Assembly: GCF_001306145.1 (NCBI RefSeq)
Contig: NZ_LGKO01000002.1
Span: forward strand, 372,001 to 436,000
DNA length: 64,000 bases
Reading direction: 5' to 3'
Source of the DNA: Thermanaerothrix daxensis
GTDB lineage: Bacteria > Chloroflexota > Anaerolineae > Anaerolineales > Anaerolineaceae
In this document: positions 1 through 64,000 of the stretch, piece by piece
Position numbering within the stretch: position 1 is the stretch's first letter
How the letters are laid out: every line of letters starts with the position of its first letter
Translations under genes and position numbers: made by a program
The notes under the pieces: generated by a model
The model's input: the letters and a program-made list of their open reading frames with translations, nothing else
Database searches by the model: none
What the model was told of the DNA's origin: nothing

Positions 1-458
1 CAGTCTTTGAGTCGGGAATGATGGTTAGGGCAAACTCCTTGCCGGAACTGGCCCGTGCTTGTGGCATAGACGCCGAGAATCTGGTGGAAACTGCCCGACG
101 ATTCAACCACTTTGCACAGACCGGCAAGGACCTGGATTTTCACCGCGGCGAAAGTGCGTACGATCGGGTTTACAGCGACCCAAAGGTTAAGCCAAATCCG
201 AATCTCGGCCCAGTTGAGCAACCGCCGTTTTATGCTGTCCGTGTGTGGCCGGGTGACCTGGGGACCAAAGGTGGTCTATTAACGGATCAGTTTGCCCGTG
301 TTTTGCGAGAAAATGGCGAGCCAATTGAAGGGCTGTACGCGGCTGGAAATACCACGGCTTCGGTGATGGGGCGCACGTACCCGGGTCCAGGCTCTACCCT
401 TGGCCCTGCGATGGTATTTGGAATGATTGCCGGGCGCCATGCTGCTACTCTGGGATGA
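1..458 (+). CDS. 3-ketosteroid dehydrogenase-like FAD flavoprotein, C-terminal part
   Basis: The reading frame is open from the window edge (codons in phase with base 3) to a TGA at 456-458, so this is the last ~150 residues of a longer protein. It resembles the C-terminal end of the fumarate reductase/succinate dehydrogenase flavoprotein family, in particular 3-oxosteroid 1-dehydrogenases. The substrate-domain segment [12 protein letters not shown] is followed by GGLLTD. Near the end, [20 protein letters not shown] and [15 protein letters not shown] form the strand-turn-helix that closes over the FAD. Family knowledge suggests FAD-dependent oxidation or reduction of a ring or 2-enoate substrate. 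The exact substrate cannot be told from the fragment. The N-terminal Rossmann motif lies outside the window. Confidence 0.8.
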
Positions 459-832
459 ACCTTTCTGTGGTGCTCAAATCCATTGAGATTGAAAGGAATT
501 CAGAAATTGGTGAGAGAGATTGAAGCGCGAAGAAAGTGTCTCCTCATAATGGCGCGTGATGAAAGTTGAATCGGGTAAACCGGGCGCGAAAGATGGGTCC
601 TAATCGCCTGTACGGTGGCTTTGCCAGGCCCCTCAGTTGGGTCTCGCTCATACCCAGAGGTGCTTAGAGACTACTTGGGCGGGTCTGGTCAGGGTTTTCA
701 GGTAAGGGCCCTTGCGTTGGCGTGGATTCAGACGCAGGTAAAGACGTTTTGGTGAGCATGGGCTGGTGGTGGTCACCTGTGGTGTGGCATTGTGTTCATC
801 GTCCAGCCCCGTGCTATAATCAGCCCAGAGCC
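459..832. other. intergenic region, mostly without recognisable features
   Basis: A stretch of 374 bases between the flavoprotein stop and the glycosyltransferase start. I see no convincing coding frame, tRNA or strong terminator hairpin. The only recognisable element is a promoter-like -10 close to the downstream gene, listed separately. Confidence 0.5.
812..820 (+). promoter_or_regulatory. extended -10 promoter element
   Basis: TGCTATAAT is a perfect -10 hexamer with the TGn extension. It ends 12 bases before the ATG at 833, so transcription would start only a few bases upstream of the start codon and the message would be nearly leaderless. No Shine-Dalgarno sequence precedes that ATG, which fits. 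A good -35 at the usual spacing is not evident. Confidence 0.55.
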
Positions 833-3136
833 ATGGCTGACACCGAACCTCTGCCTGAGGCTTCTCCATCTTTACGGGGGCGCTCGACCCTGCGTGAGGT
901 CAATCTGCGCCTGGTTCTTCGCCCGGGTGAGCACTATTATCTTCACATCACAACCCTCACTCCGGAAGGCGAGCCCCTTGAGACGCGAACTCTCTCGCTG
1001 AGCAACCCGCCCGCAGAAGCAGAGGCGCTTCCCCTTCCAACCTGGCTGGAAGAAACCGAGCCCCGGCCGCTCATCCGTTTCTGGCAGCGCCTGAGAGTGC
1101 GCTGGCAAACTTACCCCTGGGTCGGGATCTTGACCGCCCTGGCTCTTCTGTTTTACGCCCTGACCCGCCTGATCGGGTTGGCGCAGTTCCCTATTTATTT
1201 TTTCAGTGATGAAGCAGTCCAAACGCTTTTGGCGGCTGACTTTCTGCGCGATGGTTTGCGGAACTACGATGGGGAGTTCCTGCCCACATACTTTGAGAAC
1301 GGTGGCCAATATAACCTGAGCCTCTCCGTGTACCTCCAGGTGGTGCCTTACTTGCTCTTTGGTCGCTCGGTAGTGGTGACCCGGGCAACTTCGGTGTTAA
1401 TCACCAGTCTGTCGGCCTTGTGGGTTGCCCTACTTCTACGCCGCGCTTTCGGGAGTCGCTTTCCCTGGCTGGCTACGCTTGTCCTGATGGTCACCCCTAC
1501 CTGGTTTCTGCATTCTCGAACCGCGTTCGAAACGGCTTTGGCAACCAGTTTCTATGCGGGTTTTCTCTACTACTACCTGCGTTATCGCTTGGAGCAACCC
1601 CACTATTTGTTTCATGCGGTCTTGTTAGCCGCGTTCACTTTTTACAGTTATAGCCCGGCCCAAATGATCATTGCGGTGAGTGTTATTCTTTTGGCAGCGG
1701 TAGATGCTCCTTACCACTGGCAACAGCGTCGTACGGTGATGCGCGCTTTAGGATTGGGGCTCCTGTGTCTCTTACCGTATATCCGCTTTCAACTCACTTA
1801 TCCGGGGGAAACGCTACGCCATCTGGAGATCTTGCGTTCGTACTGGCTGCAGCCCATGCCGCTGAGTGAAAAACTCGGCTTGTTTTTCCAGGAGTACCTG
1901 CGCGGTCTCAATCTCCTTTATTGGTTCCGCCCTGATCCCCCCGATTTGATTCGACATGTGATGAAGAATTACGGGCATCTCTGGCGCCCCGGCCTTTTGT
2001 TTACGCTACTTGGGGTGGCTTTGGCGCTACGGCATATTCGGCAGCCGAGTTATCGCACGATGCTGATTGCAGTATTGGCCGCACCGAGTGGGGCCGCGCT
2101 GGTGGGGTTAGGCGTGACACGCGCACTGGTGATGGTGATTCCCGCGACTCTTCTGACAGCGTTGGGTCTGGAATGGGCAATGACCCGCCTGAGCCAGGTG
2201 CTGGCGGGTTGGATTCCTTCGCGCATTTCTCTCAACGCACTAGGGGCGCTTGCTTTTGCCGGCCTGAGTCTTCAAGGAGGGACGATGCTTCAAGATGCGT
2301 TGCAAAACGCGCCCCTTTGGTATCGCAATTACGGGCTGAACGGGATGCAGTATGGGGCTCGAGAGATCTTTGAGGCGGTTCAGACCTACCTGCAAGCCCA
2401 TCCCGAGGCCAAAATCCTGGTCTCGCCAACGTGGGCCAACGGTACAGACAATCTAGCGCGCTTTTTCGCTGGAGATCCGGTTCCCTTTGCATTAGGCAAT
2501 ATAGACGCTTTCATGGATGAATATCATCCCGAATTGGAAAACCTGGTGCTGGTCATGACGCCTGAGGAGTATGAGCGGGCGCGCAATAGTCCCAAGTTCA
2601 CCGACATCCACGTGGAGCAAACGCTGCCCTATCCGGACGGTCGCCCGGGGTTCTACTTTGTGCGCCTGCGCTATGTGGAGAACATTGAGGCGATTCTGGA
2701 GGCTGAGCGCCAGCAGCGGCGTGCCCTGGTTCAAGGCCAGATAACCCTACCCGATGGTACTCTGGCGCAGGTGGCTTACTCTTATTTGGACATGGGCGAA
2801 ATCCAGCATGCTTTCGATGGTGATCCCACCACACTGATCCGCACATATGAAGCCAACCCGTTGCGTGTCAACTTATTCCTTGCTACCCCTAAGGTGGTGA
2901 GCCGGCTGATTCTACGTGTGGGCGGCACACCGACACGGGTCACGGCGCGCTTGTGGTCACCAGAGGCAACCGAGCCAATGGAGGTCAGTCAGGAGGTGGG
3001 TGAGACCCCCTTGCCCCGCGATGTCACGCTGGATCTTCCGGCTCCGTTAGAGGTCGTGCGCATGGAGATCGAAGTGTTCAGCATGCGTGATGGCGAGCCG
3101 GCGCACGTCCACTTGTGGGAGGTGCGTTGGCAGTGA
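833..3136 (+). CDS. GT-C fold membrane glycosyltransferase with C-terminal discoidin-like domain
   Basis: A 767-residue protein from ATG 833, chosen because the -10 box lies at 815-820; an upstream in-frame start at 722 would precede the promoter. The first ~95 residues are soluble. The next ~450 contain many hydrophobic segments of the ArnT/PMT (GT39/GT83-like) type, with an SDEA acidic motif around residues 125-128 in the first outer loop, where GT-C enzymes carry catalytic acids. After the last membrane span, a ~220-residue soluble part ends in a beta-rich segment resembling an F5/8 type C (discoidin) carbohydrate-binding fold. The likely role is transfer of a sugar from a polyprenyl-phosphate donor at the outer membrane face. 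Acceptor and sugar are unknown. It overlaps the next gene by GTGA. Confidence 0.75.
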   Translation: MADTEPLPEASPSLRGRSTLREVNLRLVLRPGEHYYLHITTLTPEGEPLETRTLSLSNPPAEAEALPLPTWLEETEPRPLIRFWQRLRVRWQTYPWVGILTALALLFYALTRLIGLAQFPIYFFSDEAVQTLLAADFLRDGLRNYDGEFLPTYFENGGQYNLSLSVYLQVVPYLLFGRSVVVTRATSVLITSLSALWVALLLRRAFGSRFPWLATLVLMVTPTWFLHSRTAFETALATSFYAGFLYYYLRYRLEQPHYLFHAVLLAAFTFYSYSPAQMIIAVSVILLAAVDAPYHWQQRRTVMRALGLGLLCLLPYIRFQLTYPGETLRHLEILRSYWLQPMPLSEKLGLFFQEYLRGLNLLYWFRPDPPDLIRHVMKNYGHLWRPGLLFTLLGVALALRHIRQPSYRTMLIAVLAAPSGAALVGLGVTRALVMVIPATLLTALGLEWAMTRLSQVLAGWIPSRISLNALGALAFAGLSLQGGTMLQDALQNAPLWYRNYGLNGMQYGAREIFEAVQTYLQAHPEAKILVSPTWANGTDNLARFFAGDPVPFALGNIDAFMDEYHPELENLVLVMTPEEYERARNSPKFTDIHVEQTLPYPDGRPGFYFVRLRYVENIEAILEAERQQRRALVQGQITLPDGTLAQVAYSYLDMGEIQHAFDGDPTTLIRTYEANPLRVNLFLATPKVVSRLILRVGGTPTRVTARLWSPEATEPMEVSQEVGETPLPRDVTLDLPAPLEVVRMEIEVFSMRDGEPAHVHLWEVRWQ

Positions 3137-3579
3137 GTTCCTCGATTGTGCGTTCGCGGCGCGGCAGGTGGGGATGGGTGTTGCTTCTGGGGCTATTCTG
3201 GTTGACTTTAACCCAGGTGTTGCGCTTTCTTCAAGCAATCATATTATGGGATTGGTTAGCGCGAATTGGGGTGTGGCCTGGGCCGGCTTATCTGGCGCTG
3301 ACCGGGTTGGTGTTTGCCTTATTAGGTGGTGTTGCCGTGCTGGGGGTATGGCGACGGCGTGTCTGGGGATTGTATCTAAGCGGAATCACCCTGGTGGGTT
3401 GGAGTGCATGGAATTGGGCAGATCGCCTCTGGGTGGCGGTATCTCCAACTGCCCTGGAAAACTGGCCTTTTTCACTGGGGCTTAATGGGTTATTGCTGGT
3501 GGCCTTTTTCTTCATCCTTCACCATGAGAGTGCATCAGGTGCTTATGAAAAACACACTTCATCTCGAAGAAGAAATTGA
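3133..3579 (+). CDS. small four-helix membrane protein, unknown function
   Basis: 148 residues if started at the GTG at 3133, which overlaps the upstream stop as GTGA; this coupling is why I prefer it to the ATG at 3115. A basic N-terminus is followed by about four hydrophobic segments rich in Trp and Leu. I recognise no family. Position between a GT-C glycosyltransferase and a CYTH enzyme suggests co-transcription but does not define a role. The 3' end overlaps the start of the CYTH gene by 35 bases. Confidence 0.65.
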   Translation: MSSSIVRSRRGRWGWVLLLGLFWLTLTQVLRFLQAIILWDWLARIGVWPGPAYLALTGLVFALLGGVAVLGVWRRRVWGLYLSGITLVGWSAWNWADRLWVAVSPTALENWPFSLGLNGLLLVAFFFILHHESASGAYEKHTSSRRRN

Positions 3580-4171
3580 AGTTAAGTTTTACCTAAGTCG
3601 GCCTGCGCGCCTGCATCAACGGCTTCAGGCTTTGGGGGCTCGGCAGGTTGAACCCCGTCAATATGAACTCAACCTGCGTTTCGATTTTCCAGATCGGCAT
3701 CTGACCCGTGAGCATCGGGTGTTGCGGTTGCGCCAGGCCCATCAGGCTACGCTGACTTATAAGGGGCCGACCCAACCCGATGCGCCGGTTAGTATGCGCC
3801 AGGAAATTGAGGTGGGGGTCAGCGATTTTGAAACCACGCGCCATTTATTAGAAGCGCTGGGTCTGGAGGTTAGCATCATTTACGAAAAATGGCGCACTAC
3901 TTATCAACTGGGGCAGGTGGAGATTGTGGTGGACGAGATGCCCTATGGCGTTTTTTGCGAAATCGAAGGTCCGGATGCGGCTACCATTGAAACAACGGCT
4001 CATCAACTGGGTCTCGACTGGACCGCGCGAGTGCGTCAAAGTTATCTGGCATTGTTTGAGACCCTCAAACAACGCCTGGGCTTGAGTGCCCCTCACCTGA
4101 CGTTTGAGGCTTTAGGCGGGGTTTGTGTTAGTGCTGCCGATCTGGGGGTACGTCCGGCCGATGTTGACTAG
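3545..4171 (+). CDS. CYTH-domain protein (class IV adenylate cyclase/triphosphatase family)
   Basis: 208 residues from ATG 3545, preceded by AGGTG. The N-terminal signature ExExK is present (E10, E12, K14). Alternating charged beta-strand segments follow, such as EHRVLRLRQ, TLTYKGP, RQEIEV and VEIVVDEMPYG, and then FCEIEGP, which together build the triphosphate tunnel. CYTH enzymes hydrolyse or cyclise organic triphosphates with divalent metals. CyaB-type cyclase and thiamine- or inorganic triphosphatase are the candidates. EKWRTTY matches the class IV cyclase/ThTPase subgroup, but the substrate is unresolved. The stop TAG lies within CTAG at 4168-4171, whose reverse complement is the stop of the convergent hydrolase gene. 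Confidence 0.85.
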   Translation: MKNTLHLEEEIEVKFYLSRPARLHQRLQALGARQVEPRQYELNLRFDFPDRHLTREHRVLRLRQAHQATLTYKGPTQPDAPVSMRQEIEVGVSDFETTRHLLEALGLEVSIIYEKWRTTYQLGQVEIVVDEMPYGVFCEIEGPDAATIETTAHQLGLDWTARVRQSYLALFETLKQRLGLSAPHLTFEALGGVCVSAADLGVRPADVD

Positions 4172-5028
4172 TTCGATTGAGATTCTGCCAAAAACATGCC
4201 CAACACCCGGCAAAAGGTGACCGGCTCTTCACGCTGGGGCCAATGCCCACAACGGGGTATGATCGCCAGGCGAGATCCGGGCAGGCGCTGGTGAGCTTCG
4301 CGTGCCGCCGCCAGCGGCACCAGGGGATCGTGCTCGCCGTGGATGAACAGGGTGGGCACGGAAATCTCCCCCAAACGCTCCAGGTAAACTGTTCGCAGAC
4401 CTGTTTTGAGCACTTCGTGGCGCTGAAACGAACGAAAGGCCCGGCCAGCATGGGGTTTACGAACTTCCTGCAAAACGGCCTCTAGCAGGGCATGGTCTAT
4501 TTTATGGGGATCGTAAAAAATCTGCTGGAGAGATACTCGCACTAAGAAGCGGCTACGTGCCATCAGCCACCAGGTGAAGCGATTTAACGTTTCCAGACGC
4601 ACAAACCAGTAGGACCAGCGATGGCCCGGAGCCTGGCGTTGCAACCCGTAAGAATCCACGGGCACCAGGCGCTGCACACGCTCGGGATGAGCCAGGGTCA
4701 ACCCAATGGCAATCCCGCCGCCCATGGAGATACCCACCAGGGAAGCCCGTTCCAGGCCAAGCGCATCCAGGAGTTTGGCCACGAAGTTAATGTAAAACTC
4801 CATAGTGTAGGGGATGTCTGGACGGGCGCTTTCGCCGTACCCGGGCAGATCTGGGGCCAAAACATGGTGCCTTTCGGCCAGGTCAAGGAGGATGGGCTGC
4901 CACGAGAGCCAGGCTGAGTCGGTACCTCCGCCATGTAATAGCAGGATAGTGTCTTTGCCCGATCCAGCGCGGAGCGTGTGAATGGGCAAACCTTCTACTT
5001 CGACCCACTGATGCGTTAGTTCGATCAT
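4168..5028 (-). CDS. alpha/beta hydrolase
   Basis: 286 residues from ATG 5028 (minus strand), preceded by AGGAGGG at good spacing. Family features: oxyanion-hole motif HGGG after a hydrophobic strand (32-35), nucleophile elbow GISMGG with Ser101, acid Asp234 in HGEHDPLVP, and His262 in CGHWPQRE. A cap region lies between about residues 130 and 210. There is no signal peptide, so it is probably cytoplasmic. The substrate is unknown: such enzymes include esterases, C-C hydrolases and haloperoxidase-like proteins. It lies 25 bases downstream of the lytic transglycosylase gene and is probably in the same transcript. Its stop shares the CTAG tetranucleotide with the opposing CYTH gene. Confidence 0.85.
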   Translation of the reverse strand: MIELTHQWVEVEGLPIHTLRAGSGKDTILLLHGGGTDSAWLSWQPILLDLAERHHVLAPDLPGYGESARPDIPYTMEFYINFVAKLLDALGLERASLVGISMGGGIAIGLTLAHPERVQRLVPVDSYGLQRQAPGHRWSYWFVRLETLNRFTWWLMARSRFLVRVSLQQIFYDPHKIDHALLEAVLQEVRKPHAGRAFRSFQRHEVLKTGLRTVYLERLGEISVPTLFIHGEHDPLVPLAAAREAHQRLPGSRLAIIPRCGHWPQREEPVTFCRVLGMFLAESQSN

Positions 5029-5053
5029 GAAGCCCTCCTGGTGGGCTCGGAGT

Positions 5054-6946
5054 TCACGGTCCCGGGTACCCTGAACCGGGAGTACTTGTGAAGCCGGGTT
5101 CGGGATATCCGCCTGGCTGAGTGGGTCCCGGGATGATGGGAGGATAGTAACCTGGTGCAGGGGTTGTTGTAGGACCGCCGGGTGTGGGAGTGCGATCTGG
5201 GGTGGGTGCTGAGATAGCCGTTGGGGCAACCACCAGTGGGGGTGAGGGAGGCGTCTGACCGGGATAGACCCATGAAGTGGGGGTGGGCTGGATCCCGCTC
5301 AGGCGTTCGCTAATGTCGCGAACATAGTCAATGGCGCCCTGACAAGCCGGCTCAAGGTGGGCAGCCACATGCTCCCAGTCAAGTGGATCACCTGCGCTGT
5401 AGGCCCCACGCAAGGCGCGCAACAGGCAGCCCGGTCCGGCATTGTAATTGACCAGGGTGAAGCGCCAAAGGTCGGTATAGGAACTGACCTCGCCGGCCAT
5501 GCGTCCGGTCAAGTTGCTGATCAGCCGCCCCACCTGCTCACAATTTGCTTTTAGCCCCTCGGCAAAAACGTGTACACTGTACCGGGTTTGGGTTAGATCA
5601 ATCCCGGCAGGACAGTCTGGGCAACTGGCGTTGACCTGGCGCACCAATGCTCCTCGTAACATGGCCTGTTCCTCGGCCTTGAGATTGCCAAACCCCAGGT
5701 CACAGCGGGACTGATGAAGCACCAGCGGGCAAAATTGGGCAAAGAAGGTGGGATTCCACAGCAAGAGCGTATCGGCGCCGTTCTCGGTCAACTGTCCCAA
5801 TCCGGCCTCACGGTAGGTACGGTAAATGCCGGGCCAGAACTGGCTTTCACGGGTGAAGATGTTCTTGAGCAACTGGGCCGGAACGCCACTTTCCTGGGCG
5901 ACACGCCAGATCTCCTCATCAAAGCGATTTTGCCACTCCAGAACAAGATCATAGGCACGCTGCATCCCACAGGTGTTTGCCACCAGTGGTTCTTGCAGCC
6001 CTCCAGCGGGACAATCGCTGGCGTCCACTTCCCCCCGGCTGATTAGAATGCCCGCCAGGTAGTAAAGGGTCAGGGAGGAGTACAATCCCTGAGGATCATT
6101 GGGGGTGCTTAGCCAGGGGGGTGGGCCGCCCGGTTCAGGAAACGATTGCCATGTCTCGGCACAACTGGCCTGCGTGCCCCCGCGCCACTGCGAACTCAGA
6201 ATGTCAACATAATAGTAGGGGGTTTGGTCTGTGCGCCCTTCTGGCGCCATAAAATCGCCTCGTGGGAGTACACGCACCAGGGCTGTGTAGCGAGGGCTGG
6301 AATCCCCATAAGAAGAGTCTGCCCAAAACTCCAGTGTTTCCCCTTGCAGGCCGGTTGGGCGCAAGGGTACGATGCAGGTGGAACCGCGGCAGGCAAAGGG
6401 CTCGTCCCCCAAAATGCCGTTGATGGCGATGATCATTTCATTGGGTAAGGGTTCCTCGGCCTCCAGGCGCAGTAGAGGCAAACGGTCACACTGGCCGGGT
6501 GGCAGATCCGCAGTGCAGCCATCCAGGCTTAGCCACACGCTGGGAAGGGGCAGTTCCACCTCTACCTCGCGGCTGGCCTGCCACTGCTCGGCCAGGTGCA
6601 GGTAGTAACCCGGGCAGGTTGTCAACGGCTGATCGGGGGTGGCAAGGACGCAGGGCTGAGTATTGCGCCAGAGATTGTACACGTGGGATGCGCACCAGGT
6701 CCGTATCTCGTCGGGGAAAGGCAACCCCTCATGCTCGATCACCAGTTCACAGGCGATCCAATTGGTGCGCCATTCGACGACCCACCAGCGGTAAGCGGTG
6801 TAATCGTAGGTCAGTGTAGTGCGGCGGGCATACGGTTCCGGGGTAGGGGTGGGATCCTCAGCCTGGACGGCTCTGAGGGGCAGTATAATCAGCCATATTA
6901 GCGCTATTAACCCTATTCCCCCGCTCCAGGTTAATTTGCGTATCAT
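5054..6946 (-). CDS. secreted lytic transglycosylase-like protein with Pro-rich tail
   Basis: 630 residues from ATG 6946, chosen because a signal peptide begins there (MIRKL, hydrophobic core, cleavage near VQA-ED) with AAGG upstream; an in-frame ATG at 6988 would add 14 charged residues. After a short Pro-Thr linker comes a Cys-rich region of ~300 residues without recognised family. It is followed by a transglycosylase-like domain, residues ~330-550. The catalytic Glu is probably E367 in TRESQFWPG, followed by GLGQLTENGA and later NYNAGPG, the SLT hallmark order. About twenty cysteines suggest disulfide bonds in an oxidising exterior. The C-terminus (~575-630) is a Pro/Thr/Gly-rich extension. 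Expected role: cleavage of peptidoglycan glycan strands outside the cell. Confidence 0.8.
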   Translation of the reverse strand: MIRKLTWSGGIGLIALIWLIILPLRAVQAEDPTPTPEPYARRTTLTYDYTAYRWWVVEWRTNWIACELVIEHEGLPFPDEIRTWCASHVYNLWRNTQPCVLATPDQPLTTCPGYYLHLAEQWQASREVEVELPLPSVWLSLDGCTADLPPGQCDRLPLLRLEAEEPLPNEMIIAINGILGDEPFACRGSTCIVPLRPTGLQGETLEFWADSSYGDSSPRYTALVRVLPRGDFMAPEGRTDQTPYYYVDILSSQWRGGTQASCAETWQSFPEPGGPPPWLSTPNDPQGLYSSLTLYYLAGILISRGEVDASDCPAGGLQEPLVANTCGMQRAYDLVLEWQNRFDEEIWRVAQESGVPAQLLKNIFTRESQFWPGIYRTYREAGLGQLTENGADTLLLWNPTFFAQFCPLVLHQSRCDLGFGNLKAEEQAMLRGALVRQVNASCPDCPAGIDLTQTRYSVHVFAEGLKANCEQVGRLISNLTGRMAGEVSSYTDLWRFTLVNYNAGPGCLLRALRGAYSAGDPLDWEHVAAHLEPACQGAIDYVRDISERLSGIQPTPTSWVYPGQTPPSPPLVVAPTAISAPTPDRTPTPGGPTTTPAPGYYPPIIPGPTQPGGYPEPGFTSTPGSGYPGP

Positions 6947-7016
6947 GTCCAACCTTGCCCTTCTAATCCGTCTCTCCAGGCCTCCCATGGGTAAAGTTTA
7001 CCATATCACTGGGATA

Positions 7017-8513
7017 TCAAGGGACGTCCCCTTCCTCCCCCGACTCAAGCCTGGCCTGTCCCCATGTGCGCATAAGAGCCGCGTAGAATTGGATCATTTT
7101 TCCCAGCGTTTCAATAGAGAGGTGTTCATTGACACCATGGATGCCCTCGATTTCCAACGGGGTCAGGTAATAGGGGGCAAAACGGTAAACGTGGGGACAT
7201 ATCTGGGCGTAGTAACGTGAATCCGAAGCCATCACCATGAGATAGGGGGCAACGAGGGCCTGAGGGTAAACACTGGTGATAATTCGCTGTAAAGTGGCGT
7301 AGGCCGGGGTGCGAATTGAGGCCAGCGGGGAGGGGGCCCAAGCGGCTCCCGGTACAATCTCCACTTGTACTCGCGGATCTCCCAGCACCTGGCGGATATG
7401 TTCCAGTACCTCCGTCAGGCTTTCGCCTGGCAAGATGCGCACATTAAGCCAGGCTTCAGCCCTGGGCGGCAGCACGTTTTCTTTCAGGCCGCCGCGGATC
7501 AGCGTGGGGGTGATGGTGGTGCGAATGAGAGCATTGGTACGCGGATCGGCGCTCAGTCGGCGGGCAATCCAACCACCGAAGAGCCAGCTATTGGCAAGCA
7601 CAAACTGTAGCCCGGGGCGGGCCGCGCTCCCCACTGCCGCATACAGGTTTTGCACATGCTCAAGATGGGCCGGCAGAGGATGGGCAGCCAAGCGGGTCAG
7701 GGCACGCGCCAGAATCGAGATAGCGTTTTCCTGAGGGGGTAGGGCGGCATGACCTTCGTCCCCCTCGACGCTCACATGGAGGACCGCAAAGCCTTTTTCG
7801 GCAATCCCCACCAATGCAAGGGGTCCTTGGATTCCACGAATCATTCCCTCTACGACGGCCCCTCCCTCATCGAGCACGGCCATGGGCTGGATGCCCTGCT
7901 CGGCTAACCAGGTTGCAATTCGAGCCGCACCCTGGTGTCCCCCACTCTCTTCATCCTCACCCAAGGCCACCAAAATCGAACGTTGGGGGTGATACCCCTC
8001 ACGCAAGAGCATTTCCATGGCTTCAAAAATGGCAATCAGGGGTCCTTTCATGTCCAGGGCGCCACGTCCCCATATGGCTCCCTCGGCAATGAGGCCATCA
8101 AAGGGCGGGAAGCGCCAGCCACCGGATGATCCTTCTTCGGCTGGTACAACATCCTGATGGGCTGAAAATAAAACTGGAGCAGGATTCGGATTGCTCCCGT
8201 GCCAAATGTAGAGCAGACTGTGATTTCCAAAGCGCAGGCATTCCAGTTTGGCGTGCACCCTGGGGTAATGGCGTTCCAGCAACCCGTGTAGCGCAATAAA
8301 TGCAGCCGGATCGGGGCTTGCTTGCCCCGCCAGGGTAAGTGTACGGCAACGCAGAGCCTCGGCCAGATGCTCCGTGGCCACTTCCGGCTCACATTCGGGC
8401 AGGGGAAGGGGAGGGTGAATGGCTGGTGGGCGCATGAACAGCGCGGTACGCACCAGCATTACCGCCACGATCAGGAGCAGAACGGCCAGCACCAGCGCTA
8501 GGGGTAGCGGCAT
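7017..8513 (-). CDS. M20 family metallopeptidase with N-terminal membrane anchor
   Basis: 498 residues. Residues 5-27 form one hydrophobic anchor. The M20 dizinc pattern follows: SAHQDVVP with His119, GRGALDMKG with Asp154, DEESGG with the catalytic/metal Glu pair at 188-189, and a dimerisation domain ending before the final metal-binding region (GIHGVNEH). Length and layout are closest to the PM20D1/carboxypeptidase S-type branch. It probably cleaves or forms amide bonds in N-acyl amino acids or short peptides at the membrane. It has its own -10 box (TATAAT, minus strand 8559-8554), so it may be transcribed apart from recO. Confidence 0.88.
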   Translation of the reverse strand: MPLPLALVLAVLLLIVAVMLVRTALFMRPPAIHPPLPLPECEPEVATEHLAEALRCRTLTLAGQASPDPAAFIALHGLLERHYPRVHAKLECLRFGNHSLLYIWHGSNPNPAPVLFSAHQDVVPAEEGSSGGWRFPPFDGLIAEGAIWGRGALDMKGPLIAIFEAMEMLLREGYHPQRSILVALGEDEESGGHQGAARIATWLAEQGIQPMAVLDEGGAVVEGMIRGIQGPLALVGIAEKGFAVLHVSVEGDEGHAALPPQENAISILARALTRLAAHPLPAHLEHVQNLYAAVGSAARPGLQFVLANSWLFGGWIARRLSADPRTNALIRTTITPTLIRGGLKENVLPPRAEAWLNVRILPGESLTEVLEHIRQVLGDPRVQVEIVPGAAWAPSPLASIRTPAYATLQRIITSVYPQALVAPYLMVMASDSRYYAQICPHVYRFAPYYLTPLEIEGIHGVNEHLSIETLGKMIQFYAALMRTWGQARLESGEEGDVP

Positions 8514-8553
8514 GATTTAGCCCCCGGTCATCATAAGGAGGTTCAGATGAAAT

Positions 8554-8559
8554 TATTAT
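8554..8559 (-). promoter_or_regulatory. -10 promoter box for the M20 peptidase gene
   Basis: On the minus strand this reads TATAAT, 40 bases upstream of the ATG at 8513, within the 74-base gap after recO. The -35 region is weak. Confidence 0.4.
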
Positions 8560-8587
8560 AGATCACCCATATAGAGAGTGGGCACGT

Positions 8588-9406
8588 CTAAAGGGGGGAT
8601 TCTGAGGAAGAGGTGGGAGGAAGATGATTTGCGGGATTGAGGGGCTGACGCACCTGACGCAAGAATTCGGGGCTGTTGAGACGTGTTTCCAAAATGTAAC
8701 TCAGGTAGTCCTGAAGCAGGCGTTCCATCTCACCAGCGACGGTGGGAGCCGGGCGAGCGCGACGAGCCTCTGCGTAAGTGCTGCGCTGCAGATGACGCAG
8801 ATAACGCAAAGCGTTCATGGAAACCGGACGCGCGGAGGGTTCCAACTTGCCGCAGGTTGGGCAGAGCACACCCCCCAGTGCGGACGAGAAATATTGATCT
8901 TCGGGCTGGATCGGCCGACGACAGGTAACGCACTCCTTCAATTCAGGGCGAAACCCGGCCAGGTCAAGCAGATGGAGTTCAAAATAGCGCAAGATCAGGG
9001 CAGGTGGGTCAAGGTTTTCATCCAGGTGGCGCAGGGTTTCGACCAGTAAGCGGTAAAGATCCGGATTGGGCCCCTCCTCATAGGTCAATCGCTCCAGGAG
9101 TTCAACCACATAACTGGCGTAGCCGATACCTTCCAGGTCGCCGTGCAGGGCCAGGTTGGCTTCCAGGGTTTCGGCCTGGGTAACAATCCACAGATCGCGC
9201 CCTCGGGCTAACACCAGTGCCACACGGGTAAAGGGTTCCAAGTGGCCGGCTTTGCGCGAGCGGATACGGCGCACCCCCTTGGCCACGGCTCGCAATCGTC
9301 CGTGCTCACGGGTGAAAAGGGAGAGCAAGCGATCTGCCTCTCCCCATTCATGGTGCTCTAGCACCACGGCTTCAACTTTGAGAATGCGCTCCTGAGTCAA
9401 GTTCAT
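8588..9406 (-). CDS. recO: DNA repair protein RecO
   Basis: 272 residues, normal for RecO. The N-terminal OB-fold begins with KVEAVVLEHHEWGEADRLL and contains KGVRRIRSR, typical basic DNA-binding positions. A helical domain follows with a zinc site formed by C159/C162 and C182/C185, then conserved ALRYLRHLQ. RecO loads RecA onto SSB-coated single strands with RecR and anneals complementary strands. It lies 30 bases downstream of cdd in the same direction. The last ~20 residues are Ser/Pro-rich and not conserved. Confidence 0.93.
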   Translation of the reverse strand: MNLTQERILKVEAVVLEHHEWGEADRLLSLFTREHGRLRAVAKGVRRIRSRKAGHLEPFTRVALVLARGRDLWIVTQAETLEANLALHGDLEGIGYASYVVELLERLTYEEGPNPDLYRLLVETLRHLDENLDPPALILRYFELHLLDLAGFRPELKECVTCRRPIQPEDQYFSSALGGVLCPTCGKLEPSARPVSMNALRYLRHLQRSTYAEARRARPAPTVAGEMERLLQDYLSYILETRLNSPEFLRQVRQPLNPANHLPPTSSSESPL

Positions 9407-9436
9407 GGCCGTGGCGTTCCAGTCGTAAGCATCCCC

Positions 9437-9844
9437 TTAATCCAGCAGGTGTTTGGGCCCGAAGGGGCGGGGGAGTAGGTCCTCTACGCTGGCTTCTTGG
9501 AGGATTTCGCCGTCGGTATTGGCGATGATCACTCGGGTGTCCAGACCAAATTCGCTGAGCACCTGACGGCAGGAGCCGCACGGAAACCCTCCGTTTTGGC
9601 TGACCACTGCGATGGCGACAAACTCACGCTCCCCTTCAGAGATCGCCTTGAAGACGGCCACCCGTTCGGCGCATATGCCATCGGGATATGCGGCGTTCTC
9701 CACATTGACGCCATCGTAAATCTTGCCTGAAGCCGTGAGCAGAGCGGCTCCGACAGCGTAGCCGGAGTAAGGGACGTAAGCCCACTGCCGGGCTTCAAGC
9801 GCTGCGGCTACCAACTGCTGGCGTGTCGTGTCGTCGAGTGTCAT
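9437..9844 (-). CDS. cdd: cytidine deaminase
   Basis: 135 residues, the size of the small homotetrameric bacterial enzymes. The zinc site is intact: C58-A-E60 within GICAERVA, and PCGSC with C89 and C92; the ribose-binding NVENAAYP precedes it. The enzyme hydrolyses cytidine and deoxycytidine to uridine forms in pyrimidine salvage. The start at 9844 has AGGAGG six bases upstream and lies 50 bases inside the end of the CorC-type gene, so the two are translationally linked. Confidence 0.95.
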   Translation of the reverse strand: MTLDDTTRQQLVAAALEARQWAYVPYSGYAVGAALLTASGKIYDGVNVENAAYPDGICAERVAVFKAISEGEREFVAIAVVSQNGGFPCGSCRQVLSEFGLDTRVIIANTDGEILQEASVEDLLPRPFGPKHLLD

Positions 9845-11099
9845 TCACATCCTCCTCGGTATTGGCTTGCGGGGCTCGGCGGATGGCGCGAACGCGCCGA
9901 ATGCGCCTTCCGCTAACCTGTTCTACAATAAGTTCCCAATCGCCCACCTGGATCTGTTCACCTTCCACCGGCACTTTGCCCACTACGCTGAAAATATACC
10001 CCCCTAATGTATCCGCAACATCGGTATTCAGGTTCAAGTCGAGCAAGTCGTTGACGTCATCCAGCGAAAGGCGGCCATGGAGTATGTACTCATCTGGGCC
10101 GATTTTCTGATAAGGCAGTTCCTCACTCTGGTCGTATTCGTCCCGTATCTCACCAACGATTTCCTCGACAATGTCTTCTAGCGTGACCAGACCTGCTGTG
10201 CCCCCGTATTCATCCACTACAATTGCCATGTGAATGCTTCGCATCTGCATTTCTCGCAGCAGGTCGTCCACCTTCTTGGATTCGGGGACGAAGTAAGCCG
10301 GGCGCAGGAAGGGGCGAATATCGGGGGGGATTTCGGCATCCAGTTGAATGCGCAACAGATCTTTAGCATAGAGCAAGCCGATGATGTTATCAATGGTTTC
10401 TTCATACACCGGCACCCGGGAGTGCCCGGATTGGGTGAAAGCGCGGATGGCTTCTTCTACCGTTGTGCTGGCTTCCAGAGCCAGGATGTCAATCCGTGGC
10501 ACCATGATTTCACGAGCCAGAGTGTCTCCGAACTGAAAAATCGAGTAGATCATCTCACGCTCGCCCTTTTCCAGGCTGCCGGGGGTGTCCTCATTTTTGA
10601 CCCAGGCGCGTAATTCATCTTCGGTGACCGGATGAGGCGAGGTCTCCAAAGCAACCCGCCCACCCCGCAGGGCAATAAGTAGGGCGGCCAGGGGATGGAG
10701 CAGGAAGGCTAATAGACGATACAAGCCATAAAGACTCAGCACCCAGGATTCGGCGTGGGCAACCACGGCGCCCTCAAGAGCATGCTCCAGTGCCAGCACC
10801 AATCCCCCGGCCAAAAGGATCCACAGCCAGTTGGCGGCTGAGGAGGGACTTAAGGCAAATAGCACCTGCCAGAGTACCCAGCCCAGGATCAGGTGCAGTA
10901 GAGACAAGGCAAAGCGCAGCCCCACCCGCAGGTGGGTGTCCTCTAGCAGACGCACGGCGCGCTCAGTTTCTCGCTCGCGCCCTTCGGCGCGCAGTAACAA
11001 ACGCCCTCGCTGGGCATTGAGTAAGGCGGCACGTAGCAGGGCAATGCCCCCATCCAAAAGCAGTAAGCCAGCGAGTCCAATCCCGAGGGCGCTACTCAT
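9795..11099 (-). CDS. CBS-domain membrane protein of the CorC/HlyC (CNNM-like) family
   Basis: 434 residues from ATG 11099, which overlaps the glmU-like stop by 8 bases. The order is: a DUF21 membrane domain with four hydrophobic segments (residues ~1-130), a CBS pair (~205-330; HSRVPVYEETIDNIIGLLY and MAIVVDEYGGTAGLVTLEDI) and a C-terminal CorC/HlyC domain (DVNDLLDLNL, TLGGYIFSVVGKVP). Proteins of this family take part in Mg2+/Co2+ handling or efflux and are often misnamed haemolysins. The segment MVPRIDILALE is the usual lead-in to the CBS domains. No strong Shine-Dalgarno is visible, consistent with coupling to the gene upstream. Confidence 0.9.
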   Translation of the reverse strand: MSSALGIGLAGLLLLDGGIALLRAALLNAQRGRLLLRAEGRERETERAVRLLEDTHLRVGLRFALSLLHLILGWVLWQVLFALSPSSAANWLWILLAGGLVLALEHALEGAVVAHAESWVLSLYGLYRLLAFLLHPLAALLIALRGGRVALETSPHPVTEDELRAWVKNEDTPGSLEKGEREMIYSIFQFGDTLAREIMVPRIDILALEASTTVEEAIRAFTQSGHSRVPVYEETIDNIIGLLYAKDLLRIQLDAEIPPDIRPFLRPAYFVPESKKVDDLLREMQMRSIHMAIVVDEYGGTAGLVTLEDIVEEIVGEIRDEYDQSEELPYQKIGPDEYILHGRLSLDDVNDLLDLNLNTDVADTLGGYIFSVVGKVPVEGEQIQVGDWELIVEQVSGRRIRRVRAIRRAPQANTEEDVNDTRRHDTPAVGSRSA

Positions 11100-12168
11100 A
11101 GTGGGGGGATAAATCTTCAGATGGCGGGGTGGCAGAGGAGGGGCTGGCTGCACTTATCGGCCAGGTGAACATGGCTCCCCCCGCAGGCAAAAAGGAGGTT
11201 CCGGGCTCCAGGTGCATACCTTGCAGAGCGCACCCGACCAGATGACAATCGGGTCCTGCGGTTACGTCCTGGAGCAGGGTGAAGGGACCAATGCGGCAGT
11301 TCGGCCCAATGCGAGTTGTCCCGCGCAAGGAGGTGAAGGGGTAAATAACGGTATCAGGCCCGATTTGCACATCAATTTCAATGTAAGTGCTGGCAGGATC
11401 TACGATGGTCACCCCATTTTCCATCCAGGTTGTGGTAATGCGGTGGCGCATCACGGCTTCGGCTTCGGCCAGATGAACGCGGGTGTTGATCCCCAGGGCT
11501 TCTTGTGGATCATCCAGCACCAGAGCCTGCACGTTCTGCCCCTCTTGGACGGCAAGGCCGACGACGTCGGTCAGGTAGTACTCCCCTTTCGGGGATAGGG
11601 GAACACGCCGCAAAGCTCCCCATATCCAGTTAGCATCGAAGCAGTAGACGCTGGCATTGAGCTCCCGGATGGCTAATTGTTCGGGTGTTGCCTGGGCTTC
11701 TTCCACAATGCCCTGGACGTTGCCGTCGGGCCCGCGCAGGATGCGCCCAAAGCCATATGAATTTTCACTGATCAGGGTAACGAGACTCAGGGGGCCCGGG
11801 TTAGCGGCTTGCAGGGCGATTAACCGGCGAAAAGTGGTTGGCGTTAGCAAGGGCATATCCCCTGTGACAACCAGTATCAAGTCGGTTTGACCAGCCAGCA
11901 GGGGCTCTGCCATTTGCAGGGCGTGCGCGGTACCCAGCTGCTCGGCCTGATAGGCGAAGCGTACCCCGTCACTAATCGCCCGGCGCACCTGTTCTGCGCC
12001 GTGACCGATCACCACCACAGGCGGTTCGGTGGAAACGGCCCGCACGGCGCGCAGCACATGATGAATGATGGGCAGGCCGGCCAGGGGATGAAGCACCTTA
12101 GGCAGGCTGGATTTCATTCGCTTGCCATGGCCGGCGGCTAAGATGACAGGGGTCAGACGTACGTCCAT
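11092..12168 (-). CDS. GlmU-like N-acetylglucosamine-1-phosphate uridyltransferase, short form
   Basis: 358 residues from ATG 12168 (AGGAGG 12 bases upstream). The N-terminal nucleotidyltransferase is complete: LAAGHGKRMKS-LPKVLHPLAG at the start, QLGTAHAL, VTGDMPLL, YGFGRI and NASVYCF. The C-terminal left-handed beta-helix is represented by only a few hexapeptide turns (IGPDTVIYPFTSLRGTTRIG) and stops before the acetyltransferase active site. A ~25-residue Ser/Pro-rich tail follows. Full GlmU has ~455 residues. It probably makes UDP-sugars from sugar-1-phosphate and UTP but cannot acetylate glucosamine-1-phosphate. An archaeal-like GlmU or another sugar-1-phosphate uridylyltransferase is also possible. 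Confidence 0.8.
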   Translation of the reverse strand: MDVRLTPVILAAGHGKRMKSSLPKVLHPLAGLPIIHHVLRAVRAVSTEPPVVVIGHGAEQVRRAISDGVRFAYQAEQLGTAHALQMAEPLLAGQTDLILVVTGDMPLLTPTTFRRLIALQAANPGPLSLVTLISENSYGFGRILRGPDGNVQGIVEEAQATPEQLAIRELNASVYCFDANWIWGALRRVPLSPKGEYYLTDVVGLAVQEGQNVQALVLDDPQEALGINTRVHLAEAEAVMRHRITTTWMENGVTIVDPASTYIEIDVQIGPDTVIYPFTSLRGTTRIGPNCRIGPFTLLQDVTAGPDCHLVGCALQGMHLEPGTSFLPAGGAMFTWPISAASPSSATPPSEDLSPHYE

Positions 12169-12189
12169 CAATGCAACGAACCTCCTGAA

Positions 12190-12231
12190 AACAAACGAGT
12201 CTTGCCAGGCGTTGCCCTAGCGGCAAGACTC
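12190..12231 (-). terminator. hairpin with T-rich tail downstream of tRNA-Gln
   Basis: A perfect 10-bp inverted repeat (12197-12206 and 12222-12231) with a 15-base loop. On the minus strand it is followed by GTTTGTTTT, the form of an intrinsic terminator. It lies between tRNA-Gln and the glmU-like gene and could end the tRNA transcript or attenuate read-through into glmU. Confidence 0.6.
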
Positions 12232-12307
12232 ATGAAATAAGCGGAGACGCGGTCTACTGGGAAATAAAAAGGCGGGTCTTGGGCTTCGTTCATTGCCGAC
12301 CAATAGG

Positions 12308-12378
12308 CTGGGGCGCCTGGATTCGAACCAAGATCCACGGATCCAAAGTCCGGTGTGCTGCCATTGCACCACGCCCCA
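12308..12378 (-). tRNA. tRNA-Gln (anticodon TTG)
   Basis: On the minus strand the acceptor arms TGGGGCG (12378-12372) and CGCCCCA (12315-12309) pair fully, with discriminator G at 12308. The T-arm GGTTCGAATCC and the anticodon loop CTTTGGA (anticodon TTG) are in the right order. The anticodon stem has one outer mismatch. The 3' CCA is not encoded. Variable loop is short (class I). Confidence 0.95.
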
Positions 12379-12401
12379 GAGTTTTTACGCGAGCGCTCTC
12401 T

Positions 12402-12430
12402 ATTTTAATCGCAAATTGGAGCGCTGGCAA
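12402..12430 (-). promoter_or_regulatory. promoter of tRNA-Gln
   Basis: On the minus strand TTGCCA (12430-12425) and TAAAAT (12407-12402) are separated by 17 bases, about 24 bases upstream of the mature tRNA. It is divergent from the trp promoter, whose -35 starts six bases away. Confidence 0.65.
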
Positions 12431-12435
12431 TGCCC

Positions 12436-12463
12436 TTGACAGAATCAGCGTTCGTTGTAGAAT
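12436..12463 (+). promoter_or_regulatory. promoter of the trp operon
   Basis: Consensus TTGACA (12436-12441) and TAGAAT (12458-12463) with a 16-base spacer. Predicted transcription start near 12470, about 365 bases upstream of trpE, leaving room for the T-box leader. Confidence 0.75.
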
Positions 12464-12469
12464 TACCCC

Positions 12470-12816
12470 CAATCTGCTCAATGTGTAAAGGCGTTGAGGG
12501 GAAAGAGTAAGCATCAAAACGGCAGTCCAGAGAGCAGGGGAAAGGTGCGAGCCCTGTCTGTACGCTGGTGCTGAATGGTTCCCGGAGCCGCAGGGCGAAC
12601 GGCAAAAAGCCCAGTAGCCCGTGCCGGAGGTGCCACCGTTATCAGGGCAAAGAGTATATCCGGTTGAATCCGGCGTACTCGCAAGAGTGAGGCTGGCCTT
12701 TTCTATCCCGTCGCATCACCGACGGGATTTTTGATAAATGGGCCTGCCTAAGCAGGGTGGCACCACGGGAAACAGTCCCCTCCCGTCCCTGAGGCGGAGG
12801 GGACTGCGCGTTTTAT
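12470..12816 (+). ncRNA. T-box riboswitch, tryptophan-specific leader
   Basis: The leader has the class I T-box order. The specifier region GAAUGG carries the codon UGG (12576-12578), followed by the usual CCCGGAGCC. The conserved T-box sequence AGGGTGGCACCACGGG is at 12754-12769, and a terminator follows at once. Uncharged tRNA-Trp pairs with UGG and with the T-box bulge, favouring the antiterminator and transcription into trpE. Charged tRNA leaves the terminator formed. UGG and the downstream genes agree fully. I could not fold the RNA; the AG bulge and stem I distal loops are inferred by position. Confidence 0.92.
12773..12814 (+). terminator. T-box-controlled intrinsic terminator before trpE
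   Basis: An 11-bp perfect stem (12773-12783 with 12796-12806) and TTTT at 12811-12814. Its 5' side follows directly on the T-box motif, so formation competes with the antiterminator. Confidence 0.88.
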
Positions 12817-12834
12817 CTAAACGGAGGTGTACCG

Positions 12835-14310
12835 ATGGTCTCCCTGCGTCATTTCCCGTTGGTGATCCTTGCCGATGGCACTCGGATATGTGAGTTGCCG
12901 GCTGATATCGAGACCCCAGTCTCGGCCTTTCTTAAAGTCGCTCACCAAGGTCCGGCGTTTTTGCTGGAAAGCGTTGTTGGGGGCGAGCGTATAGGGCGCT
13001 ACTCGTTCATCGGTGTGTTACCGGACCGAATCTGGTCCTTGCACTCGGCGGAGTGGAAGGTGCATGTAGCGGGTGGTTTGTCGCAACGGCTTTCCCTGGC
13101 CGATGGTGACCCGTTGGCCGTTTTGCATCCCTATCTTCAAGCCAGACACTCTAACCCCCTCACTCCTCTTAACTTACCCCGCTTTACCGGGGGATGGGTG
13201 GGTTATCTGGGTTATGAACTGGCGCGCTACTTTGAGCCTACCCTTGATCTGACTCCTGATCCTGCCTTGCCCGAGGCCATTCTGTTGGAAACGAGTACAT
13301 TGATCGTTTTTGACCATGCGTACAACAAAATGCTTTTAATTTCTCGCCCCGGGATATTGGGAGAGAGCGAGGCAGAGGAACGGTTGAGTGAGATCATCGC
13401 CCGCTTGCACCAGCCCTGTGCGGTTTCGTTGCCTTCTTCCACCGATCATGGTGTAAGTGCGGAGGTGCGTTCTACGTTCCCACGTGCTGAGTTCCTCGCT
13501 GCCGTGGTCCAGACCAAAGAAGCGATTGCAGCCGGGGAAATCTTCCAGGCAGTACTTTCGCAGCGTTTGCTTCGTCCGGCTCGAGTGCATCCTTTTCAGA
13601 TCTATCGTGCATTACGCCGGCTCAACCCATCTCCCTACATGTTTTACTTTGATTTCGGCGAAGTGGCTGGTGAGCCATTCTATCTCATAGGGGCTTCGCC
13701 AGAACTGCATGTGCGGTTGGAGGGTGGAAAGGCTATGATGCGTCCCATTGCTGGGACGCGGCCACGTGGCACCACTCCGGATATGGACCATGCCTATGAA
13801 GCCGACTTGTTGCACGATCCCAAAGAGTGTGCTGAACACATTATGCTGGTGGACCTGGCAAGGAATGATCTGGGACGCGTGTGCAAGTACGGGAGCGTAG
13901 AGGTGACCGAACGGTTGGTGGTTGAGCGTTACTCTCATGTCATGCACATTGTTTCTCAGGTTGAGGGGCTTCTGCAGCCGGACGTGAATGCGTTGGACTT
14001 GCTGCGCGCCACCTTCCCAGCTGGCACAGTCAGTGGTGCCCCAAAAATCCGCGCCATGCAGATCATCCATGAACTGGAACCTCATCCTCGTGGTCCCTAT
14101 GCAGGAGTCACTGGTTATGTGGGTTGGGATGGGAACATGGATACATGTATCACTATTCGTACGCTGTTTTATCGCGGAGATCAGTTGATCGTTCAGGCCG
14201 GAGCAGGGATTGTGGCGGATTCCCAGCCAGAGCGGGAATATGAGGAAACCCTGAACAAGGCTCGAGCGTTGTTAGTAGCGGTGGATATGGCAGAAACGCA
14301 ATTTCAATAG
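12835..14310 (+). CDS. trpE: anthranilate synthase component I
   Basis: 491 residues from ATG 12835 after GGAGGTG. The N-terminal domain has the LLES tryptophan feedback motif in [19 protein letters not shown]. The C-terminal chorismate-binding domain has [10 protein letters not shown], the [18 protein letters not shown] stretch, [16 protein letters not shown] and [10 protein letters not shown]. It converts chorismate with ammonia or glutamine (from TrpG) to anthranilate, the first committed step to tryptophan. Presence of the LLES motif suggests end-product inhibition in addition to T-box control. It is the first gene of the operon. Confidence 0.97.
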
Positions 14311-14323
14311 ATACGGAGGATGG

Positions 14324-14896
14324 ATGATGATTGTGGTGATTGATAACTACGATTCATTCACTTATAACCTGGTGCAATATCTGGGGGCATTAGGGTCGGA
14401 GATCCTGGTCTTGCGCAATGACGCCGTAACCTGTGCCGATTTACAGGAACTTTCGCCTTCTCATATTGTGATCTCGCCGGGTCCGGGTTCGCCAGAGGAC
14501 GCAGGGATTTCGGTGGCGCTGATCCGTGAATTAGGACCGCACGTGCCGGTATTGGGGGTGTGTTTGGGGCATCAATGTATTGCAGCGGCTTTTGGGGGTC
14601 AGGTCGTGCGAGCCGGGCGTTTGATGCATGGGAAGACCTCGCTTATCCATCACGATGGTAGCCACCTTTATATAGGATTGCCTAATCCATTTGAGGCTAC
14701 CCGCTACCATTCTTTGATAGTTGATCCGCTCTTACCCCCGGAGATCGAGATTACAGCCTGGACAGAGGAGGGAGAAATAATGGGCATTCGCCATCGAAAT
14801 TTTCCCATCTTTGGCGTGCAATTTCATCCCGAATCCATTCTTACGCAAGAAGGAAAGCGGTTGTTACAAAATTTTCTGAGCATCCGTCCAAGATGA
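14324..14896 (+). CDS. trpG: anthranilate synthase component II (glutamine amidotransferase)
   Basis: 190 residues; GGAGG lies at 14315-14319, and either ATG of the tandem pair (14324 or 14327) could be used. Class I amidotransferase features are complete: [14 protein letters not shown] at the N-terminus, oxyanion [11 protein letters not shown], nucleophile Cys in GVCLGHQ, and the His-Glu pair in VQFHPESI. It supplies ammonia to TrpE. There is no fused phosphoribosyltransferase domain; trpD is the separate next gene. Confidence 0.96.
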
Positions 14897-14915
14897 GGTA
14901 GTAAGGAGGTACGAA

Positions 14916-15935
14916 ATGCTTAAACCCTATATTGCCCAACTGGTCAAATTTCAAAGTCTGAGCGAAACCCAAGCGGAGGAGGCCATGAACCTGATCATGC
15001 AGGGCGAGGCCACCCCCGCCCAGATCGGGGCTTATCTGATTGCCCTGCGCATGAAGGGTGAAACCCCTGAAGAAATTTTGGGTAGTGCGCGGGCGATGCG
15101 TGCTCACGCAACCCCAGTACCCCTGACTCAATCAGGCCCACTGCTGGATACCGCCGGCACAGGTGGTGATGGGCGTCACACCTTTAACATCTCCACCGCA
15201 GCCGCCTTTGTCGTGGCTGGAACTGGGCGGCGGGTTGCCAAGCATGGGAACCGGGCTGCTTCTTCGCAATGTGGAAGCGCAGATGTTCTGGCGGCCTTGG
15301 GGGTGAACCTGGATTTGACCCCCGAGCAGGTAGCGCGCTGCATTGAAGAGGTGGGGATTGGATTTCTTTTTGCACCCCGCTTCCATCCAGCGATGAAACA
15401 TGCGGTGGGTCCACGCCGAGAAATTGGACAGCGCACGGTATTCAATTTGCTGGGACCCCTAACCAACCCTGCAGGGGCCACCCATCAGTTAATTGGAGTG
15501 GCGGAAGCCCAATGGACCCAGGTTCTCGCGGAAGTATTGGCAGCCCTGGGGGGCAAGTCGGCGCTGGTGGTTCATGGATACGGAGGTGTGGATGAGTTGA
15601 CCACCCTGGGCCCAAACCGAGTCAGTCACTTGAAGAATGGGCGGGTGGAGACCTACGATCTGGATGCACGTGATCTTGGATTGCGCCCGGCGAGCCTGGC
15701 CGACCTGCGGGGTGGTTCTCCGGAAGAAAATGCGCGGTTACTACGGGCAATCCTGGTGGGCGAGGATCGTTCTCCTCGCCGGGACGTGGTTCTGCTCAAT
15801 GCGGCGGCCGCACTAGCAACAGAGAACGGTGATCTGGCAGCAGCATTGCACGAGGCCGAGGAAGCCCTAGAAAGCGGAGCCGCGTTACACCGACTGGAGG
15901 CTTTGGTTGCTTACTCTCATGAGGTGGTGGTATGA
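14916..15935 (+). CDS. trpD: anthranilate phosphoribosyltransferase
   Basis: 339 residues with AAGGAGG upstream. Family motifs in order: DTAGTGGDGRHTFNIST (PRPP pyrophosphate loop), KHGNRAASSQCGSADVL, FLFAPRFHPAMKH and FNLLGPLTNP. It transfers the phosphoribosyl group of PRPP to anthranilate. The stop overlaps the trpC start as ATGA. Confidence 0.97.
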   Translation: MLKPYIAQLVKFQSLSETQAEEAMNLIMQGEATPAQIGAYLIALRMKGETPEEILGSARAMRAHATPVPLTQSGPLLDTAGTGGDGRHTFNISTAAAFVVAGTGRRVAKHGNRAASSQCGSADVLAALGVNLDLTPEQVARCIEEVGIGFLFAPRFHPAMKHAVGPRREIGQRTVFNLLGPLTNPAGATHQLIGVAEAQWTQVLAEVLAALGGKSALVVHGYGGVDELTTLGPNRVSHLKNGRVETYDLDARDLGLRPASLADLRGGSPEENARLLRAILVGEDRSPRRDVVLLNAAAALATENGDLAAALHEAEEALESGAALHRLEALVAYSHEVVV

Positions 15936-16732
15936 GTCGCCTGCATGAAATTTTTGCTACTCGAGCCCGAGATCTGGAGATTGTAAAACTCCAACGTCCA
16001 CTTGCTGTGGTGCGCCGGGAGGCAGAAGAGGCGCCCTTGCCTCGTGATTTTTTGGCCGCGCTGCGCTCGACGCAAAACAAACCAGCCATCATTGCCGAGA
16101 TCAAACGTGCCTCACCTTCGCGTGGGGTTCTATATGCAGACTTGGATGCCTTAACCCAGGCGCGGCGGTATATGGAGGGCGGTGCTGTAGCGCTGAGTGT
16201 ACTTACCGAGCCGCGCTTTTTCCAGGGCAACCTAGCCGATCTGCTCGCCGTAGCAGGAACAATTCCTTTACCAGTACTGCGAAAAGATTTTATCCTGGAC
16301 CCATATCAGATTTATGAGGCACGTGCTGCTGGTGCAGATGCGGTGCTTCTAATTGCGTCATACCTGGAGGAGCCCCGGCTTCGTGATCTCATGGCATTGA
16401 CCGATACCTTAGGCATGGTGGCTCTGGTAGAGGTGCATACACTCGAAGATCTGGAACGAGCATGGCGGGCCGGTTCACCCCGGCTCATTGGGATTAATAA
16501 CCGTGATTTGCACGATTTCTCGGTAGATCTGAAAGTTACACTAACGCTGCGCCCTTGTATCCCCCCGGAGATTCAAGTAGTAGCCGAAAGCGGTATTCAT
16601 ACATCTCAAGACCTACGACGCCTGCGTGCGGCGGGAATTACCGCCTTTCTGATTGGGGAAGCACTGGTGCGTGCCGAGGATCCGATTGCTCTGTTGCGCG
16701 ATTTGTGCTCAGGAGGACCGGAAAATGATTAA
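15932..16732 (+). CDS. trpC: indole-3-glycerol-phosphate synthase
   Basis: 266 residues, a single TIM barrel. Diagnostic segments: EIKRASPSRG (catalytic Lys), LRKDFILDPYQIYEARAAGAD, EVHTLEDLERA, IGINNRDL and AESGI. It closes the pyrrole ring of carboxyphenylaminodeoxyribulose phosphate with loss of CO2. The start overlaps trpD by ATGA, and its end overlaps trpF by 8 bases. Confidence 0.97.
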   Translation: MSRLHEIFATRARDLEIVKLQRPLAVVRREAEEAPLPRDFLAALRSTQNKPAIIAEIKRASPSRGVLYADLDALTQARRYMEGGAVALSVLTEPRFFQGNLADLLAVAGTIPLPVLRKDFILDPYQIYEARAAGADAVLLIASYLEEPRLRDLMALTDTLGMVALVEVHTLEDLERAWRAGSPRLIGINNRDLHDFSVDLKVTLTLRPCIPPEIQVVAESGIHTSQDLRRLRAAGITAFLIGEALVRAEDPIALLRDLCSGGPEND

Positions 16733-17393
16733 GATCTGCGGGATCACAACGTTAGAAGATGCGCTTGAAGCCTTGGCGGCGGGGGCAGACATTTTGGGTT
16801 TCAACTTTTACCCCCATAGCCCGCGCTACATCTCTCCAACGGTGTGCCAGGCTGTTGTGCGTGCAGTCCGTGAAGCCCATCCTTGGGCGATATTGGTGGG
16901 GGTGTTTGTGAATGCCCCGGCTGCGCAAGTTCTCGACACACTGGATACGTGCGGGCTTGATCTGGCTCAATTGAGCGGGGATGAACCTCCTGAAATATTG
17001 GAGCAGTTGGGTGAGCGTGCTTTCAAGGCCTTCCGGCCGCGCTCGCAAGACGAATTGGAGTCGCTACTTCGCGTCTATCCCTTACGCCGCGAAGGGCCAG
17101 CCGCTCTGGTGGACGCGATGAAACCCGGGCTTTACGGGGGCAGTGGACAGATGGCGGATTGGCGAGCGGCAGCCTGGTTGGCCCAGCGTGCCCCTATCTT
17201 GTTGGCTGGGGGCTTAACGCCCGAAAACGTGGCCATGGCAATTGCTCAGGTTCAGCCTTGGGGAGTAGATGTGGCTTCAGGGGTGGAAGCGGCTCCGGGG
17301 CGCAAGGATAAAATACGCCTGCGGGCGTTTGTGCAGCAGGTTCGTAAGGCTTATGTGGCACTTTCCACCATCAATCAGGGAGATGAATTATGA
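16725..17393 (+). CDS. trpF: phosphoribosylanthranilate isomerase
   Basis: 222 residues. ATG 16725 gives the canonical N-terminus MIKICGIT with the catalytic Cys5, and AGGAGG sits upstream at 16711-16716. [17 protein letters not shown] and QLSGDE follow, and the late [11 protein letters not shown] and VDVASGVE bind phosphate. It carries out the Amadori rearrangement in tryptophan synthesis. It ends in an ATGA overlap with the trpBA fusion. Confidence 0.96.
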
Positions 17394-19471
17394 CCGTATC
17401 GTCGTTATCACCCCGTTTTGGTCCCTTTGGTGGTCAGTACGTTCCCGAAACCCTCATTCCACCGCTCCGGGAATTGGAACTTGCTTTCGAGGAGGCGCTT
17501 CGGGATCCTGGATTTCAGCGTACGTTGAGGTATTGGTTGGAAACGTATGTGGGTCGCCCGACGCCGTTGACGCACGTCCGCCGTCTGAGCGAGGCCTTAG
17601 GTGGGGCTCAGATTTACCTAAAGCGTGAGGATTTGGCACACTCCGGAGCGCATAAGATCAACAACGCATTAGGACAGGCGTTGTTGGCTCAGCGGATGGG
17701 TAAACGGCGGGTGGTGGCCGAAACCGGTGCCGGTCAGCATGGGGTGGCTACGGCGACAGCATGTGCTCTGCTGGGATTGAAGTGCGTGATTTACATGGGA
17801 GAGGTGGATATGGCGCGCCAGCAGCCTAATGTCCTGCGCATGCAGTTGTTGGGTGCTGAGGTGCGTCCGGTAGCGAGTGGCAGTCGTACCCTGAAAGACG
17901 CAGTCAATGAAGCGATCCGGGATTGGGGCACGCATGTCAGGGACACCTATTATTTAATGGGATCGGCTCTGGGACCGCACCCTTACCCACATATTGTGCG
18001 GGAGTTCCAGGCAGTCATTGGCCGAGAAGCCCGCGCACAGGTGTTGGAGCGGTGTGGGCGCTTGCCGGATGTGGCCATTGCTTGTGTTGGGGGTGGATCT
18101 AATGCTATTGGCTTGTTTTCTGCTTTTCTAGAGGACCCTGATGTACGCCTGATTGGGGTGGAGGCCGGTGGCTTAGGGTTGGCTAGCGGGCAACATGCCG
18201 CCCGGTTAGCGAGTGGAGCAGGAGCACGCCCTGGCGTGTTACATGGTAATCTCACTTATCTACTTCAGGATGGGGATGGACAGGTATTGGAAACCCATTC
18301 AATCTCGGCAGGACTGGATTATCCCGCAGTAGGACCAGAACATGCTTGGCTACGTCAGCAAGGACGCGTGGAGTATACCATAGCGACTGATGAGGAAGCA
18401 TTGAGGGCTTTTCAGGATTTAGCACGCCTGGAAGGCATCTTGCCGGCATTGGAATCCGCCCATGCTTTGGCCGAGGCCATCCGCCTAGCCCCTCGTTACC
18501 CGCGAGAGGCTATCTTCCTGGTCAATCTCTCTGGGCGGGGAGACAAGGACCTTGAAAACGTGACCAGGGCTCTTACTACCCAGGATCGGGGTGTAGAAGA
18601 AGCAGCCTCCTCAACCCTCTTTGTGCCTCCCCCTCATTTAGCATTCCCTGAGCAACGCGAAATACCTCCTGGCCGGGAGCGCATCGCCGCAGCTTTTGCA
18701 CAGGCTCGGGCCGCTCAGCGTCCGGCGTTTATTCCCTATTTCCCTCTGGGATACCCCACTCTTGCAGATTCGCTGGCGGTGATCAAGGCATTGGCGCAGG
18801 TTGGGGCGGATCTTATCGAGCTGGGTATTCCGTTTTCGGATCCCCTCGCGGATGGGCCAACCATTCAACAGGCCACTCAGGTGGCCCTGGCTCAAGGGAT
18901 GAATGTCCCCAAGGCCCTGGAGATGGCTTGGGCGTTACGTCGCCAGGGGGTCACTCAACCGTGTCTCTTCATGGGGTATCTCAACCCGTTGCTCGCTTAT
19001 GGCCTGGAAACCTTTGTGCGTGATGCGAGTCGGGTAGGCGTGGATGGATTGATTGTGCCAGATTTGCCGTTTGAGGAAGCCACATATTTACGGCATATGT
19101 GTCGCGAACAAGGACTGGCTCTGATCCCATTGATTCCACCCAACCTCCCCCTTGAGCGAATCACCCAAATTGCACAAGAGGCCGAGGGCTTTCTTTACCT
19201 GGTCTCGGTCACAGGAGTAACAGGGGTGCGGGATTCTTTTCCTGAAGAGACCGAGACATTTATCCGCTGTGTGCGTCAAATTACTCACTTGCCCCTCGCA
19301 ATTGGCTTTGGCATTGCTTCGCCCCAACAGGTTCGGGCTCTTTATCCTCTGGCAGATGGGGTGATTGTGGGCTCGGCGCTGATTCGAGTCGTGGCCCAGG
19401 CCAGCGAACCGGCTGAGGCAGCGGCGGTTTTTCTGCGAGCACTGGGGCAGCCGTTTGCGGTAAGCCCTTAA
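17390..19471 (+). CDS. trpBA: tryptophan synthase beta-alpha fusion protein
   Basis: One uninterrupted frame of 693 residues. Residues 1-~397 are a TrpB1-type beta subunit: PLP lysine Lys89 in [23 protein letters not shown], the phosphate cup GGGSNAIG (234-241) and SGRGDKD. A ~30-residue linker (~398-428) leads into a full alpha subunit with catalytic Glu477 and Asp488 in [22 protein letters not shown] and [10 protein letters not shown]. The alpha domain cleaves indole-glycerol phosphate; indole is joined to serine by the beta domain. Fungal and yeast tryptophan synthases are fused in the opposite order (alpha-beta). No stop, frameshift or Shine-Dalgarno separates the parts, so the fusion is real in this sequence. 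Confidence 0.95.
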
Positions 19472-19499
19472 GACCGTCTTTGGATCGGGGCAGAGAGGT

Positions 19500-19513
19500 G
19501 TGACAAATGTCAC
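19500..19513 (+). promoter_or_regulatory. short palindrome upstream of the PadR promoter
   Basis: GTGACA-AA-TGTCAC, a perfect 6-bp inverted repeat immediately before the -35 hexamer. It may be a binding site for an activator or repressor; the protein is unknown. Confidence 0.35.
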
Positions 19514-19543
19514 TTGCCTTTTTGCAGGGTTCACAAGTATAAT
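19514..19543 (+). promoter_or_regulatory. promoter of the PadR-transporter operon
   Basis: TTGCCT (19514-19519) and TATAAT (19538-19543) with 18 bases between. The palindromic operator starts inside the -10 box. Confidence 0.7.
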
Positions 19544-19561
19544 ACTCACCGAGTGAGTATT
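19541..19561 (+). promoter_or_regulatory. PadR-type operator palindrome
   Basis: A perfect inverted repeat with 9-bp arms, AATACTCAC and GTGAGTATT, around a 3-base centre. It covers the end of the -10 box and the predicted start of transcription, the position for a repressor. PadR-family regulators commonly bind palindromes next to their own gene, so autoregulation is the simplest reading. Confidence 0.7.
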
Positions 19562-19589
19562 GAGTTCCGATCTTCTGGCTCGGGCCCCT

Positions 19590-20120
19590 ATGCGCCGATC
19601 ACCTTCCCCTGAATATCCTCTGCTAGCACTTTTGTTAGCACGCCCAATGCATGGTTATGAAGTACACCGCGTTTTCAGCCAGGATTTGGGGCAAATCTGG
19701 CACATCAGCCAGAGCCAGTTATACGCCTCACTGGCACGCCTGGAAGCCCGTGGATGGGTGCAAGGGGTGGAAGAGCCGGCGGAGCGGGGTTTGTCACGTC
19801 GAGTTTTTGCCTTAACGCCTCAAGGGCGGGTCGAGGCAGAAACCTGGTTGCAAACTCCCAGCCGTTGTAGTGTGCAGATCATTCGCCTGGAATTGCCCAC
19901 TCGACTCTATCTCTTAGAGCAGGTAGCCCCCCGGGCAATTCCGGAGTTTCTCACCCGCCAGCGCGCCGAGATAGTCCGAGGGTTAGCCCGTTTGCGCGCC
20001 CAGTGCGAGACCATTCCACCCAACCAGGTTTACAACCGCATGGCCTGTACCCTGCGCATTCACCAGGTAGCGTCCCTGTTGGAGTGGTTTGATCAAACCT
20101 TTACCAGTCTTGGAGGCTAA
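19590..20120 (+). CDS. PadR family transcriptional regulator
   Basis: 176 residues from ATG 19590; a TTG at 19560 lies inside the operator and is less likely. The N-terminal winged helix has the PadR pattern: LLALLLARPMHGYEV, then SQLYASLARLEARGWV and the wing segment. The C-terminal ~75 residues are helical, as in PadR proteins that dimerise through a coiled pair. It is the first gene of an operon with a metal-chelate uptake system, so it probably senses a small ligand and represses that set through the palindrome at 19541-19561. The ligand is unknown. Confidence 0.88.
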   Translation: MRRSPSPEYPLLALLLARPMHGYEVHRVFSQDLGQIWHISQSQLYASLARLEARGWVQGVEEPAERGLSRRVFALTPQGRVEAETWLQTPSRCSVQIIRLELPTRLYLLEQVAPRAIPEFLTRQRAEIVRGLARLRAQCETIPPNQVYNRMACTLRIHQVASLLEWFDQTFTSLGG

Positions 20121-20122
20121 GC

Positions 20123-21289
20123 ATGAAAATCCGTCTCAACCTTACTGCTCTGTTCTTTTGTTTCACTTTGGTGCTGGCATCCTGTGCAGCCCCCATGTCG
20201 GTTCCGACTTCGGTTTTACCTTCCGCCACCCCTGATACTTCGGCGGTCACGGCAACGCTCGTAGAACTTCCTACACCTACCTCAACCTATGCCCCCATAA
20301 CTTTTACCGATGCCCTGGGGCGCAAGGTCATTTTACCCGCGATCCCCCAGCGTGTGGTCATTGCCGGGCGCGCTGTATCTATGCTGGCGGATGCCGCCTA
20401 CCTTTTCCCTGAGGCTGTCGAGAGGGTGGTGGGGCTTTCGAGCACCAATCAGGGGCAGGGAGATTTTCTGACCCTTGTGGATGCCGCTTTGGAACAGAAG
20501 ATCGCCTTTGAGACGAATGTGGGAGCCGAGCAAGTGGTTACCACCCAGCCTGATGTGGTTATTATGAAGACATATATGGCCGAGTCGCTGGGAAAACCCC
20601 TTGAAATCCTGGGCATTCCGGTGGTCTATCTTTCCCTGGAGACCCCCGAAGAATATCAGCGAGATATTCGCATTTTGGGGCAAATTTTCCAGAATCCCCA
20701 GCGCGCCGAAGAGGTGGCGAATTTCTTTGTCGAACAGGTGCAGGCAATCACCCAACCTCTTCAAGACCTTACGCCTGAGCAAAAACCGCGAGCACTGCTG
20801 CTCTATTACTCTGAGCGAGATGGTCAGGTTGCGTTTAACGTGGCGCCCCAAACCTGGATTCAAACGATGATGACGGAAATGGCCGGTGGTCGCCCCGTCT
20901 GGACGGATATTGATCTGGGTAATGGATGGACTCGCGTCAACCTGGAGCAAGTTGCGGCCTGGGATGCAGATGTTATTGCGATTATTGCTTATACGGCTGA
21001 TCCCGAAGCGGTGGTAGCACGGCTCCAGGATGATCCTCAGTGGCAGGCCATGCGAGCCGTACGCGAGGGTCGCCTGTATGCATTCCCCAAAGATTTCTAC
21101 TCCTGGGATCAACCCGATGTCCGTTGGGTGCTAGGACTGCGCTGGCTGGCCTGGCGCTTGCATCCTGAGGTTTATCCTGAGCTAAATATGGTAGCCGAGG
21201 CACAGTCCTTCTTTGAACGCTTATATGGGATTGACGCGGCGACTTTCGAATCCCGCCTGCTACCACTTCTGAAAGGGGATCTGCGGTGA
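20123..21289 (+). CDS. ABC transporter substrate-binding lipoprotein (cobalamin/iron-chelate type)
   Basis: 388 residues with a lipoprotein signal ending in LASCAAP. A Pro/Thr/Ser linker precedes a two-lobe periplasmic-binding-protein type III domain (BtuF/FepB class): FTDALGRKVILPAIPQRVVIAG, then TTQPDVVIMKTYM and the second-lobe DVIAIIAYTADPE. These proteins bind siderophores, haem or vitamin B12 outside the membrane and deliver them to a FecCD permease. The substrate cannot be chosen from sequence alone. It is two bases after padR and overlaps the permease by GTGA. Confidence 0.88.
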   Translation: MKIRLNLTALFFCFTLVLASCAAPMSVPTSVLPSATPDTSAVTATLVELPTPTSTYAPITFTDALGRKVILPAIPQRVVIAGRAVSMLADAAYLFPEAVERVVGLSSTNQGQGDFLTLVDAALEQKIAFETNVGAEQVVTTQPDVVIMKTYMAESLGKPLEILGIPVVYLSLETPEEYQRDIRILGQIFQNPQRAEEVANFFVEQVQAITQPLQDLTPEQKPRALLLYYSERDGQVAFNVAPQTWIQTMMTEMAGGRPVWTDIDLGNGWTRVNLEQVAAWDADVIAIIAYTADPEAVVARLQDDPQWQAMRAVREGRLYAFPKDFYSWDQPDVRWVLGLRWLAWRLHPEVYPELNMVAEAQSFFERLYGIDAATFESRLLPLLKGDLR

Positions 21290-22335
21290 GTGTAGCACCG
21301 TGCACCCGCTCCATGGATCTGACAGCGCAGGTGCCCATCTGGCTTGAAAACCGGGTGCGGGCTCGGCGGCGCCTGCTCTGGATGAGCGTGCTGTTGGTTG
21401 CTGTGGTTGGGGTTTCGGTATTTCTGGGGCGGTATCCCCAGGTAGGGTTGATCTCACCCACCCAGGTGCTGGAGGACCCTCTGGCCCAGCGCCTGATTCT
21501 GAATTTGCGTCTGCCACGCCTCCTGGCTGCCGTGCTGGTAGGGATGAGCCTGGCAGTGGCGGGCCTGGTGCTTCAAATGGTTTTCAGCAATCCCCTGGTC
21601 GAGCCGGGCTTTCTGGGTGTTTCGCAAGCGGCTGCTTTCGGCGCCGCTTTGGCGATTGTCCTCTTCGGCGGCATAGCCTGGCGAGTTCAAATAAGTGCGA
21701 TTCTTTTTGGAATGGGCGGATTGGCACTTTCTTATCTTTTGGCGCGGAGGGTGCGTTATGGTGGCTGGGTGCTGCGTCTCCTGCTTTCTGGAATTGCCGT
21801 CTCGGCCTTTTTTGCTGCGGGGGTAGGATTGATCAAGTACCTGGCCGATCCCCTGCGTCAATTGCCAGAAATCACGTTTTGGCTATTGGGTGGGTTGTGG
21901 AGCGTAACCTGGAAGCCCTTGCTTTCGGCCTTGCCCTTAATAATAGGGGGGTTGTTGATCCTGTTCCTGATGCGCTGGCGGTTAAATCTGCTCGGGCTGG
22001 AAGATGAAGTGGCCTTTTCATTGGGCGTAGCGGTTTGGCGTGAGCGTTTGCTAGCGCTCTTTGCGGCTGTCATGGTCACGGCGGCTTCGATCTCCATCGG
22101 GGGGCTGATCGGCTGGGTGGGATTAATCATTCCCCAACTGGCGCGCCGATTGAGTGGGGCTGATGCGCGCGATACTCTGCCCACCACCCTGCTTTTGGGA
22201 GGAGCATTTGGGGTGGTTTGTGATGACCTGGCACGCGTGGTGAGCGCAGGCGAAATCCCGCTTGGCGTGCTGACCTCCATTTTAGGTGCGGTAGGCTTTC
22301 TGGTTTTAATGACTCGGCCCACGATCAGGGTGTAG
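21286..22335 (+). CDS. FecCD-type ABC transporter permease
   Basis: 349 residues from GTG 21286 overlapping the upstream stop. About nine to ten hydrophobic segments. FecCD hallmarks: RLPRLLAAVLVGMSLAVAGL, QMVFSNPLVEPGFLGVSQAA and, near the end, GWVGLIIPQLARRLSGAD, the cytoplasmic EAA-like contact with the ATPase. The permease forms a homodimer in BtuCD-like importers. The last residues reach VLMTRPTIRV just before the ATPase start. Confidence 0.92.
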   Translation: MSVAPCTRSMDLTAQVPIWLENRVRARRRLLWMSVLLVAVVGVSVFLGRYPQVGLISPTQVLEDPLAQRLILNLRLPRLLAAVLVGMSLAVAGLVLQMVFSNPLVEPGFLGVSQAAAFGAALAIVLFGGIAWRVQISAILFGMGGLALSYLLARRVRYGGWVLRLLLSGIAVSAFFAAGVGLIKYLADPLRQLPEITFWLLGGLWSVTWKPLLSALPLIIGGLLILFLMRWRLNLLGLEDEVAFSLGVAVWRERLLALFAAVMVTAASISIGGLIGWVGLIIPQLARRLSGADARDTLPTTLLLGGAFGVVCDDLARVVSAGEIPLGVLTSILGAVGFLVLMTRPTIRV

Positions 22336-22341
22336 AGAGAG

Positions 22342-23118
22342 ATGGATGCGCCGATTCTCCGCTTTGAAGCTGTGGCGTTTCGCTACCCCGAAACCCCTGC
22401 AGACGCCTTGCAAGGACTGACGCTGGAGGTGCCTCGTGGGCAGGTCACGGCCATCCTTGGACCAAATGGTGCCGGGAAAACCACCTTGCTTCGTCTGGCC
22501 TACGGGCGCTATCTTCCGCGGCGAGGACAGGTTTGGCTGGATGGACGTTTGTTAACATCATATACCCGCCAAGAAATCGGTCGCATTGTAGCGCTGGTAC
22601 CTCAGCGGGAGGCCAATCCTTTTGCCTACTCCTTGCTCGAATATGTGCTTCTGGGGCGCGCGCCTTACCTGCCGCCCTTACAGATGCCCACCCCTTCGGA
22701 TGTAGCCATTGCCTGGGAGGCCCTGGAACGGGTGGGCCTACAGCACTTAGCCCGACGTTCGGTGCAGGCGTTGAGCGGAGGGGAGTACCAGTTGCTCCTG
22801 GTGGCGCGAGCACTGGCTCAACAGCCGCGGCTATTGCTTTTGGATGAACCCACCTCCCACCTTGATCTGGCCAATAAAAAACATCTGATCGAATGTTTAC
22901 GAGGTCTGCTCGCGGAAGGGGTCACCATTTTGATGACCTCCCACGAGCCCGAGGTGGTTGCAAGGCTGGCTCAGCAAGTGGTGCTCATGCGTGAAGGGCG
23001 GGTGTTGAATCAGGGGTCGCTAGAGGCGCTGTGGAAGGCCGAGATCTTGAGCGCAACCTATAATATTCCCTTGAGGGTGTGGGAATTTGATGGACACCGA
23101 CTTGTGGCTTGGGAGTAA
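22342..23118 (+). CDS. ABC transporter ATP-binding protein (FepC/BtuD type)
   Basis: 258 residues. Walker A GPNGAGKT (40-47), Q-loop in LVPQREAN, signature ALSGGEYQ, Walker B LLLLDEPTSHLDLA and switch His in MTSHEPE are all intact, so it should hydrolyse ATP. The spacing from the permease is 6 bases. It powers uptake with the two upstream proteins. Confidence 0.94.
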   Translation: MDAPILRFEAVAFRYPETPADALQGLTLEVPRGQVTAILGPNGAGKTTLLRLAYGRYLPRRGQVWLDGRLLTSYTRQEIGRIVALVPQREANPFAYSLLEYVLLGRAPYLPPLQMPTPSDVAIAWEALERVGLQHLARRSVQALSGGEYQLLLVARALAQQPRLLLLDEPTSHLDLANKKHLIECLRGLLAEGVTILMTSHEPEVVARLAQQVVLMREGRVLNQGSLEALWKAEILSATYNIPLRVWEFDGHRLVAWE

Positions 23119-23650
23119 GGTTAGGAAGCGCCAGATTCCACGCTTGTGGGTGTTCACCGGGGAGGTAGGTGCCGGCAAAACTCTGACTTGTCAGCATCTG
23201 GTGGAGGAGGCGCGTGAGCAGGGATGGAATGTGGCGGGGATTCTCAGCCCAGGGGTTTATCAGGAAGGATATAAGGTTGCAATTGAGGCCGTGGATCTGC
23301 GCCGTGGTGAACGCCGCCTGCTGGCTCGGCGGCGCAAAACCGGCGAAGTCGCTGGCGTGCATACCCGTGAGTGGTGGTTCGATCCTGCCGCCCTGGCTTG
23401 GGGAAATACAGTTTTTGAAACGGCTGTGCCCTGCGACCTTCTGGTAGTGGATGAGGTTGGTCCTCTGGAACTGGAATACGGCCAGGGCTGGGTAGCGGCA
23501 CTGGCGGCGCTGGCTTCTCGCGCTTATCGCCTTGGGGTGGTCGTCCTGCGTCCGTCGCTGCTACCGTTGGCAGCGCGTTGGGCACCAGTGCACGTCCTGG
23601 CGATCCGCCAACCCAACCCCGCCCTGAGGTTGCCGGATTTAATGGGGTGA
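23090..23650 (+). CDS. nucleoside-triphosphatase of the THEP1/NTPase_1 type
   Basis: 186 residues; the start is uncertain because the frame overlaps the ABC ATPase by 29 bases. ATG 23090 is the first in-frame ATG. Walker A GEVGAGKT (24-31) is followed by GILSPGVYQEGYKVAIEAVDL, matching THEP1, where the same region recognises its own ligand. The Walker B DLLVVDEVGPLELE is typical of the family. THEP1 proteins hydrolyse NTPs; similar genes lie beside metal or molybdate systems. Its position after the uptake ABC genes suggests a function in the same process, for instance modifying the imported compound. Confidence 0.75.
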   Translation: MDTDLWLGSKVRKRQIPRLWVFTGEVGAGKTLTCQHLVEEAREQGWNVAGILSPGVYQEGYKVAIEAVDLRRGERRLLARRRKTGEVAGVHTREWWFDPAALAWGNTVFETAVPCDLLVVDEVGPLELEYGQGWVAALAALASRAYRLGVVVLRPSLLPLAARWAPVHVLAIRQPNPALRLPDLMG

Positions 23651-23663
23651 TTCCAAGGAGTAC

Positions 23664-25382
23664 TCAGCCGGTGAACTCGTGGGGCTGGGGCAGGGTGCTG
23701 CGTTCGGCCAACCCGCGGCGCACCCATTCAAGCACTGTGGCCAGAGGAAGGGTCTGGCTTTCGGCTTCCTCGCGCCATTTTACTTCGACGGCTGCGGCCT
23801 CTAACGTGCGAGGGCTCAGGGTAAGGCGTAGGGGCAGACCGATCAGGTCGGCATCGTTGAATTTGACCCCGGGGCTGACATCGCGATCATCGTAGAGCAC
23901 GCTCACTCCCGCGGCTTGCAGCAACCCGTAGAGCCGCTCGCCTTCTTCGAGCACCTGCGGTGCCTTGCGTCCGCCCAAAACGATTAGATGGATGGCGTAA
24001 GGGGCAAGCACGACAGGCCATTTTAAGCCGTGGGCATTGTGATGTTGTTCAGCCAGCGCCAACAAGGCAGCATCCAGGCTCAGGCGCGAGTAAACCCCGT
24101 AGGAGGTGTGAGACCGACCCTCCTCATCCAGGAAAGTTATCATTTCCAGCGCGCCTAGCGCGGCCACCCATGCTATGGCGAACCCCATCTGTCTCTCCAG
24201 TGGGGCCTGGCAGTACGGGCACGGATCACCTGCCTCGGCCAGGCTCAAATCGGTCACCTGATCGGCACTAAAATCGCGTCCAAAATTGACATGGCGCATA
24301 TGCGTATCGAGACGGTTAGCGCCAGCAACCAGGTTGGGAGAGCGCGGAATCCAATCATCTACGAGGATACGTACCCCTTCCTTCAGACCGATGGGTGAGG
24401 CGTAGCCGGGTACAGCGCCAATGGCCGTGATGGCTTCAGGGGGTGCGGGGCGCAGGTGGTGTGCCCCCAATGCCGTCGCCAATTTGGCTTCACTGAGGGC
24501 GCGATCACCCCGCACCAAAGCCAGAACAAGGATTTCTTCTCCCTCTATCTGGGCCAGGTAGAAAAGGGCTTTGGCGAGGCGCGCTTCCGGGAGTTTAAGG
24601 AAGTCGGCCAGATCGCGGATGGTCTGTACGCCAGGGGTCGGGATGGGTTCCAGGGGGAGCGGCGGTTCTGGGGTCGGCTCGGACTTGGTGAAGGTCGCAA
24701 AGGCTTCCAGGGCAGCGTAATCGCTGTGTGGGCACGAAAGAACGGCCAGATCTCCTTGGGGATGGGGTACCCACAACATTTGCGGCGCGGGCGGCGTTGG
24801 GGGGCCCGCCAGGGCCACACGCACAGGTACGCCCAGGCGGTGAAGCACGTTCCAGAGCGCCTGGAGATGGCGGCGATGTGCGCCCTCCAGGGCTGCGGGG
24901 GCACCGGCTAGCGTGAAAGATTCCAGCACAAGGCCTTGGGTAAGGCGTAGCGGAGCCAGGCGTTCCCAGGGGGTGGTTGTCAGGTATGCGTAGGTATAAA
25001 GCGTGCAAGGCAATTGGCGATAAGTCTGGAGATCGCGCTGGGCAAGTGTCTGAATGGTCTTGAAGTGGGTCGGCGCAAGAGAGGTCTCATTCTCGGTTGA
25101 GTTCCAAGCGCAAGTCAGTCCTTTCCAAGGAATGAGGGGAGCGCTCAAGGAGACATCGGCCCCAAGTGGGGGAAGAATGACCTGTTGGGCTCCCAAGCGG
25201 CCCATCTCTTCGTCCACAAGGCGCTGGAAAGATGCCAGGACGCGTTGCCCCAGCGGGAGATAGGCCGTTTTGCCTTCCACAGAGCGCAGGTATCCGGCAC
25301 GGACCAGCCAGGCCTGGCCAGTTGAGATGGTGTTGGCCGGCATCTCACGTCCGGTGGGAGGGAAGAGGTTCGATAGACGCAT
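23664..25382 (-). CDS. ProRS-like protein with degenerate catalytic core and intact editing domain
   Basis: 572 residues, the layout of bacterial ProRS: catalytic core, YbaK-type insertion (~251-385) and C-terminal anticodon-binding domain. The motif 1 region (STGQAWLVRAGYLRSVEG, YLPLGQRVL) is recognisable. Motif 2 is not: the segment that should read FRDE-RPR, with REF-MKD after it, is TTPWERLAPLRL followed by LVLESFTL. PTHEE is PTHFK, and the motif 3 Arg after EQHH-proximal Gly is lost. By contrast the editing domain is well kept, with Lys271 and ALVRGDRALSEAKLA, GANRLDTHMRHVNFGRDF and CPYC. I infer it no longer activates proline. It could edit mischarged tRNA-Pro in trans. If it is the only ProRS here, the genome would be exceptional. 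Confidence 0.78.
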   Translation of the reverse strand: MRLSNLFPPTGREMPANTISTGQAWLVRAGYLRSVEGKTAYLPLGQRVLASFQRLVDEEMGRLGAQQVILPPLGADVSLSAPLIPWKGLTCAWNSTENETSLAPTHFKTIQTLAQRDLQTYRQLPCTLYTYAYLTTTPWERLAPLRLTQGLVLESFTLAGAPAALEGAHRRHLQALWNVLHRLGVPVRVALAGPPTPPAPQMLWVPHPQGDLAVLSCPHSDYAALEAFATFTKSEPTPEPPLPLEPIPTPGVQTIRDLADFLKLPEARLAKALFYLAQIEGEEILVLALVRGDRALSEAKLATALGAHHLRPAPPEAITAIGAVPGYASPIGLKEGVRILVDDWIPRSPNLVAGANRLDTHMRHVNFGRDFSADQVTDLSLAEAGDPCPYCQAPLERQMGFAIAWVAALGALEMITFLDEEGRSHTSYGVYSRLSLDAALLALAEQHHNAHGLKWPVVLAPYAIHLIVLGGRKAPQVLEEGERLYGLLQAAGVSVLYDDRDVSPGVKFNDADLIGLPLRLTLSPRTLEAAAVEVKWREEAESQTLPLATVLEWVRRGLAERSTLPQPHEFTG

Positions 25383-25420
25383 GGTGTCCGGGGTGATTTA
25401 GAAAGTTGAAAGATAAGGTT

Positions 25421-26320
25421 TCAGTCCGTCCAGTCGTCGGGCTCGATGTGCACGTAGGCGCGGTCCACCTCAGGGATGGCCTCGACGCGGGCGATGACCT
25501 CATCGCAAATGCGATGGCTTTCCACCAGGGGTGTGGAGCCATCTACGTTGATATGCAGATCGGCCACCAGGCGAGGCCCGGCGTAATCGGTCATCAGGTG
25601 ATGGACGCGCAGAACGCCCGGTACGGACTGAGCGGCTTCAACGATTCTGTGGCGCAGTTCTTCGGAGGCTCCTGCGCCAGTGAGATAGTTCAGATTCTCG
25701 CGCCCAGCGCGGAAGGCAGCCCGAAAGATCCACAATGCAACCAAAAAGCCGGCAATTGGGTCAAGGAGTGGGTGAACTAACTTAGATCCCGCCGCCCCCA
25801 CAAATGCGGCGGTGGAAGTGAGGACGTCGCTAAGATTATCTTGCGCGGTGGTCTGCAAGGTGGGGCTATGGAGTTTAACCGCCAGGTGTGTAATGGCCAG
25901 GTACATTCCGGCTTTGACCCCAGCACTAAAAAGGAGTACCAGGGTGGGCAGACCGGGTTCAATCGCCAAACCACCGATCAGGAAGCGCTGCAAAGAAGCG
26001 CGTGCGGCTTCAAAACCAGCGAAGGTCATAGAGAGGGTGACCATCAGCCCCACCAGGGGTTCAAAGCGACTGTGTCCTTGTGGATGCGTGAGATCAGGAG
26101 GTCGTTGGGCTAACCACAAGCCGAAGACCATAAGTAATGAATAAACCACGTCTGAAGCGGAGTTGGCTGCATCGGCGTAAAGAGCCACGCTCCCCGAAAG
26201 ATAGGCTGCCAGGGCCTTGATGGTGACCAGAAAAATATTTCCCCCCAGCGTGATCCAGAGCGCTTGACGGTACCACGCCTGCACTTGGGGTTGAGGTTTA
26301 TAATCGCGTACCCATCGCAT
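25421..26320 (-). CDS. cation diffusion facilitator (CDF) metal efflux protein
   Basis: 299 residues from ATG 26320, chosen because MRWVRDYK precedes the first transmembrane helix; a longer start adds 19 residues. Six hydrophobic segments and a cytoplasmic C-terminal domain with HLMTDYAG and ADLHINVDG are as in YiiP. The metal site in helix 2 reads NxxxD (Asn53, Asp57) and in helix 5 DxxxD (Asp161, Asp165). Zinc CDFs usually have HxxxD. Asp/Asn-rich sites are associated with manganese or iron CDFs, so Mn(II) export is a reasonable guess. Confidence 0.88.
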   Translation of the reverse strand: MRWVRDYKPQPQVQAWYRQALWITLGGNIFLVTIKALAAYLSGSVALYADAANSASDVVYSLLMVFGLWLAQRPPDLTHPQGHSRFEPLVGLMVTLSMTFAGFEAARASLQRFLIGGLAIEPGLPTLVLLFSAGVKAGMYLAITHLAVKLHSPTLQTTAQDNLSDVLTSTAAFVGAAGSKLVHPLLDPIAGFLVALWIFRAAFRAGRENLNYLTGAGASEELRHRIVEAAQSVPGVLRVHHLMTDYAGPRLVADLHINVDGSTPLVESHRICDEVIARVEAIPEVDRAYVHIEPDDWTD

Positions 26321-26449
26321 CAGGTTTATGTTGCTCCAAATCAGAATCCTTTCAGCGCATAGTTTACCATAAAGCATTGTCAGTGCAGACGGATGTTGAA
26401 CCTTAGCCAGCGGCGAGGAGAAACTGATGATTCGAGATAGGTTTTTCTC

Positions 26450-26478
26450 TTGCTTTTCTGCGCTTTCGCCTATATAAT
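26450..26478 (+). promoter_or_regulatory. promoter of the thrS leader
   Basis: TTGCTT (26450-26455) and TATAAT (26473-26478) with a 17-base spacer, upstream of the threonine T-box. Confidence 0.8.
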
Positions 26479-26484
26479 TTGTGA

Positions 26485-26755
26485 CACTTCATATCCAAAA
26501 CGCGCTGACCAGGACGAGTAGCCGCAGTGCGTGCCGACAGAGAAGGGGCATCATGGGCTGAGAGTGCCCTGCGGACAGGCAGCGGTGAAAACCCCCTGCG
26601 AGCGGAAGCCTGAACGGGAACGACTCCCCAGTAAGGTGAACGGTTGACCCCGTTATCGGTCGTAATGAGATGGTCGGTGATGACACCGGCTAATCTGGGT
26701 GGAACCGCGAGCGCCGAACGCTTGCCCCAGAAGGGGCAGGCGTTCTTCGTTCTAA
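26485..26755 (+). ncRNA. T-box riboswitch, threonine-specific leader
   Basis: The T-box sequence CTGGGTGGAACCGCG lies at 26695-26709. A specifier region GTGAAAACC places ACC (threonine) at 26591-26593, followed by CCCTGCGAGCGGAAGCC, parallel to the trp leader. It precedes thrS, so uncharged tRNA-Thr would promote antitermination. The register of the specifier (ACC versus AAC) is set by agreement with the downstream gene, since I could not fold the stem. Confidence 0.9.
26716..26752 (+). terminator. T-box-controlled intrinsic terminator before thrS
   Basis: A 13-bp stem with one G-U pair (26716-26728 and 26733-26745) and an AGAA loop, followed by TTCGTTCT. It starts 6 bases after the T-box motif, in competition with the antiterminator. 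Confidence 0.85.
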
Positions 26756-26794
26756 GGGTTTTGAGAACCAAGCCGATAAAAAAGGAGGTTGATC

Positions 26795-28588
26795 ATGGCG
26801 CAGGAGAAAGTGAAAGAGCGTTACGAGGATTCATGGCTTTACCGGATTCGCCACTCAGCGGCGCACATCATGGCGCAGGCCGTATTGGAGATGTTTCCTA
26901 ATGGGAAGATCGCCATTGGGCCGCCTATTGAGGATGGGTTCTATTACGATTTTGATCTGCCGCGCCCTCTGACCCCTGAGGATCTTGAAAAAATTGAGCA
27001 ACGTATGCGTGAGATCATCCGGGGTGATTATCCGTTTATCAAGAAAGTGGTGACGGCTGAGGAGGCGCGCCAGATTTTCCGTGATCAGCCCTATAAACTG
27101 GAGTTAATTGACGGGCTGGAGGCTGGCGGGATGGATGAAGACGGAAACCCGCTCACTGAAAAGCCGGAAATCTCCATCTATGCCCATGATAAGTTTGTGG
27201 ATTTGTGCCGTGGGCCGCATGTTGAGCGTACCGGTCAGATCAATCCGGAGGCCATTAAACTTCTCAACGTGGCAGGAGCCTACTGGCGTGGCGATGAGCG
27301 GCGCCCCATGCTTCAACGCATCTACGGCACGGCCTGGGAAACACCCGAACAACTTCAGCAATACCTGTGGAAACTTGAAGAAGCCAAGAAACGAGATCAC
27401 CGTAAACTGGGAAGAGATCTGGACCTCTTCAGCATCAATCCAGATGTTGGGGCTGGGTTGATCCTCTGGCACCCCAAGGGGGGAATGATCCGCCACCTGG
27501 CCGAACAGTATTGTAAAGAGGAACATCTCAAGCACGGTTATGTGCCGGTTTACACCCCGCATATTGGGCGCAGTACGTTATGGGAAATCAGTGGCCACTT
27601 GCACTGGTACCGTGAGAACATGTATCCGGCCATGCAGGTGGAGAATGAAGAGTATCTCCTTAAACCCATGAACTGCCCCTTCCACATCATGGTTTACAAG
27701 AGCCAGATTCGGAGTTACCGCGATCTGCCGATCCGCATGGCGGAATGGGGTACGGTCTATCGTTACGAGCGCAGTGGGGTCTTGCACGGCTTATTGCGGG
27801 TGCGGGGTTTCACTCAGGACGATGCGCACATTTTCTGTCGCCCGGACCAAATGCCGCAGGAGATTGACAATACCCTGCAGTTCTGCCTGCACATTTTACG
27901 CCGCTTTGGTATGGCTAACTTTCACGCCTATCTCTCCACCCGCGATCCAGAGAAGTTTGCCGGGCAGGTTGAGGATTGGGACAAAGCCACCGCGGCGCTG
28001 CGTCAGGCCCTGGAGCGTGCCGGCCTGGATTACGACATTGATGAGGGTGGGGCAGCTTTCTATGGTCCCAAAATTGATCTAAAGATGATTGATGCGCTTG
28101 GACGGGAGTGGCAGTTAAGCACCATTCAATTCGATTTCAATCTGCCGGAGCGCTTTGAATTGGAGTACATCGGCGAAGATGGCCAGCCGCACCGTCCCCT
28201 CATGATTCACCGGGCGTTGTTAGGTTCCATGGAGCGTTTCATGGGGGTCTTGATTGAGCACTATGCAGGGGCTTTCCCTGTCTGGCTTGCGCCAGTTCAG
28301 GCTGTGCTCATTCCGATTGCCGATCGCCATCTTCCCTATGCGCGCGAAGTGGCCGAGAAACTGCGTGCCCAGGGACTGCGAGTAGAGGTGGACGAACGCC
28401 CTGAACGCATGAATGCCAAAATTCGGGATGCACAATTGCAGAAGGTGCCTTACATGCTGGTTGTAGGGGATAAAGAGGCAGCGGATGGGAAAGTGGCGCT
28501 GCGCCTGCGCAACGGCGAGAACCCGGGCCCCATGCCGCTGGAAACCTTCATTGCGCGCGCACAGCAAGACATCGCGGAAGGGGCTTAG
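26795..28588 (+). CDS. thrS: threonyl-tRNA synthetase without TGS domain
   Basis: 597 residues from ATG 26795 with AAAGGAGGT at 26781-26789. The usual N-terminal TGS domain (~60 residues) is absent; the protein opens almost directly with the editing domain, whose HxxxH site is HSAAHIMAQ, and later YKLELIDGL and CRGPHV. The class II core follows: MNCPFHI, motif 2 in YRYERSGVLHGLLRVRGFTQDDAHIF, motif 3 MIHRALLGSMERF and the anticodon-binding domain. It attaches threonine to tRNA-Thr and edits serine. Transcription is under the Thr T-box leader. Confidence 0.96.
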   Translation: MAQEKVKERYEDSWLYRIRHSAAHIMAQAVLEMFPNGKIAIGPPIEDGFYYDFDLPRPLTPEDLEKIEQRMREIIRGDYPFIKKVVTAEEARQIFRDQPYKLELIDGLEAGGMDEDGNPLTEKPEISIYAHDKFVDLCRGPHVERTGQINPEAIKLLNVAGAYWRGDERRPMLQRIYGTAWETPEQLQQYLWKLEEAKKRDHRKLGRDLDLFSINPDVGAGLILWHPKGGMIRHLAEQYCKEEHLKHGYVPVYTPHIGRSTLWEISGHLHWYRENMYPAMQVENEEYLLKPMNCPFHIMVYKSQIRSYRDLPIRMAEWGTVYRYERSGVLHGLLRVRGFTQDDAHIFCRPDQMPQEIDNTLQFCLHILRRFGMANFHAYLSTRDPEKFAGQVEDWDKATAALRQALERAGLDYDIDEGGAAFYGPKIDLKMIDALGREWQLSTIQFDFNLPERFELEYIGEDGQPHRPLMIHRALLGSMERFMGVLIEHYAGAFPVWLAPVQAVLIPIADRHLPYAREVAEKLRAQGLRVEVDERPERMNAKIRDAQLQKVPYMLVVGDKEAADGKVALRLRNGENPGPMPLETFIARAQQDIAEGA

Positions 28589-28623
28589 CCTGCTTTTGGC
28601 TCCTGGTGGGGGGTATTAAACCG

Positions 28624-28660
28624 GTCAGGCGCCTTGGGTCATGCGACTCAGGCGCCTGAC
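28624..28660 (+). terminator. hairpin between convergent thrS and the M23 peptidase gene
   Basis: A perfect 10-bp stem, GTCAGGCGCC (28624-28633) and GGCGCCTGAC (28651-28660), with a 17-base loop. There is no long T tract on either side, so it may serve as a weak two-way terminator for both convergent genes. Confidence 0.55.
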
Positions 28661-28690
28661 GGCTTCTCCTCCTCGCTATAAGCCAGGCGT

Positions 28691-29902
28691 TTAGGGTAAG
28701 AAGTCGTGAGGATTGACTTTCCCGTAAACGTCGTGGCGCATTTCAAAGTGCAAATGGGGGCCGCTGGAGCGCCCAGTGCTACCCATTAACCCGATCAGGT
28801 CACCCTGGTAAACACTTTGTCCACATACGACATTGATCTGGCTGAGGTGGGCATAGAGGGTTTGCCAGCCGTTGCCGTGATCAATCACAATGACGTTTCC
28901 GTATCCCCAGTCATTCCATCCGGCATAGACAATGACCCCATTATCGGCTGCGTAGATGGCTACCCCAATGGCTCCCCCAATGTCAATCCCATAATGGTTG
29001 GTTGAAGGCGAGTAATCGTAGCCCGAAATCCATTTAGAGGGGGTTGGCCAAATGAAGGCCCCGGTTCCCACGGCTCCCTCGGTAATCACCCCACAAGCGC
29101 CTGGCCCCATGATCTTTGCTACCCCCGGGTTTTGGCGGGTGATGCGAGGAGCGCTCCAGGTCACGAATTCACGCCGACCGCCGGGCACAAAGATGCGGGT
29201 GCCGGCCTGGATGTTGGGGCGCGAGTAATCACCCAAGGTAGCGGGATCCAGATGATTCCCTGGCCAGTTGACAATGTCCTCGGGCTTGACCTTGAAGAAC
29301 TCCGCCACTTTGTTGAGGCTGTCTCCCTCATGCCAGGTGTAGAGCAGTCCGTCGGTGGGTAGGATGTTGAGCACCTGACCGGGTTGCAGAAAATGGGGGT
29401 TATCGAATAGCGTATCGTAGTTGCCCCAGAGAATGGTTTCAGGCTTAAGGCCAAACTTCTCGGCGATTCCAAAAATGGTATCGCCCTTCTGAACTTCGTA
29501 CTGGGTGATTTCAAAGCGAGGACGGCTGGGCAGAAGGGTCTTCAATTGTGCATGACGTACCACCCCTGTAATGGCCGCAGCGGGTTCGGGGAGAGTAAAT
29601 GCAGGCATGGCCACGGTTGGGGTGGCGGTTGGCAAAGCAGCCGCCTGGGCAGCCACGCCAACTGCAGGGCTTGCCGTCTGGATGGACAGGTTGCCCATCA
29701 GTGCCACGACGATCAGGATTAAAACGAGTGAGGCCATCCCGGAGGCTACTCGCAGGGTCACCTCGCCCAGTCCCATCTGGGTCAGGCGGTCCCACCAATC
29801 AGGCAATGATCTATGTGAAGTTGAGGGTTTCGGGGTATTCTCCCCGTCTATGTCCGAATCTGAAATGTCAGGTTTGTCGGGTAAAGGATGCATGCCATGC
29901 AC
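28691..29902 (-). CDS. LysM domain M23 peptidase, membrane-anchored
   Basis: 403 residues (an internal ATG at 29893 is also possible). A charged cytosolic N-terminus is followed by one transmembrane helix (~49-72) and a Pro/Ala-rich linker. Two LysM modules come next (VQKGDTIFGIAEKFGL and HEGDSLNKVAEFFKV). The C-terminal peptidase has the M23 zinc residues in NHYGIDIGG and HLHFEM, and AHLSQINV. It probably cleaves peptide cross-links of peptidoglycan or an S-layer-like wall outside the membrane. Its frame converges on thrS with a hairpin between. Confidence 0.9.
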   Translation of the reverse strand: MHGMHPLPDKPDISDSDIDGENTPKPSTSHRSLPDWWDRLTQMGLGEVTLRVASGMASLVLILIVVALMGNLSIQTASPAVGVAAQAAALPTATPTVAMPAFTLPEPAAAITGVVRHAQLKTLLPSRPRFEITQYEVQKGDTIFGIAEKFGLKPETILWGNYDTLFDNPHFLQPGQVLNILPTDGLLYTWHEGDSLNKVAEFFKVKPEDIVNWPGNHLDPATLGDYSRPNIQAGTRIFVPGGRREFVTWSAPRITRQNPGVAKIMGPGACGVITEGAVGTGAFIWPTPSKWISGYDYSPSTNHYGIDIGGAIGVAIYAADNGVIVYAGWNDWGYGNVIVIDHGNGWQTLYAHLSQINVVCGQSVYQGDLIGLMGSTGRSSGPHLHFEMRHDVYGKVNPHDFLP

Positions 29903-29939
29903 CTCGCAGTGTCAATATAACACAAAAATTGGAGGGTCG

Positions 29940-30455
29940 TCAAGCGCCACCCTCGTGGGCTGACTCCTCCTTCGATTTGCCATAGGGGATCAGCAGTAGA
30001 AATCCCAAGGCGATGATGGCTTGTCCGATTTCCACACCACGAGCCTGCCAGGGGCCAAAGTAGGGCACTCCCGGTAGAGGATGACTCCCAATGCCGAAGA
30101 CATCTGCCATTCCGGCGAAGACGGCAATCACATAGCCAGTGCTGACCAGGCGCACACCAATATCGGCGGCGATGCTGGGCTGTCGCTTCTTCCACAGCGC
30201 CATCAGGGCGATGTAGCCACCCAGGCAAACAATGGCTAACCCGATCAGGAAGACAGCGATCTGCACGAAGCCGATCACCGGGCTGCGATCCAGACCGAAC
30301 AAACTCGGACGCGCACCGATCAGGAAGATCAGGAAGCCGATCAGAGTCAGCGAGAGTCCCAAGCGAATCCGCCGCCGCGAGTAAGGAAGTGGACCGGTCG
30401 GGGGCTCCTGACCAGCGGCTAAACCATCACGAGGGGTAAGAAGCGATTCGGACAT
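29940..30455 (-). CDS. four-helix integral membrane protein, unknown function
   Basis: 171 residues from ATG 30455, preceded by GGAG ten bases away. A GTG at 30467 forming GTGA with the dipeptidase stop would add four residues. A ~25-residue soluble N-terminus with Pro is followed by about four hydrophobic segments. I do not recognise the family. It is linked to the M19 dipeptidase upstream. Confidence 0.65.
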   Translation of the reverse strand: MSESLLTPRDGLAAGQEPPTGPLPYSRRRIRLGLSLTLIGFLIFLIGARPSLFGLDRSPVIGFVQIAVFLIGLAIVCLGGYIALMALWKKRQPSIAADIGVRLVSTGYVIAVFAGMADVFGIGSHPLPGVPYFGPWQARGVEIGQAIIALGFLLLIPYGKSKEESAHEGGA

Positions 30456-30463
30456 GTGCAAGA

Positions 30464-31561
30464 TCACTCCGGCAAGACCTTCTCAAGGATGCGCTGCCAA
30501 TTGGCGTGGAAGATTGCAGCGATGTCCGCAGGGGTGTAGCCACGCTGGTGCAGACCCTCGGCTAACCGGGGTAAATCGGCAATGGTGTTGATCTCCAGAG
30601 GGACCGCCGGATAGCCGAATCCCCCATCAAAGTCGGTACCCAGGGCCACGTGGCGGGCATTGCCCGCCACTTGACAAATTGTGTCAATGTGGGCAATTAA
30701 ATGCTCAAGGCGCACCTGTTCGCGCGGATCGCTATTTTTCCATTCAGGGCGTAGGTAGCGATTGAAAGGCAGCACGCCGATCAAGCCATCTCGCTCGATC
30801 AACAGACGGATTTGGAGCGGAGAGAGGTGACGCTCGTGGGGGTCTTCGGAAAGCAGCGTGCGCACATTGCTATGGGATGCTACCACTACTCCCTCGTAGC
30901 GTTCTAGCGCCACCAGTGCGGCGGCCTCGCTCATGTGGGTAATGTCTAGAATGAAGCCTGTCTCCGCCAGGGCTGCGAGCCAACCCTGGCCTTCACGGCT
31001 CAAACCATTGCGCTGGTACATCCCACCGCATCGCTCATCACCCGCCCAGACCATCCCCACCAGACGCACCCCCGCCTCGTACCATGCGGGCAGTTGGGCC
31101 GGGTCGGTCATCCACTCGATGCCTTCCAGAGTCAGCACCAGCCCAACCGGGTGAGTGACTTCGGGGTAGATGGCAGGTTGCTGGAACCAGGGAGTCAGCA
31201 CGGCATCAAGGTCCTTGCGTGTGGATACCGGTCGGAAAAGATCCGGATCGCGCTCAAATAATTGACGGTACCAGGCCAGTTGTGCTTCCGCAAGGCGATG
31301 CCCTTCTTCCGGCATGGTGTAAGCCTGAGTTTCCCATTCCCCCGCTTTGTACCGGGCGGGGGTGAGGAAGATCGTAGCAAAGATCAATCCTACCTGGGCT
31401 TGCTGATACTCAGGCCAGCCCAGCAGGGTCTCACCGGTCACCCGTGGGATCCAGGTATTGGCCTCGCGCTGGCGAGTTTCCAGCACCGAACGGCGCACAT
31501 CTCGACCGAACGTCAGGGCGTTATAGGCGATATCTTGATGACCATCTATGATTAATGTCAT
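30464..31561 (-). CDS. M19 family membrane-type dipeptidase
   Basis: 365 residues from ATG 31561, where the family N-terminus begins (LIIDGHQDIAYN, first zinc pair H-x-D). The bridging Glu is in LTLEGIEWM. SHSN and ALGTDFDGG match the second zinc His and the C-terminal active-site loop. M19 enzymes hydrolyse dipeptides, often with a D-amino acid. A 12-bp hairpin separates it from the RpsA-like gene. Confidence 0.9.
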   Translation of the reverse strand: MTLIIDGHQDIAYNALTFGRDVRRSVLETRQREANTWIPRVTGETLLGWPEYQQAQVGLIFATIFLTPARYKAGEWETQAYTMPEEGHRLAEAQLAWYRQLFERDPDLFRPVSTRKDLDAVLTPWFQQPAIYPEVTHPVGLVLTLEGIEWMTDPAQLPAWYEAGVRLVGMVWAGDERCGGMYQRNGLSREGQGWLAALAETGFILDITHMSEAAALVALERYEGVVVASHSNVRTLLSEDPHERHLSPLQIRLLIERDGLIGVLPFNRYLRPEWKNSDPREQVRLEHLIAHIDTICQVAGNARHVALGTDFDGGFGYPAVPLEINTIADLPRLAEGLHQRGYTPADIAAIFHANWQRILEKVLPE

Positions 31562-31581
31562 GGGGAATTGTGCCTGGATGT

Positions 31582-31612
31582 GAGGAGCGCACATACGCCG
31601 TGTGCGCTCCTC
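31582..31612 (-). terminator. hairpin between the S1-domain gene and the dipeptidase gene
   Basis: A perfect 12-bp stem (31582-31593 and 31601-31612) with a 7-base loop. It follows the RpsA-like stop by 18 bases on the minus strand. There is no U tract, so it is either a weak terminator or an mRNA 3'-end stabiliser. Confidence 0.55.
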
Positions 31613-31629
31613 CATTTTGGCGGAATTCT

Positions 31630-32883
31630 TCAGGCCTCAGCGGTTTCGTCGTGAGCCTGGTCTTCGCTTTCGGTGTCCACTTCCTCAATGACTTCTTCCA
31701 GAGCCGACCAATCCATGTCAGCGTAGGCCAGCGAATCCACGCGGCGCAGGCTCAGGCCAATACGATGGTTCTCGGGATCAATGCGGATGATGCGCAAGGT
31801 CACAACCTCGCCCTCTTTCAGCACCTCTTTGGGATGCTCCACCCGCTTCTCACTCAGTTCAGAGATGTGGATTAACCCTTCCAAGTCTTCCTGATCCTCA
31901 ATCTGGGCAAAAGCACCAAATTTGGTCAGGCGGGTGATCTTTGCTTCGACCAATTGTCCTACTTTATACTTGGAGACGCGCTGCAACCAGGGATCCTCCT
32001 GGAGTTGGCGGATCGAAAGGCCAATGCGCTTCTTCTCACGGTCAATGGAGATGACCTTAACCTGAACCTCATCTCCCACTTTGAGCACTTCGCTGGGGTG
32101 GTTAATCTTCTCCCAGGAGATTTCCGAGAGGTGGACCAATCCATCTGCACCGCTGATGTTAACGAAGGCACCAAAATCGGCCAGGCTGGTCACCCGACCA
32201 GTGACAACTTGCCCTTCCTCCAGTTCCTCGATCACGCGTTCTTTGATAGATTCGCGGGTCTCGGTGCTGGCGGCGCGTTCTGAGACGATCAAACGGCGGC
32301 GCTCACGATCTACCTCGATCACGACCACATCAATTTCCTGGCCAATCATCTTGCTCCAACGCTCTTCAGGTGTATCCCCGGCCGCCATTGCGCGACGGGA
32401 AAGGCTGACCTGAGAAGCAGGCAGAAAACCACGCAAGCCACTCACCGGAACGATCAGACCGCCTTTGTTGTACCCCACAATTTTGGAGCGAACCGGCTTT
32501 TTAGAACGCAGCAATTCCTCAGCCTCACGCCAGGCGACCTCGTCACGGGCGCGGGTGTAAGAAAGGACGACATTCCCATTCTGATCTTCCGGATCGAGGA
32601 CATAGACGGGAATGCGTTGGCCCACCTGGAGCTGTGCCAGTTCATCATGGGGGATTTGCTCGAATTCGCGCCCGCTGATGACACCCTCGGATTTGGTGCC
32701 AACGCTGACCAGAATCTGCTTCTGCTCTGGGTTAATGCTGGCTATGATGCCTTCGCGAATCTCCCCGCGTTTGGGAAAATCTATTGCCAGGCCTTGCTCA
32801 AGGAGGGAGGCCATATTGTTATTTTCGTTTGAAGGGGTCTCGGGGTTTACCCCCTGCTCCGGTGAGGTCTCATGGTAGTTCAT
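31630..32883 (-). CDS. rpsA: 30S ribosomal protein S1-like protein with four S1 domains
   Basis: 417 residues from ATG 32883 (GGAG is 12 bases upstream; an earlier frame start lacks support). Four tandem OB-fold S1 repeats lie at ~45-120, ~130-200, ~215-290 and ~305-380. The last two are closest to consensus: [21 protein letters not shown] and [21 protein letters not shown], with GLVHLSEIS and [10 protein letters not shown]. coli S1 has six, but four to five is usual in Gram-positive-like S1 proteins. It binds mRNA at the ribosome. The acidic tail is after residue ~385. It lies downstream of secA in the same direction. Confidence 0.88.
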
Positions 32884-32972
32884 ACGATTCCAATACTCCG
32901 CCTGAAAAGATTGCATCCATTATAAAGGTGAATAACGTGATTGGCAACCCTCGCAATGCGATTTTAGCCGCA

Positions 32973-35900
32973 TTAATGGCGGCGGCGCTTCTTGCGTGGG
33001 ATGGCGTTCTCGGCCCTTGAATCCGTTTGGCCGGGAGCATTGGGCAGCGCCGCCTCGGCCCGTTCGCGCTCTACAGTGGCCGTCATGTTGCGGGTGGGTT
33101 GGGCGGTGAACATGCGTGTGACCACACCAGCGCGAATCTCGCCAAGCAGTTCTTCAAACATCTCCGAAGCCCGGCTCTTGTACTGCACCAGCGGATCACG
33201 CTGAGCGTAAGCCTCCAGTCCGATGGAGACGCGTAAGGCTTCGATGCGCGTCAGGTAATCCACCCACATCTGGGAGATAACGCTGAGCAGGAGCTCCCGG
33301 TAAATTTCGTTTTGCAAGCGCCATCCCAATGCTTCGATGACAGCCTCGCGCTCTTCCTCGCTCAAAGCCTCCAGGGGCTGGTCGCGCAGTTGTTCCAGAT
33401 ACGCATCTCCCTGCCGGTCACCCAAGCGCCGCAGCACACGTTCATCGAGTTGCCCAACCGTGGCGCCACTTTGTGCCAGGCGGTTGAATTCGAAGCGTCC
33501 CCAAATCCGTCGCAAGACCTCTTGAGCGGTTTCCAAGTGGTGCAGGATTTTCTCGGTAAGTTCCTGAGGGGATTGGTCGGTTAGCAGCCGGGCGGCATAG
33601 TAAATGTAAGTAAAGCGCAGGTAGCGCATCTGTCCGCGGCGGTGCGTGCGTCGGTCGAACGCCAGCCGAGTGCCCTGCATCATGAAAAGCAGCAAGCCCA
33701 TCAGGCTGCGCTCGTCTAGGATAATATTGCCATCCACTTTTTCAAAAGCCGCGTTCAAATCGCGCAGAATTTGCCCATCTTCCCCCACCAGCAGGTTCAG
33801 ACGCTGATCGAAGGCCGCCTCAAGTGCTTCCAACACCTGATGGCGAATCTCGTCCCAGGTCAGGCCCAGCACGTCGGGGGTGCGCAGATTCCAGTTCTCT
33901 ACGCGCTGCTGCAACGCTCCCAGCAAGCGGTTCAGGGCAGTACTCTGCAGGTGGGTTTCGATTTGTTCACGCAGAACGATTTCAATGTCTTCGCGTCCAT
34001 CTTCTCCGGTAATCAGGCGGCGTTGCTGCTCGGGGCTTAGGCGCAGGGGGGTACGCACCAGGGCTTGCAACTCGTCCAATAGAGCCTGAGGGCGGAGAGG
34101 GGCTTCACTCTCGGCCAAACGATCTTCCAGCCCTTCCAGATAAGTCTCCAGGGTTTCGAGGCGCTCGCGAAGTTGTGCGTCAAAGGTCTCCTCCGCCCGT
34201 TCTAAGAGCGTTTCCACAATGCGGCGCAGGTGATCGTGCTCAGCCTCCAACGCCCGGCGCGCTACACCCAATAACTCGGTGATGAGTTGATCGCGGCTCA
34301 CTGCCCCTTCGGGCAGGCGTTGACGTAGATCATCCAGCACGAGGCGTAAGGTGTAAGAGGGGTGATACAAACCATCCACATCAATAGGGGGTTGTATCTC
34401 TTCCAAGTAGGCCAGCAAACGCCAAGGGCCCTCTTCATCACGCAAGGCGGCTGGAACCCGAGCCTGGATCTCATTACGTAGCATGTCGGTGACATCATCG
34501 CTCAGGTCTTCTTTGCTGAAAACGCGGTCTCGCTGCGCGTAGATGCGTTTGCGCTGCAGGTTCAGCACATCATCGTATTCCAGCAGGTGCTTGCGCACAT
34601 CAAAGTTCATCCCCTCGACGCGCGTCTGAGATTGCTCCACAATGCGCGAGACCAGGCCGTGCTCAATGGGCAGGCTCTCGTCAAAATTGAAACGGCGCAG
34701 CATGGCCTCTACCTGCTCACCTCCGAAAAGGCGCATCAATTCATCTTCCAGAGAGAGGTAAAACCGCGAGGAGCCAGGGTCACCCTGACGGGCAGCGCGC
34801 CCGCGTAACTGGTTGTCAATGCGGCGCGCTTCGTGCCGTTCAGATCCGATCACGTGGAGACCGCCCAAAGCGCGCACCTTTTCCATTTCATCCATATACT
34901 TCAAAAAGGTGTGCACTGCTTCGGCATAGATGCCGTATTGCTCTTCGCGCAGGCTCTGCAGCGCCTGGCGGCGTTCTTCATTGCTCATTTCATAAGCGTT
35001 GGTAAAACCATTGCGTCGCAGCACGCGCACCACGTCACGAATGATCTCCTCGCGCAATTCACCGCCCAGTTTGATGTCTACGCCGCGCCCTGCCATGTTG
35101 GTGGCAATGGTCACGGCGCCGTAGGCCCCCGCACGGGCAATGATCTGAGATTCCTCGTCGTGCTTGCGGGCATTGAGAACCTGGTGCGGTACTCCGCCTT
35201 GTAAAGCGCGGATCAGACGGGGGCGATCTTCTTCACGCACTTCCAGCAACTGCATCAGGCGTTCTAAGTTGGCGCCCTCTTCCGGATTAAGGGAGGTCAC
35301 ACCCACACCCCGTGCAAACTGGCGCAGTTCGCTAACGTTCAATTCGGGCAATGGCTTATTGAGGAACTGCAACTCGGGAATGGCAGTCTCACCCTCCTGA
35401 CGATTGTGCTTTTCCAGCCACGCCTGACGCACCAGCAGTACTTGCATCAGGCGGCGCAAAAGTTCCGGCTGCAGGCGCTGAGAGAGGCGTTCGGAATGTT
35501 CTACCGAGGTTGTGCCCACCAGAAGAGGGCGTCCTAGCACATGATAGCGCAAGATCTCCAGCGTAATGGCACGGAGTTTGGCCTCCTCTGTGCGATAAAC
35601 GATATCTGGATAATCTTTGCGCTTCCAATAGACAGGCTGCTTGAGAGGGTCATCCCGGCGCGCGTAGTAGGTGTATTTGTACCCATCTGCGTCTTTCGCC
35701 GTCACCTCCACGAGCGGGGAGTCGGGTTGCATGGCCTGATACTCCAGGTTCGTGGGAATGGGTACAACTTCCAGTTTGTAGATCTTGCTGAATTCTTCGG
35801 CTTCCGTCAGCGCCGTGCCGCTCATTCCCGCCAGTTTCTGATACATGCGGAAGTAGTTCTGAATGGTGATAGTGGCGTAGGTGACGTTCTCGGGTTCAAC

Positions 35901-37076
35901 ACGGACCCCCTCTTTGGCCTCCACGGCCTGGTGCAAGCCCTCTGACCAGCGTCGTCCGGGCATCAGCCGCCCGGTGAACTCATCCACAATAATAACCTTG
36001 CCGCCCTGAACAATGTAGTCTTTGTTGCGCTTGAAAAGGAATTGGGCCTTGAGAGCCTGTTCCAGGTAACCCAGGATGCGCGCTTGTTCGGGTGTGATGT
36101 CCTCAGGGCGGTCGGGATCACCCAGAGCCATATCCAGAAGCGCCTCCACATGGGCTTTACCCACCTCCGTCAGGGTGACTGTACGATCGCGCTCGTTGAT
36201 TTCGTAGTCCTCTTCGCGCAACTGACGCACCACCTGTGCCATGCGAACGTACCATTCGGTTTCTTCAGCCGCCGGCCCGGAGATAATGAGCGGGGTACGG
36301 GCTTCGTCAATAAGGATGTTATCCACCTCATCCACAATGGCGTAATAGTGCCCGCGCTGCACCCGATCTTCCAGGCGCATCGCCAGGTTGTCGCGCAGGT
36401 AGTCAAATCCAAACTCGCTGTTGGTACCGTAAACAATGTCTGCGCGGTAAGCCTCTGCGCGATCAACCATGCGCAGTTGATGCTGGTCCTCAAACGGCGA
36501 GGATTTCTCCAGGTCTACCAGAAAGGCTTTTTTGCCATTCTCGGTGCGGGCGGCCATTTGTAGCACACCCACCTTGAGCCCCAGCAGATCATAGATGGGA
36601 GCCATCCAGCGGGCATCGCGCCGCGCCAGGTAGTCATTGACGGTTACCAAATGCACGCCACGGCCGGTGAGAGCGTTGAGGTAAAGCGGAAGCGTGGCCA
36701 CCAATGTCTTGCCCTCGCCCGTGCGCATCTCGGCGATTTTGCCCTCATGGAGCACAATTCCACCCATGAGTTGTACATCGTAGGGGCGCAACCCCAGGGT
36801 GCGTTTGGCGGCTTCGCGTACCACGGCAAAGGCTTCGGGCAGGAGTTCATTCAACGCCACCTGCTCGGCCTGGTAACGCTCCTGCTCATCTTCAATCCCG
36901 GCGGTGGCTTCACGCAGCCGCTGACGGAATTCCTCGGTCTTGTCGCGTAGCGCCTCGTCGCTGTAGGTTTCGAAAGTTTTTTCCAGTTCGTTAATGCGCT
37001 CCACCAGACGCATCAACCGATTAAGTTCGCGCCGGGTTGGATCGCCACTTAGCACACGAATAAGATTCTTAAACAT
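32973..37076 (-). CDS. secA: SecA preprotein translocase ATPase, enlarged form
   Basis: 1367 residues, against 800-930 usual. Walker A MRTGEGKT (117-124), TPLIISG, DEVDNILIDE (Walker B, 249-258) and ATNMAGRGVDIKLGG (658-672) are intact. It drives proteins through SecYEG. Two insertions explain the size: about 90 extra residues between GTTSVEHSE (521-529) and HQVLNARKHDE (631), within nucleotide-binding fold 2, and about 300 extra residues in the helical scaffold region between LLEYDDVLNLQR (831-842) and SQMWVDYLTRIEALR (1268-1282). The C-terminus after the conserved SRASEMFEELL is basic (KKRRRH) and lacks the zinc-binding SEC-C motif, as in some SecA. Confidence 0.96.
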   Translation of the reverse strand: MFKNLIRVLSGDPTRRELNRLMRLVERINELEKTFETYSDEALRDKTEEFRQRLREATAGIEDEQERYQAEQVALNELLPEAFAVVREAAKRTLGLRPYDVQLMGGIVLHEGKIAEMRTGEGKTLVATLPLYLNALTGRGVHLVTVNDYLARRDARWMAPIYDLLGLKVGVLQMAARTENGKKAFLVDLEKSSPFEDQHQLRMVDRAEAYRADIVYGTNSEFGFDYLRDNLAMRLEDRVQRGHYYAIVDEVDNILIDEARTPLIISGPAAEETEWYVRMAQVVRQLREEDYEINERDRTVTLTEVGKAHVEALLDMALGDPDRPEDITPEQARILGYLEQALKAQFLFKRNKDYIVQGGKVIIVDEFTGRLMPGRRWSEGLHQAVEAKEGVRVEPENVTYATITIQNYFRMYQKLAGMSGTALTEAEEFSKIYKLEVVPIPTNLEYQAMQPDSPLVEVTAKDADGYKYTYYARRDDPLKQPVYWKRKDYPDIVYRTEEAKLRAITLEILRYHVLGRPLLVGTTSVEHSERLSQRLQPELLRRLMQVLLVRQAWLEKHNRQEGETAIPELQFLNKPLPELNVSELRQFARGVGVTSLNPEEGANLERLMQLLEVREEDRPRLIRALQGGVPHQVLNARKHDEESQIIARAGAYGAVTIATNMAGRGVDIKLGGELREEIIRDVVRVLRRNGFTNAYEMSNEERRQALQSLREEQYGIYAEAVHTFLKYMDEMEKVRALGGLHVIGSERHEARRIDNQLRGRAARQGDPGSSRFYLSLEDELMRLFGGEQVEAMLRRFNFDESLPIEHGLVSRIVEQSQTRVEGMNFDVRKHLLEYDDVLNLQRKRIYAQRDRVFSKEDLSDDVTDMLRNEIQARVPAALRDEEGPWRLLAYLEEIQPPIDVDGLYHPSYTLRLVLDDLRQRLPEGAVSRDQLITELLGVARRALEAEHDHLRRIVETLLERAEETFDAQLRERLETLETYLEGLEDRLAESEAPLRPQALLDELQALVRTPLRLSPEQQRRLITGEDGREDIEIVLREQIETHLQSTALNRLLGALQQRVENWNLRTPDVLGLTWDEIRHQVLEALEAAFDQRLNLLVGEDGQILRDLNAAFEKVDGNIILDERSLMGLLLFMMQGTRLAFDRRTHRRGQMRYLRFTYIYYAARLLTDQSPQELTEKILHHLETAQEVLRRIWGRFEFNRLAQSGATVGQLDERVLRRLGDRQGDAYLEQLRDQPLEALSEEEREAVIEALGWRLQNEIYRELLLSVISQMWVDYLTRIEALRVSIGLEAYAQRDPLVQYKSRASEMFEELLGEIRAGVVTRMFTAQPTRNMTATVERERAEAALPNAPGQTDSRAENAIPRKKRRRH

Positions 37077-37117
37077 ACGCCCTCAGTTCTTTTCTTAAAA
37101 GACTTTCTGAGGGGAGA

Positions 37118-37123
37118 TTATAG
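37118..37123 (-). promoter_or_regulatory. extended -10 promoter box of secA
   Basis: Minus strand TGCTATAAT, with TATAAT at 37123-37118, 42 bases upstream of the ATG. The TGn extension compensates for a poor -35. Confidence 0.55.
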
Positions 37124-37164
37124 CACATACTGAAATTGGCTTCTGGCACCAGCCGAAGACTGCG

Positions 37165-38082
37165 TCAAGGGGGTGAGGTTTGCCATTGAGCCGCGTACCA
37201 CCTCAAGTAATCTTCGAGGTGTGCCTGCCAATAAGCCGCATTATGCTCGCCATCGTTAAGGTGCCATTCGTAGGGGAGCCCCAGGCTCTCCAGGCGATCC
37301 ACAAATGCCTGAGCGGCCTTGAGATAGCGGTCATACTTTCCACTATCCAGGTAAAAGCGCGGCCATTGGTCGGAGGGGATCTCAGATGCCCGGTAATACA
37401 GGCGCAAGTCGTCACCCCAGAAAGGCGCCGGACTGTGGGCGCCGATGGCAATGAACTGATCGCTATGCTGTATGCCCAGATGGAGCGCCCATCCGGCACC
37501 ACGCGAGATGCCCCCAAGCGCCCGACATCCTCGTTCGCGGCAGACGGGGAAATATTCTTCGATCCAGGGGATGAGAACTTCCATCAGCGTTTGCCCGAAG
37601 GCCGATTCCTGAGGGTCGCGGAGAGCGTATTCCTCATAAGGCATGACGACCAGGAAGGGCTTCACCTGACCGGTTTGTATGAGTCTATCCAGCAGGCTGG
37701 GTAAACCCAGGGTGAGCCACAGACTTTCATCACTGCCCTGGCCGTGCAGGAGGAAGAGGACGGGGTAACCCGGCTTGGCTTGAGGATTGTAGCAGGGGGG
37801 CAGATAGACCTGGAAGCGCAGGGGTTTACCAATGGGAGTGGGTTCGATAATGTGGGACTCCACTTGCGCGGCCCCACAGGGAGTGGGGGTAGGAGTGGGA
37901 GGAGATGTGGGGGTTAAAGGAGGTTGATGGGATGTGGCTGTAAGTGTGGCGGAGGGCATTATCTGTGTGGGGAGCACTGAGGAAGTCTGCGGGTTGCAAG
38001 CGACCAACATTCCGATCAGCCCCAGGCTCATCCAACCCCAAAGCGACCGGTGTGGAAATCCCCTAGTACCCTTTTCCCTCAT
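37165..38082 (-). CDS. esterase-like lipoprotein (alpha/beta fold, esterase D/enterochelin esterase type)
   Basis: 305 residues. Signal peptide with lipobox LVAC at ~26-29, then a Pro/Thr-rich linker (~35-70). The hydrolase domain has VLFLLHGQG, nucleophile Ser in GGISRGAG and a final His in DGEHNAAYW. It belongs to the putative esterase family that includes enterochelin and S-formylglutathione esterases. It is probably exported and bound to the cell surface. Substrate unknown. The ATG overlaps the HD-GYP gene by ATGA. Confidence 0.82.
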   Translation of the reverse strand: MREKGTRGFPHRSLWGWMSLGLIGMLVACNPQTSSVLPTQIMPSATLTATSHQPPLTPTSPPTPTPTPCGAAQVESHIIEPTPIGKPLRFQVYLPPCYNPQAKPGYPVLFLLHGQGSDESLWLTLGLPSLLDRLIQTGQVKPFLVVMPYEEYALRDPQESAFGQTLMEVLIPWIEEYFPVCRERGCRALGGISRGAGWALHLGIQHSDQFIAIGAHSPAPFWGDDLRLYYRASEIPSDQWPRFYLDSGKYDRYLKAAQAFVDRLESLGLPYEWHLNDGEHNAAYWQAHLEDYLRWYAAQWQTSPP

Positions 38083-39866
38083 AATTCTGATTTCGAAGTG
38101 AACAGAATACCTTTGGCTTTGAGCAGATCAAGGAAAACGCTCACCACATGCGGGTCGAATAAACGACCACTTTCGCGGCGCAGATACTCGGCAATGGAAT
38201 GATCATCCCAGGCCGGACGGTAGACACGCGGGGTTTGCAAAGCATCCCATACGTCTACCACCGCAAAGATGCGTGCGGCCAGGGGGATCTGCTCGCCCTT
38301 TAACCCTTCCGGATAACCGCTACCATCCCAGCGCTCGTGATGGTAGTAGGGGATATCCAGCGCAGGTTTGAGAAAATCCACCGCTTCTAGAAATTGCCTG
38401 GCATATTCGGGATGGCGTTTCATGATCTCCCACTCCTCGGAGGAGAGATCATCTTCTTTCTGAAGGATGGGGTCCGGGATGGCCATTTTGCCAATATCGT
38501 GGAGCAAGGCGCCGTAACGGATATATGTTAACTCTTCGTCTTTAAGTCCCAATGCCCTGGCAAGTTCGACGCTCAACTCGGCTACCCGGCGGGAGTGCCC
38601 GCTCAGGCTGCCATCCCGTAATTCCAGTGCCGCCGCCCAACCTTCAATGGTGGCCTGGTAAGCCTGAGTGAGGCGAAGATTAGCCTGTTCGAGTGCCTGA
38701 AACAGGCGAACGTGCTCCATGGCCACCGCAGTTTGAGTACTCAGGTTTTCGAAAAAAGAGAGCCAGTCAGGGGGAGTTGGTAATGGAGCACGATGGTAGA
38801 GTTCAAATACACCATGGGTCTCTCCCCGCGCAACCAGAGGGGCTACCAAGTAGGCCTGAAATCCCTCGGCGGTACATAGCGCGTAGGTTTCAGGGGAAAG
38901 CGAGGCCTGATCGAGGCTTGAGCGTTGCACAACCCGACGGGTCAGGATGGCCTCATATGCACACTCTTCCGGCGTGAGGAGGCGCCGAGGAGATGGAAAA
39001 GCATGTTGGAAGCCCTCAGTAGCGATCAGATTCAGGGATTGGCGGCTTTCATCCAGAAGCCAGACAGCGGCTGCATCTACCGGGATAGCGTTGCGAGTCT
39101 GCTCCACGATTATTTCCAGGAGGGTTGCCGTTTCCGAGTTGTTGATAATGGCCGCATCAATTGCACGCAGGGCAGCCATCTGGCGTAGTTTCTCGTTGAT
39201 ATAGATCTCGGCTTCCTGGCGTTCGGTGATATCGGAGAACATCACCAGAATTGCGGGTTGAGCCTCCCAGGTAATACGTTCGGCATGCAGGAGGAGCCAA
39301 CGGGTGGCGCCGCGCATTGTGATCACCCGTAACGTATAACGCGGGGGTGGATTCTCACCGCGCAAACGGGCAGCATAGCGTGCCATGACCTGAGCGCGAT
39401 CTTCCGGGTGGATCAAGGTTGCAACAGGGATACCTTCCAACGTGACCAGAGGCTGACCCAAAATTTCTGCCGCCATGGGATTGGCAAAAACGATGCGTCC
39501 CTCTTGACCTGCGATGACCAGAATGCCCTCAGTGGCGTTTTCCACCAGGGTACGGTAGCGGGCTTCGCTATTACGCAGCGCAGCCGTTTGTTGCCGCAGG
39601 CGATGCCGTAACCCGAGCAGCGCGACCAGACTAATTGCTAAAAGTACGGCCAGTAGACCGGCCGCATAAATGTAGGGCTTTAGAGTCTCCCAATTGGATA
39701 ACACCAGTTCCAATCTGGAGTAATCCTGTAGGAATACCTGGAAGAATGCACTTCTACTTTCCCCCGCAAAAAGTAAACTCCTCAGCAGATGTGTGCTGTG
39801 TAACAGGGCAGTAAAAAGGGGAGAAGTATCCATCGAGTAACCCGTCACCACTGCTAAAATCATCAT
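38079..39866 (-). CDS. PAS-GAF-HD-GYP signalling phosphodiesterase
   Basis: 595 residues. An N-terminal region with one clear transmembrane helix (~69-90) precedes a PAS domain (~102-220; YRTLVENATEGILVI). A GAF domain (~240-390) is followed by an HD-GYP domain (~410-590). The HD residues in GALLHDIGKMAIPD and the GYP loop in RWDGSGYPEGL are complete, with H-HERWDG before it, so it should hydrolyse cyclic di-GMP or a related dinucleotide. The PAS and GAF domains suggest input by light, redox or a small molecule. It is co-transcribed with the esterase. Confidence 0.9.
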   Translation of the reverse strand: MMILAVVTGYSMDTSPLFTALLHSTHLLRSLLFAGESRSAFFQVFLQDYSRLELVLSNWETLKPYIYAAGLLAVLLAISLVALLGLRHRLRQQTAALRNSEARYRTLVENATEGILVIAGQEGRIVFANPMAAEILGQPLVTLEGIPVATLIHPEDRAQVMARYAARLRGENPPPRYTLRVITMRGATRWLLLHAERITWEAQPAILVMFSDITERQEAEIYINEKLRQMAALRAIDAAIINNSETATLLEIIVEQTRNAIPVDAAAVWLLDESRQSLNLIATEGFQHAFPSPRRLLTPEECAYEAILTRRVVQRSSLDQASLSPETYALCTAEGFQAYLVAPLVARGETHGVFELYHRAPLPTPPDWLSFFENLSTQTAVAMEHVRLFQALEQANLRLTQAYQATIEGWAAALELRDGSLSGHSRRVAELSVELARALGLKDEELTYIRYGALLHDIGKMAIPDPILQKEDDLSSEEWEIMKRHPEYARQFLEAVDFLKPALDIPYYHHERWDGSGYPEGLKGEQIPLAARIFAVVDVWDALQTPRVYRPAWDDHSIAEYLRRESGRLFDPHVVSVFLDLLKAKGILFTSKSEL

Positions 39867-40040
39867 GTAGCCGCAAAGGTGTGCTTATACTCCCTCTGTC
39901 TAAATTTGAATGAAATTTTTGAACAAGCCCGTCCGTTTCAATGGCTGCCTGTTAAGATATCGTTTCACGCGACTCTTCTATTTTATACCCGTATCTCTTA
40001 AGTGCTCTCTATTACGCATATGTTAAAATGGAAGGTAGGT

Positions 40041-41438
40041 ATGGATTTATTCGAACACGCCATGGAGCAGGAAATGGCCTCAGAGGCGCCTTTGGCAATG
40101 CGCATGCGCCCGCGCACCCTGGATGAGATTGTGGGGCAGGACCACATCATCGGCCCGGGCCGCCTGTTGCGCCGGGCTATCGAGGCTGATCATCTGATGA
40201 CCTCTATCATCCTGTATGGGCCGCCGGGAAGTGGTAAGACCACTCTGGCACAAGTGATAGCCCATCACACAAAAGCGCATTTCGAGCGCATCTCGGCGGT
40301 GCTGGCTGGGGTGGCGGATCTGCGACGGATCATTGAAGAGGCCACTGAACGGCGAAAACTTTACCGTCAGCGCACCATTCTCTTTATTGACGAAGTGCAT
40401 CGCTGGAACAAAGCTCAGCAGGATGCTTTGCTCCCCCATGTGGAGAGTGGATTAATCACCCTAATCGGGGCAACCACTCAGAATCCTTATTTTGATGTGA
40501 TCCCGGCATTAGTGTCACGCTCACGTATCTTTGAATTGCGCCCATTGAGCGAGGACGATTTGAACGTGGTGCTGGAACGTGCGTTGCGCGATCCAGAGCG
40601 CGGATATGGGCAGCGTGCTGTTCTGATTGAACCAGAAGCCCGCGCTTTGTGGTTGCGTGCGGCGGGGGGCGATGCGCGCAACCTGCTTAATGCGCTGGAA
40701 CTGGCCGTTGAAACCACTCCTGCAGATGCAGAAGGAGTGATTCGCATCACCCGTGAGATTGCCGAAGAGGCTATTCAGCAACGTGCCATTCATTATGGGC
40801 GTCAGGGGGATGCCCATTACGATACGATTTCTGCCTTCATCAAATCAGTGCGCGGCTCTGATCCGGATGCCGCCCTCTACTGGCTGGCCACCATGCTTAC
40901 TGCCGGCGAGGACCCTCGCTTCATTCTGCGGCGTCTGATTATCCTGGCTGGTGAAGACATTGGCCTGGCCGATCCGCGCGGATTGTTGGTAGCCACAGCA
41001 GCGGCGTATGCCTTTGAGTACATCGGAATGCCCGAAGGAATTTACCCGATTGTCGAAGCCACCCTCTACCTGGCGACTGCGCCAAAATCAAACACCGCAA
41101 CCACCTTCTTTGAAGTGCAGCGCCTGGTGGAGACGGAAGGCCCCGGTGCTGTGCCGCGCCATCTTATGGATAGCAGTCGCGATGCTAAGGGATTTGGACA
41201 CGGGCAGGGATATCAGTATCCCCACGGCTTTCCTGAGCATTTCATTCCCCAGCAATATCTGCCTGATCACCTGTTGGGGCGGGTATTTTACCATCCTTCG
41301 GATCAGGGATACGAAGCGGAAATTGCGGCTCGCCTGGCGCAGTGGCGGGCGGCTCAGGCCGCGGGTCTTCAATCCCAACCGGACACCGGAGACACCGATG
41401 CCCAAGGTACTACTTCTGATACGCCACGCCGAGAATGA
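40041..41438 (+). CDS. rarA: replication-associated recombination ATPase RarA (MgsA)
   Basis: 465 residues from ATG 40041 after GGAAGGTAGGT. Features: MRPRTLDEIVGQDHIIGPG, Walker A GPPGSGKT (60-67), Walker B LFIDEVHRWNK, sensor GATTQNPYF and the MgsA C-terminal domain YDTISAFIKSVRGSDPDAALYW. RarA acts at stalled forks with SSB. The C-terminus beyond ~440 is poorly conserved, and overlaps the phosphatase start by about 40 bases. Confidence 0.95.
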   Translation: MDLFEHAMEQEMASEAPLAMRMRPRTLDEIVGQDHIIGPGRLLRRAIEADHLMTSIILYGPPGSGKTTLAQVIAHHTKAHFERISAVLAGVADLRRIIEEATERRKLYRQRTILFIDEVHRWNKAQQDALLPHVESGLITLIGATTQNPYFDVIPALVSRSRIFELRPLSEDDLNVVLERALRDPERGYGQRAVLIEPEARALWLRAAGGDARNLLNALELAVETTPADAEGVIRITREIAEEAIQQRAIHYGRQGDAHYDTISAFIKSVRGSDPDAALYWLATMLTAGEDPRFILRRLIILAGEDIGLADPRGLLVATAAAYAFEYIGMPEGIYPIVEATLYLATAPKSNTATTFFEVQRLVETEGPGAVPRHLMDSSRDAKGFGHGQGYQYPHGFPEHFIPQQYLPDHLLGRVFYHPSDQGYEAEIAARLAQWRAAQAAGLQSQPDTGDTDAQGTTSDTPRRE

Positions 41439-42036
41439 TGTCATGTACCGTCGTTTGGCGGGTCGACTGCCGGGTGTCCATTTAAATCGCCGTGGGCAAC
41501 AGCAGGCATTGGCGGTAGCCCGAATGTTGTTGGGTGCTCCCGTGCAGGCACTTTATAGTAGTCCCCTGGAACGTGCTCTGGAAACCGCCGAGCCTCTGGC
41601 ACGCGCTTTGGGTTTGCAGATCGAGGTTCGTTCGGGTTTGAATGAAGTGGACTTTGGGCGCTGGCAGGGACGCTCTTACAGGCAACTGCAACGTACTCGG
41701 CTCTGGAAACTGCTGCAAACGGCGCCCGCGCAGGTGCGTTTCCCGGATGGGGAATCGCTGGCAGAGGCGCAGCAGCGTGTGGTGAGTGAACTGGAAAACC
41801 TGGCGCTGGAGGGCATGATCGCCTGCGTGACCCATGCCGACGTGATTCGTCTGGCGTTGCTCCATTACCTCAACATGTGCCTCGATGATCTTCACCGCTT
41901 GGTGATTACACCGGCATCTATCTCCATAGTTATGCTGGGGGAAAGACCGCAGGTGCTCACCATTAATCGGACGTGTGAGTTTGAATGGGGTGGGTTATCG
42001 GCTCAGGGGGCTGCGCCGGGTAGTCCCTCCGCTTGA
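41398..42036 (+). CDS. histidine phosphatase (phosphoglycerate mutase-like)
   Basis: 212 residues from ATG 41398, inside the last codons of rarA. Active-site RHAEND (His10), SSPLERALETAEPLA, the acid in LNEVDFGRWQG and the second His in CVTHADVIR are in place. The family includes alpha-ribazole phosphatase, cofactor-dependent mutases and broad phosphatases. The size and motifs suit a small-molecule phosphatase such as CobC. The substrate is unknown. Its 3' end converges on the thioredoxin-like gene and overlaps by 34 bases. Confidence 0.87.
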   Translation: MPKVLLLIRHAENDVMYRRLAGRLPGVHLNRRGQQQALAVARMLLGAPVQALYSSPLERALETAEPLARALGLQIEVRSGLNEVDFGRWQGRSYRQLQRTRLWKLLQTAPAQVRFPDGESLAEAQQRVVSELENLALEGMIACVTHADVIRLALLHYLNMCLDDLHRLVITPASISIVMLGERPQVLTINRTCEFEWGGLSAQGAAPGSPSA

Positions 42037-42449
42037 CCCTGATACACCTGTGCAATCTGTGCTAGGAGTTGCTCCGCATGTGCCACTCCCCGATTGACAA
42101 AGCGCGGATACCCCTTTACATCCAGGATGAAGGTGGTGGGAATGCTAAAGACACCCCACTGATCGGCGAGTTGGGGGTGTTCGTAAGCGTTGATCTCGAT
42201 GATTTGGAGAGCCTCTCCCGCCTGCTCCCGCACGCGTCGTAGCGCCGGACCTTGCAATGTCTTGCAGGGCACGCATTCCGGCGTAGTGAAGTAGAGGATG
42301 GCAGGACGACCGGGGCGGAAGCCCGGAGGCAAGGACTGGCTACGTCCGGCCCGCCACAATAGCCAGCGATTGACCAGGGTGAAGGCGATACCCCCCATCC
42401 CCAGGATAAGCAACGCCAGCAACAAACGGGTCAGAACATCGGAGGTCAT
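42003..42449 (-). CDS. membrane-anchored thioredoxin-like protein
   Basis: 148 residues from ATG 42449, which overlaps the DUF4395 stop as ATGA. An N-terminal anchor helix (~7-30) precedes the thioredoxin fold, with the active site ECVPC (Cys59, Cys62) and cis-Pro in SIPTT. It is probably exported or membrane-bound and reduces or exchanges disulfides. Pairing with DUF4395 suggests a joint thiol-redox role. Confidence 0.85.
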   Translation of the reverse strand: MTSDVLTRLLLALLILGMGGIAFTLVNRWLLWRAGRSQSLPPGFRPGRPAILYFTTPECVPCKTLQGPALRRVREQAGEALQIIEINAYEHPQLADQWGVFSIPTTFILDVKGYPRFVNRGVAHAEQLLAQIAQVYQGQAEGLPGAAP

Positions 42450-42931
42450 AGAGCCTGCCGCGGAGGACGGAAACCAGGGCGTGTACCCGGCGGGGGAGCC
42501 TGATTGAAGCCAGGTACTCCCAGGCGATTGAGGAGATAATAGACTGCGCATCCCGCGCAGAAACCAAGAAACAGGTTAAGTGCGGCCAGCCCAACTACCA
42601 GCCAGGCCAATACCCATCCCAGGGTTGGAGCACCAGCCAGGAGAGCCAGGGTGGCGGCGGCAACGACCGTACCACCAAATCCCTGGGCGAAGCGGTGGGG
42701 GGTGGGATTGTCATGCAAGATTTCGGGCTTGAGCCAACCCAGGGGTTTGAGAATTTTATGATACAGCCAACCAAAGCCCGGTTGCCCAACCAGGGTGCCG
42801 CCGAGCATAAATAGGGCGACGACGCCAACCAGAAGGGGCTGGTCGAAGACAAATCCCAAAACCAGCAACAAGATGATGACGGCTTGGTTGGTGCGTAAAG
42901 CAGTGTGATCAACAGGTTTCAGTGCAGTCAT
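42446..42931 (-). CDS. DUF4395 family membrane protein
   Basis: 161 residues from ATG 42931 after GGAGG. The N-terminus has VDHTALRTNQAVII and hydrophobic segments, then HDNPTPHRFAQGFGG, and a late FCAGCAVYYLLNRL with a Cys-x-x-Cys pair in a membrane segment. These are the DUF4395 hallmarks. The pair of cysteines and coupling with a thioredoxin suggest transfer of electrons or disulfides across the membrane, as in DsbD/CcdA-type systems. This is inference. Confidence 0.8.
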   Translation of the reverse strand: MTALKPVDHTALRTNQAVIILLLVLGFVFDQPLLVGVVALFMLGGTLVGQPGFGWLYHKILKPLGWLKPEILHDNPTPHRFAQGFGGTVVAAATLALLAGAPTLGWVLAWLVVGLAALNLFLGFCAGCAVYYLLNRLGVPGFNQAPPPGTRPGFRPPRQAL

Positions 42932-43324
42932 GGATACAAAACCTCCAGAGAAGGAATCAAACGAGCGGTTGCTTTTATTTAGGTTAGGTAGCAACCGCTC
43001 GTAGCAGGCCCATGGAACGTCCAAATACTAAACCGGCGGTTGCCACCTCCACGGCTTACACAAACACATATTCCCCATTTGCTTCTGCGATCTTATCATG
43101 ATAAAAATTATATAATATGTCGCTATAAATGCAAGGGGTGATTTCGGGGGAAAATAAATTTTGAAATCTGAAAGTTTCGGCTTGACGAAACTTAATGAGC
43201 ATGCTAATGTTTTCTCTAGCCTAAGGTTTGGTTTGTTCAGCCCATTTGATTGTCGCCGGAAGGTGGTCATTCCGAAAGTAGAGTTTGTATAGTATCTTTT
43301 CACTGATTAAGGTTGGGAAAGGAT
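42932..43324. other. A+T-rich intergenic region with inverted repeat
   Basis: About 390 bases between the divergent DUF4395 gene and the orphan membrane protein. It holds the 13-bp inverted repeat listed separately, and is otherwise A+T-rich with short runs of A and T. I see no coding frame I would trust. Confidence 0.5.
42961..43002. repeat. 13-bp perfect inverted repeat upstream of DUF4395
   Basis: Arms at 42961-42973 (ACGAGCGGTTGCT) and 42990-43002 (its exact complement) around a 16-base centre. It lies in the leader of the DUF4395-thioredoxin transcript, 30 bases before the start codon. In that RNA it would form a stable hairpin just before the ribosome site; as DNA it could be an operator or a terminator. 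Confidence 0.7.
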
Positions 43325-44797
43325 GTGAAAAAAGTTCATCTATACACTCTCTCCATTGGACTGGGAGTTCTTGCATTTTCGATTCCCCTAATTGCGTATG
43401 GGGTTAATGGGGCATTTATGCGTTATAGCGGAGATGATTATTGCTATGCTGCCGTGCTCTCTGAGTATGGCTTCTGGGAGGCTCAGCGGCGCTCTTACTT
43501 TGAAGTGACCACATATCATGGGAATCGTTATTCCCTGACCCTCTTCTCCCACCTTGCCGACTTATTTGGTCCTAAAGCCAATGGTTGGTTGCCAGGTCTA
43601 GCGCTAATCCTTTGGGTGGGTTCCTTGTATTTCGTGTTTCGCAAAGCTGCTCAACTGTTGAATCGGCCTATTAGGGCTATTGAGGCCATGTTGCTTGCCG
43701 AGGCCGTTGTGTTTCTGGTGCTACATAGAACACCGGATATTGCTCAATCTCTATATTGGCGATCTGGTATGTTGCCTTATTTGATGCCTTTGGTGTTCAA
43801 TGCTATCCTCCTGGGAGCGTTTCTCTCGATTTGTGGGCAAAGTGGGCGCCCATTATTACTTTATGGGGGGATATTATTCTCTCTTGCTGTTTTGGGGGGC
43901 GGGTTTTCGGAAACAGGGGTGGCTTTTCAGGGAGGGTTCTGGACTTTGATAGTATTGGGTTCTTATATCTTTGCCCATAGAAGTTCCTGGCGCTTTCGTG
44001 CTCCTCTATTCTTAAGCGCTGTGATTTGGTTGGGAACCCTCGTGGCTCTGGTTTTATTGGCTTTTTCACCAGTAGTAAAAGCAAGATTGATGGATCTCCC
44101 TTCCCCTCCTAATCTCTTGGCTTTGCTCGAAATGTGTTTTCGTTATGCTGCGATATTTACATTAAAGACGATGAAGCAGGTATATGAAAACGTAGTGATT
44201 TTAGCATTTTTCTTCTTTTTTGGTTTTTATAGTGCTACTCATCACCCCTTAAGAGTTACAACTTTGCGCTTGCTACCTTGGAAATTATTTCTCGTTGTAG
44301 GAAGTGGAATATTACTATTGCTTTGCTGTATGGCTCCCTCTGCTTATGCTGAGTCAAGTTATCCAGAGTTAAGGGCTCTCATTTTGGCTCGATTTGTTGT
44401 TGTGGTTATTATGGGGATTGCGGCTTGGGTTGTGGGGGAGATGGTTGGGTCGTTATCGGTACGCTTGTCGCAACCCTCTCGCTTTTCTGCGATGGCTCTT
44501 TTATTTCTTAGCATATTGTATGTGTATCCTATATTTCATATTACTGAAATACGGACTAACACTCCCTTGTATCAGAAATGGGCTCGGTTTTGGGATGCAC
44601 GAGATCAGAGGATTAGAGAACTTAAGCAGCAGGGTTTTTCAGAGATCCATGTCATGGAGATAGATCACGTTATTCCTAATGTTATGGAACTTTCCCGAGA
44701 CGCAGCACATTGGTATACCAACTGTGCGGAAGTCTACTATGGTGTTCGTGCCATCTATGCTGATCAGCCTGGCTGGGATGAGAAGGTACCACCCTAG
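43325..44797 (+). CDS. multi-spanning membrane protein, DUF6056-like (possible glycosyltransferase)
   Basis: 490 residues if started at GTG 43325, just after GGGAAAGG; TTG 43313 is an alternative. About eleven hydrophobic segments. The first outer loop contains RYSGDDYCYA, typical of the DUF6056/GT-C-like proteins; HGNRYSLTLFSHLADLFG follows. Similar proteins occur in surface-polysaccharide regions. The codon use and surroundings are more A+T-rich than the rest of the window, suggesting horizontal acquisition. A glycosyltransferase role is a guess from the acidic loop. Confidence 0.75.
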   Translation: MKKVHLYTLSIGLGVLAFSIPLIAYGVNGAFMRYSGDDYCYAAVLSEYGFWEAQRRSYFEVTTYHGNRYSLTLFSHLADLFGPKANGWLPGLALILWVGSLYFVFRKAAQLLNRPIRAIEAMLLAEAVVFLVLHRTPDIAQSLYWRSGMLPYLMPLVFNAILLGAFLSICGQSGRPLLLYGGILFSLAVLGGGFSETGVAFQGGFWTLIVLGSYIFAHRSSWRFRAPLFLSAVIWLGTLVALVLLAFSPVVKARLMDLPSPPNLLALLEMCFRYAAIFTLKTMKQVYENVVILAFFFFFGFYSATHHPLRVTTLRLLPWKLFLVVGSGILLLLCCMAPSAYAESSYPELRALILARFVVVVIMGIAAWVVGEMVGSLSVRLSQPSRFSAMALLFLSILYVYPIFHITEIRTNTPLYQKWARFWDARDQRIRELKQQGFSEIHVMEIDHVIPNVMELSRDAAHWYTNCAEVYYGVRAIYADQPGWDEKVPP

Positions 44798-45145
44798 AAA
44801 ATAAAAGGAGTCCTGCTTGCTGGAGTAAATGATTCCTGTAACCAGGGTAACTTCGTTTAGATATGGCAAACATAATGAGATACTACGGCTAAAACATTGC
44901 CAACCTTGCACCAAATGCACTGCTAAGAAAAATTAACCAGATTTCCTGGGGTTTTGGTTGTGCTTAGTGGGTTTGCCTTCCATCTTGGCAACTCTATGCA
45001 CTTGGTGCCCTCGGCTCTCTGCTAATAGGTAATAGGAATCTATATAAGGCAGCCCCAACCTCACGCTAACTTGGTACGAAAAGCCGGGCTTGACCGATCT
45101 GGGGGGCTGTTTTATAATTCAGCCGTTGAATATTAGCAGGTGTTT
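44798..45145. other. intergenic region with promoter for the polysaccharide operon
   Basis: 348 bases. Only a promoter near the right end stands out. The rest has no convincing gene, RNA or hairpin. Confidence 0.5.
45090..45118 (+). promoter_or_regulatory. promoter of the surface-polysaccharide operon
   Basis: TTGACC (45090-45095) and TATAAT (45113-45118), 17 bases apart, 28 bases before the ATG of the regulator gene. A G-rich stretch lies in the spacer. Confidence 0.8.
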
Positions 45146-46592
<1,447 letters not shown>

Positions 46593-46606
46593 AATGGGAT
46601 GAGCCT

Positions 46607-47446
46607 ATGGCATTACGTGAACAAACCGCTGTCACCATCATTCGCCCCTCCCGCGGGTGGGCTGCATTAGACCTGCGCGATCTGTGGCTTTATCGCGAAC
46701 TGGTTTATTTTCTCACCTGGCGTGATCTGAAAGTTCGCTACAAACAAACTCTTCTGGGGGCTGCGTGGGCTATCTTGCAGCCTTTTCTAACCATGGTGGT
46801 TTTTACCATTTTCTTTGGCAATTTTGCCAAAGTCTCTTCCGAAGGCCTGCCTTACCCGGTTTTTTCTTACACGGCTTTGCTCCCTTGGGGGTTGTTCGCC
46901 AAAGCGCTAAATGATGCCAGCCGTTCACTGGTGGGTAACAGCCACATGCTCACCAAAATCTATTTCCCGCGGTTAATTCTCCCTCTGGCATCCGTGCTCA
47001 GCGGTGTGGTGGATTTTGGAATCGCATTTCTCTTCCTCTTGGGAATGATGGCCTACTATGGCATTTACCCCACCTGGGGCATTCTGATCTTGCCTGTGCT
47101 TTTATTGCTGGCGCTGGTAACGGCGCTTGGGGTGGGGTTGTGGCTCTCGGCTTTGAATGTTCTCTACCGGGATGTGGGATATGCCCTTCCTTTTCTAACC
47201 CAATTGTGGATGTTCGTCTCGCCGATCATTTATTCCATCAATACGGTCCCTGAGCAGTGGCGGTTGCTTTATGCCCTTAACCCTATGACGGGTGTGGTCC
47301 AGGGTTTTCGTTGGGCGCTCTTGGGCAGCCAGACGGAGCAGTTGGGTCTGATTCTCGCCATCTCTAGTGGAATGGCGCTGTTCATTTTGATCAGCGGGTT
47401 GTTCTATTTTCGGCGCATGGAGCGCCTGTTTGCAGATCGTGTCTAA
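46607..47446 (+). CDS. ABC-2 type polysaccharide/polyol export permease (Wzm-like)
   Basis: 279 residues with six hydrophobic segments. The N-terminal cytosolic part has LTWRDLKVRYKQTLLGAAWAILQP, the signature of Wzm/KpsM/TagG permeases, and near the end the SPIIYSINTVPEQW motif. It forms the membrane channel that moves a lipid-linked polymer across the inner membrane. It is paired with the Wzt gene 23 bases downstream. Confidence 0.93.
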   Translation: MALREQTAVTIIRPSRGWAALDLRDLWLYRELVYFLTWRDLKVRYKQTLLGAAWAILQPFLTMVVFTIFFGNFAKVSSEGLPYPVFSYTALLPWGLFAKALNDASRSLVGNSHMLTKIYFPRLILPLASVLSGVVDFGIAFLFLLGMMAYYGIYPTWGILILPVLLLLALVTALGVGLWLSALNVLYRDVGYALPFLTQLWMFVSPIIYSINTVPEQWRLLYALNPMTGVVQGFRWALLGSQTEQLGLILAISSGMALFILISGLFYFRRMERLFADRV

Positions 47447-47469
47447 TTTAGGTTGGTGGAAAAACCAGC

Positions 47470-48726
47470 ATGAGCCGTTACGCTATACAAGTCCGAGACC
47501 TAGGTAAGCAATATCGTATTGGGGCTGTTGTGACCCGTTATCCCACATTGCGCGAGGCCATGGCAGATCGGGTGCAGTCCATCTTTCGCCGCAACCATCA
47601 TCCGGCTGAAACCATCTGGGCACTGAGGCATGTTTCCTTCGAGGTGGAACACGGGAAAGTACTGGGAGTGATTGGGCGTAACGGGGCCGGGAAGAGCACG
47701 CTGCTCAAAATATTATCCCGCGTTACCGAACCCACCGAGGGAGAGGCGGAAATCCGCGGACGGGTGGGTTCGCTGTTGGAGGTGGGCACGGGCTTTCATC
47801 CCGAGTTGACCGGGCGCGAAAACATCTACCTCAACGGAGCCATTCTAGGGATGAAGCGGGCAGAAATTGACCGCAAATTTGATGAGATTGTGGCTTTTGC
47901 CGAGGTAGAACCCTTCATTGATACGCCAGTGAAACGGTATTCCAGTGGGATGTATTTGCGCCTGGCATTTGCTGTGGCGGCGCACCTTGAGCCTGAGATT
48001 TTGGTGGTGGATGAAGTGCTGGCAGTGGGCGATGCCGAGTTTCAGCGCAAATGCCTGGGCAAGATGGGTGAGGTTGCGCGTGAAGGACGCACGGTGCTAT
48101 TTGTCAGCCACAACATGTCTGCCATTCTGCGTCTGACCGAGGAGACGTTGGTGCTGGACAAAGGGCGCCTGGTTATGCGAGCCCCAACCCCAGAGGCAGT
48201 GGATTTCTACCTCTCGCAGGGGTTTTCGCAGACTGGTGAACGGATCTGGCACCCAGATGAAGTGCCCGCCTCAGCGGTACCTTTCCGCCCGATTGCCCTG
48301 CGCATCCGCAATGCACAGGGACAGGTGGTGGATACCATTCGCTCGGTAGAACCCAGTGCGATCGAGATCGAATATGAGCTGAGCGCGCCCATTCCCGGAT
48401 TGCGAGTTGGCCTTTACCTAATGAGCACACGCGGCGAGTACGTCTTCACCTCATTCGATACGGACGATCCAGAGCGCTATGAGCAGTTTGCGGTGCGTCC
48501 GGCTGGACGTTATGTGAGCCGCTGTTTGTTGCCGGCTAACCTCTTGAACGAAGGCCGCTTCGTGGTGGGTGTGAATGCCAGTGCTTATCGCGTGCGACGT
48601 TACTTCCAGGATGAGCAAGCATTGACCTTTACGGTGGACGCCACCGGTGCGCCGGGCACCCAATGGCCCGAGCCGCGCTTAGGCGCTGTGCGTCCCCGTT
48701 TGGAATGGCAAGTTGAGGTTGCTTGA
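47470..48726 (+). CDS. polysaccharide export ATP-binding protein with Wzt-type C-terminal domain
   Basis: 418 residues. Nucleotide-binding domain to ~250: Walker A GRNGAGKS (69-76), TGRENIYLNGAILG, signature RYSSGMYLRLAFA and Walker B LVVDEVLAVGD are intact. The C-terminal ~150 residues form a beta-rich carbohydrate-binding domain like that of Wzt O9a/O8, which recognises the modified end of the polymer. Such exporters depend on a capped polymer. Confidence 0.93.
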   Translation: MSRYAIQVRDLGKQYRIGAVVTRYPTLREAMADRVQSIFRRNHHPAETIWALRHVSFEVEHGKVLGVIGRNGAGKSTLLKILSRVTEPTEGEAEIRGRVGSLLEVGTGFHPELTGRENIYLNGAILGMKRAEIDRKFDEIVAFAEVEPFIDTPVKRYSSGMYLRLAFAVAAHLEPEILVVDEVLAVGDAEFQRKCLGKMGEVAREGRTVLFVSHNMSAILRLTEETLVLDKGRLVMRAPTPEAVDFYLSQGFSQTGERIWHPDEVPASAVPFRPIALRIRNAQGQVVDTIRSVEPSAIEIEYELSAPIPGLRVGLYLMSTRGEYVFTSFDTDDPERYEQFAVRPAGRYVSRCLLPANLLNEGRFVVGVNASAYRVRRYFQDEQALTFTVDATGAPGTQWPEPRLGAVRPRLEWQVEVA

Positions 48727-48727
48727 G

Positions 48728-50374
48728 ATGAAAACCAATGGCAAAGAACTGTTAAAAGAGGTATTGGGGAGTCTGCCTTTTGCGGCAGAGCTGTACTGGA
48801 TGGTGCGCCAAGGGGGGAACAAACCGATCCAGAGCCGTTTTGTGCTACGCAACTTGCAGAATGCCTTGCCCCAAATGGTGGCACAGGCTCAGGTACTGCG
48901 CGAAAAGGCGTCTCCGGGGCGGGAGGTCTTCATCTTTGCTACCCTGCATTACTGGATTGAGCATGCGGCTTTGCTGGCCATTTCGTTAGCCGCGCAGGGG
49001 CATCGAGTTACTCTGGCTTTTCTGCCCTACGGGGACTGGTACACGCCGATTAACCGGTTTGACCTGCGTCGTCAGAACGCCTATGCACGCAAGGTTCTTT
49101 CGGGTGCAGAGGGGCTAATTAATGTGGTCTCCTTTGTGTCCCTGCGTGCGCCCTATACGCATCTTCCCCCTGAACTTGAGGAGGCCGTGCGCCAGGTCTC
49201 GGTCTTTGATACGCAGTACACTCTCCAGGTTGAGGAAGTAGATCTGGAGAGCGATCTTTACCGTTTGCGTTACCTGCGTAATAAGGATGCTGCGCAGGCT
49301 GCGCTGGCCTGGTTGAAGCAGCATCGTCCGGATGTGGCCATCATTCCGAACGGCACGATCCAGGAACTGGGGGTCGTTTACCGGGTTGCACGCTATTTGA
49401 AGATCCCTACCGTGACCTATGAATTTGGCGATCAGCGTCAGCGCATCTGGCTGGCACAGAATGCCGAGGTCATGCGCCAGGAAACGGATGCACTGTGGCA
49501 AGCGCGTAAGGATATTCCTCTGACCGATGATGAACTGGAACGTATGCGTGCGCTCCTGATGGCACGTCGCCGTGCAACGCGTTGGGAGAACTTTGCCCGC
49601 TTGTGGCAGGGTGTGCCGGCTCAAGGCGGGATGCAGGCGCGGGCAGCGCTTGGGTTGGATGAGCGTCCGGTGGTCTTGCTGGCCACAAACGTCTTGGGTG
49701 ATAGCCTGACCCTGGGGCGCCAGATTTTTAGCAAGACCATGACAGAATGGATTAGCCGTACGGTGCAGTACTTCATCGGCCGCCCGGATGTCCAGCTGGT
49801 CATTCGGGTACATCCCGGTGAGGTGCTGACCCGGGGGCAGTCCATGGCGGATATCATTCACCATCTCCTACCCCGCCTTCCTGAGCACATTCGGCTCATC
49901 CGCCCCAAGGATCCCATTAATACATATGATCTGGTAGAAGTGGCAGATTTGGGGCTGGTCTACACCACTACGGTGGGGCTGGAGATGGCCATGCATGGCT
50001 TACCGGTCATTGTGACTGGCCAGACGCACTATCGGCAACGCGGCTTTACCTATGATCCCGATTCGTGGGTCAGTTATTTCAAATTGCTGGGGCAGATCCT
50101 GGAAAACCCGGCTGCCTACCGTCTAAACCGCGAGCAGATTCAGCTTGCCTGGCAGTATGCCTACCGGTTTTTCTTTGAATATCCCCAGCCCTTCCCCTGG
50201 CACTTGGTGCGCATGTGGGAAGATTATCAGACGCGGCCCCTGGCCAGCGTGTTAGAGGGTGAAGAATATGACCTCTATGCGCCAACCTTCCGCTACCTAA
50301 TCGGTGAACCGATTGAGTGGACCGTCTCGCCTCAGATGGTGGCTTACAACGCGCGTGAGGGTGCCAATGCATGA
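48728..50374 (+). CDS. capsule-type polysaccharide glycosyltransferase (GT-B-like)
   Basis: 548 residues from ATG 48728, one base after the Wzt stop. Its Rossmann-like halves include EVFIFATLHYWIEHAALLAIS and, later, VQLVIRVHPGE, DPINTYDLVEVADLGLVYTTTVGLEMAMHG and PVIVTGQTHY, which resemble capsule polysaccharide biosynthesis (KpsC/KpsS-like or CDP-glycerol-type) proteins. No signal peptide. The donor is not clear. It might build the anchor or the main chain, since it lies directly after the exporter. Confidence 0.75.
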   Translation: MKTNGKELLKEVLGSLPFAAELYWMVRQGGNKPIQSRFVLRNLQNALPQMVAQAQVLREKASPGREVFIFATLHYWIEHAALLAISLAAQGHRVTLAFLPYGDWYTPINRFDLRRQNAYARKVLSGAEGLINVVSFVSLRAPYTHLPPELEEAVRQVSVFDTQYTLQVEEVDLESDLYRLRYLRNKDAAQAALAWLKQHRPDVAIIPNGTIQELGVVYRVARYLKIPTVTYEFGDQRQRIWLAQNAEVMRQETDALWQARKDIPLTDDELERMRALLMARRRATRWENFARLWQGVPAQGGMQARAALGLDERPVVLLATNVLGDSLTLGRQIFSKTMTEWISRTVQYFIGRPDVQLVIRVHPGEVLTRGQSMADIIHHLLPRLPEHIRLIRPKDPINTYDLVEVADLGLVYTTTVGLEMAMHGLPVIVTGQTHYRQRGFTYDPDSWVSYFKLLGQILENPAAYRLNREQIQLAWQYAYRFFFEYPQPFPWHLVRMWEDYQTRPLASVLEGEEYDLYAPTFRYLIGEPIEWTVSPQMVAYNAREGANA

Positions 50375-51228
50375 ACGTGCCTGACTCGGTTAAGCAGCAG
50401 GTACAGCAATTCTACGATCAGATAGGTTGGCAGCAGGTAGCCGAGGGGGTCTATCAAAACATGCGCTACGAAGACCTGCGGCCAGTTTCGGCCGAGTACC
50501 GGCGGCGCTGTCACCTGCGTGTCGGGCGCCATCTGGCGCCACGGGGGCGCTTTTTGCTTGATGCGGGGTCGGGTCCAGTCCAGTATCCAGAGTATTTGAC
50601 TTACTCCCAAGGCTATACCTTTCGGGTGTGTGCCGATATTTCGTTGGTGGCGCTCAAAGAGGCTCGACGGCGCCTGGGTGAGCATGGGCTGTATGTGGTG
50701 GCGGATGTGGCCGACCTGCCCTTCTGCGCCAGTGCATTTGAAGGAGCTGTGTCTCTGCACACCTTTCATCACCTCCCCCTGGATGAGCAGGAGAAGGCTT
50801 ACCACGAACTCTACCGCGTCTTGAAACCGGGTGCCAGTGGGGTGGTTGTCAATGGATGGACTGAATCCCCCCTGATGCGACGGCTTGAAGGGGTAATGCG
50901 GTTAGCAGAAACCTTGAAAGGCCGTTTGCGGCGTTCTTTGTCTCCATCGGTTACTCAGTCCCCTTCGGCGCAGGAGGATGTTACTCCCGCGGGTACCTAT
51001 GTGGAGAAGATGACCCCCGAGTGGCTGAAAGCCCGCATTGGTACGCAAATACCCCTGGAAATTCGGGTCTGGCGCAGTGTGAGCGTGCGGTTTCTCCGCG
51101 CGGTGATTCACGAACGTTTGCTGGGGCGCTTCTGGTTGCGGCTGTTATACGCGCTGGAAGAGCGTTTTCCACGTTACTTTGGTGAAAAAGGACAATATCC
51201 TTTAATCATCCTACGTAAACCCTATTGA
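50371..51228 (+). CDS. class I SAM-dependent methyltransferase
   Basis: 285 residues. Starts by ATGA overlap with the previous stop. Methyltransferase motif I is LDAGSGPVQYPE, followed by ADISLVALKEA, DVADLPFCASAFEG and SLHTFHHLPL; an extra region (~180-205) precedes YVEKMTPEWLK. Members in such loci methylate sugars or the polymer end, but could also act on a lipid or quinone-like compound. A terminal methyl cap read by the Wzt domain is an attractive possibility. Confidence 0.82.
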   Translation: MNVPDSVKQQVQQFYDQIGWQQVAEGVYQNMRYEDLRPVSAEYRRRCHLRVGRHLAPRGRFLLDAGSGPVQYPEYLTYSQGYTFRVCADISLVALKEARRRLGEHGLYVVADVADLPFCASAFEGAVSLHTFHHLPLDEQEKAYHELYRVLKPGASGVVVNGWTESPLMRRLEGVMRLAETLKGRLRRSLSPSVTQSPSAQEDVTPAGTYVEKMTPEWLKARIGTQIPLEIRVWRSVSVRFLRAVIHERLLGRFWLRLLYALEERFPRYFGEKGQYPLIILRKPY

Positions 51229-51237
51229 GGAGCCTGC

Positions 51238-52245
51238 ATGAACTGGTCGGATAAAGTGGTGTTGGTTACCGGAGGAACGGGATCCTTTGGACGCAAATTT
51301 GTCCAGGTGATGCTGGAGGAGTACCATCCAGCCAAAATCATCGTTTTCAGCCGGGATGAACTCAAGCAGCATGAAATGCGTGTGAGCGGATTTGATCACC
51401 CCTCACTGCGCTATTTTATTGGCGATGTGCGCGATTTACAGCGTTTGCGCCGTGCCTTTGAGGGTGTGCACATTGTAGTACATGCCGCGGCGCTTAAGCA
51501 GGTGCCAGCGTGTGAATACAACCCGATGGAGGCGATCAAGACCAATATCCTGGGGAGCAGCAATGTCATTGAGGCGGCCCTGGATGCTGGTGTGGAGCGC
51601 GTGATTGCTCTGAGCACAGATAAGGCCGTCAACCCGGTTAATCTCTATGGGGCTACCAAACTGGCGGCAGAGAAACTATTCGTGCAGAGCAATGCTTATG
51701 CGGGTGGAAAAGCAACCCGCTTTAGTTGCGTGCGCTATGGGAATGTGGTGGGCAGCCGTGGTAGCGTGGTGCCGGTGTTCTTGCGCCAGCGTGAGAGCGG
51801 TGTGCTCACCATTACCGATGAGCGCATGACGCGCTTCTGGATTTCGCTGGATCAGGGTGTTCGCTTCGTCATCCATTGCCTGGAACAGATGATGGGTGGT
51901 GAGGTGTTTGTGCCCAAAATCCCAAGCATGCGGGTGATGGACCTGGCACGGGCCATTGCTCCTGAAGCGCGACTGGAAATCATCGGAATTCGGCCCGGCG
52001 AGAAATTGCACGAGGTGCTGATTTCAGAAGATGAAGCCCGTTCGACGGTCGAACTTGAGCACATGTATGTGGTGCAGCCCGTAGAGGCTTTCTGGTTTGG
52101 TCGCAAATGGGAAGGGCGGGGTAAGTCCTTACCGGATGGCTTTCGTTACGCCAGCAATACCAATGAGGCATGGCTGACGATTGAGGAATTGCGGCAGATG
52201 ATTGCCCCCATTGAGGCGGAATACTTGCAGGGTAAACTGCTATGA
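51238..52245 (+). CDS. UDP-N-acetylglucosamine 4,6-dehydratase (PseB/CapD-like)
   Basis: 335 residues. NADP loop VTGGTGSFGRKF, then FSRDELKQHEM, HAAALKQVPACEYNP and the STDKAVNPVNLYGATK signature of the PseB/FlaA1 and CapD dehydratases, followed by RYGNVVGSRGSVVP and ITDERMTRFWI. PseB proteins form UDP-4-keto-6-deoxy-L-AltNAc by inverting C5. It is the first step of pseudaminic acid and also of several 6-deoxyhexosamines (WbjB/CapE). The next gene starts by ATGA overlap. Confidence 0.9.
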   Translation: MNWSDKVVLVTGGTGSFGRKFVQVMLEEYHPAKIIVFSRDELKQHEMRVSGFDHPSLRYFIGDVRDLQRLRRAFEGVHIVVHAAALKQVPACEYNPMEAIKTNILGSSNVIEAALDAGVERVIALSTDKAVNPVNLYGATKLAAEKLFVQSNAYAGGKATRFSCVRYGNVVGSRGSVVPVFLRQRESGVLTITDERMTRFWISLDQGVRFVIHCLEQMMGGEVFVPKIPSMRVMDLARAIAPEARLEIIGIRPGEKLHEVLISEDEARSTVELEHMYVVQPVEAFWFGRKWEGRGKSLPDGFRYASNTNEAWLTIEELRQMIAPIEAEYLQGKLL

Positions 52246-53177
52246 AACACTGGTTGGTCACCGGGGCGAGTGGGTTATTGGGCTTGAACTTTGCCCTGCA
52301 TTTTGCCTCGCGCTTTCATATCACTGGTGTGGTCAATCACCATCCCTTACGTCATCCCCCTTTTGAGGTGGTTTCGGCGGATTTGACTCGCCCGGAGGCG
52401 GTAGAACGTTTGATTGAAGAAACCAAACCCGAAGTTGTGTTGCACACAGCTGCGCTGGCTAATCTGGATGTATGCGAGCAGCATCCCGAACTGGCCTGGC
52501 GCCTGAATGCCGAAGTGCCAGCCGAACTGGCGCGGGTTTGCGCTCAAAAGGGGATTCGGTTGGTGCATATATCAACCGATGCGGTCTTTGATGGGCAACG
52601 GGGCAACTACACCGAAGAGGATGTGCCTAATCCGCTGAGCACTTATGCGCGGAGCAAATTGGCCGCCGAGCAGTATGTGCTGCAAACCTATCCCCAAGCC
52701 CTGGTTGCGCGGGTAAATTTTTACGGGTGGAGTCTGCAGGGACGTCGGAGCCTGGCTGAGTTTTTCTTTTATAATTTGAGTCAGGGACACCGTGTAAACG
52801 GATTTGTAGATGTGATTTTCTGCCCACTGGAAGCAACCCAACTAAGCGAAATTCTGGTAACCCTGGTGGAACGCGATTGTCAGGGGCTGTATCACGTAGT
52901 CAGTCGTGAGTGTTTGAGCAAATATGCTTTTGGTTGTGCCCTGGCAGAGCGTTTTGGGCTGGATGCCAGCCTGATTACCCCCATCTCGGTTAATGACAGT
53001 CAACTCCGTGCACCACGCGCTCCGAATCTGACCCTTTCCACCGCCAAGTTGCAGGCAGTGGTGGGCGAAGTGCCAGGGCAGCGTGAGGGCCTGGAGCGGT
53101 TTTATCAGCATTATCGAGAGGGACGCGCCGCCTATCTAAGGGCGATGGCGCTTGATTTGGAACACCCACAGGCTTGA
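52242..53177 (+). CDS. RfbD-like SDR reductase (dTDP-4-dehydrorhamnose reductase family)
   Basis: 311 residues. The NAD(P) loop is VTGASGLLGLN. HTAALANLDVCEQHPELAWRLNAEVPAELA and STDAVFDGQRGNY are the RfbD signature, with TYARSKLAAEQ supplying the YxxxK. This family reduces 4-keto-6-deoxy sugars. Directly after the PseB-like gene it may reduce that product instead of amination by PseC, which is absent. The NeuB gene follows. Confidence 0.85.
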   Translation: MKHWLVTGASGLLGLNFALHFASRFHITGVVNHHPLRHPPFEVVSADLTRPEAVERLIEETKPEVVLHTAALANLDVCEQHPELAWRLNAEVPAELARVCAQKGIRLVHISTDAVFDGQRGNYTEEDVPNPLSTYARSKLAAEQYVLQTYPQALVARVNFYGWSLQGRRSLAEFFFYNLSQGHRVNGFVDVIFCPLEATQLSEILVTLVERDCQGLYHVVSRECLSKYAFGCALAERFGLDASLITPISVNDSQLRAPRAPNLTLSTAKLQAVVGEVPGQREGLERFYQHYREGRAAYLRAMALDLEHPQA

Positions 53178-53202
53178 TCCCTTTATGAAAGGAGTTGCTG
53201 CT

Positions 53203-54270
53203 ATGGATATTCGGATTGGTCAGCGTTGGATCGGGGATAATCATCCCACCTACTTTGTGGCGGATATTGCTGCTAACCATGATGGAAGCCTTGAGCGCGC
53301 CAAGGATCTGATTCGCCTGGCAAAAGAAGCCGGTGCCGATGCAGCGAAGTTTCAAAACTTCCATGCTCCTAAGATTGTCTCGGATTATGGCTTCCGCGCG
53401 TTGGGTTCTCAGCGATCCCATCAGGCGAAGTGGAAGAAATCCGTCTTTGAGGTCTATCAAGATGCTTCCATTCCACTGGAATGGACATACGAGTTAAAAG
53501 CCGTCTGCGATGAGGTGGGGATTGATTATTTCTCCGCCCCCTATGACTTTGAGTCAATTGACTTCCTGGAGCCCTTTATGCCGGTGTACAAAATTGGTTC
53601 CGGCGAGATTGATTGGCTGGAGGCGCTTGAACGGATTGCCAAAAAGGGGAAACCGGTCATGCTAGCAACAGGTGCAGCCAATATTGGGGAAGTCCAACGG
53701 GCGGTGCATACCATTCTGAAATACAATTCGCAATTGGTGTTAATGCAGTGTAATACGAACTATACCGGTAGCCGCGAGAATTTCAAGTACGTTAATTTGA
53801 ATGTCTTGAAGACCTATCGGGTGATGTTCCCAGAGGTGGTTTTGGGGCTTTCTGATCACACGCCGGGCCATGCGGCCGTATTGGGCGCAGTAGCGTTGGG
53901 GGCACGGGTGATTGAGAAGCATTTTACTGATGATAATACCCGCGAGGGCCCAGACCATCCGTTCTCATTGACTCCCGCAACTTGGCGTGAGATGGTGGAG
54001 CGCACGCGTGAACTGGAGTGGGCACTGGGATCAGCGGATAAGGTGGTCACCGAAAACGAACGCGAGACGGTCATCCTGCAGCGCCGCTGCCTGCGTGCCG
54101 CTCGCGACATCAAAGCCGGCGAAGTCATCACCCGCGAAATGATTGATGTGCTACGGCCGGCTACGCCGGGTGCTATTCTGCCTCCGGAGATTGATCGCGT
54201 GATTGGAACGCGCGCGCTGGTGGATATTCCTTACGGTAAAGAACTGCGCTGGACGGATCTGGGAAGTTAA
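53203..54270 (+). CDS. NeuB/PseI-like sialic acid synthase
   Basis: 355 residues from ATG 53203, eight bases after AAAGGAG. NeuB pattern: VADIAANHDGSLERAKDLI, KFQNF, SAPYDF, KIGSGEIDWLEAL, KPVMLATGAAN, GLSDHTPGH and EKHFTDDNTREGPDHPFSL. A C-terminal antifreeze-like SAF domain starts at about 295 (RDIKAGEVI). NeuB enzymes condense phosphoenolpyruvate with an N-acetylhexosamine to a nonulosonic acid. Closest to the SpsE/PseI kind. The acceptor may be the product of the two preceding genes. Confidence 0.9.
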   Translation: MDIRIGQRWIGDNHPTYFVADIAANHDGSLERAKDLIRLAKEAGADAAKFQNFHAPKIVSDYGFRALGSQRSHQAKWKKSVFEVYQDASIPLEWTYELKAVCDEVGIDYFSAPYDFESIDFLEPFMPVYKIGSGEIDWLEALERIAKKGKPVMLATGAANIGEVQRAVHTILKYNSQLVLMQCNTNYTGSRENFKYVNLNVLKTYRVMFPEVVLGLSDHTPGHAAVLGAVALGARVIEKHFTDDNTREGPDHPFSLTPATWREMVERTRELEWALGSADKVVTENERETVILQRRCLRAARDIKAGEVITREMIDVLRPATPGAILPPEIDRVIGTRALVDIPYGKELRWTDLGS

Positions 54271-55389
54271 GTGGCTCGCGTTCTCTACTTTAGCCGTGAT
54301 TATACGCCGCACGACCATCGCTTCCTCTCGGCGCTGGCTTCCACTTCCCATCAAATTTACTACCTGCGTCTGGAGCGGGGGCCGCGCCAGTTGGAGGAAC
54401 GGCCATTGCCGGAGGGTGTTACCTATGTTCAGTGGGCGGGTGGGCTGCAGCCTTTCACCTGGATGAGTCTACCCCGGCTTCTACGTGAGTTCCGGCGTGT
54501 CCTAGACGAGGTTAAGCCGGATCTGGTTCATGCTGGTCCTATACAATCTGCGGCTTTCCTGGCGGCGCTGAGCGGTTTCCAGCCTCTGGTAATAATGTCG
54601 TGGGGCTCTGATTTGCTGCGGGATGCCAACCGCAATCGTTGGTGGCGCTGGGTCACGGCAGCTGCGCTGCGCCGTGCTACCGTTCTGGTGGGAGATTGCC
54701 GTGCCGTTCAGGTAGCGGCTCAGGCTTTTGGCGTGCCTGCCGAACGCATCATCCTTTTTCCCTGGGGGGTGGACTTAACCCATTTTAGTCCCGGGGAGGA
54801 TGGTGGGCTGCGTGCACGCCGTGGCTGGCAAGAGGCTTTCACCTTGCTTTCGTTGCGCTCCTGGGAACCCATTTACGGGGTGGATGTTGTGGTGCGGGCT
54901 TTTGCGGAAGCCGCACGAGAACTGCCCGACCTGCGCCTCTTTCTACTGGGCGGGGGTTCGCAGGCTCCATTGATCCAAAAACTGCTTTATGAGAATGATC
55001 TTCTGGATCGAGTTTACCTGGGAGGCCAGGTGGGATACGAGCGCCTGCCGTCCTTCTATCGGGCAGCGGATGTGTATATCAGCGCTTCACACAGCGATGG
55101 TTCTTCGGTTTCGCTGTTAGAGGCCCTGGCCTGCGGTCTGCCCGCGCTGGTTTCAGATATTCCAGGTAACCGTGAGTGGATCGTGCCTGGGGTGCATGGG
55201 TGGCTCTTCCCAGATGGAGATGTGCATGCGCTAGCCGAAACCATCCGTCAGGTGTATGCCCAACGGGAGGCCCTGGCGGAAATTCGCCGTCAGGCACGTT
55301 TTCTGGCCGAGGAGCGGGCCAATTGGAATAAAAACTTTGCCCGATTGCTCCAGGCTTATGATCTGGCCTGGCAGATTGCAGCGAGGTGA
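54271..55389 (+). CDS. family 4 glycosyltransferase
   Basis: 372 residues from GTG 54271, which directly follows the NeuB stop. GT-B folds: DLVHAGPIQSAAFLAAL and MSWGSDLLRDANR in the first half; the second half has LRLFLLGGGSQAPLI, VYLGGQVGYERLPSFYRAADVYISAS and DGSSVSLLEALACGLPALV, containing the EX7E-type retaining motif. It adds one sugar to the polymer unit. The donor is unknown. Confidence 0.88.
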   Translation: MARVLYFSRDYTPHDHRFLSALASTSHQIYYLRLERGPRQLEERPLPEGVTYVQWAGGLQPFTWMSLPRLLREFRRVLDEVKPDLVHAGPIQSAAFLAALSGFQPLVIMSWGSDLLRDANRNRWWRWVTAAALRRATVLVGDCRAVQVAAQAFGVPAERIILFPWGVDLTHFSPGEDGGLRARRGWQEAFTLLSLRSWEPIYGVDVVVRAFAEAARELPDLRLFLLGGGSQAPLIQKLLYENDLLDRVYLGGQVGYERLPSFYRAADVYISASHSDGSSVSLLEALACGLPALVSDIPGNREWIVPGVHGWLFPDGDVHALAETIRQVYAQREALAEIRRQARFLAEERANWNKNFARLLQAYDLAWQIAAR

Positions 55390-55391
55390 GA

Positions 55392-56201
55392 ATGTCGGAT
55401 GAGGCGGCTTTCAACGTTGTGGCCATCCTTCAGGCGCGCATGAGCTCCAGCCGCCTGCCGGGTAAAGTGTTGATGGATCTGGTTGGGCGGCCAATATTGG
55501 TCTGGGGGGTGGAACGCACCCGACGGGCGCGCCGGGTCAACCAAGTCGTTGTAGCCACCACGGTGGACCCTGCGGATGAACCGATCGTCTTTTTATGCCA
55601 GGAACGGGGCTATCCGTGGTGGCGCGGGCATCCTTACGATGTGCTGGATCGTTTCTACCAGGCGGCACGTCATTTTAAGGCGGATATCGTTGTGCGGGTG
55701 ACGGCGGATTGCCCATTAATTGATCCGGGTTTGATTGATGCGACAGTAGAGGCCTTGCTGCGGGAAAAGGCAGACTTCGCGGCTAATCGCCTGCCCCCGC
55801 CGTGGCAGCGTACCTATCCGATTGGTTTGGATGTAGAAGTTTGCACCTTTGCTGTCCTGGAGCGCGCCTGGCGCGAAGCTCAGGCACCACATCATCGTGA
55901 ACATGTCATGCCTTACCTCTATGAGGTCCCTGGACGTTTCCGTACGGTGGTCCTGGATGCGGACGCCGATTATGGCCAGGTGCGCTGGACAGTAGATACC
56001 CCCCAGGACCTGGAAGCGGTGCGCCAATTGGTGATATTACTGGGTGGGCGGGATGATTTCACCTGGCGCGAAGCCCTGGCCGTCTGGCAGGCTCACCCCG
56101 AATTAGCAGCACTGAATGCGCGGGTCAACCACCATTCTTACAAGGATGTAGATGCTCGCTTTAATTCCGGACGTGCGTCCCAGGGGGACAATTCGCTGTG
56201 A
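55392..56201 (+). CDS. SpsF-like cytidylyltransferase
   Basis: 269 residues from ATG 55392. The nucleotidyltransferase core begins ILQARMSSSRLPGKVLMDLVGRPIL, then VVVATTVDPADEP, RVTADCPLIDPGLID and later EHVMPYLYE and VRWTVDTPQDLEAV. SpsF and related proteins resemble CMP-sialic acid synthetases and occur next to NeuB-like (SpsE) genes. It probably activates the acid made by the NeuB-like enzyme with CTP. The start is 2 bases after the GT4 stop. Confidence 0.85.
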   Translation: MSDEAAFNVVAILQARMSSSRLPGKVLMDLVGRPILVWGVERTRRARRVNQVVVATTVDPADEPIVFLCQERGYPWWRGHPYDVLDRFYQAARHFKADIVVRVTADCPLIDPGLIDATVEALLREKADFAANRLPPPWQRTYPIGLDVEVCTFAVLERAWREAQAPHHREHVMPYLYEVPGRFRTVVLDADADYGQVRWTVDTPQDLEAVRQLVILLGGRDDFTWREALAVWQAHPELAALNARVNHHSYKDVDARFNSGRASQGDNSL

Positions 56202-57133
56202 CTTACCTCACCCTTTTCACTACCCCCAAACCATTCACAGACCCGCACATTGCTCGGATTCAGCGCAATGCAATTCGTTCCTGGATGGCGCTGGGGGATG
56301 AGGTGGACGTGATTCTGGTCGGAGATGAGGTTGGAGTGGCAGAGGTTGCTCGTGAACTCGGGGTGAGGCATGTTCCAGAGGTTGCGCGTAATTCCTACGG
56401 CACGCCCTTAATTCCGGCCATTTTTGAGCAGGCGCGCCTTCACAGCCACTCCCCGGTGCTGGCGTATGTTAATGCGGATATTCTGCTTACCCCCAGTTTT
56501 CTGCAAGGGGCGCGTGTTGTGCACAACGTCATGCCGCGATTTCTTATCGTGGGACAGCGCTGGGATCTGGAAGTCCAGGATGATCTTGTGATTGAGGCGG
56601 GGTGGGAAGAAGCTCTGCGCCAGCAAGTGCAAATGCACGGGCGGCGACACCCGCCAGGGGGAAGTGATTATTTTATCTTCCCACGCGAGTGCTTTCAAAA
56701 CTTGCCCCCTATGGCAGTTGGTCGTGCTGGCTGGGATAACTGGATGATCTACTTTGCCCGCCAGCAGGGTTGGCCTGTGGTGGATGCATCACGCTCAATC
56801 TTTATCGTTCACCAGAATCATGACTATCGGCATCTTCCGGGGGGTCAGCCCCACTATCGCCTTCCGGAGACGGAGGAAAATGTTCGCCTGGGAGGTGGGC
56901 GGCGCACGATTTTTACTCTCCTGGATGCTACGCACGTGCTATGTGAAGAGGGCCTGCGGCGTGCGCCGCTTACCTGGAAAAAATTCTGGCGCGAGGTTGA
57001 AATTTTTCCATTAATCAGCCTGCACTCACGTGTGCTGGGGTGGTTGACCTTTGCTCTTTTTCATCCCCGCAAGGCCTATTATGAGACCTATGCCTGGTTG
57101 GCGGCTGTCACACGCCCCTGGCGGAGGCGCTGA
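56198..57133 (+). CDS. putative glycosyltransferase-like protein, last gene of the locus
   Basis: 311 residues from GTG 56198 (GTGA overlap). The N-terminal part, TLFTTPKPF, DEVDVILVGDEVGVAEVA and VLAYVNADILLTPSFL, resembles a GT-A fold with a DxD-like Asn-Ala-Asp. GGSDYFIFPRECF and GWDNWMIYFAR follow. I do not recognise a described family. A sugar transferase specific to this locus is the simplest inference. Transcription seems to end here, facing the purA cluster. Confidence 0.65.
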   Translation: MTYLTLFTTPKPFTDPHIARIQRNAIRSWMALGDEVDVILVGDEVGVAEVARELGVRHVPEVARNSYGTPLIPAIFEQARLHSHSPVLAYVNADILLTPSFLQGARVVHNVMPRFLIVGQRWDLEVQDDLVIEAGWEEALRQQVQMHGRRHPPGGSDYFIFPRECFQNLPPMAVGRAGWDNWMIYFARQQGWPVVDASRSIFIVHQNHDYRHLPGGQPHYRLPETEENVRLGGGRRTIFTLLDATHVLCEEGLRRAPLTWKKFWREVEIFPLISLHSRVLGWLTFALFHPRKAYYETYAWLAAVTRPWRRR

Positions 57134-57137
57134 GCAT

Positions 57138-57959
57138 TTAGCGGCCTGGTGTAAGCGTGGGCGAAGGGGTTGGCGTGGAAGTGGGCAATAAGGCTGGGTC
57201 AATTGCGTAGATTCTCAATCGGCGGAAGCTGACCGAGAGAGCGGAGTCACCAGCGGCACGTGCAAAAACACCCACCCGACCGCTGGCGAAAACCGGGTCG
57301 CGCAGGCTGAGTTCTTCGAACCCATTGACGAACAAGCGCAGACGGTCTTGATACATCCAGACCCCCAATCGTGTTTCCACCAAAGGGTTAACTTGAACCT
57401 CACCCAGGGTAATCCACTCGCTCAGAGGCAGGCTGCGCCCGTCCTGGAGGCGCTCCAGGCGCATTTGCCCCTGGCAAGTTATGACCCAGCGATAAGCGTT
57501 TTGCTCATTGAGGGCACGCAATAGCAACCCAAAAGCATCCTGTCCCTGACACAGGTTGGGTTGGAGGGCTAAATCCAGAAAGGCATTGTCTATTTCGGGA
57601 GTGCTTCGCAGGCTGGTTAGGTACCCTTTGGAAGCAATGACTGCCAGGGTTAATTGGTTTTGCTCGTAAGCCGCACTGCCGGTGGGGTTGCGGTAGATTT
57701 GCCACGCACCTGGGGTATCGAAATCTTCGCGTAGTAATTCACTCCCTAACCCCAGGGCAGGAGTTGGTGTGGGGGAGATGGCCTGGGTGGGCAACGGTGT
57801 GGGAGTGGCGGTAGGAGGAAACCACACTGGCGAGGGGGTAAAGGTGGCCGTTGGGGGTGAGAGGGTAGGGGTTTCCGCCACCGGGGTTATAGAGGGGACG
57901 CATCCAGCCCATAAGACGACAAGGGCTGTGAATAGCAGAGCATAACCCCAGCCCTTCAT
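57138..57959 (-). CDS. surface lipoprotein with Pro/Thr linker and concanavalin-like domain
   Basis: 273 residues. Signal peptide with lipobox WAGC, then a long Pro/Thr-rich stretch (~30-70) and a beta-rich domain (~75-250). FDTPGAWQIYRNPTGSAAYEQ and RLEVWMYQDRLRLFVNG-like segments resemble a laminin/concanavalin-like or 3-keto-disaccharide hydrolase-like fold. No catalytic motif. It ends in another Pro/Thr run. It is coupled to purA by an ATGA overlap. Confidence 0.7.
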   Translation of the reverse strand: MKGWGYALLFTALVVLWAGCVPSITPVAETPTLSPPTATFTPSPVWFPPTATPTPLPTQAISPTPTPALGLGSELLREDFDTPGAWQIYRNPTGSAAYEQNQLTLAVIASKGYLTSLRSTPEIDNAFLDLALQPNLCQGQDAFGLLLRALNEQNAYRWVITCQGQMRLERLQDGRSLPLSEWITLGEVQVNPLVETRLGVWMYQDRLRLFVNGFEELSLRDPVFASGRVGVFARAAGDSALSVSFRRLRIYAIDPALLPTSTPTPSPTLTPGR

Positions 57960-59251
57960 GGAGCCACTTGGACCACCTGGCTACGCTCTGGGCCAACCGA
58001 AACGCGGCGCACAGGCACGCCGCACAGGTCTTCAATTCGGCGCACGTAGTCACGCGCGGCAGTGGGTAAATCCTCCCAACGACGTACCGAAGTCACATCT
58101 TCCATCCAGCCGGGCAGTTCTTCATAAATCGGTTCAAAGGGCTCCAAGTGCGCTGGACCTAGCGGTAAATCCTGAAGCGTTTGCCCGTTGTAACGATAGG
58201 CCACACACAAACGCAGTGTAGAAAGCCCACTGAGGATGTCCATTTTGGTGATCATTAACTCGGTGACCCCGTTGACCCGCACCGCGTAACGCAGGAGAAC
58301 TCCATCCAACCACCCTACCCGGCGTGGGCGTCCGGTGGTCGTGCCAAACTCGTCCCAGGGGTTCTTGCCTGTGCCCCGCAGCCGTTCAGCGGTTTTGCCA
58401 AAGACCTCGGTTGGGAAGGGGCCAGCACCTACTCGGGTTTGGAAGGCTTTGGTGACCCCAATAACGGCGCGGACAGGAACGATGCCCAGCCCCAACCCTA
58501 ATAAGGCGCCGGCGGCGGTAGGAGTGGAACTGGTTACATAAGGATAGGTGCCCAGGTCAAGATCGAGGAGGGTGCCTTGTGCGCCTTCCGCCAACACTTG
58601 CTTGCCCAGGAGCAGTGCCTGATGAAGTTCTTTGCCCACGTCGGCGATGAAAGGTTGGAGCAAGGTGGCGTAATGGGTGTATTCACGAACCACGGCCTGG
58701 ACGTCCAGAGGATCGGCTTCGTAGATGCGTGTCAGCCAGTTATTGACCGTGTGGACATGGTGTTCGAGTTTCTCGCGAAAGGTGTCCAGGTCAAGCATGT
58801 CTTCCATGCGCAGTCCGTGACGTGCTGCCTTATCGGTATAAGCCGGGCCAATTCCACGGCCGGTGGTGCCAATTTGTCCGCTACCTCGGGCGCGTTCCTG
58901 GGCTTGATCCAATGCCCGGTGGGCGGGGGTGATCAGATGCGCTGCGTAAGAGATGCGCAGTCGTTCTGGCGTAACGCTGACTCCCGCGGCTTTCAGGTTC
59001 TCAATCTCCTGAATCAGCGTGGCGGGGTTAATGACCATGCCATTGCCCAATACCCCAATCGTGTGGGGATGAATAATGCCCGAAGGGATAAGATGAAGGC
59101 GAAATGTGTGCCCTCCTACATTGACGGTGTGCCCGGCATTATCGCCTCCATTGTAGCGAGCCACCAGATCGGCTTGTGCAGCCAGCAAATCCACAATACG
59201 TCCTTTGCCTTCATCCCCCCATTGGGTTCCAATGACGATATCCAAAGGCAT
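57956..59251 (-). CDS. purA: adenylosuccinate synthetase
   Basis: 431 residues with AGGAGG upstream. The GTP loop GTQWGDEGKGRIVDLLA, NGGDNAGHTV, GTTGRGIGPAY, ILAEGAQGTLLDLDLGTYPYVTSS, VGAGPFPTE and GRPRRVGWLD are complete. It joins IMP and aspartate with GTP hydrolysis on the way to AMP. Confidence 0.98.
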   Translation of the reverse strand: MPLDIVIGTQWGDEGKGRIVDLLAAQADLVARYNGGDNAGHTVNVGGHTFRLHLIPSGIIHPHTIGVLGNGMVINPATLIQEIENLKAAGVSVTPERLRISYAAHLITPAHRALDQAQERARGSGQIGTTGRGIGPAYTDKAARHGLRMEDMLDLDTFREKLEHHVHTVNNWLTRIYEADPLDVQAVVREYTHYATLLQPFIADVGKELHQALLLGKQVLAEGAQGTLLDLDLGTYPYVTSSTPTAAGALLGLGLGIVPVRAVIGVTKAFQTRVGAGPFPTEVFGKTAERLRGTGKNPWDEFGTTTGRPRRVGWLDGVLLRYAVRVNGVTELMITKMDILSGLSTLRLCVAYRYNGQTLQDLPLGPAHLEPFEPIYEELPGWMEDVTSVRRWEDLPTAARDYVRRIEDLCGVPVRRVSVGPERSQVVQVAP

Positions 59252-59301
59252 CTCCCAGCCCTCCTCAAAAGCGAGAAGACCATCCCCCGCTTTTTGTTTA
59301 A

Positions 59302-59307
59302 TTATAC
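59302..59307 (-). promoter_or_regulatory. -10 box upstream of purA
   Basis: TATAAT on the minus strand (59307-59302), about 50 bases before the purA ATG. The -35 is weak. Confidence 0.45.
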
Positions 59308-59346
59308 CCTGCCCAGCTCTTGGTAAGGCAGGTGGATGGCATATGT

Positions 59347-59352
59347 TATAAT
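59347..59352 (+). promoter_or_regulatory. -10 box upstream of the LysM surface protein gene
   Basis: TATAAT at 59347-59352, 16 bases before the ATG at 59369, giving a leader of about ten bases. It diverges from the purA promoter. Confidence 0.5.
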
Positions 59353-59368
59353 TTGCCTGAGTTCATCT

Positions 59369-60142
59369 ATGAAGCGTCTTGCCTGGTTATTTCTCAGTGT
59401 TGTTTCGTTTTTTCTAATGGCGGCACTCTGGCCGTTGCCCTCGGCACGCCCATGGGCACAGGTGAGTTACGCTACCCCGACGGCTTTGCCCGATGGGCGT
59501 ATTTTGTATGTTGTTCAACCTCAGGATACTTGCATTCGAATTTCACTGCTCACCGGGGTATCTATTGATGATCTGCGTTTGTTAAACGGGTTGGATGCGA
59601 ACTGCACCCTGCGCGAGGGGCAAAGCCTTTTGCTGGGTACGGTTGCGCCCACCCCCACACCCTTTGGGCCCACAGAAACGCCCACACCCCTTTTGCCTTC
59701 TCCTACTCCTTTCCAGGGGAATGGACGGATTTGTGTTTTCCTTTTCAATGACATTAACGGGAACGCCTTGGTGGAGGAGGGGGAGTCGGGAATTGCCGGG
59801 GGGGCAATTAGCGTCACCGATCGCCTGGGAAGGATCTCCCGTGAGGGGGTTAGCCAGAGCGGAACCGACCCGGTGTGTTTCGAGGATCTTCCCGAGGGAG
59901 ACTACAATATCAGCGTGGCCGTGCCGGAAGACTATAACCCAACGACCCGCATGAACTACGCTCTGACCTTGCGTGCAGGTGATACCTCTACTCTGGACTT
60001 CGGGGCCCAGTTGAGCTCGCGTGCGCAACCCTCAGATGTTGCGGGGACGCAGCGCTCCCCGCTCCTTGCCATCCTAGGGGCCGTGCTACTGCTTTTCGGG
60101 GTAGGACTGGGGCTCTACGCGCGTTTCATAATGCGCCGTTGA
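59369..60142 (+). CDS. LysM-domain surface protein with SdrD B-like domain and C-terminal anchor helix
   Basis: 257 residues from ATG 59369 (first residues MKRLAWLFLS form the signal peptide). A LysM module follows (VVQPQDTCIRISLLTGVSIDDLRLLNGLD). The Pro/Thr-rich linker leads to a prealbumin-like SdrD_B type domain (RICVFLFNDINGNALVEEGESGIAGGAISV), which usually binds Ca2+. A last hydrophobic segment near the C-terminus (~232-250) ends with RFIMRR, which would anchor the protein. It is probably exposed on the cell surface. The 3' end overlaps the LysR gene by 57 bases. Confidence 0.8.
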   Translation: MKRLAWLFLSVVSFFLMAALWPLPSARPWAQVSYATPTALPDGRILYVVQPQDTCIRISLLTGVSIDDLRLLNGLDANCTLREGQSLLLGTVAPTPTPFGPTETPTPLLPSPTPFQGNGRICVFLFNDINGNALVEEGESGIAGGAISVTDRLGRISREGVSQSGTDPVCFEDLPEGDYNISVAVPEDYNPTTRMNYALTLRAGDTSTLDFGAQLSSRAQPSDVAGTQRSPLLAILGAVLLLFGVGLGLYARFIMRR

Positions 60143-61084
60143 ACGTTCCTCACACAACCCTCTTGCGGGAATTTGATCGTTTAGCATTTCGGGAGTGATT
60201 TGGGCCAGGAAATTCCAGAAAGCCTCCTGAGCGCTGCCAAGAGGATGGAGACGGTGGCGGCAGAAGAAAATCTCTTCCACTAAATCCACGTCGCGGATAC
60301 GTACAATAGCGACTTTTCCTTTTCCGACGTGGTCCACTGCAGATTGGGGGACAAAGCCCACACCAATTCCTTTCTCCACCGCAATCACAATGGCTTCAGA
60401 ATTCCCCAGGGTCAGTACGATTCGGAGGTCATGGATGTTAAGCCCTCGCTTCGCCAGAGCATTGTGGACAACCCGGTAGGTACCTGCACTTTCTTCGCGC
60501 ATGATAAAACACTCGCCCAGCAGGTCGTCCAGGGAAACCTCACGTTGTGCTGCCCAGGGATGATCAAGGGGGGCAATAAGTAGCACGGGTTCGTGGTAGA
60601 ACGGGCGAAATTCGATATGGCGGTCCAATTCATCAAAACTGCTTGAAAAGGAAAAATCCACCTCGCCTTTGCGTAGCATTTCCAGCGCCATGGCACGAGG
60701 AGTAACGTGAACAGTGGCTTGAACGCGGGGATGCTGAGCCATGAAACGCCCCAGGATTATGGGCAACATGTATTTACCTGGGGTAGTACTGCATCCAATG
60801 GTCAGGTGGCCAATAATCTCGCCGCGCAGGCTTTGCATGAGTTCCTCGGCGCGCGAGTGGACGAGCAGAATTTGCCGTGCCAGTGGCACCAAGGCCATCC
60901 CGGCTTCGCTCAGGGCCATTTTGCGCCCTTTACGGATAAACAGGGGAACCCCCAGTCGGCTTTCGAGTTGGTGGATGTGTTGGGTAATTGAAGGCTGGGA
61001 AAGTCCGAGTTTCTCAGCAGCGCGCGAGAAGTTAAGAGTCTCGGCAGCGGTCAGAAAAACCTGAAGTTGATAGGGATTCAGCAT
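60086..61084 (-). CDS. LysR family transcriptional regulator
   Basis: 332 residues from ATG 61084 after GGAGG. The N-terminal HTH has LQVFLTAAETLNFSRAAEKLGLSQPSITQHIHQLESRLGVPLFIRKGRKMALSEAG; the inducer-binding domain includes LTIGCSTTPGKYMLP. It resembles CbbR/CysB-like regulators. The gene is divergent from the multihaem cytochrome, so it probably controls it. The C-terminal ~25 residues lie in an overlap with the convergent surface protein gene and may be a non-conserved extension. Confidence 0.9.
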   Translation of the reverse strand: MLNPYQLQVFLTAAETLNFSRAAEKLGLSQPSITQHIHQLESRLGVPLFIRKGRKMALSEAGMALVPLARQILLVHSRAEELMQSLRGEIIGHLTIGCSTTPGKYMLPIILGRFMAQHPRVQATVHVTPRAMALEMLRKGEVDFSFSSSFDELDRHIEFRPFYHEPVLLIAPLDHPWAAQREVSLDDLLGECFIMREESAGTYRVVHNALAKRGLNIHDLRIVLTLGNSEAIVIAVEKGIGVGFVPQSAVDHVGKGKVAIVRIRDVDLVEEIFFCRHRLHPLGSAQEAFWNFLAQITPEMLNDQIPARGLCEERSTAHYETRVEPQSYPEKQ

Positions 61085-61194
61085 TGGCTTGCCTCCATAT
61101 CGTATTTTCTTCTCAATAATTTTTTCTAATTATAAACCATAACCAAGTCGTTGGCGTATTTGTGATAAAAGGCACTAATTGTTTCGAGGATGAT

Positions 61195-61209
61195 TCCCTA
61201 AAATAGGGA
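61195..61209 (+). promoter_or_regulatory. inverted repeat in the LysR-cytochrome intergenic region
   Basis: TCCCTA-AAA-TAGGGA, a 6-bp perfect palindrome located 41 bases before the cytochrome start codon. It may be part of a LysR-type or other operator in the divergent 165-base spacer, which also holds A+T-rich sequence at 61110-61135. Confidence 0.4.
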
Positions 61210-61249
61210 GAGTGGAAATGAGAATTTGATTGAACCAGGAGAATAGATT

Positions 61250-61486
61250 ATGCGGCGGGTAGGGATGCTTTTGCTTATCCTTGGTGTGGGTGTGTTCCTG
61301 GGAGCGTGTGCTTCGCAGGGGATATCCACGCCCACCCCGGTGCCGACGGCACCTTTGCCAGAGGCGGTGCTAACGCCTTTGAGTCAAACTGATTACTGCG
61401 TCCAATGCCATACAGACAAGGAGGCGCTCATTGAAACGGCAAAACCAGAGGAGAAAGCTCCTAGTGAATCTGAAGGGGTGGGTTGA
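61250..61486 (+). CDS. lipoprotein N-terminal part of a multihaem cytochrome c (ends at in-frame UGA)
   Basis: 78 residues with AGGAGA upstream. Signal peptide with lipobox LGAC (Cys20), a Pro/Thr linker and one haem motif CVQCH (50-54), then EEKAPSESEGVG and a TGA at 61484-61486. The next ten haem motifs follow in the same frame after that stop, so this looks like the beginning of one protein. By itself, a secreted one-haem lipoprotein is possible but unusual. Confidence 0.75.
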   Translation: MRRVGMLLLILGVGVFLGACASQGISTPTPVPTAPLPEAVLTPLSQTDYCVQCHTDKEALIETAKPEEKAPSESEGVG

Positions 61487-61495
61487 GGGGGCGAG

Positions 61496-62599
61496 GTGGC
61501 TCCGTTGGAGCCTTGGGAGAAAGTGCTGATCAGTGCTGATTTCACTCAGAGCATTCATGGGCGTGCCGGCTGTGTTGCCTGTCATCGCGGCCAGCAATCC
61601 CCTGATAAGGACACGGCGCATGTAGGATTGATCCCTGATCCCAGCCAGGATGCACAGCGCGTTTGTGGAGTTTGCCACGGCGAAATTGTGGATGGGTTTG
61701 GCACCAGTCTGCATGCCTCATTGCAGGGCTATCGCACGATTGTGTACTCACGCAGTGTCCCCGAAAATCATCCGGCATTGGACACCGCCATGCAGAATCA
61801 CTGTTTGTCGTGTCATACCACATGTGGTGATTGCCATATCAGTCAGCCCAAGCCAGTGGGTGGGGGGTTGTTAAACGGCCATAACGTGGAGAAGACGCCC
61901 TCAATGACGCGAGTTTGTACGGCGTGTCATGGTAGCCGTGTTGGTGCGGAGTACTTGGGTAAGCATGAGGGAATCCCTGGAGATGTGCATTTCCGGGAAG
62001 GGCGCATGAATTGTATGGCTTGCCATGCGGGTACCGATTTACATGCAGCCGAGGGGGATGCGGCAAAGCATCGCTACTGGGGGGATCAGCAGCCTGCTTG
62101 CAAGGATTGCCATGCTCAGGTTGGGCGGGCGGATGACCCTATTCCACAGCATACCATCCACGGAAATAAACTGGCCTGCCAGGTCTGTCACGCCGTGGAA
62201 TACACCAGTTGTGATGGGTGTCATGTTGCCATCAGCGAGAAGACAGGCAATCCATTCTTCAAGACTGAAGCCACTTACCTCTCGTTTGTAATTGGTCATA
62301 ATCCCTGGCCGAGTCGTGAACGTCCATATGAGTATGTGGTTTTACGCCACGCGCCGGTTGCTCCTACCACGTTTGAGTATTATGGTGAAAATTTGTTGCC
62401 CAATTTTGGGCTTTTGCCGACCTGGACCTATGCCACCCCGCACAACATCCAACGCCAAACGCCTCAAAACCGTTCTTGCAATACCTGTCATGGTAATGCA
62501 GCCCTCTTCCTGACCGCCGATAAGGTCAAATCTGAAGAATTGGAGGCCAATCGCCGAGTGATTGTTGAGAACATTCCTGCTGCAATTCCAATTCCCTAA
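61496..62599 (+). CDS. multihaem cytochrome c, main part (in frame with the preceding fragment)
   Basis: 367 residues from GTG 61496, in the same frame as the preceding fragment and separated by one TGA plus three codons. Ten CxxCH motifs: CVACH, CGVCH, CLSCH, CGDCH, CTACH, CMACH, CKDCH, CQVCH, CDGCH and CNTCH. It has no signal peptide of its own, yet c-type haem attachment takes place outside the membrane. That argues that the functional protein is the read-through product of ~449 residues and eleven haems. It resembles the octahaem/decahaem cytochromes that pass electrons to outer-surface acceptors. The rhodanese gene follows 27 bases later. Confidence 0.8.
   Translation: MAPLEPWEKVLISADFTQSIHGRAGCVACHRGQQSPDKDTAHVGLIPDPSQDAQRVCGVCHGEIVDGFGTSLHASLQGYRTIVYSRSVPENHPALDTAMQNHCLSCHTTCGDCHISQPKPVGGGLLNGHNVEKTPSMTRVCTACHGSRVGAEYLGKHEGIPGDVHFREGRMNCMACHAGTDLHAAEGDAAKHRYWGDQQPACKDCHAQVGRADDPIPQHTIHGNKLACQVCHAVEYTSCDGCHVAISEKTGNPFFKTEATYLSFVIGHNPWPSRERPYEYVVLRHAPVAPTTFEYYGENLLPNFGLLPTWTYATPHNIQRQTPQNRSCNTCHGNAALFLTADKVKSEELEANRRVIVENIPAAIPIP
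61498..61512 (+). promoter_or_regulatory. stem-loop just 3' of the in-frame UGA
   Basis: GGCTCC-GTT-GGAGCC, a 6-bp perfect stem with a three-base loop starting with G. The loop begins 18 bases after the UGA. It resembles the spacing of bacterial SECIS hairpins, but no broader match has been tested, and short G/C stems arise by chance. Confidence 0.35.
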
Positions 62600-62626
62600 A
62601 ACTCTTAAAGTCACGGAGGAAAAGAA

Positions 62627-64000
62627 ATGGTACAAAGTAAGCGAACACAATTCCTGATCCTGTTGGTTCTTCTCAGCCTGTTGCTGAATGCGTGTGCCAC
62701 CGCCGCGCCCACGCTTGCGCCAACAAACGAACCTGCTACAGCGCCAACACAGGTGCCTACAGCACTGCCTTCACCGACGGTTGAAGCCCAACCAGATGTT
62801 GTAAGCCTGTGGACTCAGTTAATTGCCGATTTACCGGCCGAAAAGGGTTTTGGCACGGTCAGCGCTGCCAAATTGAATGAGGAACTGGCTGACAAACCCC
62901 CTTTCTTGCTGGATGTGCGTGAAGCCGCAGAGATCGAGAAGGATGGTTATATTGAAGATGCGGTGCATATCCCGGTACGTGACGTTCTCAAGAACCTGGA
63001 CAAACTTCCGGCACAGGACCAGCCCATTGTGATTTATTGTGCCTCGGGTCATCGGGGGGCGCTGGTTCAGGCTGCGCTGAAATTGCTAGGTTATTCCAAT
63101 GTGCGTAACCTGGGAGGCGGTTTGGGGGCATGGAAGAAAGCCAATTTGCCTGTGGTTACCGGAAGCATGCCACCAGCACCAGCGGCTGGTACAGCCCCTG
63201 AGATTAAGGACCAGGCTCTCTACACTCTACTGGACGGCTTTCTAAGCAACCTGCCCGAGGGGTTCTATGCCATCAAGGCGGATAAATTGAACACCGACCT
63301 GATTGAAGGCAAAAAACTGGTGCTGGTAGATGTGCGCACGGCTAAAGAGTACGAAAATGACGGGCGTATTGCTGGTGCCATTAACCTGCCATTCAATGAG
63401 TTTATGTCCCATTTGGGAGAATTGCCCAAAGATGTGCCACTAGTCATTTATTGCGCATCAGGCCATCGGGGCGCCATCCTCATGATGGGCCTGCGTTTGT
63501 TGGGCTATGATGCGCTCAATCTGGCAGGCGGTTTGAATGCGTGGAAAGCTGCTCAATTGCCAGTTGAAGGCTGGGTGGATTGGAACGCCACCTGGAAAGA
63601 TTTTCTGAGCAATTTGCCCAAGGATTTCTACACCATCTCGGCTGCCGATCTTAATGCGGCTTTGGCTGACAAACCGCCTTTCTTACTGGATGTACGCGAG
63701 ACTGCAGAGTTAGAGAAAGAAGGGTATATCAAGGGGGCAGTTCATATTCCGGTGCGTGAGGTGCTCAAAAATCTGGACAAACTCCCAGCCCAAAATCAGC
63801 CCATTGTGATTTACTGCGCTTCCGGGCATCGCGGGGCTTTGGTGATGGCTGCGCTGCGTCTGTTGGGTTACAGTGAGGTGCGTAATCTTGGGGGTGGTCT
63901 GGGGGCGTGGAAGAAGGCAAATCTACCGGTGGAAACAGGCAGCCTGCCCGAACCACCCGTGCCCGGCACGGCTCCAGAGATCAAGAATCAGACTCTCTTC
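62627..64000 (+). CDS. lipoprotein with tandem rhodanese domains, 3' end beyond the window
   Basis: 458 codons from ATG 62627 (GGAGGAAAAG upstream) to the window edge without a stop. Signal peptide with lipobox LNAC (Cys23), a Pro/Thr/Ala linker and three rhodanese domains. Each has the same active loop CASGHRGA (Cys138, Cys276, Cys398) and LLDVR or LVDVR. Domains 1 and 3 are close to identical; domain 2 differs, and the linker after domain 3 restarts like the linker after domain 1. Rhodaneses carry persulfide sulfur; with the multihaem cytochrome it may be a surface sulfur-handling system. This link is an inference from neighbourhood. Confidence 0.9.
   Translation, partial: MVQSKRTQFLILLVLLSLLLNACATAAPTLAPTNEPATAPTQVPTALPSPTVEAQPDVVSLWTQLIADLPAEKGFGTVSAAKLNEELADKPPFLLDVREAAEIEKDGYIEDAVHIPVRDVLKNLDKLPAQDQPIVIYCASGHRGALVQAALKLLGYSNVRNLGGGLGAWKKANLPVVTGSMPPAPAAGTAPEIKDQALYTLLDGFLSNLPEGFYAIKADKLNTDLIEGKKLVLVDVRTAKEYENDGRIAGAINLPFNEFMSHLGELPKDVPLVIYCASGHRGAILMMGLRLLGYDALNLAGGLNAWKAAQLPVEGWVDWNATWKDFLSNLPKDFYTISAADLNAALADKPPFLLDVRETAELEKEGYIKGAVHIPVREVLKNLDKLPAQNQPIVIYCASGHRGALVMAALRLLGYSEVRNLGGGLGAWKKANLPVETGSLPEPPVPGTAPEIKNQTLF
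62830..64000 (+). repeat. 777-bp internal tandem repeat in the rhodanese gene
   Basis: Matching sequence recurs at an offset of 777 bases (259 codons); for example TGGCTGACAAACC starts at 62886 and at 63663. The first unit covers domains 1 and 2. The second unit begins near 63607 and is cut by the window. Confidence 0.8.

Follow-up and report, generated by a model that had tools for sequence, protein, structure and literature searches.

A predicted selenocysteine-containing eleven-haem cytochrome c of Chloroflexota and other phyla

Architecture of the gene and its predicted product

An in-frame UGA in an eleven-haem cytochrome gene of Thermanaerothrix daxensis (61484–61486) is predicted, with high confidence, to be decoded as selenocysteine 79; this prediction rests on sequence, without measurements of the protein or of its selenium. 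Dozens of related genomes show this codon together with the same RNA signal, so the cytochrome very probably represents, as far as sequence comparison can tell, a real selenoprotein family that is absent from the catalogues checked. In the proposed mechanism, SelB and tRNA-Sec would insert selenocysteine at the UGA as directed by a hairpin immediately downstream. The product would be a single extracytoplasmic selenoprotein, a cytochrome c lipoprotein carrying 11 haems, with Sec79 in a loop that is flanked by glycines (GxG-U-GG) and lies between haem motifs 1 and 2. Positions refer to the window, meaning the whole stretch of 64,000 nucleotides that was analyzed (G000:C1:372001-436000), taken from a host genome of 3.01 Mb; features lie on the plus strand unless stated otherwise.

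The gene spans 61250–62599 and comprises 449 codons plus a stop, with one internal UGA and 11 CxxCH haem motifs. A ribosome-binding-like site, AGGAG (61237–61241), can be read 5' of the ATG at 61250. The signal peptide (61250–61309) ends in the lipobox LGAC, the cysteine of which (Cys20, codon 61307–61309) is invariant in all 27 alignment rows. Haem motif 1, CVQCH (residues 50–54; 61397–61411), lies 5' of the UGA and has invariant Cys and His columns in the alignment. The UGA itself stands in the motif GVG-U-GG, after which the frame continues through GGG GGC GAG, a GTG at 61496, and haem motifs 2 to 11 (residues 108–414; 61571–62491; identified from sequence and alignment) to a TAA at 62597–62599. 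Cytochrome c7 and c3-type domains are recognized by Pfam in the read-through protein, and its best named homologues come from Chloroflexota/Anaerolineae MAGs. Ordinary ORF calling splits the same gene into a lipoprotein of 78 residues and a cytochrome that lacks a signal peptide.

An earlier note on this DNA had already placed the secretion signal, lipobox, and first CxxCH before the TGA, had counted ten further CxxCH motifs in the same frame with only GGG-GGC-GAG ahead of a GTG, and had described a 6-bp stem with a loop G 18 nt past the UGA. These readings are all confirmed from the sequence, the loop being GUU. Its remark that the UGA context is not a typical redox motif likewise stands: GxG-U-GG is neither a CxxU nor a UxxC motif, and it is conserved in the family.

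Conservation of the in-frame UGA

When 301 genomes of the order were searched with a profile (E ≤ 1e-30), 63 proved to contain the protein. Aligning homologues at the UGA site, a check that the earlier note had proposed, gives UGA in 58 of these 63 and Trp in two (L038 and L109), and inspection of the DNA of all 58 places the TGA at the identical site. The five genomes without TGA are G086, G603, G613, G601, and G079. No match row contains TAA or TAG but no TGA; three genomes (G038, G206, and G528) have an extra TAA or TAG in the match besides the TGA, and in TGA-bearing G626, the gene is otherwise split into two pieces. With the read-through protein as query, 17 of 101 related genomes matched, 14 of them with one in-frame TGA, the other three being G086, G079, and G049 (a 48-residue match, E 9.5e-5). 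A phylum sample of 400 genomes gave 13 matches, 12 with TGA and one (G130) without the loop. A separate collection provided 16 loci, three of which are contigs also present in the set of 101 relatives. Fifteen of the 16 have UGA at the same place, including five from Fidelibacterota (Neomarinimicrobiota) and one from a Spirochaetota MAG, and the sixteenth, from a Krumholzibacteriota MAG (L021), has Gln at the site.

Altogether, 70 distinct UGA contexts were collected, with 55 distinct 36-mers. In this set and in an earlier set of UGA loci read at the DNA level, the search pattern itself asked for glycine ahead of the UGA and for a loosely defined motif behind it; hence, the uniformity of the motif in these sets is partly given by construction. 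The TGA counts from the searches of 101, 400, and 301 genomes are free of that pattern. In one MAG (G123, 8% contamination), two divergent copies of the UGA cytochrome were observed (L081 and L084).

The surroundings of the codon also bear on whether the gene encodes two proteins instead of one, namely, a short lipoprotein with one haem that stops at the UGA and a cytochrome whose translation restarts at GTG 61496. A GTG occurs at this place in 65 of the 70 contexts, and in the window, GAGG directly precedes it. However, the codon is GCG in two contexts and GTA in one, which are not start codons, and CTG in another, and the last G of the GTG is a base of the hairpin. The downstream part has no signal peptide, and haem attachment to c-type cytochromes occurs outside the cytoplasm. 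Furthermore, the glycines on both sides of the UGA (76, 78, 80, and 81) are invariant or nearly so in the alignment. A restart at the GTG is, thus, very unlikely, and the selenocysteine reading of one continuous protein is retained.

The SECIS-type hairpin

The bacterial SECIS-type hairpin occupies 61498–61512, with the stem GGCUCC/GGAGCC closing the loop GUU. Folded alone (28 nt), it has a free energy of −10.3 kcal/mol, and in a 45-nt stretch of the window genome, the minimum-energy fold is a different pairing. Free-energy folding is, thus, weak support, and the reality of the hairpin rests on comparison. An Rfam scan of 221 bases around the UGA (E ≤ 10) returned no SECIS family; its six matches all scored far under their gathering scores.

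For the comparison, pairs were counted on the ungapped register since MAFFT misplaced the hairpin of the Spirochaetota locus (L017). Across a smaller set of 35 UGA loci (30 distinct 36-mers), standard pairs fill 146 of the 150 cells belonging to the five core pairs, whereas 2000 partner shuffles reached at most 141, and sliding the partners by 1 to 3 nt left 34–90 of 150. In the 55 distinct UGA sequences, 270 stem cells out of 275 are paired, against a mean of 255.0 and a maximum of 265 in 2000 partner shuffles, and all 55 share the loop GUU. The stems covary, with changes on both sides. Six distinct sequences (L017, L035, L081, L082, L084, and L128) have C-G in place of G-C at pair 16-28, and pair 17-27 is U-A in L018. 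In L035, L081, and L128, the swap at 16-28 is accompanied by an Ala-to-Pro and a Pro-to-Ala change, meaning that the stem is preserved while the peptide is altered. In the Spirochaetota stem, three of the five core pairs differ, and pairing in the same register is retained. Only five of the 55 distinct stems contain a mismatch, a single one each: three A.C and one U.C in Fidelibacterota and one A.C in L115.

Codon usage points to the same bases. The 19 Chloroflexota UGA rows contain 111 columns that are invariant in the protein and leave a choice of codon, of which only three are invariant at the codon level. These are Pro85 (CCG), Leu86 (TTG), and Glu87 (GAG), all within the hairpin; the chance of a given triple among 111 columns is 1/C(111,3) = 4.5e-6.

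Homologues that lack the UGA

No homologue was seen with Cys at the selenocysteine site, and therefore the usual Cys/Sec comparison is missing. Besides the Gln of L021, the UGA-less forms have Trp in L038 (from G086, with one residue lost) and in L109 (G603), and Phe in L110 (G613). The loop is absent from L111 (G601) and from two distant relatives, L040 (G079) and L083 (G130). In a 27-row tree, L038 falls into an 11-row group (support 93/97), the other ten rows of which have UGA, although the inner order of the group is not fully resolved. By inference, a 3-nt deletion could have turned UGA into UGG in L038.

Where the UGA is lost but the loop is kept, the hairpin has decayed in three of four cases, with three of five stem pairs remaining in L109, two in L110, and three in L021. 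The fourth case, L038, has a perfect stem (5/5 pairs, one of them compensated) despite the loss of its UGA. This retention reflects either a recent loss of selenocysteine or another role of the hairpin.

Selenocysteine machinery and alternative decodings

The earlier note had also named the sel genes as a check, and the host genome contains all of them: tRNA-Sec (76.9 bits; reported by ARAGORN as tRNA-SeC, anticodon tca), selA (532.9 bits), selB (342.6 bits), and selD (356.9 bits), the latter with an in-frame TGA of its own. That TGA (L054:1531) lies in what we take to be a SelD-like motif; it is followed by two GC-rich hairpins, neither of which has the GUU loop of the cytochrome. Within the order sample, selA is found in 246 of 301 genomes, divided into 56 of 58 UGA genomes versus 190 of 243 others (Fisher p 5e-4, assuming that the UGA and selA samples comprise the same 301 genomes), and it is present in all five of the UGA-less genomes. 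Since selenocysteine use is common in the order, the association is supportive and not decisive, and the presence of selA is weak evidence. Among individually checked genomes, selA matched in 28 of 30. In 12 further genomes, nine of them UGA-bearing, tRNA-Sec of at least 67 bits was found in 11. G230, a UGA genome of 86% completeness, has no clear tRNA-Sec, and two UGA genomes lack selA, namely, G066 (91% complete, tRNA-Sec present) and G652 (67% complete).

Read-through might also proceed without selenocysteine, be it by near-cognate insertion of Trp or another residue or by a code in which UGA is a sense codon, and the Trp in two homologues and the lack of a Cys homologue would fit such decoding. 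In the window, however, UGA behaves as an ordinary stop that ends 24 of the 40 long non-overlapping mechanical ORFs, the full selenocysteine gene set is present, and the conserved hairpin lies at SECIS distance. Phe, Gln, and deletion also occur at the site, so Trp is not required. Decoding of this kind is considered extremely improbable.

Finally, a lone TGG (Trp)-to-TGA mutation or base error that left a broken gene in one genome, a possibility that the earlier note had kept open and for which the TGG of L038 and L109 speaks, is as good as ruled out by the recurrence of the UGA in many assemblies of the order and in other phyla and by a hairpin conserved as RNA through covariation and codon freeze, the more so as L038 is grouped with ten UGA rows and could, by the deletion inferred above, derive from the UGA form. 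Selenocysteine read-through, which the same note had favored, is supported by the conserved UGA, the RNA-level conservation of the hairpin, and the sel gene set.

Gene neighborhood

Downstream of the cytochrome, a partner gene (62627–64000, running past the window to 64360; L044:6627-8360) encodes a lipoprotein with four rhodanese domains, as assigned by domain search and tblastn. Their active-site loops read CASGHRG three times and CKSGHRG once. By tblastn, a rhodanese gene adjoins 31 of the 33 assessable UGA loci, lying upstream in L081 and L082. The assessable loci are the 35 UGA loci without two at contig ends (L016 and L023); the adjacency figures, thus, cover these and the UGA-less loci but not the whole set of 70 contexts. 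L017 has no neighboring rhodanese, and none turned up beside L084 within its 1.5-kb flank. In the Spirochaetota locus L017, a ResB-type cytochrome c maturation gene follows the UGA copy. As for the UGA-less loci, none was found within the available flanks of L110, L111, and L021; L109 adjoins a single rhodanese domain and the L038 gene a short, perhaps frameshifted rhodanese (locus L068), so that in G086 a Trp variant, a perfect hairpin, and this short rhodanese occur together. In the five Fidelibacterota loci, the next genes encode a rhodanese protein (with two domains in L018), a protein of about 400 residues, for which no family was found in L020 at E ≤ 0.001, and more multihaem cytochromes.

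On the other side, a divergent LysR-type regulator (60086–61084, minus strand; domain search) belongs to the same cluster in 18 of 29 loci. Its best NCBIfam match is the selenium-metabolism LysR family NF040786, with 218 bits under a cut-off of 250. Genes for Fe-S, octahaem, and NrfD proteins occur in 8, 8, and 7 of the 29 loci, respectively; the Fe-S protein scores above the DsrO cut-off (207.5 versus 200), and the NrfD protein is QrcD/HmcC-like, under those cut-offs. One octahaem gene (L064:1274-2719) encodes a homologue of octahaem tetrathionate reductase (TIGR04315, 567 bits; 1sp3, E 8.8e-152), and its reading frame in L064 is open without a UGA. The same octahaem cluster is found in L066, and it lies near the selenocysteine cytochrome in two genomes that belong to a single family within the order. 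Farther away in the window (51238–56201), a surface-sugar cluster with Polysacc_synt_2 and RmlD-type enzymes, NeuB, a glycosyltransferase, and a cytidylyltransferase looks like one for nonulosonic acid biosynthesis.

Structural features and proposed function

Outside the haem motifs and the lipid-bearing Cys, Sec79 is the only Cys or Sec of the mature protein in 20 of 20 rows (19 Chloroflexota and the Spirochaetota sequence); the five Fidelibacterota rows have one additional Cys and a CxxxCH. Of the histidines outside the CxxCH motifs, eleven are either invariant or shared by at least 90% of rows. Both AlphaFold models reach only middling confidence (pLDDT 75.2 and 68.6) and contain no haems, so the surroundings of Sec79 are not shown by them. 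Foldseek gave no match for either model at E ≤ 0.001, and PHROGs gave none. Compared with solved structures, the N-terminal 160 positions matched only weakly (best E 0.0019), and the alignments shown cover haem regions of other cytochromes.

The best guess at function, a tentative inference, is a reductase that works outside the cytoplasm on sulfane sulfur or selenium compounds, in a respiratory or detoxifying role. With only one selenol standing between its rhodanese partners and the chain of haems, the protein may first accept sulfane sulfur or selenium and then reduce it. In this scheme, a persulfide or perselenide on the rhodanese would donate its sulfur or selenium to the selenolate; alternatively, the selenolate would attack an oxyanion or polysulfide directly. 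The haem chain would then deliver electrons, releasing sulfide or selenide. In some relatives within the order, the electrons may come from menaquinol via the NrfD/Fe-S/octahaem module.

Somewhat doubtful, though it cannot be set aside, is a role as an electron conduit only, with Sec79 ligating a haem or binding a metal or selenium and not acting as a catalyst. Eleven haem motifs in a lipoprotein and the multihaem neighbors would suit such a conduit, as would a Sec that stands alone without a resolving thiol. Against it, the eleven conserved histidines could, by inference, already provide each of the 11 haems with its second ligand, so that Sec need not be one, and the frequent rhodanese partner suggests chalcogen chemistry.

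Along the lines of the reductase proposal, Chloroflexota and Fidelibacterota might possess a selenium-dependent respiratory unit that has not been catalogued, again only as a possibility. In it, the selenocysteine eleven-haem cytochrome and a string of rhodanese domains would, outside the cytoplasm, reduce sulfane sulfur, polysulfide, or selenium oxyanions, the single selenol relaying the chalcogen that it receives from rhodanese to an active site wired by haems. This chemistry would be shared with the ExtH/ExtKL pair of Geobacter, homology to which is not demonstrated.

The family, present in 63 of 301 genomes sampled from one order, is large and crosses phyla. With its clear RNA signal, its frequent rhodanese partner, and no Cys version seen, it offers a handle on the role of selenium in haem-wired redox proteins; in the available portion of a review (PMC13188914), few selenocytochromes are listed. 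Split calling into a 78-residue lipoprotein and a signal-less cytochrome implies that such genes are easily misannotated.

Comparison with known systems

Octahaem tetrathionate reductase (TIGR04315; PDB 1sp3) has eight haems compared with the eleven of the window protein. Its Cys64 (alignment numbering) is located between haem motifs 1 and 2, as is Sec79, and presumably has an active-site role. 1sp3 is the top structural neighbor of both models (Z 8.8, rmsd 4.9, 266 residues; Z 6.1, rmsd 4.9, 216 residues), in a ranking among only 14 and 16 chains. This match suggests a reductase role, with the qualification that the models are moderately confident and that the alignments begin after Sec79. 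TIGR04315 (curated cut-off 375 bits) gave no match to the window protein at E ≤ 10 and matches one of 27 family members, with a best E of 2.8e-4. A kinship proposed by hhalign (E 2.6e-9) was rejected since unrelated multihaem neighbors gave 4.3e-10 and 1.7e-9. GSU2203 (NF041028) and DmsE (TIGR03508) show weak local haem-repeat matches of 30.6 and 31.9 bits, far under their cut-offs of 325 and 192.2, respectively, and NF041027 (GSU2204, the selenoprotein family of the GSU2203/GSU2204 pair) gave no match to the window protein at E ≤ 10.

The accessible part of the 2026 review (PMC13188914) tabulates 119 selenoprotein families or subfamilies, including ExtKL, the GSU2204 selenoprotein, and a TIGR04315 selenoprotein annotated in GenBank. 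As far as that part extends, no entry names an eleven-haem cytochrome with the present layout, and several entries give no motif. There, HgcB and UXX-star family 2 are listed with GVGU or GxGU as their motif; for both reasons, the motif alone cannot be called new. Literature searches, mostly judged from listings, found no paper on this cytochrome family; the word "cytochrome" is absent from the main text of PMC5029168 and PMC12013277, and the portion of PMC5736913 that was accessible describes Chloroflexi formate dehydrogenases with selenocysteine.

The closest system in kind is ExtKL of Geobacter, proposed as a selenocytochrome from a conserved TGA, with five N-terminal haem motifs, a C-terminal part without similarity, and no SECIS found, according to the available text of PMC1914089. 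Excerpts of PMC1914089 and PMC5877670 describe it as having no non-Sec homologues, and in those of the latter, its cluster includes the rhodanese gene extH and a link to selenite reduction is suggested. NF040886 (ExtKL) is not among the five NCBIfam matches of the window protein at E ≤ 10, although HMMER filters drop most weak matches, nor among the matches listed (25 of 44 families) for the other 26 members. A multihaem selenoprotein named MccSep, with a U325A mutant (PDB 9wt8-9wtc), is by inference probably ExtKL. It matches the family profile weakly (E 0.7) over chain residues 2–175, before U325, and a literature search on its name returned only unrelated work.

Both ExtKL and the window protein combine a UGA-encoded selenocysteine in a multihaem c-type cytochrome with a rhodanese in the same cluster and no Cys form seen. 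In contrast to the five N-terminal motifs of ExtKL, the window protein has one motif before and ten after its UGA; it also possesses a clear hairpin, whereas no SECIS is reported for ExtKL in the part of PMC1914089 at hand. With selenium incorporation predicted and function inferred, the window cytochrome is a new selenoprotein family, set apart from ExtKL by curated model and layout and akin to it in kind.
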